Virus record (IMG/VR): IMGVR_UViG_3300046009_000141
Location: 1 to 27,322 of that record
Strand: one strand, 5' to 3'
DNA length: 27,322 nucleotides
Source: a virus
Positions within the stretch are counted from its first letter, which is position 1. The number at the start of each line of letters is the position of its first letter. Below, piece by piece: positions 1 to 27,322 of this stretch. The notes under the pieces were generated by a model that was not told the DNA's origin, did not search any database, and worked only from the letters and a program-made list of their open reading frames with translations. Made by a program: the position numbers and the translations under genes.

Positions 1-351
1 ATGAGAGACACGATAGACATGGCCCGCGAGGCATGGATAAGCGAAGCCGAAGCTGAAATGTTGCGGGATTTTGAGGAATGCTACTTGTCTTGTACTTATT
101 TGGATGACCTCAAAGCCTTTGAAGCCCTTGTTCGTGCTGATGAGCGTGAGGCCGCGCAAGCAGAACACGAAGCCGACAAGGTCATCATTGAGTACCACGA
201 AGCAGCGATCAAGCGGCTGGAGGCAGCGATACTGGCAGAGCGTGAGGCGTGTGCAAAGGTGTGCGACGAATTGCCTTGGAAAGACATGGGCCACATTCCA
301 TCAAACTTAGCATTTGCAGCCGCCATCCGTTCGCGTTCTAGCGAACACTGA
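1..351 (+). CDS. Small phage protein with EREACAKVC motif (possibly cut at window start)
   Basis: A 116-residue, charged, mostly helical protein. It carries RADEREAA at residues 45-52 and AEREACAKVCDEL at 79-91, and ends in AAAIRSR. This E-R-E-A-C-A-K-V-C module followed by A-A-A-I-R is common in small accessory proteins of Burkholderiales and Pseudomonas phages; its function is unknown. The first in-window codon is ATG at base 1, so no upstream ribosome site can be checked and the gene may begin earlier. The next gene starts 14 bases downstream on the same strand, so the two probably share a transcript. I infer an early or accessory role from its small size and position outside the structural block. 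Confidence 0.65.
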   Translation: MRDTIDMAREAWISEAEAEMLRDFEECYLSCTYLDDLKAFEALVRADEREAAQAEHEADKVIIEYHEAAIKRLEAAILAEREACAKVCDELPWKDMGHIPSNLAFAAAIRSRSSEH

Positions 352-365
352 GCAAGAGGCCAAAT

Positions 366-560
366 ATGAGGCCAGACAGCCCCTGCATAGCCATCTGTAC
401 AACCTTGTATGACGAAGTTTGCAAAGGTTGTGGACGCACATACATGGAAGTGGCTCTGTGGAACTCTATGTCCGAAGTTGAGAAAGAAGACATCTGGCAA
501 CGCATAGACGCAGAAGCCACTGCATGGCGATACAACACATACAAGGACAGAGTGAAATGA
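366..560 (+). CDS. DUF1289-type Cys4 protein
   Basis: A 64-residue protein with the layout of DUF1289 proteins: Cys7 and Cys11, then Cys19-K-G-Cys22-G-R-T, then a W-x-S-M-S-x-x-E-K helix (WNSMSEVEKEDIW). Four conserved cysteines in this family are thought to bind a metal or an Fe-S cluster. DUF1289 proteins are common in proteobacteria and turn up in their phages; the biochemical role is not established. Its TGA overlaps the ATG of the next gene (ATGA at 557-560), which suggests translational coupling. The family call is fairly secure from the cysteine spacing; the function is not known. Confidence 0.8.
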   Translation: MRPDSPCIAICTTLYDEVCKGCGRTYMEVALWNSMSEVEKEDIWQRIDAEATAWRYNTYKDRVK

Positions 561-1060
561 GGAAGAAAAGCAAATACAAACCCAATGGAGTCCGTTTGGA
601 CGCTGTTAATTGGGTGCTTGCAGGGATGAAGCCAGTATCAAGCGTTGGTGACGCTATTGTTGTCCTGAAGGCCAAGAATCATTCAGCACTGACAGAGGTT
701 GTCCAAGGCCGTGGAAACAGGGATCAGATAGATGTCCTGATTGCCGCACTTAATATGTGTGAGGCATACGCCGTTCACGGAAAAGGAAAAGATTGGTTGC
801 CAGAGATTAACGAAGCACAAGATGCGCTGTATCACATGGCACAAAGAGGCGTGAATACGGAGAAGTTCTTATTCCGTGGCCCAGAGATGCAAGCCGTGAA
901 TTTGGCTATGGAAATACATGACCGCCAACTTGAAGAGTCAACGGTATCCATGCTGGAGAAGATGACCGACTTTGTAACAAAGCAGATCATCCTCAAGAGG
1001 GCAAGACCGATTGTTAAACAAGAACGTCAAAGTAAGCCAGAGCAAATGCTGCCAGCGTGA
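557..1060 (+). CDS. Hypothetical phage protein, 167 aa
   Basis: A 167-residue soluble protein with no motif I can name. A longer reading could start at 524, but the ATG at 557 overlaps the upstream stop and begins with the basic stretch MRKKSKYKPNG, which is more natural. The body is helical (residues about 40-75: hydrophobic and charged repeats around QIDVLIAALNMCEAYA), and the C-terminus is basic (ILKRARPIVKQERQ). Its last 47 bases overlap the 3' end of a tiny gene on the opposite strand (1014-1109). It resembles short proteins near regulatory ends of podovirus genomes, but I cannot assign a role. Confidence 0.65.
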   Translation: MRKKSKYKPNGVRLDAVNWVLAGMKPVSSVGDAIVVLKAKNHSALTEVVQGRGNRDQIDVLIAALNMCEAYAVHGKGKDWLPEINEAQDALYHMAQRGVNTEKFLFRGPEMQAVNLAMEIHDRQLEESTVSMLEKMTDFVTKQIILKRARPIVKQERQSKPEQMLPA

Positions 1061-1109
1061 TACCAAGACCGATTGCCAATGTGATGTCTGCGATTGTTTC
1101 TTTGCTCAT
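1014..1109 (-). CDS. Tiny single-pass membrane protein, 31 aa
   Basis: The minus strand reads ATG at 1109 to TAA at 1014-1016, giving 31 residues. The peptide starts MSKETIADITLAIG and continues as one hydrophobic helix (LGITLAAFALAYF, about residues 10-28), ending DVLV. A purine-rich ribosome site (AAAGGA) lies six bases upstream of the ATG. It is oriented tail-to-tail with the 557-1060 gene and overlaps its 3' end by 47 bases. It lies 36 bases downstream of another small minus-strand gene, so the two may share a transcript. Small one-helix proteins of this kind are common in phages and their function is usually unknown. Confidence 0.55.
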   Translation of the reverse strand: MSKETIADITLAIGLGITLAAFALAYFDVLV

Positions 1110-1124
1110 GGTGATTCCTTTGAT

Positions 1125-1138
1125 GGGGCCGAAGCCCC
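1125..1138 (-). other. Hairpin with UUCG loop between two tiny genes
   Basis: On the minus strand the sequence GGGGCTTCGGCCCC forms a five-base-pair GC stem closed by a TTCG tetraloop, an unusually stable RNA fold. It lies seven bases past the stop of the 43-aa gene and 15 bases before the start of the 31-aa gene. No T-run follows on the minus strand (next bases ATCAAAGG), so it is not a canonical terminator. It could stabilise an mRNA end or tune read-through. Confidence 0.4.
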
Positions 1139-1145
1139 GTTAAAT

Positions 1146-1277
1146 TTAAGCTGCAATTTCAACAATTTTCCAGTCTGCTTTGTGGCGAATTGCGTACATT
1201 TTTGCAAAAGCACCTTGAGCAGCGCCGCGCGTTTTGTATGCTTTGTAAAAGTTGCCGTTGATGTAAAGATGAAACAT
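1146..1277 (-). CDS. Small phage protein, 43 aa, minus strand
   Basis: The minus strand encodes 43 residues from ATG at 1277 to TAA at 1146-1148. The peptide begins MFHLYINGNFYKAYKTRGAA and ends DWKIVEIAA, a compact aromatic- and Lys-rich sequence that reads like a small beta-alpha-beta domain. A GGAG ribosome site sits seven bases before the ATG. The pattern of an FY-K-x-Y-K stretch followed by a helix (AAQGAFAKMYAIRHKA) suggests a folded accessory protein, but I cannot name a family. It runs opposite to the structural genes, the same orientation as the early genes at the right end of the window. Confidence 0.6.
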   Translation of the reverse strand: MFHLYINGNFYKAYKTRGAAQGAFAKMYAIRHKADWKIVEIAA

Positions 1278-1409
1278 TGTGTCGCTCCGTTGTGTTGTTG
1301 ATGACTCAATTATCTACTTGTCCACAGGAAAATCCATTAGGACAAACCCTAATACACAACTCGCCAAATCTGTGCTAGTGTTGTAAAATTCGGGTAACTG
1401 GAGAACACT
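1278..1409. promoter_or_regulatory. Divergent intergenic region with 6-bp inverted repeat
   Basis: This 132-base gap separates the minus-strand small genes from the long plus-strand late block, so it should hold divergent start signals. ATTAGG (1336-1341) and CCTAAT (1348-1353) form a perfect inverted repeat with a six-base spacer, the size of a small operator. TAAAAT at 1384-1389 is the best -10-like match for the plus strand, without a convincing -35. On the minus strand, TAGATAAT lies at 1308-1315, also without a good -35. A GGAG ribosome site for the 1410 gene is at 1400-1403. Promoter calls here are weak. Confidence 0.35.
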
Positions 1410-1769
1410 ATGGCTGGATTGCTTGGTACAGAACTGGAAATCTCAATCGAGATTGAGGAAGCTGAAGAGTCTAAATTTGACGAGGCTGAGAACGCCAAGA
1501 CCGTCAAATACATGGAAGAAGCGCAAATGTTTGGGCCAAAAGACCCAAGCAAGCCTTCCAGCGACTTCTGGCGCGACCTTGCCAATCATTGGCGCATTGC
1601 TCCAGATCAGGCCAAGCGCAAGCTGTGCAGTAATTGCGAATACGGCGATGACAGCCCAGAAACCAAAGAGATGTACGGCGACATGGCTATCTATTGCAAG
1701 AAGTTTGAGTTCGTCTGTGGCGAAGGCAAGACTTGCAAACGCTGGGAATCTTCACAAGGGGATGAATGA
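1410..1769 (+). CDS. Cys-rich (zinc-ribbon-like) phage protein with MAGLLG N-terminus
   Basis: A 119-residue protein. Residues 1-6 are MAGLLG, a start shared with the 2034 and 17628 genes. Residues 7-35 are very acidic. Residues about 50-62 hold an aromatic helix (DFWRDLANHWRI). The C-terminal third has cysteines at 73, 76, 96, 103 and 109 (KLCSNC, IYCKKF, FVCGEGKTCKRW), a spacing that suggests a metal-binding knuckle. A ribosome site (TGGAG) precedes the ATG, and it is the first gene of the late block. The stop overlaps the next start. No enzymatic motif is seen. A virion-associated role is inference from position and the shared N-terminus. Confidence 0.65.
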   Translation: MAGLLGTELEISIEIEEAEESKFDEAENAKTVKYMEEAQMFGPKDPSKPSSDFWRDLANHWRIAPDQAKRKLCSNCEYGDDSPETKEMYGDMAIYCKKFEFVCGEGKTCKRWESSQGDE

Positions 1770-1903
1770 TGGGCACGACCAACCAGCAAATGCCAAACCC
1801 CAAGCAAGCCAAGAAGCTGGCCGAACAAGCCAAAAAACAGGCTGAGTCTAAGGGCTACCAATCAATGCTTATGAAATTCTCCAAACCGAAAGGCAAAAAA
1901 TGA
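1766..1903 (+). CDS. Tiny Lys/Gln-rich basic protein, 45 aa
   Basis: ATG at 1766 overlaps the TGA of the upstream gene, and the reading frame runs to TGA at 1901-1903, giving 45 residues. A second ATG directly follows at 1769 and may be used instead. The peptide is strongly basic and helical: PNPKQAKKLAEQAKKQAESK in the middle and KFSKPKGKK at the end. It sits between two start/stop-coupled genes, which supports translation. Small lysine-rich phage proteins can be minor virion components or bind DNA, but nothing here proves this. Confidence 0.55.
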   Translation: MMGTTNQQMPNPKQAKKLAEQAKKQAESKGYQSMLMKFSKPKGKK

Positions 1904-2031
1904 ACTACGGTAACGCTGCTGAAAAGATGGCAATGATGATGACTAAGCCAAAGAAGGCCAAGCCAGAGCCAAAGCGTGAGATGCCGATGCGCGGTGGCCG
2001 TACAGCAACCAACAAGGCAAAGAAGAAGTAA
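1900..2031 (+). CDS. Tiny Met/Lys-rich basic protein, 43 aa
   Basis: ATG at 1900 overlaps the TGA of the previous gene; the frame ends with TAA at 2029-2031, two bases before the next ATG. The 43-residue product starts MNYGNAAEKMAMMMTKPKKA and ends in a basic tail (MRGGRTATNKAKKK). It has no hydrophobic core and is probably disordered and nucleic-acid-binding in character. It is the third member of a run of short coupled genes ahead of the ADP-ribosyltransferase-like gene. I do not recognise a family. Confidence 0.5.
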   Translation: MNYGNAAEKMAMMMTKPKKAKPEPKREMPMRGGRTATNKAKKK

Positions 2032-2033
2032 AC

Positions 2034-3107
2034 ATGGCTGGCTTGCTTGGTGAAATCTTCAGTGCTGGCAATGTTGCAAAGCGTAAGCTGACCGATTTGC
2101 TTGGTAATCCACTGTTAAGCGCACAGCAGTTTGTTGGCAACATCAACGACAGGGCGCGTAACCTCAATGAGATGACCTCTGCTGCCGCAAGAGAAGGCAT
2201 GGACTACGGGCCAGCAACGCAGCGTTTGGCTGGTCTGATGGCTGAAGGCTACAACCCTATGGGTTTGACTGTGTTTCACGGTAGCCCAGCCAAGTTCAAC
2301 CGCTTTGACCGCACCAAGATCGGCTCTGGTGAGGGCGCACAGGCTTTTGGTTACGGTCACTATGTAGCTGAATCTCCAAGTGTGGCGCGTGAATACCAAG
2401 AAAAGCTATCAAGCACAGGCGGAGCAAAAAGGCTGGTTTCTCAATTCGGTCAACTTGATGACGCCATTTCTGAGGCTCAAAAAAGAGTTACTCATTATGA
2501 GAACTTAATTAAACAACGTGCAGAAAATGTGCCGCTAGACAAGGCAAATTCTTTTTTGAAAATATCTAAAAAGAATTTACAAGACTTGCAAGATATGAAA
2601 GCTGGAGTGCCTGAAAATAAAGGGGCGCTTTACGAGATTGACCTTCCTGATGAGCAAATCGCTCGGATGCTTGACTATGACAATCCAGTAGACGAAACAA
2701 TCAGGAGTCGAGTAAGCCAAGCAGCTATGGAAAAGTTTGGGTCTGGATCAACTGGCACTTCTGGTGAATTACTTTACAAAGAGTTGACGCGAGAATTCCA
2801 AAACTTAGGAAGTCCTAATCCCGCAGCAGATGCTTCTGAGTTCTTGAGGGCACAAGGAGTTCCGGGAATTAAGTTTTTGGATCAAGGTAGCCGATCAAAC
2901 TTTACAGTGCAGAACACAGTAAAAGGAAATCCATACGGTGATCCAGTCTCCTTTATGACTGAGCAACAAGCAAAAGACTATGCCGCCGAACAGATTGAAA
3001 AAGGCTTTGGCACTCAAATTATTCCCGGAACATCAAACTTTGTTGTCTTCCCCGGCAACGAAGATATGCTTACAATCCTTAAACGCAACGGTGGATTGCT
3101 AGATTAA
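2034..3107 (+). CDS. ADP-ribosyltransferase-like phage protein (ART/polyvalent-type)
   Basis: A 357-residue protein. Residues 1-75 form an N-terminal segment beginning MAGLLGEIFS. The catalytic-looking region starts at about 78 with LTVFHGSPAKFNRFD (His82), then IGSGEGAQAFGYGHYVAES (about 96-114) and a following helix. This H-G-S-P ... G-E-G-A-Q-A ... G-x-Y-x-A-E pattern is typical of ADP-ribosyltransferase-fold domains found in phage and polyvalent proteins, which move ADP-ribose from NAD to a target. Residues about 130-195 form a Lys-rich helical insert. Later segments (GALYEIDLPDEQ, RAQGVPGIKFLDQGSR, NFVVFPGNEDM) match the downstream part of the same fold. I could not fix the third catalytic residue. 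The target is unknown. Position next to terminase and the shared N-terminus suggest it may be packaged. Base use becomes AT-rich from about 2400. Confidence 0.75.
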   Translation: MAGLLGEIFSAGNVAKRKLTDLLGNPLLSAQQFVGNINDRARNLNEMTSAAAREGMDYGPATQRLAGLMAEGYNPMGLTVFHGSPAKFNRFDRTKIGSGEGAQAFGYGHYVAESPSVAREYQEKLSSTGGAKRLVSQFGQLDDAISEAQKRVTHYENLIKQRAENVPLDKANSFLKISKKNLQDLQDMKAGVPENKGALYEIDLPDEQIARMLDYDNPVDETIRSRVSQAAMEKFGSGSTGTSGELLYKELTREFQNLGSPNPAADASEFLRAQGVPGIKFLDQGSRSNFTVQNTVKGNPYGDPVSFMTEQQAKDYAAEQIEKGFGTQIIPGTSNFVVFPGNEDMLTILKRNGGLLD

Positions 3108-3146
3108 CCCGCAGATGTGAGTCTGCACTAAAGGCAAGCCAACGTA

Positions 3147-3461
3147 ATGGAGTTTGATACATTTGTTAGAGGCAAAAAAGAGTCTCTATATGTTATTGAA
3201 TTTGATAGCGGCATCATCAAAGTTGGTAGAGGGTACTCTCCTGAACAAAGGATAAAAGTACACAGGCAGCTTGGTGAGATCGCTGGATGGAAGCTAACAA
3301 AGATTTTTTCTCTTGAGTGCCATGTGGATGTTAAAAAAGCTGAAAAGCGTTTAATATCTATTTGCCTACAATCGTGCACAGAAGTAAGAGCTAGGGAATG
3401 GTTCCTTGGGCTTGATTTTGATGCAATCGTTAACAGCGCAAAGGATTGCGCGCAACATTGA
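3147..3461 (+). CDS. T5orf172/GIY-YIG-like domain protein
   Basis: A 104-residue protein whose N-terminal half reads LYVIEFDSGIIKVGRGYSP followed by RI and a helix. This is the layout of T5orf172/MUG113 domains, which are relatives of GIY-YIG nucleases: strand, short turn, strand with K-V-G, then an Arg-bearing helix (QRIKVHRQLGE). A matching helix with Glu (KKAEKRLIS) follows at about residues 63-71. The gene is AT-rich compared with the terminase genes. It sits just upstream of the terminase small subunit, a frequent place for mobile nuclease genes. It could be a homing-type nuclease or a DNA-repair-like accessory. Nuclease activity is inference. Confidence 0.6.
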   Translation: MEFDTFVRGKKESLYVIEFDSGIIKVGRGYSPEQRIKVHRQLGEIAGWKLTKIFSLECHVDVKKAEKRLISICLQSCTEVRAREWFLGLDFDAIVNSAKDCAQH

Positions 3462-3485
3462 CCAACCTACGGGAGTCAAACCAAG

Positions 3486-3824
3486 ATGAATAAATTAGGG
3501 AACGAAAATTCTGGCTTTGAAGAGCGTAAAGGCCGAGGAAGGCCTCCCGGCTCTCTTAACAAGGCCACCAAGACGTTTAGAGAGACTGTCAGTAGGTTGC
3601 TAGAGGATAACGCTGAAAATGTCTCTAAGTGGCTTATAGAGGTTGCCGAGGGAAGTGTCGAGAAAGAACTGAAAGCAGATCCCAAGGGCGCTTTGACACT
3701 TCTGGCTCAGATGGCTGAATACGCCACTCCAAAGCTGAACCGAACTGAGATGACTGGTGACGGTGGTGGGCCAGTAGAGGTTTCGGGCATCCAAATCAAG
3801 TTGGTCAAGCCGAATGAATCTTGA
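3486..3824 (+). CDS. terS: Terminase small subunit-like protein
   Basis: A 112-residue protein. Residues 15-26 are RKGRGRPPGSLN, a basic stretch common at the N-terminus of phage small terminase proteins of the G-R-P-x-G-S-x-N-K type. A helical region follows (FRETVSRLLEDNAENVSKWL, then DPKGALTLLAQMAEYATPKLNR). The family recognises the packaging site and hands DNA to the large subunit. The gene overlaps the large subunit start by 11 bases, the usual arrangement. Residues near the end (VEVSGIQIKLVKP) form a short strand-like tail typical of these proteins. Assignment rests on motif plus position. Confidence 0.8.
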   Translation: MNKLGNENSGFEERKGRGRPPGSLNKATKTFRETVSRLLEDNAENVSKWLIEVAEGSVEKELKADPKGALTLLAQMAEYATPKLNRTEMTGDGGGPVEVSGIQIKLVKPNES

Positions 3825-5064
3825 ACTGGACTTCCCTGAAAAGTTGGGATTCCTGTTTGAGCCGCACCGATACAAGATTCTTTATGGTGGCCGTGGGTCT
3901 GCTAAGTCTTGGTCGGTGGCCCGAGCATTGATCGCCATTGCTGTTCAAAAGCAAACCCGCATTCTTTGCGCCCGTGAGTTGCAGAACAGTATCTCTGACT
4001 CTGTGATTGCTCTGTTGGGCGACCAGATCAAAGCAATGAATCTGGAGTCCTTCTTTGACGTACAGCGCACAGCCATCTACGGTAAGAACGGGTCTGAGTT
4101 CAGCTTTGCTGGCCTGAAGCACAACGTCACCTCAATCAAGTCCTTTGAGGGTGTGGACATCTGCTGGATAGAAGAAGGCCAAGCGGTATCTAAGGTGTCG
4201 TGGGAGACTTTGATCCCAACCATCCGAAAGCCTGACTCTGAGATATGGGTGACTTTTAACCCTGACTTGGACACAGACGAGACTTACAAGCGGTTTGTGG
4301 TCAACCCTCCTGCAAGCGCAAAGATCGCCAAGGTCAACTGGTCAGACAACCCGTGGTTTCCTCAAGTCCTGAAGGATGAACTGGAAGACCTGAAGGCCAA
4401 GAACGTGGATTCTTACCTGAACGTCTGGGAAGGGCATACCCGCCAGATGCTGGATGGCGCTGTGTACGCCAACGAACTGAGGAAGGCTCAAGAGGACAAC
4501 CGGGTGCGTGAGCTGATTATTGACAAGTCAATCCCTGTGCAGACCTTTTGGGACTTGGGATGGGCTGACATGACCTCAATCTGGTTCGTTCAGGTGATTG
4601 CCGGTGGTGAGGTCAGGGTGATCGACTTCTACCAGAACTGCCAGAAAACCATTGACCACTACGCTCAGGTCTTGCAGGACAAGGGCTACATCTACAAGGA
4701 TTGGTGGCTGCCGCACGATGCCGAGCATAAGAATATGACGGGCAAGTCTGTCAAGGATATTCTTGAGGGCATGGGTAAACCTATCCGAATCACGCCAAAG
4801 CTGTCTGTTGCTGACGGTATCAACGCAGCCAGAACGCTGATGAACCGAGCATTCTTTGACGAGACAAGATGCGCTGATGGCTTGCAGAACTTGCGCCATT
4901 ACCGCTATGACGTTGACCCGAACACTAAGATGTTCAGCAACAAGCCACTGCACGACCAGCACTCACACGCTGCCGATGCTTGGCGTTATGTGGCCGTGGG
5001 CCTTGACGAGAATGTCGGGACTTGGGGCAAATCTATCAACAAACCAGCAAAGTGGGTGGTCTAA
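3814..5064 (+). CDS. terL: Terminase large subunit (PBSX-type)
   Basis: A 416-residue DNA-packaging motor protein. The ATPase half has Walker A at 25-32 (GGRGSAKS), Walker B with its catalytic Glu at 114-121 (VDICWIEE) and the coupling motif TFNP at 147-150. The nuclease half has DLGWAD at 247-252, VIDFY around Asp271, and a late acidic site in DQHSHAADAW (Asp388). Length and motif order match PBSX/XtmB-type large terminases, which pump DNA into the prohead through the portal and cut the concatemer. It overlaps the small subunit start-to-end and is followed without a gap by a coiled-coil gene. All key residues I can check are present, so it looks functional. Confidence 0.95.
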   Translation: MNLELDFPEKLGFLFEPHRYKILYGGRGSAKSWSVARALIAIAVQKQTRILCARELQNSISDSVIALLGDQIKAMNLESFFDVQRTAIYGKNGSEFSFAGLKHNVTSIKSFEGVDICWIEEGQAVSKVSWETLIPTIRKPDSEIWVTFNPDLDTDETYKRFVVNPPASAKIAKVNWSDNPWFPQVLKDELEDLKAKNVDSYLNVWEGHTRQMLDGAVYANELRKAQEDNRVRELIIDKSIPVQTFWDLGWADMTSIWFVQVIAGGEVRVIDFYQNCQKTIDHYAQVLQDKGYIYKDWWLPHDAEHKNMTGKSVKDILEGMGKPIRITPKLSVADGINAARTLMNRAFFDETRCADGLQNLRHYRYDVDPNTKMFSNKPLHDQHSHAADAWRYVAVGLDENVGTWGKSINKPAKWVV

Positions 5065-5247
5065 ATGTTTATGATGCGACAAGGTGATATTTCTAATGCC
5101 AAGCGGGTTGACGAACTTGAAAAGCGGGTGGAAATGCTTGAAAATGTGGTAAAGCAGTTACAAGAAAAAAATGCTAGAATAGGCAGACCACCAAAGGAGA
5201 AGGCTAATGGACAAAAGACTATCGGGAGTCTATCTAATTCAGAATAA
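5065..5247 (+). CDS. Coiled-coil protein ending in GRPPK, likely truncated by homing endonuclease insertion
   Basis: A 60-residue protein starting directly after the terminase stop. Residues about 12-37 form a heptad coiled coil (RVDELEKRVEMLENVVKQLQ). GRPPKEK at 40-46 resembles a basic AT-hook-like stretch. The final residues (ANGQKTIGSLSNSE) are read through the start of the next gene in another frame and look non-native. A GRPAKVKDEPERT tail, encoded at 5792-5830 in the frame of the next gene, looks like the displaced original C-terminus. Short coiled-coil genes between terminase and portal are common in phages. Function is unknown. Confidence 0.6.
   Translation: MFMMRQGDISNAKRVDELEKRVEMLENVVKQLQEKNARIGRPPKEKANGQKTIGSLSNSE
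5182..5202 (+). repeat. Left copy of imperfect direct repeat flanking the GIY-YIG gene
   Basis: This stretch encodes GRPPKEK in the coiled-coil gene. It matches 5792-5812, which encodes GRPAKVK at the end of the GIY-YIG gene, at 15 of 21 bases and in the same codon register. The two copies bracket the endonuclease reading frame. This is what would be expected if the endonuclease inserted here with duplication or regeneration of the target. Confidence 0.5.
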
Positions 5248-5833
5248 GCTAGATGAGAAGTGTTATGTTGGGGTGTCTATAAACATTTACTCTCGATGGA
5301 GGCAGCACAAATATTGGGCAAAAAACAAAGAAGTTGCCTCAAGAATCACGCGCGCCATAAAAAAATACGGCGTTGAAAACTTTGAATTTTCAATTATTGA
5401 ACTTTGCGACAAGGATTTCTTTGAGGAAAAAGAAAGACATTGGATAAGTAAATATGATTCAGTTTTAAATGGCTATAACTTAACCTATGGTGGAAGCATA
5501 AAAAAAGTTATTTCAGAAGAAACAAAATTGAAGATGTCCAACAGCCGAATTGGAGTGCCAAAGTCTGATGGCCATAAGCAAAAAATTGCACAAGTCAACG
5601 GATCAAAAGAAAACCGAGAAAAATTTTCAAAGTTAAGTCTTGGGCGCAAGCTGTCTGACGAAACTAAAAAAAAGATGTCCGAAAGCAAAAAAGGCTTTAA
5701 ACACACTGAAGAAGCAAAAAGAAAGATGGGGGCTGCTTCCATTGCTCATTGGCAGCGCATAGCGTTACAATTAGCCGAACGCCCAAAGGTCGGGCGACCA
5801 GCAAAGGTCAAAGATGAGCCAGAACGAACTTAA
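5207..5833 (+). CDS. GIY-YIG homing endonuclease with NUMOD3 repeats
   Basis: A 208-residue protein. Residues 6-35 carry the GIY-YIG core (SGVYLIQN, then CYVGVS and the Arg-bearing SRWRQH). The catalytic Glu is probably in FEEKERHWI, and NGYNLTYGG follows. NUMOD3-type DNA-binding repeats come next: SEETKLKMSNSRIG, LSDETKKKMSESKKG and HTEEAKRKMG (about 103-185). Family members cut at a specific site and spread their own gene. The gene is strikingly AT-rich with many A-runs against its neighbours, a sign of recent transfer. A ribosome site (AAAGGAG) precedes the ATG. The last 14 residues (GRPAKVKDEPERT region) look captured from the interrupted coiled-coil gene. The stop overlaps the portal start by 20 bases. 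Confidence 0.9.
   Translation: MDKRLSGVYLIQNKLDEKCYVGVSINIYSRWRQHKYWAKNKEVASRITRAIKKYGVENFEFSIIELCDKDFFEEKERHWISKYDSVLNGYNLTYGGSIKKVISEETKLKMSNSRIGVPKSDGHKQKIAQVNGSKENREKFSKLSLGRKLSDETKKKMSESKKGFKHTEEAKRKMGAASIAHWQRIALQLAERPKVGRPAKVKDEPERT
5792..5812 (+). repeat. Right copy of imperfect direct repeat flanking the GIY-YIG gene
   Basis: Partner of 5182-5202, encoding GRPAKVK. Its base composition returns to that of the phage background after the AT-rich endonuclease, which supports an insertion boundary slightly upstream of it, around 5750-5790. Confidence 0.5.
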
Positions 5834-7958
5834 AGCTGCGGTTCAAGCCGCGATTGATGACTCCATTGGATTCATTGAAAGCGAAACAGTTGAAATGCGT
5901 AAACAGGCTTTGCAAGCCTATTTGCGTCAGCCCTACGGAAACGAAGTAGAAGGCAAGTCTTCAATCGTTACTGGTGAAGTTGCAGAGGCTATTGATGGCG
6001 CTTTGCCAGCACTGATCCGCATCTTCACCGGCTCTGACGAAATCGTGGTGGCTGACCCTGTTGGCCCCGGCGATGAGGCTGGTGCAAAGCAAGCGACAGA
6101 CTACCTAAACCACATCTTCCTCAAAGACAATCCCGGTGTCATCATCATGCATGACTGGTTCTTTGATGCGTTGCTGCAAAAGAACGGCATTGTCAAAGCT
6201 GTCTGGGAAGACAAAGAAGACGTTACCAAAGAGACTTACGAAGGTCTGTCTGATGACGAACTGGCAATGATGCTTCAAGATGAAAGCATTGAAGTCGTTG
6301 AGCAAGACACTGTAACCAATCCAATTGTTGACCCGATGGGCAATCCTGTCTTTGATGAGATGGGCGTTGCTGCCACTTATGGCATCCATGATGTCACCAT
6401 CAAAAAGGTGGAGAAGTCAGGCAAGGTCAAGATTTCCAACATCCCGCCTGAAGAGTTCCTGATGGCAAAGGCTGGCCGCACTGTGAAGGATTCTCCTTTC
6501 GTTGCACACCGCCGAATGATTACCCGCAGCGAACTGATCGCAATGGGCTTTGACGAAAAAATCGTGAACAGCTTGCCAACAGGCGATGCTTTGGCTTACA
6601 CGCCTGAACGTGTGGCCCGATTCTCCCCCGGTGAACAGCCATACGACACAGAGCCAAGCGACTCTTCAATGCAAGAGATTGAAGTCTTTGAGTGCTACAT
6701 TTATTACGATGCCGATGAAGATGGTATCGCTGAGTTGCACCAAGTCTTCTACGCTGGCAATGACATTCTGAGTGATGAAGAAACGGACTATGTGCCGTTT
6801 TACTCTGTTTGCCCTCTGCCAATCCCGCACAAGTTCTTTGGCAACTCGCTGGCTGACCGCACTGTTGACTTGCAACTGATAAAGACAACTGTTACCCGTC
6901 AGATGCTGGACAATATGTATTTGACCAATAACAGCCGAGTCACCGCTGTTGAAGGCCAAGTCAACCTTGACGATTTGCTGACATCTACCGCTGGTGGCGT
7001 TATTCGCACCAAGTCTCCCGGCGCTGTCCAGCAGTTGGTTGTGCAGAACATGGCACAGCAATCGTTCCCAATGCTGCAATACTTGGACTCTGTTCAGGCC
7101 AAGCGCACAGGCGTGACTGAGTTGTCCCAAGGTCTTGACCCCAACATCTTGCAGAACGTGACTGCCGCAGCCGTGGCATCCATGCAGCAAGCTGGCTCTG
7201 GCAAGATTGAGCTGATCGCCCGTATCTTTGCCGAATCAGGTGTGAAAGAGCTGTTTGAAGGCATCATGCACTTGGTCAGCAAGTACCAGCAGAAAGAGCG
7301 AATCATTCGCTTGCGCGGTACTTATGTCACTGTCGATCCCCGCACATGGGCCAACAAGTTTGACATCTCAATCAACGTGGGCTTGGGCAACGGCAACCGT
7401 GACCAGCAGATGGCAATGCTCCAGATGGTGATGGCAAAGCAAGAGCAGATGATTGGGCAATATGGCCCTGCAAACCCGTTTGTGAGCTTTGGTCAGTACC
7501 GTGGCACTCTTGGCCGTATGGTCGAGGCTGCTGGCTTCAAAGACTCCGCTGAGTTCTTTAAGCCAATCAGCCCAGAGCAAGACCAGCAGTTTTCTAATCC
7601 ACCTCCGCAAGAGCCGCCAATGCCTCCAGAAGTTCAGGCTTACATGGCAAAGACTCAGGCCGAGATTCAAGCGCAACAGGCTAAGTTTCAAGCCGATATG
7701 CAAATGCAGCAAGCCAAGATGCAAGCTGATATGCAGTTTGAGCGAGAGAAGGCCGCACTTGAGTTGCAGCTTCAGCGTGAGAAAGCCGCTGCTGAACTTG
7801 AGATCATGCGCGAGAAAGAAGCGTCCAAGTTGCAACTTGAGCGTGAGAAAATGAATATGCACTTCTTGATGAAGCAGCAAGAGTTTGAAGCAGAGGCGCA
7901 ACTGAAGGCCATGAAGGTCGGCGCTGGCATCACATCAAACGTGGAAATTCCGGGGTGA
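5814..7958 (+). CDS. Portal protein (podovirus type)
   Basis: A 714-residue protein with the size and layout of large podovirus portals. The N-terminus has helices (residues 1-40), then KSSIVTGEVAEAIDGALPAL and the F-T-G-S-D-E-I-V stretch where the clip and wing regions begin. The core has SNIPPEEFLMAK and PLPIPHKFFGNSLAD, then the LTNNSR and GLDPNILQNVTAAAV signatures. The C-terminal part (about 610-695) is a Gln/Lys/Glu coiled coil with repeated MQADMQ and LQREKAA blocks, probably the barrel helix inside the head. Twelve copies form the ring through which DNA enters and leaves. It starts inside the end of the homing endonuclease gene and is followed closely by the Ala-rich protein. The role is secure from motifs and from its place between terminase and scaffold. 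Confidence 0.9.
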   Translation: MSQNELKAAVQAAIDDSIGFIESETVEMRKQALQAYLRQPYGNEVEGKSSIVTGEVAEAIDGALPALIRIFTGSDEIVVADPVGPGDEAGAKQATDYLNHIFLKDNPGVIIMHDWFFDALLQKNGIVKAVWEDKEDVTKETYEGLSDDELAMMLQDESIEVVEQDTVTNPIVDPMGNPVFDEMGVAATYGIHDVTIKKVEKSGKVKISNIPPEEFLMAKAGRTVKDSPFVAHRRMITRSELIAMGFDEKIVNSLPTGDALAYTPERVARFSPGEQPYDTEPSDSSMQEIEVFECYIYYDADEDGIAELHQVFYAGNDILSDEETDYVPFYSVCPLPIPHKFFGNSLADRTVDLQLIKTTVTRQMLDNMYLTNNSRVTAVEGQVNLDDLLTSTAGGVIRTKSPGAVQQLVVQNMAQQSFPMLQYLDSVQAKRTGVTELSQGLDPNILQNVTAAAVASMQQAGSGKIELIARIFAESGVKELFEGIMHLVSKYQQKERIIRLRGTYVTVDPRTWANKFDISINVGLGNGNRDQQMAMLQMVMAKQEQMIGQYGPANPFVSFGQYRGTLGRMVEAAGFKDSAEFFKPISPEQDQQFSNPPPQEPPMPPEVQAYMAKTQAEIQAQQAKFQADMQMQQAKMQADMQFEREKAALELQLQREKAAAELEIMREKEASKLQLEREKMNMHFLMKQQEFEAEAQLKAMKVGAGITSNVEIPG

Positions 7959-7961
7959 TTT

Positions 7962-9326
7962 ATGAACTATCAAGAACTCACAAACATCCTTGGTCAAAAT
8001 CAAAATGCCTTTTCTGGTGTTGTTCCAGCAAATGTGAGAGCCCCGTCTATTGACCAGATCATCTCTGGCATCTCCAGTCAGTACCAGCCAATTAATCTTG
8101 GGTCTTATGGGCCTTCTGTTGGTGGCGCAAGCCGGTACATCACTGGATCGCCTAGCTTTGGCGACATTGAGCAAATTCCAGAATATGGACGATTGAACCA
8201 GATTTCTGGCCCTTCTTTTGTTCCTGCGGCTTTTGATAAAAGTGTTTATGAAGGGATCAACAATCAGAAGCTATCTGACTTGATTTCTCAGATTGACTCT
8301 GGTGTCCCGTTTGAATCTTACGGAGGTTTCGGTGGTAATTCTGGATCTAATAGTGTCTCTGTTGATGATGCTGGATTGGCAACATCTTCTAACATAGGAA
8401 CAACAGGCGTAAGCATTGGCGCAATGGCTCTTGGCGCTATGACTGGTTTGCCGCTTGGTCTAATCTCTAATGTTGTTGGTAAACAGAACATTGCCAATGC
8501 AATCAACAATCAAAGCAATGCCCAAGCTGCTGCGTTTAATCAGGCGCTTGTAGCCGCACAAATGGGGCTGGCAAACACCCCGGCAAACGCCGCTGCACTT
8601 GCTGCTGCTGTTGATTCATTGTCTGCTGCAAACCAGTCAACTGCTGCCGCAGTATCTGCCGCACAAGCTGCTCAAGGAGCTACTGGCGCGACTGGTGGAT
8701 CTGCTGCCGCTGCCGCTGCTGCTGCCGCCGCCTCAGCCGCTGCTGCTGGACACTCTGATGCGGCTATTGGTGCTGCCGCACAAGCTGCTGCTGATGCTGC
8801 TATTGGTGGTGCAAGTGCTTCTGCTGCTGCTGCCGCCGCTGCTGATGCCGCCAATGCCGCAGCCGCTGATGCCGCTGATGCAGACGGTGGTGGTCTTGGA
8901 ACTGCTTCATCTGCTGCCGCCGATGCCGCTGCTTCTGGTGTAGCTGCTGCCGATGGTGTTGGTATGGATGGAATGGGTGTTGGAAATGTCGGCGCTGATT
9001 CTGGTGGCGGTGGTGGAGGCAGCGGTAGCTGCGTTATTGCAACACACGCTGTAAATTCTGGTGCGTTCACAAAGCAAGAAAAGTTTAACGCCATTAAATG
9101 GTGCGTTCGGCATTTGCATGGAAAGTGGTGGGGCGAGGCCATTCGTAGAGGCTATCGTTACTGCGGCAATAAGGCAATTAGCCAAGGGAAAGCAGCTAAC
9201 CATTACCAAGAATTTAAAGATTACGTCAATTTTGCAACTGGCAAGCATAGAAGCCTAAAAACTGGCTTAACATTTGTAGGACGCAATGTCCAATTTTTGG
9301 CAATCGGATTGTTTTTGAAAGACTAA
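7962..9326 (+). CDS. Ala-rich phage protein with conserved CVIATHAV C-terminal domain
   Basis: A 454-residue protein in three parts. Residues 1-140 are Gly/Ser/Pro-rich and probably extended; about 145-175 is a hydrophobic Gly-rich stretch (SIGAMALGAMTGLPLGLISN). Residues about 185-330 are a long alanine-rich tract built from GCN codons with Asp and Ser punctuation. After a Gly run, the last ~100 residues form a compact domain beginning CVIATHAVNSGAFT and holding KWCVRHLHGKWWGEAIRRGY and YCGNKA. The start of this domain resembles the C-F/V-I-A-T box seen at the ends of some secreted and phage proteins. The C-terminal part is AT-richer than the middle. It lies between portal and scaffold, so a virion role is plausible. 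I cannot name a function. Confidence 0.7.
   Translation: MNYQELTNILGQNQNAFSGVVPANVRAPSIDQIISGISSQYQPINLGSYGPSVGGASRYITGSPSFGDIEQIPEYGRLNQISGPSFVPAAFDKSVYEGINNQKLSDLISQIDSGVPFESYGGFGGNSGSNSVSVDDAGLATSSNIGTTGVSIGAMALGAMTGLPLGLISNVVGKQNIANAINNQSNAQAAAFNQALVAAQMGLANTPANAAALAAAVDSLSAANQSTAAAVSAAQAAQGATGATGGSAAAAAAAAAASAAAAGHSDAAIGAAAQAAADAAIGGASASAAAAAAADAANAAAADAADADGGGLGTASSAAADAAASGVAAADGVGMDGMGVGNVGADSGGGGGGSGSCVIATHAVNSGAFTKQEKFNAIKWCVRHLHGKWWGEAIRRGYRYCGNKAISQGKAANHYQEFKDYVNFATGKHRSLKTGLTFVGRNVQFLAIGLFLKD
8695..8955 (+). repeat. GCN-codon low-complexity tract (polyalanine)
   Basis: Long runs of GCT and GCC codons, broken by GAT, TCT and GGT, encode an Ala/Asp/Ser-rich linker inside the 7962-9326 gene. 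Repeats of this kind can change length by replication slippage. The opposite strand reads as a long open frame here only because of this codon bias. Confidence 0.8.
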
Positions 9327-9328
9327 GG

Positions 9329-9568
9329 ATGGACAAAAAACTCCAAGCTGAATGGGCAAACAATCTGTTGAAGGATGACTTTTTCATAAAAGTCATGGAT
9401 GATTTGAAAAATCAGCAGATTAGTGTGATAATTAACACAAATCGAGATGAGATTACAGAGCGCGAGGCCGCTTATAGTCACATCAAGACACTTGACCTGT
9501 TCCTTGGACACTTGCAAGGCATTGCCGCAGAAACCAAGATACAGGAAAAGAAGTGGAAGATTCTGTGA
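9329..9568 (+). CDS. Small helical phage protein, 79 aa
   Basis: A 79-residue, mostly helical protein: AEWANNLLKDDFFIKVMDDL at the start, a Thr-Asn break (INTNRDEITEREAAY), then a helix (TLDLFLGHLQGIAAETKIQ) and a basic end. Proteins with this two-helix layout are often found between portal and scaffold in podovirus-like genomes; no activity is known. It starts two bases after the upstream stop with AAGGATGG context. It is probably translated as part of the head operon. Confidence 0.7.
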   Translation: MDKKLQAEWANNLLKDDFFIKVMDDLKNQQISVIINTNRDEITEREAAYSHIKTLDLFLGHLQGIAAETKIQEKKWKIL

Positions 9569-9615
9569 GGAAACTCACCCGCAGTCCAGACGGTTTCTGG
9601 CGAAAACTGAGATAA
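9565..9615 (+). CDS. Possible 16-aa coupled mini-ORF (GTG start)
   Basis: GTG at 9565 overlaps the TGA of the previous gene and reads MRKLTRSPDGFWRKLR to TAA, three bases before the scaffold start. A GGAAG purine stretch lies six bases upstream. The peptide is very basic with an internal FW. The reading may be only a spacer that couples translation into the scaffold gene; a real product is uncertain. Confidence 0.2.
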   Translation: MRKLTRSPDGFWRKLR

Positions 9616-9618
9616 CAA

Positions 9619-10566
9619 ATGGAAAACACCAACCCCTCGGGGAGTGAAAGCCTAAGCGTAAACCAAGCCGCCAATGCGTTTCTGGGTTTGATGGGTAGTG
9701 ACGATGGAGCCGAACAAGGCCAACCTGAAGAACAATCCGAAGAACTTGAAACGACTGGTGAAGTTGAATCTGAGGAATCTGAGTATTCGGACGAATCAGA
9801 GCCTGTAGAGGAAGTAAAGCCCCGCTACAAGGCAAAGGTCGGTGGTGAGGAAGTCGAGGTCGAACTTGACGAACTAATCAACGGCTATCAGCGCAGCAAG
9901 GATTACACACAAAAATCTCAGGCTCTGGCTGAACAACGCAAAGCAATTGATGCCGAGCGCCAACATCTTGAGCAAGTAAAACAAGAGCGACAAGCATACG
10001 CCCAGAAACTACAGGCACTCGATAGCTTCTTGAGCCAGCAGAATCGGGGTGAGGATTTAGAAGTTTTGAAAGAAACAGACCCTATCGGCTATGCCGTTAA
10101 GGTGGCGGAACAGAGTCAGCGTGAGAAACAACTTGCAGTAGTTCGTGCCGAACAGCAACGCATTGCCCAACAGCAACAAGCGGAGCAACAGCAGAATCTG
10201 CAAAAACATCTCAAGTCTGAATCAGAGAAGCTAGCGTCTGTGATCCCAGAGCTGTCTACGCCAAAAGGTGATGCGATTCGGAAAGAAATCCGTGAATACG
10301 CACGATCTGTTGGCTGGTCAGATCAAGAACTCTCCTCAGTGTATGACCACCGCGCTGTGCTGACTTTGTATAAAGCGATGAAGTTTGAGCAACTTCAAAA
10401 GGGTAAGCCGGAGACTTTGAAGAAAGTCCAGCAAGCCCCAAAGATGCTCAAGCCCGGAACTTCAACGCCAAACACTAAGTCATCGCAAGAAAAGCAAGTG
10501 ATGCAAAAGCTACGTCAAACCGGCAAAGTCCGTGATGCTGCTGCTGCATTTGAACGATTCCTTTAA
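9619..10566 (+). CDS. Scaffolding protein
   Basis: A 315-residue protein directly ahead of the capsid gene. The N-terminus is very acidic (residues about 28-70, many Glu). VGGEEVEVELDELINGYQRS (about 74-93) is a typical scaffold-like strand and helix, followed by DYTQKSQALAEQRKAI and a long Gln-rich coiled coil to about 200. A basic C-terminal segment ends in a helix (VRDAAAAFERFL), the usual capsid-binding end. Scaffolds direct capsid assembly and are lost before or during packaging. Length, acidity, coiled coil and position all agree. No protease motif is seen, so maturation may not involve a fused protease. Confidence 0.88.
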   Translation: MENTNPSGSESLSVNQAANAFLGLMGSDDGAEQGQPEEQSEELETTGEVESEESEYSDESEPVEEVKPRYKAKVGGEEVEVELDELINGYQRSKDYTQKSQALAEQRKAIDAERQHLEQVKQERQAYAQKLQALDSFLSQQNRGEDLEVLKETDPIGYAVKVAEQSQREKQLAVVRAEQQRIAQQQQAEQQQNLQKHLKSESEKLASVIPELSTPKGDAIRKEIREYARSVGWSDQELSSVYDHRAVLTLYKAMKFEQLQKGKPETLKKVQQAPKMLKPGTSTPNTKSSQEKQVMQKLRQTGKVRDAAAAFERFL

Positions 10567-10583
10567 ATTTTTGGAGCTTTAAC

Positions 10584-11528
10584 ATGGCAACCTATCAAAC
10601 CTATACCGCCATCGGTATGCGCGAAGACCTCTCTGACGTTATCTATAACATCAGCCCCACTGACACGCCTTTCATGTCTTCCATCGGCAAGACCAAAGCA
10701 ACTGCAACTTATCACGAGTGGCAGACTGACTCTTTGGCCGCTGCTGCTCTGGGTGGCGCTGTTGAAGGTGCTGATGCATCTAGCATCACTGCCTCGCCAA
10801 CAACCCGTATCGGCAACCGCACACAGATTTTCACTAAGTCTGTCGCTGTCGCTGGCACTCTGGAAGCTGTTGACAAAGCTGGTCGTAAGTCTGAAAAGGC
10901 TTACCAGTTGGCTAAAGTGTCGGCTGAATTGAAGCGCAACATTGAACTGACTCTGTTGTCCAACCAAGTGGCTGCCGCTGGTAACTCCAGCACTGCTCGC
11001 ACTTTGGGCGGTCTGCAAGCTTGGCTGAACACCAACTATGACGGTGGCACTGACGGTGTTGCTGGCTCTGCTGGTACAACTGCCCGTGTTGACGGTACTG
11101 ATCGCACCTTCACAGAAACCCTGCTGAAGACCGTGGTTGCCGAGGTGTACACCTCTGGCGGTTCGCCAAAAGTGTTGATGGTCAACCCTGCTCACAAGCA
11201 GTTGGTTTCGGCATTTGCTGGTATCGCTGCACAGCGTTACATGGCTACTTCCGACCAACCAACAACCATCATCGGCGCTGCTGATGTGTACATGAGCGAT
11301 TTCGGCACTATTTCGGTTGTGCCTAACCGCTTTATGAACAGCACCAACGCTGGCGATGAGACAGCTTTCTTGGTCGATCCCGACATGGCTGCTGTGGCTT
11401 ATCTGCGTCCTTTCGAAACCATTGAATTGGCTAAGACTGGCGACAGCGAGAAGACCCAACTGTTGGCTGAATTGACTCTGGAAGTCAAGAACCAAGCTGC
11501 TCACGGCATCATTGCAGATCTCTCGTAA
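10584..11528 (+). CDS. Major capsid protein (SU10/DUF5309 type)
   Basis: A 314-residue protein. The N-terminus is MATYQTYTAIGMREDLSDVI followed by ISPTDTPFMSSIGK, the signature start of the SU10-like (DUF5309) HK97-fold capsid family. Downstream landmarks are YHEWQTDSL, a variable loop, AYQLAKVSAELKRNIE (spine helix), GGLQAWL, and PKVLMVNPAHKQLVSAF in the P-domain, then VPNRFM and LRPFETIELAKTGDSEK near the end. It forms the icosahedral head with scaffold help. A GGAG ribosome site precedes the ATG. A strong terminator lies 26 bases after the stop, so it may be the most abundant product of the head operon. Codon use is GC-rich and even, typical of a strongly expressed gene. Confidence 0.93.
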   Translation: MATYQTYTAIGMREDLSDVIYNISPTDTPFMSSIGKTKATATYHEWQTDSLAAAALGGAVEGADASSITASPTTRIGNRTQIFTKSVAVAGTLEAVDKAGRKSEKAYQLAKVSAELKRNIELTLLSNQVAAAGNSSTARTLGGLQAWLNTNYDGGTDGVAGSAGTTARVDGTDRTFTETLLKTVVAEVYTSGGSPKVLMVNPAHKQLVSAFAGIAAQRYMATSDQPTTIIGAADVYMSDFGTISVVPNRFMNSTNAGDETAFLVDPDMAAVAYLRPFETIELAKTGDSEKTQLLAELTLEVKNQAAHGIIADLS

Positions 11529-11547
11529 CACGGGACAGGCTTAGACC

Positions 11548-11556
11548 TGATATAAT
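11548..11556 (+). promoter_or_regulatory. Perfect extended -10 promoter element (TGATATAAT)
   Basis: TGATATAAT matches the extended -10 consensus TGnTATAAT exactly; such promoters need little -35 contact, and none is visible here. Predicted start is near 11563. It overlaps the first two bases of the left arm of the capsid terminator. A transcript starting there would lack most of that arm and would leave the HNH ribosome site unpaired. Confidence 0.55.
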
Positions 11557-11586
11557 GCCCTCACATTAACTTGTGGGGGCATTTTT
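11555..11586 (+). terminator. Rho-independent terminator after capsid gene
   Basis: An 11-base-pair stem (ATGCCCTCACA with TGTGGGGGCAT, one G-U pair) closes a six-base loop (TTAACT). The last pair is directly followed by four more Ts before the HNH start codon, giving a five-T run. It should stop much of the head-operon transcription after the capsid gene. The right arm contains the only purine-rich ribosome site of the HNH gene. Confidence 0.85.
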
Positions 11587-12156
11587 ATGTGTACTGTTGA
11601 AAACTGCGACAAGACAATTTACGCTCATGGCTTTTGCCATATGCACTATCAGAGAAACAGAAAGCATGGGAACCCACTTGCAGGGTTTAAGAATCAAGCG
11701 CCACCAGAAGAAAGATTTTGGCGTTTTGTTGAGAAAACAGAAGGATGTTGGAGTTGGAAAGGAAAAAAGAAAAACGGTTACGGTGCTTTTTCTAAGGGTG
11801 CAAAAAAAGATGGAGATTTTTTGGCGCATCGTTTCTCATGGATGTTGCACAACAGCCAAGAAATCCCTGAAGGAATGTTCGTCATGCACAAGTGTGACAA
11901 TCCAGAATGTACCAATCCTGAGCATCTGATTCTTGGAACGCCCAAGGAAAATACTCAAGATATGATTGCAAAAGGTCGAAAAAGGACGGTTGCTCCTGTT
12001 GGCCTTGGAAACGGCAAGTCACTGCTGAACGAGGAAAAAGTAAGATTAATACGCCAAAGCAATCTCCCTCATGCCGTAATTGCAAGGGAGCTTGGTGTTT
12101 CGTCTAACTGCGTCAGGGGCGTAAGAATTGGAAGAACGTGGAGCCATGTCGTTTGA
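11587..12156 (+). CDS. HNH endonuclease (homing type)
   Basis: A 189-residue protein. Residues 2-22 hold a small Cys/His knuckle (CTVENC ... GFCHMHYQR). Residues about 37-60 are FWRFVEKTEGCWSWKG followed by GYGAF, the substrate-side region common in HNH_3-type phage nucleases. The core is HRFSW (about 81-85), then FVMHKCDNPECTNPEHL (about 97-113), which supplies the HNH His residues and a zinc-binding Cys pair, and then GTPKENTQDM. The C-terminus has a helix-turn-helix-like end (AVIARELGVSSNCVRGV). Such genes cut unoccupied alleles and spread. The ATG lies immediately after a terminator T-run; the GGGGG site is inside the terminator stem. It is more AT-rich than the capsid gene. Confidence 0.9.
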   Translation: MCTVENCDKTIYAHGFCHMHYQRNRKHGNPLAGFKNQAPPEERFWRFVEKTEGCWSWKGKKKNGYGAFSKGAKKDGDFLAHRFSWMLHNSQEIPEGMFVMHKCDNPECTNPEHLILGTPKENTQDMIAKGRKRTVAPVGLGNGKSLLNEEKVRLIRQSNLPHAVIARELGVSSNCVRGVRIGRTWSHVV

Positions 12157-12168
12157 TGGGGCTTTTTT
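12142..12168 (+). terminator. Weak terminator-like hairpin at HNH stop
   Basis: AGCCAT (12142-12147) can pair with AT-GG-GGCT (12156-12162) only with a small bulge, followed by six Ts. The GGGGC plus T-run resembles the right arm and tail of the capsid terminator (14 of 18 bases between 11573-11590 and 12155-12172). Efficiency is doubtful because the stem is short. Confidence 0.35.
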
Positions 12169-12182
12169 ATTTACCATGCCAA

Positions 12183-12191
12183 TGATAGAAT
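12183..12191 (+). promoter_or_regulatory. Extended -10-like element (TGATAGAAT) close to a start codon
   Basis: TGATAGAAT has the TGn and a five-of-six match to TATAAT. No clear -35 is present. The predicted start (near 12198) is adjacent to the ATG at 12199, so the mRNA would have essentially no leader. No ribosome site precedes that ATG. Confidence 0.35.
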
Positions 12192-12198
12192 TGCAATT

Positions 12199-12510
12199 AT
12201 GGAAAACCCTACATTTCGCAAATCTGTTGCTCATGCTGATGGTGAAGGCGGTTTGGTCATTCAAACTGCTCAAGATGTATCTGCCATTGTTGAGCGCAAC
12301 AAGCAAGAATTTAACAGCTATGACGAACGGGCCAAGTGGTCTGACGAGCTGTATGGCAACAAAGTAGCATCCATTCCATTGACTGCAATTGATGACCTAA
12401 ACAATCAGGGAATCATGCGTGGGTTTCACGTTATCGACAACACTCGGTTCGCAATGTGGTTAAACAACCCAGACAACCGAGCATGGCGCACTCGTCCGGG
12501 AGTAATTTAA
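12199..12510 (+). CDS. Podovirus head-tail region small protein, 103 aa
   Basis: A 103-residue protein with the pattern seen in small proteins just downstream of podovirus capsid genes: IQTAQDVSAIVERNKQEFN, then KVASIPLTAIDDLNNQGI and a C-terminal WLNNPDNRAWRTRPGVI. The final N-D-P/N-P-D-N-R-x-x-R-T motif is highly conserved in this group. No enzymatic residue is seen; a head-completion or structural role is inferred from position between capsid and adaptor genes. No Shine-Dalgarno sequence lies before the ATG; see the nearby promoter-like element. Its stop is directly followed by the next ATG. Confidence 0.8.
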   Translation: MENPTFRKSVAHADGEGGLVIQTAQDVSAIVERNKQEFNSYDERAKWSDELYGNKVASIPLTAIDDLNNQGIMRGFHVIDNTRFAMWLNNPDNRAWRTRPGVI

Positions 12511-13128
12511 ATGAGCTTCACAAGTTACTCTGAGTTGAAAACAACCATCGCTGGTTATCTGGCCCGTACAGACCTGACCACACAGATTCCAGACTTCATT
12601 CGTTTGGCTGAGTTGCGCTTGCGCCGTGATCTGCGTATTCGCCAGATGCTGAAGTCCGTCACAACTTCTACTGTTGCCAATGATGAGACAGTGGAATTGC
12701 CAAGCGACTTTCTTGAGGTGCGTGACTTTGTGGTAGTTGGCAATCCTGTTCGTCCATTGAACTACTACAGTCCATCGGCGTTTAACCGAAACACCCGCAC
12801 ATGGGAGATTGGCAAGCCAGTGGATTACACGGTGCTTGCTAACGACTTTCAGTTGGCTCCAATCCCAGATACTGTGTACACATTGAAGATGTTTTACTTT
12901 GCTGCACCAGTATTCCTGAGTGACAGCAATACCAGCAATGCTTTCTTGGCTAATACGCCAGATGCCTTGCTGTACGGCGCTTTGCTTGAAGCTGCCCCGT
13001 ACCTTATGGATGACGCACGAATCAACACATGGGGAACTATGTTTGATCGCGCTATGGCATCAATCACACGCTCTGATGAACAAGGTCAGTATTCAGGCGT
13101 ACCCCTTGTAATCCAAACAACTTTGTGA
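12511..13128 (+). CDS. Head-tail adaptor protein (SU10 adaptor-like)
   Basis: A 205-residue protein beginning MSFTSYSELKTTIAGYLAR, then QIPDFIRLAELRLRRDLRIR, an amphipathic helix typical of podovirus adaptor proteins. The central part (VELPSDFLEVRDF, WEIGKPVDYTV) is beta-rich, and the later part holds PDALLYGALLEAAPYLMDD and a final helix. Adaptors of this group (SU10-like, functionally comparable with P22 gp4) form a ring under the portal and connect it to the tail. It starts immediately after the previous stop. Motif order and place fit well; exact stoichiometry cannot be read here. Confidence 0.85.
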   Translation: MSFTSYSELKTTIAGYLARTDLTTQIPDFIRLAELRLRRDLRIRQMLKSVTTSTVANDETVELPSDFLEVRDFVVVGNPVRPLNYYSPSAFNRNTRTWEIGKPVDYTVLANDFQLAPIPDTVYTLKMFYFAAPVFLSDSNTSNAFLANTPDALLYGALLEAAPYLMDDARINTWGTMFDRAMASITRSDEQGQYSGVPLVIQTTL

Positions 13129-13136
13129 GGTAAATC

Positions 13137-13523
13137 ATGGCTGAAATGTCGAACTTCTTGGAGAATGCGCTTATCAACGCTACTCTCCGCAACACTTCTT
13201 ACACATCGCCAGCGACTGTGTATCTGGCGCTCTACACAAGCGATCCAACTGATGCCGACACTGGCACTGAAGTGACTGGCAACGCATACGAGCGTCAATC
13301 CATCACTTTCGGCGCACCTTCTAACGGCGCATCGACAAACACTGCTGCGATTGAGTTTCCTCAAGCCACTGGCTCTTGGGGCACTGTTGCTTACATCGGA
13401 ATTCGTGACGCATCTACCTCTGGCAACTTGCTGTATCACACTGCCTTGGATGCATCGAAAGCTATTGCAACTGGTGACGTTTTCCGTGTCGCCATTGGTT
13501 CATTGAGCGTCACTCTGGCTTGA
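13137..13523 (+). CDS. Small beta-rich phage tail protein
   Basis: A 128-residue protein: MSNFLENALINATLRNTSY, then PATVYLALYTSDPTDADTGT and GNAYERQSITFGAP, followed by FPQATGSWGTVAYIGIRD and a closing strand (GDVFRVAIGSLSVTL). This family is very common in phages and often annotated as a tail or fiber-associated protein; the fold is a small beta sandwich. It has a GAGG ribosome site and lies between the adaptor and a repeat-rich tail protein. It is probably exposed on the tail. The precise role is unknown. Confidence 0.75.
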   Translation: MAEMSNFLENALINATLRNTSYTSPATVYLALYTSDPTDADTGTEVTGNAYERQSITFGAPSNGASTNTAAIEFPQATGSWGTVAYIGIRDASTSGNLLYHTALDASKAIATGDVFRVAIGSLSVTLA

Positions 13524-13524
13524 T

Positions 13525-14412
13525 ATGGCTGATTTGCTCCCACCGTGGACGATAGATAGTCTTGACCAGCTAAAGGCTAGTCTTGACGATCTGACGCTCA
13601 CGCTGGATAGCGAACTCTACATAACATCGGTCACGCTTTGGGATGCTTACGGCTCGGTCAATGCCGCAGCTACTGTAAGCGCCCAAGCCACTCGGGTTCA
13701 AACTGCCTCTGCAAGCATAACGGCAACTGCAAGTGTTTCTGCGTCTGCAATTAGGGTGCAACTTGCCAACGCAAGCGTCACCGCATTGGCGACAGTAACT
13801 GCTGACGCAACCCGTGTTCAGTTCGCAAATGCCGCTGTCACTGCTAATGCTACCGTCACTGCTGATGCAACTCGGATTCGGAATGGCGCTGGCGCTGTAA
13901 CCGCTAATGCGACTGTTGCGGCTAGTGGCACAAGAGTTCAGTTTGCTGATGCCGCAATTACGGCGAACGCTACTGTCACGGCTCTTGGCGGTATTGTGGC
14001 AAACGCTGCGGCAAGCGTTACGGCAGATGCAACTGTCACCGCTGATGCTGTGCGTGTGCGTACCGCTGATGTTGCTGTGTCTTGTGTTGCAACGGTAACT
14101 GCTCTCGGTGGTATTGTTGCTGATGGCGCTGCATCGGTTGAGTGTGACGCGCAAGTAACCGCATTGGCTGGTGCTATTTATGCTGGCTTGGCTTCTGTTT
14201 CTGCGACAGCGACAATTTCTGTTTCTGCAACAAATGGACATAATTGGGCCGATGACGCTGAATCTGATAACACTTGGACGGTAGCACCAAGCAACGAGAA
14301 CACATGGACTGAGATAAGCGTTTCTGACAACGTATGGACTGATATTCCAGCGTCAAACAACACTTGGTCACAGGCATCAAACGGGAATAATTCATGGCAA
14401 CTACAAAACTAA
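13525..14412 (+). CDS. Tail protein with ten 20-residue beta repeats and NTW-type tail
   Basis: A 295-residue protein in three parts. Residues 1-40 include IDSLDQLKASLDDLTLTLDS. Residues about 43-240 hold about ten 20-residue repeats of the form A-A-V-T-A-N-A-T-V-T-A-D-A-T-R-V-Q-x-A, the kind of Val/Thr/Ala pattern that gives a beta-solenoid or stacked-strand fiber shaft. The last 50 residues hold five ten-residue units with N-T/V-W (SDNTWTVAP, ENTWTEIS, DNVWTDIP, NNTWSQAS, NNSWQLQ). It lies between small tail and propeller genes and overlaps the propeller gene by 19 bases. No enzyme motif is present. A structural shaft or spacer is the best guess. Confidence 0.75.
   Translation: MADLLPPWTIDSLDQLKASLDDLTLTLDSELYITSVTLWDAYGSVNAAATVSAQATRVQTASASITATASVSASAIRVQLANASVTALATVTADATRVQFANAAVTANATVTADATRIRNGAGAVTANATVAASGTRVQFADAAITANATVTALGGIVANAAASVTADATVTADAVRVRTADVAVSCVATVTALGGIVADGAASVECDAQVTALAGAIYAGLASVSATATISVSATNGHNWADDAESDNTWTVAPSNENTWTEISVSDNVWTDIPASNNTWSQASNGNNSWQLQN
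13651..14240 (+). repeat. Ten tandem 60-bp coding repeats
   Basis: About ten imperfect 60-base units encode the 20-residue repeats of the 13525 gene. Individual units differ at many silent and some coding positions, so the array is old or has diverged under selection. Alternating units replace the A-T-R-V-Q part with L-G-G-I-V (for example 13981, 14101), suggesting a higher-order two-unit pattern in the second half. Confidence 0.8.
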
Positions 14413-15842
14413 CATTTGGCGAATGGATGCCTGACCAGCCGGGAATCTCTGGCGCTTTGACTGATGCTAAGAACGTGGTTTCTCAGGCTATTGGTTATGG
14501 CCCGTTGCCAAGTGCCGCAAGATTCTCTGCTGCTGCGGCTGAAGACCTGACAACCCTTGTTGCCGGTAAGACTCCAGCCAACACAACAAAGCTGTTTGCT
14601 GCTGGCTCGACCAAGATTTATGACGTTTCTGGTGTTGGCGCAATGACCAATGTGTCAAAGTCTGGTGGCTACTCGCCAAACGCAAACGCTGATCGCTTCC
14701 GCTTTACTCAGTTTGGCAACGTCATCATTGGCACAAACAACAGCAACCCAATGCAAGCCTACACATTGGGAACATCTACAGCGTTTGCTGACCTTGATGC
14801 ATCTGCTCCAATCTGCAAGTATTTGACCGTGGTGCGTGACTTTGTTGTCACTGCGTTTACTACCGAATCAACTGTCGCTTATCCAAACCGTGTTCGCTGG
14901 TCTGGTATCAACGATGAGACTGAGTGGGGTTCTAGTCAAGTCACGCAAGCTGACTACCAAGACATTCCTGATGGCGGACAGATTGTTGGCATTCGTGGTG
15001 GTGAGTTTGGTTTGGTGTTCATGGAAAAGGGCATCAGCCGCATGAGCTATGTCGGCACACCTTTCATTTTCCAGTTTGACAACATCTCGCGTGGCAAGGG
15101 TTGTGTGGCCGCTGGCTCTATTGCACAGCTTCAAGGCATTAGCTTCTTCTTGTCTGACGATGGCTTTTATATGTGCGATGGGCAACAGATTCAAGCCATT
15201 GGCGCTGAGAAGGTTGATCGCTGGTTCTTTCTGAATGCTGACGAATCCGGCTTTGACACCATGAGTGCTGCCGTTGATCCTGTCCGTAAACTGATTATTT
15301 GGAACTTCAAGACGATCTTTGCACAGCGCCAGCTAATCATCTATAACTTCACCACCAAGAAGTGGACTTATGGTGATGCCGGTGCTGATTACATCTCTGA
15401 TGCTTCAACTTCTGCCTCTACTCTGGAAGAGCTTGACTCAATCTCGTCAAGCATTGATGCGCTGGCCGTAAGCCTTGATTCGATTCTTTATATGGGCGGC
15501 AAGTATTTCCTTGGCGGTACTTCTGGCGCTTATGTCGTGACGTACAACGGGCAACCTGCTACTGGTCAACTGATTACAGGCGATTTAAACGCTGGTGGGC
15601 GCTCGGTGGTGACATTGGCTCGGCCACAGGTAGATGGTGGCTCTGCGACCGTTTCTGTGGCTTCTAGAACGCTTTTGAGCGAACAGCCATCGTTTGGAAC
15701 TGCTGTTGCTGCCGACTACGAAAACCGTGTGTCTTTGCGCTCAAATGGCAACTATCATCGGTTTAGGGTTGTGCCAACTGGTGTTGGTTGGACAACGGCT
15801 GTTGGTTTGGATATTGATTTGTCTGGTCAGGGTACACGATGA
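14394..15842 (+). CDS. Beta-propeller-like tail/nozzle protein
   Basis: A 482-residue protein. The start FGEWMPDQPGISG is typical of podovirus tail-closing proteins. Blade-like strands follow (KLFAAGSTKIYDVSG, RFTQFGNVIIGTNNSN, RDFVVTAFTT, NRVRWSGINDETEWGSS, GEFGLVFMEKGISRMSYVG, LSDDGFYMCDG). These resemble repeated W/F-x-G units of a six-bladed propeller, as in stabilisation/nozzle proteins (P22 gp10 is the functional parallel). Residues about 344-365 contain LDSISSSIDALAVSLDSILY, a helix also seen at the start of the 13525 protein. It starts inside the upstream gene and overlaps the next start by four bases. A role in plugging the head-tail channel and holding fibers is likely. Confidence 0.8.
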   Translation: MATTKLTFGEWMPDQPGISGALTDAKNVVSQAIGYGPLPSAARFSAAAAEDLTTLVAGKTPANTTKLFAAGSTKIYDVSGVGAMTNVSKSGGYSPNANADRFRFTQFGNVIIGTNNSNPMQAYTLGTSTAFADLDASAPICKYLTVVRDFVVTAFTTESTVAYPNRVRWSGINDETEWGSSQVTQADYQDIPDGGQIVGIRGGEFGLVFMEKGISRMSYVGTPFIFQFDNISRGKGCVAAGSIAQLQGISFFLSDDGFYMCDGQQIQAIGAEKVDRWFFLNADESGFDTMSAAVDPVRKLIIWNFKTIFAQRQLIIYNFTTKKWTYGDAGADYISDASTSASTLEELDSISSSIDALAVSLDSILYMGGKYFLGGTSGAYVVTYNGQPATGQLITGDLNAGGRSVVTLARPQVDGGSATVSVASRTLLSEQPSFGTAVAADYENRVSLRSNGNYHRFRVVPTGVGWTTAVGLDIDLSGQGTR

Positions 15843-16627
15843 ACCAATTTCGCCTTCTGCCGCCATTTGGTCAAGACCCTCGGGTTGTTGCCGAGATTGT
15901 CAATGGAGCGATGAACGGCAAGACCAACAACACAGGGACAATCACCCTTGCCACTGGAAACGCCACAACCACAACGCTTTATGACGAGCGCATCAGCCCT
16001 GACAGCAAGATCATCTTGATTCCGTTTTCTGATGCTGCCGAGCAAGATGCTGCTCCTTATGGTCAGTTTTCAAATAATACAGACCAGATTGCGCCAAGCA
16101 TAGGAACAAGTGCAGTGGTTTTGTGGGATACGACAGAGCTATCCAATGGCGTTTATCTGTCAAATAGCACAAGAATCAACGTAAGAAACGGCGGCACTTA
16201 CAACGTCAATTTTTCGTTACAACTGCAAAACAGCACAAATGACCACCAATATGCTGATGTTTGGTATCGAGTAAATGGTGCTGATGTCGTTCGTTCTGGT
16301 TCTCGGTTTGGTATACCGCCAAGGAAGTCAACGGGCGACCCTGCTGCAATGATTGGCTACATGAGCATTTTTGTTGAGCTAGATGCCAACGACTACGTTG
16401 AAATTGCTGGTTCTGTGTCTGATGTGGGCGTGACGCTTGAGCATTACGCTGCTGATACTGGAATCCCAAGGCCAGCAATCCCTGCGGCGATCATATCTGT
16501 GCAATACATTGCGCCGATGGCATACGCAAACGTCTATGTCAGCGCCCAATTCAAGGGTTCAGCAACAATCACGCACTTTGCAAATTCAACGGCCAACAAG
16601 ACATACGCCTATGTTGTTGTTGGGTAA
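15839..16627 (+). CDS. Tail protein with C1q/TNF-like domain inserted
   Basis: A 262-residue protein. Residues 13-72 (DPRVVAEIVNGAMNGKTNNT, ISPDSKIILIPFSDAA) and 229-262 (YANVYVSAQFKGSATITHFA, then YAYVVVG) together read as one small tail protein family of about 90-100 residues. The middle (about 74-226: YGQFSNNTDQI, TYNVNFSLQLQNSTN, VWYRVNGADV, FVELDANDYVEI) has the strand pattern of a C1q/TNF jelly-roll, often used by phages for binding or trimerisation. I infer that the jelly-roll was inserted between two halves of the small protein. The ATG overlaps the propeller stop. It is probably a receptor- or fiber-linked tail component. Confidence 0.7.
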   Translation: MNQFRLLPPFGQDPRVVAEIVNGAMNGKTNNTGTITLATGNATTTTLYDERISPDSKIILIPFSDAAEQDAAPYGQFSNNTDQIAPSIGTSAVVLWDTTELSNGVYLSNSTRINVRNGGTYNVNFSLQLQNSTNDHQYADVWYRVNGADVVRSGSRFGIPPRKSTGDPAAMIGYMSIFVELDANDYVEIAGSVSDVGVTLEHYAADTGIPRPAIPAAIISVQYIAPMAYANVYVSAQFKGSATITHFANSTANKTYAYVVVG

Positions 16628-16633
16628 ACTGTA

Positions 16634-16670
16634 TATAATGGATTCCATCGGATCACCCGTCATGGAATCC
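16634..16670 (+). promoter_or_regulatory. TATAAT element followed by a 9-bp inverted repeat
   Basis: TATAAT (16634-16639) has a TTGTTG-like stretch upstream at poor spacing. Immediately downstream GGATTCCAT (16640-16648) and ATGGAATCC (16662-16670) form a perfect nine-base inverted repeat with a 13-base loop. It spans the predicted start site, so it could be an operator or a leader hairpin. No T-run follows directly (AGAACTTTT), so a terminator is less likely. The ribosome site AGGAG of the next gene follows at 16680. Confidence 0.45.
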
Positions 16671-16691
16671 AGAACTTTTAGGAGTTAAATC

Positions 16692-17618
16692 ATGGCGGTC
16701 ACCACCTCCACACAAATTGATCCAACAATCCAGCCATTTCTGAGCTACGGATTGGGCGAGGCACAGCGTCTGTATCAGGCTGGTGGCCCTCAATACTACC
16801 CCGGTCAGACCTACGTTGCACCTTCTGCCACAACTCAATCTGGTCTTCAGGCGCTTGAGAATCGCGCAATGCAGGGCAGCCCACTGGTTGGTCAAGCACA
16901 GCAGCAAATTGGAAACACCATTGGCGGCAGTTACCTGTCAGGCAATCCGTTCTTTCAAGGCGCTTTTGCTCCTGCCGCGCAAGCTGCTACACAGCAGTTC
17001 CAGACAGCAATCGGCGACATTGGCTCTGCTGCGTCTAAGGCTGGTCGATACGGCTCTGGTGCAATGGGTACGCTGCAAGATCGTGCTTCTGGTCAACTGG
17101 CGCAGCAACTGAGCAACACTGCTGGTCAACTGGCTTATCAGAACTACTCTGACGAACGCGCACGACAGCAAGCCGCAACAATGGCTGCTCCTGCAATGGC
17201 TCAGGCTGACTATCAGGACATCCAGAATCTGCTGGCTGCTGGTCAGGCCCGTGAAGGCTACACAGGCCAGCAGTTGCAGTCCGACATTGCTCGGTTTAAC
17301 TTTGGTCAGCAACAACCACAGCAGAACTTGGCAACCTTCTTGTCTAGCGTGTACGGCAACCCAATGGCAACATTGAAAAGCCAAACTCAAAGCGGTTCTG
17401 CCGATACATCTACCCTGCAAAACGTGCTTGGCACTGCTGCAACTTTGGGTGGTGTATATAAGAATCTTGGCGGCTCTACTGGCATCAGTAATTTGTGGAA
17501 CTCTGGTTCAAATTGGCTTAGTGGCCTTGGCCCCACTACTAATGCTTTAAGTTCTGCGGCGTATGGCGTTGGAGATGTCGGATTTGAAAGTATGCTTTCT
17601 GACATTTACGGCTTCTAA
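16692..17618 (+). CDS. Gln/Ala/Ser-rich probable internal virion protein
   Basis: A 308-residue protein. The N-terminus is DPTIQPFLSYGLGEAQRLYQ followed by GGPQYYPGQTYV, a start seen in podovirus internal/tail proteins encoded between tail and fiber genes. The middle is helical and Gln/Ala-rich (QQFQTAIGDIGSAASKAGRY, then SGAMGTLQDRA and QLAQQLSNTAGQLAYQ), and the C-terminus is Gly/Ser-rich with small hydrophobic patches, which could help cross membranes. I infer an ejected internal protein because it is followed by two more large helical proteins without enzyme motifs. A ribosome site (AGGAG) and a possible promoter with an inverted repeat precede it. No catalytic site seen. Confidence 0.6.
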   Translation: MAVTTSTQIDPTIQPFLSYGLGEAQRLYQAGGPQYYPGQTYVAPSATTQSGLQALENRAMQGSPLVGQAQQQIGNTIGGSYLSGNPFFQGAFAPAAQAATQQFQTAIGDIGSAASKAGRYGSGAMGTLQDRASGQLAQQLSNTAGQLAYQNYSDERARQQAATMAAPAMAQADYQDIQNLLAAGQAREGYTGQQLQSDIARFNFGQQQPQQNLATFLSSVYGNPMATLKSQTQSGSADTSTLQNVLGTAATLGGVYKNLGGSTGISNLWNSGSNWLSGLGPTTNALSSAAYGVGDVGFESMLSDIYGF

Positions 17619-17627
17619 GGACTAATC

Positions 17628-18872
17628 ATGGCAGGATTACTTGACATTTTCGGCACTGGTGGCACTCAGACTCTTGGTCTTTTGGGCATGAGTCCAGAGG
17701 ACATCCAGCGCAACCGTGATGACGCACAAGCACAAGCCTTGTATGGATTGGCTGCTCGTTTGTTCCAAGGTGGCAACACTGGTCAATCAATTGCTGAAGG
17801 CTTGCAGCAAGGCCAGAAGCTGTATTCGTCTGCAATGCAAAACCAACTGCAAGAGCAAGTGCAGGGCTTTCAGATGAAAGATTTGCTGGAGAAACGCAAA
17901 CGTGAGCAAGAGGCATTGACTCGTCAGGCTCAGATTGATCGCGCCATTGCTGGTTCTTATCAACCCGCCGTTGCTGGCATTCCTGCTCAGATGGTTGAGG
18001 AAGATGGTCGCTACATTGGTGAGACTCCTGCTGTGGCTGGTCGTACTGCTGGTCTTGATTTTCAAGCACTGGCCCCTGCACTGATGGCAAGCCCACAAGG
18101 TCGCAAAACACTGTCTGAGTTGGTGACTGCTCAAAAGGGCTTGGCTGGCGACACCTTTAGTCTTGCTGAAGGCGCAAAGCAATTCATGCGCGATCCATTT
18201 ACTGGTGCAGTAACTGAAGTTGCTTCTGGCGCTCCAAAGCAAGATGCAATGCCAACCTCTTTGCGCGAGTTCATGGCAGCACAGCAAAACCCTGAATTTG
18301 CTAAATTCTTGACACAACAAAAAGTTGCATCTGCTCCAAAAATTGCCGTTGATTTGAAAGACCCAACAGCAGTAGCAAAAGCACAATCTGATGTTGTTAA
18401 GGACTGGCGCAGTGTTGTAAAAGATACTGGCGCAATGGAAGTGGCAGACCGTTATAAATCAGCAGTAACCGCTGTTGCTCAAGGAAACGCAGGAAACAAG
18501 GCTGCTGATGGCGCTTTGATTTACGCAATCGGCAAGATTTATGATCCTTCTGGCGCTGTTCAAGAAGGCGACAAAGCTACGATTCTTGGCAACCGATCAA
18601 TTCCAGACTCGATTAAGTCTTACGCACAAAAAGCATTTTCTGGTCAAGATTTGTTGCCTTCAGAACGCAATGGTTTGTTGTCTGTTGCAAGTCAAATCGT
18701 CCAATCCAAGGCAAAAAACCTTGAAGCGCAAAAGGCTCCTTACACAAGCATTTCAAGGCAACTTGGCGGCTCTGGAGAATTGTTGTTGAATCCTCTTGCT
18801 GATGTACTTGCATCAGGTAGTGGCGACATTGCAGAGCAAGCAAGAGCTGAACTTGCAAAACGCAGAAAGTGA
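17628..18872 (+). CDS. Probable internal virion (ejection) protein with MAGLL N-terminus
   Basis: A 414-residue protein starting MAGLLDIFGTGG. Residues about 20-60 (GMSPEDIQRNRDDAQAQALY, then LAARLFQGG) and 60-110 (SIAEGLQQGQKLYSSA, KDLLEKRKREQEALTRQAQI) are helical and Gln/Arg-rich. A Pro/Gly hinge (about 112-150) is followed by more helices and a late region with AIGKIYDPSGAVQEGD and LPSERNGLLSVASQIVQS. This last region has the flavour of large phage internal proteins that begin MAGLL or contain Y-D-P-x-S-V/A-R/Q-E-x-E. It lies nine bases after the previous gene and one base before the next start codon. An ejection role is inference. Confidence 0.65.
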   Translation: MAGLLDIFGTGGTQTLGLLGMSPEDIQRNRDDAQAQALYGLAARLFQGGNTGQSIAEGLQQGQKLYSSAMQNQLQEQVQGFQMKDLLEKRKREQEALTRQAQIDRAIAGSYQPAVAGIPAQMVEEDGRYIGETPAVAGRTAGLDFQALAPALMASPQGRKTLSELVTAQKGLAGDTFSLAEGAKQFMRDPFTGAVTEVASGAPKQDAMPTSLREFMAAQQNPEFAKFLTQQKVASAPKIAVDLKDPTAVAKAQSDVVKDWRSVVKDTGAMEVADRYKSAVTAVAQGNAGNKAADGALIYAIGKIYDPSGAVQEGDKATILGNRSIPDSIKSYAQKAFSGQDLLPSERNGLLSVASQIVQSKAKNLEAQKAPYTSISRQLGGSGELLLNPLADVLASGSGDIAEQARAELAKRRK

Positions 18873-18873
18873 A

Positions 18874-20751
18874 ATGATGGCTGATCTATCTAAACTTTCG
18901 GACAAAGACTTAGAGGCATTGGCTTCTGGTGATTTGTCTTCAATGTCAGACGCTGCTTTAAAAGTGCTTGCTGGGGTTCCAGAGGTGCAAGCGCCAAAGG
19001 TCAGCAAGTCACCTTATGCTGGTCTTACCAAACAAGAGATTATTGACAAGGTAATGACCCCGCCAAAGATGCCAACAATGGAATCTGGCAATGCTTCTGA
19101 TTTGCTGCGTCAACTTGGCTTGTTCGGTCGCGCTGCAATCACTGGCGCTGCATCTTTGCCGCTGTTGGTTGCAGAGCCTGTTGCCGCCATTACTGGTCAG
19201 CCAAGTCAAGCTGGTCAACTCCAGCGTCTGTTGACTCAATTGGGTCTTCCTGAGCCTCGTACTGGTCAAGAGCGTGTAATTCAAGACATTACAAGTGCTG
19301 GCTCTGCTGTTGCTGCGCCTGCTGCTATTGCTCAACGCACTGCTCCAGCAATTCAGAAATTTCTTTCTGAGAATCTTGGCACTCAGGCCGCTGCTGCGAC
19401 TGGTGGCGCTTTGGCCTCTGGTGCTGCACGTGAAGGCGATGCAAGCCCAATGATGCAATTGATTGGCAGTCTTGGCGGCTCCATGCTTGGTGGCGGTGCA
19501 ACTGGTTTGGCTCCAGCCGCTACAAGGGCTGTTAAAGAGTCTGTGCGCCCATTTACACAAGCTGGTCGTGAAGCCATTACTGGTAACGTGCTTAGAAGCC
19601 TTGCAACCAATGCAGATCAGGCTATTGAGTCAGGCGCTACATTTGCACCAGTAATCCCCGGTTATCGCCCAACAACAGCACAAGCAACCCGTGATATTGG
19701 TTTGATTTCTGCTGAGACTCCAATTCGCGCACTTGATACAACAGGTCGATTTGGAACGCAAATTGGCGAGGCCAACCAAGCGCGGATGGCTATACTTGAC
19801 CGATTGGCAAAAGACAAGTCGGCAATTGACCAAGCTGTGCAAAAACGCACAGAAGTTACACAGCCTTTGCGGGAACAAGCATTTGCACAATCAACGGTAA
19901 CGCCTGAGACATTCCAATCTGCCGTTGCTTTGAACGTCAACAAGACCATTGATGACATCTTGGCTTCTGACGCTGGCGCTCGTGGCACTGTCAAGAAAAC
20001 AATGAATTGGGCTAAAGAGCAGCTTGCTGAAGGCACAACTCCACAGCGTTTGTATGAGGTTCGCAAAGACCTGCGCGATGCTGCACAAGGATTGCTTGAT
20101 AAAGATGGTTCGCAATACAGCTTGGCAAAAGGCCAGCTTGAACAAGTCATCAAATCTGTTGACGATACGATTGAAGCTGCTGCTCCCGGTTACCAAGACT
20201 ATTTGAAGAAGTTTGCAACATCAAGCCGTGGCATTGAAAGATTGCAAGCGGCGCAAGAGTTTCGAGGCAAAGTTCTTTCAACAACACCCGACCCTTCAAG
20301 GGTTGGTGATTTCTTGATTTCTCAGCCATCATTTACTCGTGCAATTCGTGCTGCCGAGAAAGACACAAAGTTGTCTAAGTCTCAAATGGCTGCACTTTCA
20401 AAAGTTGCTCAAGACTTGGACTCTGGCGTATTGGCTAGGGCTGTAAAAGTTCCCGGCTCTGATACATTCAAAAACATCAGCACCGCAAACATTATTGGTG
20501 GGATCATTGGCAAACAAATGTTTGGTGAAGTTCCCCCGGCAATGCAAAAAATTGGCGCACCATTGAATTGGCTATACAACGGCACTGACGATGCTATTCG
20601 TGAATTGTTGGTGGATGCCATGCTTGACCCAAAGCTTGCATCACGACTGATGACAAAGGCATCAATGGTCACGGTTGAGCCATTGAGCAAAGAACTGCAA
20701 CGCAAAGCCATCTCGCTTGGTTATGGCGCAACATTTGGACTAACGGAGTAA
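18874..20751 (+). CDS. Large helical internal virion protein
   Basis: A 625-residue protein. A longer frame begins at 18796, but that would overlap the upstream gene by 77 bases; the ATG at 18874, right after the stop, gives MMADLSKLSDKDLEALASGD, a strong podovirus internal-protein start (L-S-D-x-D-L-x-A-L-x-x-G-D-L). Residues about 80-210 include hydrophobic segments (AAITGAASLPLLVAEPVAAI, LGGSMLGGGATGL) that could insert into membranes. The rest is helical (DRLAKDKSAIDQAVQKRTEV, LYEVRKDLRDAAQGLLDKDG). No lysozyme or transglycosylase triad is visible. It is the third of three consecutive candidates for proteins ejected with the DNA. Confidence 0.65.
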   Translation: MMADLSKLSDKDLEALASGDLSSMSDAALKVLAGVPEVQAPKVSKSPYAGLTKQEIIDKVMTPPKMPTMESGNASDLLRQLGLFGRAAITGAASLPLLVAEPVAAITGQPSQAGQLQRLLTQLGLPEPRTGQERVIQDITSAGSAVAAPAAIAQRTAPAIQKFLSENLGTQAAAATGGALASGAAREGDASPMMQLIGSLGGSMLGGGATGLAPAATRAVKESVRPFTQAGREAITGNVLRSLATNADQAIESGATFAPVIPGYRPTTAQATRDIGLISAETPIRALDTTGRFGTQIGEANQARMAILDRLAKDKSAIDQAVQKRTEVTQPLREQAFAQSTVTPETFQSAVALNVNKTIDDILASDAGARGTVKKTMNWAKEQLAEGTTPQRLYEVRKDLRDAAQGLLDKDGSQYSLAKGQLEQVIKSVDDTIEAAAPGYQDYLKKFATSSRGIERLQAAQEFRGKVLSTTPDPSRVGDFLISQPSFTRAIRAAEKDTKLSKSQMAALSKVAQDLDSGVLARAVKVPGSDTFKNISTANIIGGIIGKQMFGEVPPAMQKIGAPLNWLYNGTDDAIRELLVDAMLDPKLASRLMTKASMVTVEPLSKELQRKAISLGYGATFGLTE

Positions 20752-20754
20752 ACC

Positions 20755-21300
20755 ATGCCAAAAGTAAAAATCTCAGAATGGAGCGAAACTCCAGCAAACA
20801 ACACCGACATTGATGGCATTAACATCGCTGAAGGTTGCGCTCCGAGTGGCATCAACAACGCCATTCGTGAGTTGATGTCTCAGGTCAAAGACTTGTACGC
20901 TGGCACAACTGGTGATGCAAGTGCTGTTGCTGGTGGTGGTACTGGTGCGACAACTGCTGCTCAGGCCAAGATCAACCTTGCTGTCGTGACTGCTGCAACT
21001 GGCTCTTCTATCATTGCAACTGGCAATACTGGAGAGCGTGACGGTACACCTGCCGCTGGCTACTTCCGATTCAACACCACACTGTCAAAGTTTGAGGGCT
21101 ACAGCGGCACTGCTTGGGGTTCTGTTGGTGGTGGTGCTACTGGTGGTGGGACTGACGAAATCTTCATTGAAAACGGTCAGACTATCACGACAAATTACAC
21201 CATCCCAGCCACAAGAAATGCTATGAGTACCGGGCCAATCACGGTAAACTCAGGGGTGACGGTTACGGTTTCCAGCGGCGCACGCTGGGTTGTCCTTTAA
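20755..21300 (+). CDS. Tail fiber protein with GGTGATTAAQA motif
   Basis: A 181-residue protein. The N-terminus KISEWSETPANNTDIDGINI followed by PSGINNAIRELMSQVK is the typical virion-anchoring start of short fibers. GGGTGATTAAQAKINL (about 61-76) is a fiber hallmark. Residues 90-125 hold a small GYFRFNTTLSKFEGY strand unit (DUF-type fiber end: G-x-x-x-G-x-x-W-G). The C-terminus (NGQTITTNYTIPATRNAMST, then ITVNSGVTVTVSSGARWVV) is a recurring phage fiber tip. No enzymatic domain seen. It heads a run of fiber genes to 24118, and is probably an adaptor that holds the others. Confidence 0.8.
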   Translation: MPKVKISEWSETPANNTDIDGINIAEGCAPSGINNAIRELMSQVKDLYAGTTGDASAVAGGGTGATTAAQAKINLAVVTAATGSSIIATGNTGERDGTPAAGYFRFNTTLSKFEGYSGTAWGSVGGGATGGGTDEIFIENGQTITTNYTIPATRNAMSTGPITVNSGVTVTVSSGARWVVL

Positions 21301-21310
21301 GGGGTAAGAC

Positions 21311-22159
21311 ATGGCAATTGTTTTGAATGGAACAACGGGCATCACCAACGATGGTGGCTACACAGGTGACGGTGTAGTCTTTGCTGACACGACCCCTGCG
21401 GATACGCTGGTGACGACTACTGGCGGTAACGTGGGTATTGGGACGAGTTCGCCAGGAACAAAGTTCGATGTTCGCGCAGGCAGCGTTGTTCAGACCATTT
21501 ACAACACTGACGCAACAAGCAACGACTCCCACAACGCAACAATTCGCGCTTACGCTGCGTCAACATCGTACTGGAACAAGCTGGTCCTTGATGGCTCGCA
21601 GTTAATCCTGAACTCCTACGGCGCAGAACGCGCCCGTATCGACTCCAGCGGTAACTTGCTGGTGGGGACTACGAGTGATGTTTCAGGCGCAGCGGACGGT
21701 ATTCAGCTTCGTGCAGGAAACGGGAATACAAAATTCAGCGTAAACAACACCGGAAATAACGTACAAATTTATTTCTACAACGGTAACGGAATTGTTGGCT
21801 CGATCAACACTAACGGCTCGGCGACCTCTTACGTAACATCATCCGACTACCGTCTGAAAGAGAACGTCCAGCCCATGACCGGCGCACTTTCCCGTGTTGC
21901 CGCACTCAAACCTGTGACCTACAAATGGAAAATTGACGGCTCCGATGGTGAGGGCTTCATTGCTCACGAACTGCAATCAGTAGTCCCTGAGTGTGTAACC
22001 GGTGAAAAAGATGCGGTGGACGCTGAGGGCAACCCTCAGTACCAAGGCATCGACACCAGCTTCTTGGTTGCCACACTGACCGCAGCCATCCAAGAACTCA
22101 AGGCCATCGTTGACGCACAAGGCGCTGAGATTACCGCCCTGAAAGGAACACAACCATGA
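21311..22159 (+). CDS. Tail fiber with C-terminal S74 intramolecular chaperone
   Basis: A 282-residue protein. Residues 1-50 (VLNGTTGITNDGGYTGD, GGNVGIGTSSPGTKFDV) form a trimeric-fiber start. The middle (about 84-170) has LDGSQLILNSYGAERARIDS and G-N-L-L-V-G-T repeats. Residues 177 onward are the Peptidase_S74 domain: SSDYRLKENVQPM, then LKPVTYKWK, GFIAHELQSVVP, YQGIDTSFLVATL and a closing helix. Family members trimerise the fiber, then cut themselves off at the Ser before S-D-x-R-L-K; here the Ser, Asp179 and Lys183 are present, so cleavage would leave a roughly 176-residue mature fiber. The ATG has a GGGG-type ribosome site; the stop overlaps the next start. Confidence 0.92.
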   Translation: MAIVLNGTTGITNDGGYTGDGVVFADTTPADTLVTTTGGNVGIGTSSPGTKFDVRAGSVVQTIYNTDATSNDSHNATIRAYAASTSYWNKLVLDGSQLILNSYGAERARIDSSGNLLVGTTSDVSGAADGIQLRAGNGNTKFSVNNTGNNVQIYFYNGNGIVGSINTNGSATSYVTSSDYRLKENVQPMTGALSRVAALKPVTYKWKIDGSDGEGFIAHELQSVVPECVTGEKDAVDAEGNPQYQGIDTSFLVATLTAAIQELKAIVDAQGAEITALKGTQP

Positions 22160-22683
22160 GCAAGATTTCGTTAAGCGGAAATGCCTCCGGCACAGGCACG
22201 TTCACACTGGCAAGCCCAAACAGCAACACCGACCGAACCCTGACGCTGCCAGATGCAACAGGAACCATGCTTGTTTCTGGTCAGCCCGTAACCGCTACAA
22301 CAGGTAACTTTAGTGGTGATGTGACGCTTGGTTCTTCTGTTTTGGCAACGCCTACAGGTTCGGCTCCGTCTTATACCTGCCGCGCATGGGTCAACTTCAA
22401 CGGCCAAGGCACTGTGGCTATTCGTGCAAGTGGTAACGTGTCGAGCATCACGGACAACAACGCTGGCGATTACACGATCAACTTCACTACGGCGATGCCT
22501 GATGCGGATTATGCAGTAAGCATTGGTGCCGTTAAAAATGACACTAATCCTGACGGTAATTTTAGGGCTACATTTGGTCAATCAAACATCCTTCCTTCTA
22601 CAACCAGTTTTCGCATTGTGACCGCTTATGCAAGCGGAGGAAATACCGATTTTCCTGTAGTTGCTTGTATTGTTTTCCGATAA
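22156..22683 (+). CDS. Tail fiber protein, 175 aa
   Basis: A 175-residue protein. The N-terminus (KISLSGNASGTGTFTLASPN, then RTLTLPDATGTML) is a standard fiber adaptor. ATTGNFSGDVTLGSS links to a C-terminal domain beginning CRAWVNFNGQGTVAIRASGN (about 75-94), then ITDNNAGDYTINFTTAMPDA and a final beta strand. This tip is widespread in phage fibers and may bind host surface or another fiber. Four-base overlap with the S74 fiber gene suggests coupled synthesis and joint assembly. No catalytic site. Confidence 0.82.
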   Translation: MSKISLSGNASGTGTFTLASPNSNTDRTLTLPDATGTMLVSGQPVTATTGNFSGDVTLGSSVLATPTGSAPSYTCRAWVNFNGQGTVAIRASGNVSSITDNNAGDYTINFTTAMPDADYAVSIGAVKNDTNPDGNFRATFGQSNILPSTTSFRIVTAYASGGNTDFPVVACIVFR

Positions 22684-22710
22684 CGCCATCACTGACTCAA
22701 AGGAACCCAA

Positions 22711-22902
22711 ATGAACTCAAGAATCATTTATCCCACTGACGATGGCGGCGTGGCCGTTATCATCCCCGCTCCTGAGTGCGGCCTGAGCATCGAAGCCATT
22801 GCAGCCAAGGACGTTCCTGCTGGCAAGCCGTACAAGATCGTGGATGCCTCTGACATCCCCGCAGACCGCACATTCCGTAACGCATGGGAATTTACAGCAT
22901 GA
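22711..22902 (+). CDS. Small fiber-associated protein, 63 aa
   Basis: A 63-residue protein: RIIYPTDDGGVAVIIPAPEC, SIEAIAAKDVPAGKPYKIVD and IPADRTFRNAWEF. The I-Y-P ... D-V-P-A-G ... P-Y-x-I-V-D ... R-x-F-R-x-A-W-E pattern is conserved in small phage proteins encoded next to fiber genes, often called fiber assembly-like. It has an AAAGGA ribosome site, and its stop overlaps the next start (ATGA at 22899-22902). Assembly chaperone is a guess; other minor tail roles are possible. Confidence 0.75.
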   Translation: MNSRIIYPTDDGGVAVIIPAPECGLSIEAIAAKDVPAGKPYKIVDASDIPADRTFRNAWEFTA

Positions 22903-23126
22903 TTACCGTCAACCTCGACAAAGCCAAAGTCATCGTGCATGACATTCGCAGAGCCAAGCGCACTGCTGAGTTCGCACCTCTGGACGTAAAGGCCACCATC
23001 CCATCGGAAGCCGCTGCTGCGGAAGCTGCCCGTCAAGCTGTGCGTGAAAAATACGCTGCTGTGCAATCCCAGATTGATGCAGCTTCCGGCGTGGCTGAAC
23101 TAAAAACCATTGTGGAGAGCCTGTAA
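22899..23126 (+). CDS. Small tail protein, 75 aa (coupled with 22711 gene)
   Basis: ATG at 22899 (MITVNLDKAKVIVHDIRRAK) overlaps the upstream stop and is preferred over an earlier ATG at 22884. The 75 residues continue AEFAPLDVKATIP and an Ala-rich helical segment (EAARQAVREKYAAVQSQIDA). This D-x-x-K-A-x-x-I-x-H-D-I-R-R ... F-x-P-L-D pattern recurs in phage fiber regions, usually paired with the gene just before it. It overlaps the next fiber start by one base. Probably a cofactor for fiber assembly or attachment; not proven. Confidence 0.75.
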   Translation: MITVNLDKAKVIVHDIRRAKRTAEFAPLDVKATIPSEAAAAEAARQAVREKYAAVQSQIDAASGVAELKTIVESL

Positions 23127-24118
23127 TGTCAACCGTAAACGCAACATCTTATAAAGACGCATCAGGCGGCAGCAATGCTGTCCTGTACGGCGTGGCAGCA
23201 CCTGCGAACTCAATGGGGTTCCGAAATCGCCTGATGAATGCAAACATGGCTATTGCTCAACGAGCCACATCGGCCACCGTAACTGCTGGAACGGCTGTTC
23301 CTACAGCGTCTACCGGATACCCTGCTGTTGATCGTTTCTTTGTCTACAGCACAGGCGCTAACGTCACTGCTGCTCGGGTGGCGGGTGCTGGCAATACACA
23401 GTACCGTATGCAGATCACTGGCGCAGCTTCGGTCACAGCCGTGGGTGTTGGTCAACGTATTGAGCAGTCGAACTCTTACGACTTGGCTGGTGGCAACGCC
23501 ACACTGTCTGTTGACCTTGCAAACAGCTTGTTGACAACCGTGACATGGACAGCTTCATACGCCACAACAGCGGACACCTTTGGAACCATTGGCACACCCA
23601 CCAAGACGCAGATCGCCACAGGCACGTTCACCGTTAACAGCACCGTAACAAATTACACCGCCACTTTTGCAGTCCCTGCCGCAGCCACAACAGGGGTTGA
23701 GGTTCTTTTGACTGTGGGCGCACAGACTTCAGGCACTTGGACAATTGGCAACATTCAGCTTGAAGCTGGCAGCGTTGCTTCCCCGTTTCAAAGAATTGAT
23801 TACGGTCGCCAGTTGATTCAGTGCCAACGGTATTACCAAAAAACAGGCGGGTACTTTGCGGCCACGCAATCAGGCAATGAGCTTAACGCCGTTGGTTCTT
23901 GCAATGTAAAAGTGGAAATGCGAGCGCCCCCCACTGCAATACTTCCTGCGGGGTCTAGATTTCACAAGCCGGGGGTTGCCTTTTATTCAATTACGGCAAT
24001 TGACTCAGGCCCACAAGCAAACGGGGACGGCTATCAGACCGCCACGATTGCCGCAGGTGCTGGAACCTCGACTGTAGGACAGATTGAGTCTGGTCTTATT
24101 CTTTCAGCGGAGCTTTAA
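23126..24118 (+). CDS. Receptor-binding tail fiber protein
   Basis: A 330-residue protein. The N-terminus ([20 protein letters not shown], then [18 protein letters not shown]) is a common fiber attachment start, and [11 protein letters not shown] begins a carbohydrate-binding-like sandwich. Strands follow ([47 protein letters not shown] type), ending in [20 protein letters not shown] and CQRYYQK, a known fiber hinge. The last ~90 residues ([18 protein letters not shown] onward) are variable and likely the host-contact tip. No enzyme residues are evident. It is the longest of the fiber genes and the last before the lysis region, so it is the best candidate for host range. Confidence 0.82.
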
Positions 24119-24120
24119 GC

Positions 24121-24276
24121 ATGTACAAAACCCTTCCCGAGACATTTGACGGTCGCCAGTTTGTTCGCCGTCTCTTCGATGGCGCTTGCATCCCCTTCGA
24201 CCCCGCCAACACAGACTACGCCGAGTACCTGAAATGGCTGGACGAGGGCAACACGCCACTGCCTGCTGACGAGTAA
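24121..24276 (+). CDS. Small fiber-region protein, 51 aa
   Basis: ATG at 24121, two bases after the fiber stop, to TAA at 24274-24276 gives 51 residues. The peptide contains [20 protein letters not shown] and the conserved [16 protein letters not shown] ending, a hallmark of short tail fiber assembly-like proteins. The mature family usually helps assemble or cap the distal fiber. Its short length suggests only the conserved end module is present. Confidence in coding is good; function is inferred. Confidence 0.7.
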
Positions 24277-24290
24277 AAATGGAGTGACGG

Positions 24291-24470
24291 ATGACTACGA
24301 TCAACGCGACAGAAGCACGACTGTCTACACATGAAGAAGTCTGTGCTATTCGTTATGAACAAATCAATGCTCGGCTCAAGCGTCTTGAAGCGATCATGCT
24401 CAAGACTGCTGGCGTGATGCTGCTGTCTATGGGTGGCACAATCTTCTCTGCCGTTTGGATACTCAAGTGA
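24291..24470 (+). CDS. XhlA-like small membrane protein, 59 aa
   Basis: ATG at 24291 to TGA at 24468-24470, 59 residues. The N-terminal helix (TEARLSTHEEVCAIRYEQIN, then ARLKRLEAIM) is charged and amphipathic, followed by one membrane helix (about 38-58: KTAGVMLLSMGGTIFSAVW). This layout matches hemolysin XhlA-like proteins often encoded next to holins and endolysins. The gene overlaps the next one (GTGA). A GGAG ribosome site lies nearby. A role in host lysis is inferred from topology and neighbours. Confidence 0.7.
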   Translation: MTTINATEARLSTHEEVCAIRYEQINARLKRLEAIMLKTAGVMLLSMGGTIFSAVWILK

Positions 24471-24559
24471 AAGACTTTGCCGAGGCTTTTGTCGCGGCAG
24501 TCTTCATTGTTGGCATTGTTGTTTGGACGATCAGGGTGCTGATTGAGGTATTGAAATGA
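24467..24559 (+). CDS. Tiny membrane protein, 30 aa (GTG start)
   Basis: GTG at 24467 overlaps the upstream stop, and the frame ends with TGA at 24557-24559, overlapping the next ATG. The 30 residues start with K-D-F-A-E and are almost entirely one hydrophobic helix (FVAAVFIVGIVVWTIRVLI). Double overlap with neighbouring starts and stops supports translation. It could be a lysis regulator or small holin-type peptide. No homolog is evident by eye. Confidence 0.5.
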   Translation: MKDFAEAFVAAVFIVGIVVWTIRVLIEVLK

Positions 24560-25002
24560 TTGCAGAAATTGCTGCTGCCAATGCCGCTTTTGCGGTTATC
24601 AAAGGCGCTTTGGCTAACGGCAAGGAGTTGCATCAGCTTGGCTCTCGGGTCTTTGACTACTTTGACAACAAAGCCAAGATTCAAGAGAACGCGACCAAGA
24701 AGGGCAATAGCTCTGACCTTGAAGAGTTCATGGCTTTGGAGCGCCTCAAGCAGCAAGAAGAAGAGTTGCGTGAGCGCATGGTCTACGCTGGTCGCCCCGG
24801 TATGTGGGACGATTGGGTGAAGTTTCAAGCTATTGCTGCCCGTAAGCGCAGAGAAGCCAAAGAAGCTGCTGCCCGTGAAGCCCTAAGACGCAAGAAAGCC
24901 ATTGCAAGGCTTACTGAATACATTGCGATGGGTATGGCTGCGGTTGTTCTTGCTGGGCTGATTATTTACGGGATCGTTTTATACATCAGGTATTTGCGAT
25001 GA
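24556..25002 (+). CDS. Lysis-region coiled-coil protein with C-terminal membrane helix
   Basis: A 148-residue protein. Residues 1-25 are helical and apolar (IAEIAAANAAFAVIKGALAN), then GKELHQLGSRVFDYFDNKAK, a Glu/Arg-rich coiled coil (DLEEFMALERLKQQEEELRE) and GRPGMWDDWVKFQ. Basic helices (RKRREAKEAAAREALRRKKA) precede a C-terminal membrane segment at about 121-144 (YIAMGMAAVVLAGLIIYGIV). Proteins with this exact block order are frequent in phage lysis regions; their role is not known, though tail-anchored topology would fit a spanin-like or regulator protein. Starts overlap on both sides with the neighbouring genes. Confidence 0.7.
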   Translation: MIAEIAAANAAFAVIKGALANGKELHQLGSRVFDYFDNKAKIQENATKKGNSSDLEEFMALERLKQQEEELRERMVYAGRPGMWDDWVKFQAIAARKRREAKEAAAREALRRKKAIARLTEYIAMGMAAVVLAGLIIYGIVLYIRYLR

Positions 25003-25616
25003 GTGACGAAAAGCTAAACGCCAACTCCACACTTGACAAGGTGCTTGGGTATGTGGACAGCCCATTCAAGCTGTTTGCCATCTTGGTGATGGGCGTGGTG
25101 GCTTTCTCTGGCTACTTCCTGTGGCAGAACCAAGAGTTCATGTTTGATGCCTACAAAGAATCCAAGAAACTGCCTGAGATCAACACCAGCCGAGCAGATG
25201 ATGCCAGTTCTATGCTGTTCAAGAAAACTGGTGCAACGGTGGTCGCTGTCTTTAAGGTCAACCCATTGTTTGGCAGCAGGGTGCTTTACAGGGCGTACAC
25301 CAAGGATGGCAGGGACAAGTCCGTGGAAGACATTGATGTCGGCCTGTTTAGCCAGAATGCGTCCAACAATGCTGACATTATCAAGTTGATGACCAACGAG
25401 ATTCCTTGCGGCGAGTACCGATACGCTCAGTCTGAGGTGGGCCTGTGGTACATCGAAAAAGGTGTTGGGTTTACTTGCCGGGTAAGTGTCCCACCAGACA
25501 GCCACAGGTTTGTTGGACAGATCACGGTGGGCTGGACACAGCAGCCTGAAAACATTGAGCAAGTGAAATTCATGCTGGAGATCGCCAGCGCCATGCTAAC
25601 CAAAAGGGGTAACTGA
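24999..25616 (+). CDS. Lysis-region single-pass membrane protein, 205 aa
   Basis: A 205-residue protein with a short cytoplasmic N-terminus, one membrane helix at about 23-43 (FKLFAILVMGVVAFSGYFLW) and a larger soluble domain. The domain has GATVVAVFKVNPLFGSRVLY, IPCGEYRYAQSEVGLWYIEKG and TCRVSVPPD, with two cysteines (in PCG and TCR) that could form a disulfide in the periplasm. It ends with a helix (QVKFMLEIASAMLTK). Four-base overlaps couple it to both neighbours. A periplasmic, membrane-anchored lysis accessory is the simplest reading; no spanin lipobox is seen. Confidence 0.65.
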   Translation: MSDEKLNANSTLDKVLGYVDSPFKLFAILVMGVVAFSGYFLWQNQEFMFDAYKESKKLPEINTSRADDASSMLFKKTGATVVAVFKVNPLFGSRVLYRAYTKDGRDKSVEDIDVGLFSQNASNNADIIKLMTNEIPCGEYRYAQSEVGLWYIEKGVGFTCRVSVPPDSHRFVGQITVGWTQQPENIEQVKFMLEIASAMLTKRGN

Positions 25617-26044
25617 TGTTTCCATTGACCGCATTACTTGAAGTGGGTGGCAAGCTGATTGACAAGCTAGTACCTGACCCAGAAGCCAAAGCCAAAGCAC
25701 AGATGGAGTTGGCAAAGATGGCTCAAGATGGTGAGCTTGCCAAAATGGCTAATGACACCAAGTTGTTCGAGACTGAGCAAAACAACCTCACAGACCGCTT
25801 AAAAGCAGATATGTCATCTGACTCTTGGCTGTCCAAAAACATTCGCCCTATGACCCTTCTGTTGATTCTTGGGGGCTATTTCACATTTGCCATGATGTCT
25901 GCTTTCGATTACGACACAAACAGGTCGTATGTTGAGTTGCTTGGACAGTGGGGAATGCTGGTGATGTCGTTCTACTTTGGTGGGCGAACATTGGAAAAGA
26001 TTATGGACATGAAATCTGACAAGAAAGACAAGGACGCAAAGTGA
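25616..26044 (+). CDS. Holin (Holin_3TMs-like)
   Basis: A 142-residue protein. Residues 1-20 (FPLTALLEVGGKLIDKLVPD) are followed by a Lys/Ala/Glu helical stretch (PEAKAKAQMELAKMAQDGEL). SSDSWLSKNIRPMTLLLILG starts the main membrane segment (about 77-95), and a second lies at about 108-122 (LLGQWGMLVMSFYFG), then a Lys/Asp-rich tail (KSDKKDKDAK). The D-S-W-L-S-x-N-I-R-P ... Y-F-G-G-R-x-x-E-K pattern is typical of the 3TM holin superfamily. It forms the membrane pore that lets endolysin out. Its stop lies at the start of the endolysin gene. High positional support. Confidence 0.85.
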   Translation: MFPLTALLEVGGKLIDKLVPDPEAKAKAQMELAKMAQDGELAKMANDTKLFETEQNNLTDRLKADMSSDSWLSKNIRPMTLLLILGGYFTFAMMSAFDYDTNRSYVELLGQWGMLVMSFYFGGRTLEKIMDMKSDKKDKDAK

Positions 26045-26640
26045 TTACTGCTGAACAACTCAAAGAGCTGCACATTGATGACGATTGGTTGGAGCCTTTG
26101 AATGAGGCTTTCCAACGCTATGAGATCAACACCCCCTTGCGGATGGCTGCTTTCATTGGTCAATGCGCCCATGAGTCTGGAAACTTCAAGACCCTGCAAG
26201 AAAATTTGAACTACAGCGCCGAGGGCTTGTGCCGTGTGTGGCCTTCACGTTTCCCCACATTGGAAGCCGCAAAACCTTACCACCGCAACCCCGACAAGAT
26301 CGCCAACAAGGTTTATGGTGGCCGTATGGGTAACGGTACAGAAGAAACAGGTGAAGGCAGTCTTTACAAGGGCCGAGGTCTCATCCAATTGACTGGCAAG
26401 GACAACTATACCCTTTGCGGGGATGCCTTGGGCATGGACTTCATTCACTCGCCTGATTTAGTCTTGGCTCCAAAGTATGCGGCACTTTCAGCGGCATGGT
26501 ACTGGAACAAGCGTGGCCTGAACAAAGAGGCCGATGCAAAAGACTACACCGCCATGACCAAGAAGATCAATGGCGGCGTAATTGGTTTAGATGACCGTAT
26601 CAAGCATATCAAGCACGCTTTGGATGTTCTAGGCGGTTGA
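26041..26640 (+). CDS. GH19-type endolysin (chitinase-like lysozyme)
   Basis: A 199-residue protein with GTG start at 26041 overlapping the holin end. Glycoside hydrolase family 19 motifs are all visible: FIGQCAHESGNF with catalytic Glu45, ENLNYSAEGLCRVWPSRFPT, NKVYGGRMGNG, the second acidic TGEGSLYKGRG (Glu105 probable), GRGLIQLTGKDNY and KKINGG. It cuts peptidoglycan glycan strands to release phage. No signal peptide is present, so it needs the upstream holin. Length is normal for a single-domain phage GH19 enzyme. Its last 32 bases overlap a gene on the other strand. Confidence 0.93.
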   Translation: MITAEQLKELHIDDDWLEPLNEAFQRYEINTPLRMAAFIGQCAHESGNFKTLQENLNYSAEGLCRVWPSRFPTLEAAKPYHRNPDKIANKVYGGRMGNGTEETGEGSLYKGRGLIQLTGKDNYTLCGDALGMDFIHSPDLVLAPKYAALSAAWYWNKRGLNKEADAKDYTAMTKKINGGVIGLDDRIKHIKHALDVLGG

Positions 26641-26800
26641 TTGGGATGTAGCAACAGGCTTCAGAAGCACTTGTCTCCACTAGCACGACAGGTGTTCTTT
26701 GGCCCATTTGCTGTTTTGCGTGGTTGATATACCGCTTGCAGTTGTGGCAATAGTGATCCGGGTGTTCAGGATCACATCTAGCAACATCAAACAGCAGCAT
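26609..26800 (-). CDS. Small Cys-containing phage protein, 63 aa
   Basis: Minus-strand frame from ATG at 26800 to TGA at 26609-26611, 63 residues; an alternative in-frame ATG lies at 26818. The peptide begins MLLFDVARCDPEHPDHYCHN, giving Cys9, Cys18 and Cys21 with nearby His residues, a possible zinc site. TPVVLVETSASEACCYIPIN follows, with a double cysteine. It overlaps the stop of the upstream DUF3310 gene (26787-26789) by 14 bases, and its end overlaps the endolysin tail-to-tail. It is probably the last gene of an early operon. Function unknown. Confidence 0.65.
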   Translation of the reverse strand: MLLFDVARCDPEHPDHYCHNCKRYINHAKQQMGQRTPVVLVETSASEACCYIPINRLEHPKRA

Positions 26801-27083
26801 CTTTGTATTCCAATTCAAGCAGCAGCTCTAGGTAATGGATTGCCTTCTTGATGTCAGCAGCCCCGTTTTTTTCCTTGTACCTAGTCACATACTTCACTAC
26901 ATTTCCGGCACAAAAACCCAGATTGTTTGCATGAATGTAGACAATCGGCTGGATGCCTTTGTCCTTGTAGTGGTTGCCAGAGACTTGTTTATCAAGTGCT
27001 GATCCAGTTGCAGACACATACACAATGGTTGCACAGCCATGTTGCAAGCAAGCCTCTGGTGTTGGGCAAGTATCGCAAAGCAT
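26787..27083 (-). CDS. DUF3310 (SaV-like) protein
   Basis: Minus-strand gene of 98 residues from ATG at 27083; a strong AAGGAG ribosome site sits upstream, which favours this start over one at 27194. The N-terminus has Cys-rich MLCDTCPTPEACLQHGC. The signature follows: KQVSGNHYKDKGIQPIVYIH, then NNLGFCAGNVVKYVTRYKEK and GAADIKKAIHYLELLLE. This is the DUF3310 family, sometimes annotated as phage nucleotide-kinase-related, found beside nucleotide-metabolism genes. The gene follows the MazG-like gene with a one-base overlap. An early, nucleotide-linked role is inferred. Confidence 0.88.
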   Translation of the reverse strand: MLCDTCPTPEACLQHGCATIVYVSATGSALDKQVSGNHYKDKGIQPIVYIHANNLGFCAGNVVKYVTRYKEKNGAADIKKAIHYLELLLELEYKDAAV

Positions 27084-27322
27084 TACGACTCCTTGACGAA
27101 CACGCCATTGGGCATCAGAGTGCCTTTGCGGTCTTTGATTTCGGCATAGGCTTTCTCTATGCAAGTCACCAAGTTGATGTCTTGCAAGGCGCAATAGTTG
27201 ACCAGACAGACCATCACATCACCAACGCCATCAATGATTCCTGCTTTGTCTTTCTTGATGGTGGCATCAGCCAACTCACCAAGTTCAGACATGGCCTTGA
27301 GAAGCTGCGTGTCAGGGATCTT
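27083..27322 (-). CDS. MazG-like pyrophosphohydrolase, C-terminal part (cut at window end)
   Basis: Minus-strand frame open to the window edge; the stop TAA is at 27083-27085. The visible ~79 residues read KIPDTQLLKAMSELGELADA, then IIDGVGDVMVCLVNYCALQD, TCIEKAYAEIKDRKGTLM and PNGVFVKES. The E-x-x-E/x-L-A and D-x-x-G-D motifs belong to the MazG/all-alpha NTP pyrophosphohydrolase fold, which binds Mg and cleaves nucleoside triphosphates or ppGpp-like signals. An ATG at 27292 could be internal; conserved residues upstream of it show that the true start lies beyond the window. It is the upstream member of the DUF3310 operon. Confidence 0.85.
   Translation of the reverse strand, partial: KIPDTQLLKAMSELGELADATIKKDKAGIIDGVGDVMVCLVNYCALQDINLVTCIEKAYAEIKDRKGTLMPNGVFVKES

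Follow-up and report, generated by a model that had tools for sequence, protein, structure and literature searches.

Sequence evidence for a putative promoter inside a Shine-Dalgarno-sequestering hairpin ahead of a mobile HNH endonuclease gene of SU10-type phages

The window (the whole stretch of 27,322 nucleotides analyzed here) is an uncultured phage contig whose capsid, portal and adaptor proteins are of the SU10 type. The major capsid protein gene (SU10_MCP, PF17236; Pfam E 8e-99) occupies positions 10584-11528 on the + strand and would be the source of any read-through RNA. Its stop lies 58 nt from the start of a 189-aa HNH_3 homing-type endonuclease gene at 11587-12156 (+) (Pfam HNH_3, PF13392, E 6e-12; zf-His_Me_endon), which is thus found directly behind the major capsid gene and, judged by gene type, not on an early or middle polycistronic RNA. 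The HNH gene is under purifying selection (dN/dS 0.06-0.14 for the window gene against near relatives, 0.06-0.2 over all comparisons). By profile the protein is a clear member of the HNH_3 / His-Me finger homing endonucleases (PF13392, PF05551; PHROG 59, 3593), and in comparison with other enzymes of this kind it has nothing unusual. A second, different selfish nuclease of the same structural operon, a GIY-YIG / NUMOD3 homing-type endonuclease gene, is located at 5207-5833 between the terminase and portal genes and overlaps the preceding ORF. An Rfam search gave no match.

An extended -10 promoter element, TGATATAAT, is present at 11548-11556 (+), with TATAAT at 11551-11556 and no -35 match. 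The earlier note had described a perfect extended -10 at this place, and it is the sole TGnTATAAT in the whole window when both strands are searched; a plain promoter scan of the window did not list it because it has no -35. Adjoining and partly overlapping this element is a terminator-like hairpin (11554-11583) detected by hairpin scan and by folding. Its left arm (11554-11565, +) overlaps the -10 and holds the anti-SD AATGCCCTCACA, the loop is at 11566-11571, and its right arm (11572-11583, +) contains GGGGG at 11575-11579. While the terminator-like hairpin reported previously was indeed present, its stem measured 12 bp and not 11, with a right arm that ends at 11583 and not at 11582. GGGGG, which had been proposed as the Shine-Dalgarno (SD) site of the HNH gene, proved to be the best SD-like site of that gene, 7 nt ahead of the ATG at 11587, and is a modest SD that pairs with CCUCC with one G-U. 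A short U-tract, TTTTT (11582-11586, +), lies between stem and start codon and is terminator-like in the window's clade; in the window, the G+C-rich stem with this U-tract after it has the form of an intrinsic terminator. In 27 kb a stem of at least 11 bp is by itself no rarity (shuffles gave about 1.5 per strand); the conjunction of hairpin and promoter, above all its conservation in relatives, is far beyond chance.

RNA folding of positions 11530-11620 gave -29.5 kcal/mol (z -4.4), and the read-through RNA scored z -4.4 to -5.1, with 0 of 200 shuffles as good. RNAs whose 5' end is at or beyond 11561 had lost the hairpin (z = -0.3 to -1.1). When the long and short transcripts were folded, as had been suggested, the predicted cost of opening the SD was approximately 17-18 kcal/mol on the read-through RNA, which would be locked, versus 3.3 kcal/mol on RNA from 11563, which would be open. 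A scan of the 5' end showed that this cost stays at approximately 18 kcal/mol through 11554, falls steeply at 11557-11562 and reaches its minimum of 3.3 at 11563 (+), the RNA start expected 6 nt after the -10, with alike results at 37, 20 and 12 C. The cost was slightly lower again only for 5' ends from 11571, where the loop is also removed. The probability that the SD is unpaired in the short RNA of the window is only about 0.3, with weak alternative folds covering the SD in part; because of these folds an absolute probability above 0.5 is uninformative, and opening energy was used as the measure of release.

Relatives of the HNH gene were represented by 43 distinct upstream regions from 15 HNH protein clusters at 75% identity, many of these regions being related, such that the counts are not those of independent events. 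The HNH start in relatives was taken as the nearest ATG. By predicted opening energy all 43 upstream regions were locked on the long RNA (10.8-19.2 kcal/mol, mean 16.1) and open on the short RNA (1.8-6.6 kcal/mol, mean 3.3), and the predicted +1 falls 2-6 nt beyond the release point in 37 of the 43. In a 32-sequence alignment, each of the 12 stem pairs changes on both sides somewhere, and 93.8% of alignment cells pair versus 44-59% when the partner is slid, with all 500 shuffles lower. Arm sequences differ widely between clusters and pairing is kept. The stem runs through the -10 in many members, where the partner changes along with it (TAGGA/TCCTA, TAAGA/TCTTA, TACAAT/GTTGTA). Wobble pairs that can form on the mRNA strand only numbered 58, versus 4 for the opposite strand only, and this therefore indicates selection on RNA and not on a DNA palindrome or operator. 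The proposal that read-through RNA hides the SD is accordingly supported by the predicted folds and the covariation, as well as by the controls and the cassette exchange presented below. In the L008-L020 clade an in-frame ATG is found at the hairpin (CTC-ATG-TTAATTCATGGGGGCATTTTTATG), from which a longer HNH could alternatively be started.

With respect to the promoter, a -10 box (at least 5/6) ending 26-33 nt before the ATG occurs in 30 of the 43 sequences, versus 1.4 expected from local background. Where the -10 was weak, a -35 of at least 5/6 was found at 17-18 bp in 13/13 sequences; where it was strong, such a -35 was found in 0/30. The position of eight of the 13 weak -10 boxes (L025, L045, L047, L048, L054, L060, L061, L064) was fixed beforehand by the abutting stem, and the remaining five (L066, L067, L069, L070, L074) were located from the -35 by choosing the -10 at the usual spacing, and are for this reason weaker evidence. 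The -10 of these same five is within the left arm or the loop; their start would again fall between anti-SD and SD. The promoter type is that of sigma-70 (TGATATAAT in the window, TTGACA-17-TAGGAT in relatives) and not that of a T4 middle or late promoter. Judged by comparison between relatives, the promoter is real, and the earlier suggestion of an internal promoter whose RNA lacks the left arm gains support from the -10/-35 complementation and from a predicted start just past the release point.

The hairpin had been described as the capsid gene's own terminator, and this was not borne out. HNH-less relatives carry a different terminator behind the capsid gene in 57/61 cases, have a -10 box in only 2/61 and have no SD-ATG, and the hairpin varies with HNH, about half of its instances lacking a U-tract. 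As would be expected for a homing endonuclease, relatives with a 96% identical capsid show presence/absence polymorphism of the HNH gene at one site, and the HNH cassette is exchanged between near-identical phages. In phages whose capsids share at least 85% identity, the 45 nt upstream varied in similarity with HNH (r 0.79) and not with the capsid (r 0.16). Capsid proteins are 98% identical in both L045/L055 and L025/L058, whose HNH proteins are 69% and 68% identical, respectively, and whose promoter-hairpins are different; in both pairs DNA identity falls at the capsid stop and recovers in the last third of HNH. Between the window and L006 the 60 nt upstream are 100% identical, and most flanking blocks are at approximately 80-95%. 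The hairpin thus tracks HNH and not the capsid, and the exchanged cassettes indicate that promoter, lock and nuclease move together. By these comparisons of sequence, the hairpin belongs to the endonuclease cassette and not to the capsid gene.

Following the HNH stop, the window carries at 12158-12168 (+) the sequence GGGGCTTTTTT, the right half of the ancestral post-capsid terminator shared with the HNH-less L082 and L083. From this point into the next gene the window is collinear with L082, which indicates that the cassette landed in the terminator. In the HNH-less L148 the post-capsid DNA (3946-4010) opens with the sequence typical of the clade that carries HNH (CTCACATAGATGTGATAC), goes on as the ordinary terminator, and is probably the scar of a lost HNH cassette. 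In L011-L021 the final HNH codons, together with the stop, make up a hairpin that has a T-run (CACATTAAATAATGTGTGTTTTTT), and the cassette may therefore carry a 3' terminator of its own; in the window a terminator made of the last HNH codons folds weakly (z -0.7). The next gene (ATG at 12199; window 12186-12201) has no SD, and TGATAGAAT ends 7 nt before its ATG. TAGAAT or TAAAAT is found 6 or 7 nt before this ATG in 61/61 distinct regions of HNH-less relatives, and the start looks like a conserved leaderless mRNA start.

Fixed criteria were applied to determine how widely the arrangement occurs: an opening cost of at least 10 kcal/mol, a promoter score of at least 5 and a release of at least 7 kcal/mol. 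It was recovered in 29/39 close HNH genes with an SD and in 6/25 further HNH genes (mostly 31-48% identical; three of the six are closer), distant HNH genes often being without it under these strict criteria (19/25). On the same contigs it was absent from all 314 other ORFs that have an SD and encode at least 100 aa; this control set leaves out the pattern-scan loci, and a set including them (18/700) is biased towards the arrangement. In MW202691 (L494), the same arrangement is found for an HNH of 38% identity that follows a P22-type coat gene, with CCCGTATAATGTCGGG-loop-CCCGCATTATACGGAG preceding the ATG and the -10 forming part of the stem. A scan of viral contigs for TATAATCCTCC-N-GGAGG-N-ATG returned at least 120 stretches, compared with 21 when the -10 was shifted 12 nt upstream and 114 for a fourfold degenerate non-complementary control. 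This suggests enrichment, and as repeated families dominate the matches we do not lean on it. A scan of genome contigs gave only two distant relatives. LUZ24 gp40 and CR44b 7.7 were considered as further cases and rejected, as they overlap or abut the preceding gene, and inspection by eye of LNA5 revealed no such hairpin before its HNH.

Several other loci were observed in the course of these searches. TATAAT-CCTCC...GGAGG-ATG with a long stem is also found ahead of further enzymes that cut or recombine DNA, in phages unrelated to these, namely the tyrosine integrases of L279 and L208, an endonuclease VII type enzyme in L171 and an HNH_3 enzyme in L223, and L279 also has a U-tract. At many loci in the range L161-L277, a phage gene of approximately 77-86 aa repeatedly has TATAATCCTCC-CCAATA-GGAGG before its ATG, with upstream DNA that is otherwise different. 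In the window itself (16630-16692), another TATAAT, at 16634-16639, leads directly into a hairpin, GGATTCCAT...ATGGAATCC, ahead of the gene at 16692, the SD of which (AGGAG) is outside the stem.

On this evidence we consider it very probable that the HNH gene is controlled by a lock combined with an internal start. The mobile HNH cassette would bring its own control unit, a sigma-70-type promoter that starts inside an SD-sequestering hairpin. Capsid read-through RNA would have both arms, with the SD locked, and in the window's clade part of it probably ends at the U-tract. The internal promoter would give RNA that starts past the anti-SD arm and, being unable to form the hairpin, escapes termination there, leaving the SD free and the endonuclease made. 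The nuclease would in this way be uncoupled from the heavily transcribed capsid operon and be made before, or at low level beside, late expression. The architecture, the covariation, the promoter complementation and the co-travel of the unit with the nuclease can be read from the sequences, and from them we infer the RNA start, the translational silencing, the efficiency of termination and the timing.

Given such a mechanism, timing that is reversed in comparison with T4, with the nuclease's own promoter active early or at low level and the gene silent during capsid expression, is the somewhat favored outcome, because the read-through source is the capsid gene, the promoter is host-type, and neither an RNA polymerase nor a sigma factor was annotated in a complete HNH-less relative or found among its scanned regulatory-region proteins. 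The same arrangement with T4-like timing, in which the internal promoter is late (for example via a transcription factor of the phage) and early read-through is what the lock silences, would agree with all experimentally known cases, which are late genes on early or middle polycistronic RNA (PMC2988022). We regard this as unlikely in the present phages, since the read-through source is late by type, the promoters (TTGACA-17-TAGGAT, TGnTATAAT) look sigma-70-like, and no polymerase or sigma factor was seen among the annotations and scanned proteins of that relative.

A simpler explanation is that the hairpin is a plain intrinsic terminator of the capsid operon, with an SD inside it by accident and a -10 that is a chance A+T-rich match. 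The hairpin of the window does score as a terminator, with its U-tract, and HNH-less relatives also have a post-capsid terminator in most cases. However, a U-tract follows the stem in 21/43 regions, window included, and the 22 hairpins without one keep both SD pairing and -10. The -10/-35 complementation, the absence of -10 and SD-ATG from the HNH-less terminators and the variation of the hairpin with HNH also argue against a plain terminator, which we consider highly improbable. As only 21/43 regions have the U-tract, the SD lock and the internal start are the conserved parts and termination is optional. We judge termination at the hairpin in the window slightly likelier than its absence, and in the window's clade the hairpin is probably both terminator and SD lock and would replace the terminator broken by the insertion.

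We attach similarly little weight to the possibility that the palindrome is a DNA operator at which the HNH protein, through its C-terminal helix-turn-helix, autorepresses over the -10, the RNA hairpin being a by-product, even though the palindrome overlaps the -10 and autorepression of I-TevI over its own promoter is known (PMC2988022). The excess of wobble pairs favors the mRNA strand, and the arms diverge between clusters with their pairing retained; autorepression may nevertheless act in addition to the lock. For RNase III a stem of 12 bp is short, which counts against processing of the capsid mRNA by RNase III or E, in place of a separate promoter, as the event that frees the SD. Some T4 endonuclease RNAs are known to be processed by RNase E (PMC2988022), but the conserved -10, joined by a -35 at 17-18 bp where it is weak, also argues against processing, which we consider highly improbable.

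Hairpin-controlled homing endonuclease genes have been described previously, namely I-TevI, I-TevII, I-TevIII, SegB and MobE of phage Aeh1 (PMC2988022). For T4 I-TevI and its kin there is experimental support for an early or middle RNA that is locked and a late RNA that is open, which confirms the precedent cited in the earlier note (PMC2988022). As in the T4 I-TevI group, a homing endonuclease gene is concerned here, its SD is predicted to lie in a stable stem on read-through RNA, and by sequence its own promoter would give RNA that starts 3' of the 5' arm. Whereas that group has middle or late promoters within early or middle units, the sigma-70-type promoters found here are behind a late capsid gene, the nuclease family is HNH_3, the phages have an SU10-type capsid (a P22 coat in one), and the hairpin of the window's clade serves as a terminator-like element as well. 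In the leader of T4 gene e (lysozyme), as proposed here, the long early RNA is locked and RNA from late promoters in the 5' arm is translated; unlike the present case, gene e is not a mobile element, and its T4 late promoter, TATAAATA, is not of sigma-70 type (PMC3014915). T4 mobE and segF likewise have a terminator associated with a free-standing endonuclease gene, but there it is inside the coding region, whereas here the terminator-like stem itself would be the SD lock (PMC2988022). In a literature search that covered few subscription journals, the principle was not found for a free-standing HNH gene outside T4-like phages, nor was any description found in which the promoters are of sigma-70 type or the lock is also the terminator. 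The principle is already known, and what appears to be new here is the host-type promoters, the capsid-gene site, the HNH_3 family and the lock as a terminator-like element.

Selfish endonucleases must cut without harm to their carrier. The T4 solution is known from few genes, all of a single phage group, and here covariation and promoter complementation speak for the same logic in 15 clusters of an HNH family of mostly uncultured phages. As a tentative generalization, to which we give slightly less than an even chance, a promoter inside an SD lock would be a widespread modular control unit for the enzymes with which phages other than the T4 group cut and recombine DNA. It would use host sigma-70 and hence have the opposite timing (early on, off during capsid expression), spread with the nuclease, re-evolve repeatedly with the -10 abutting the stem or inside arm or loop, and be fused with termination in one clade. 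The finding would offer a rule, open to test, for the way in which free-standing nucleases avoid being strongly expressed along with the operons they enter, together with a sequence signature by which further cases may be found, and would describe a compact part, promoter and lock in approximately 40 bp, by which a gene may be made deaf to upstream transcription.
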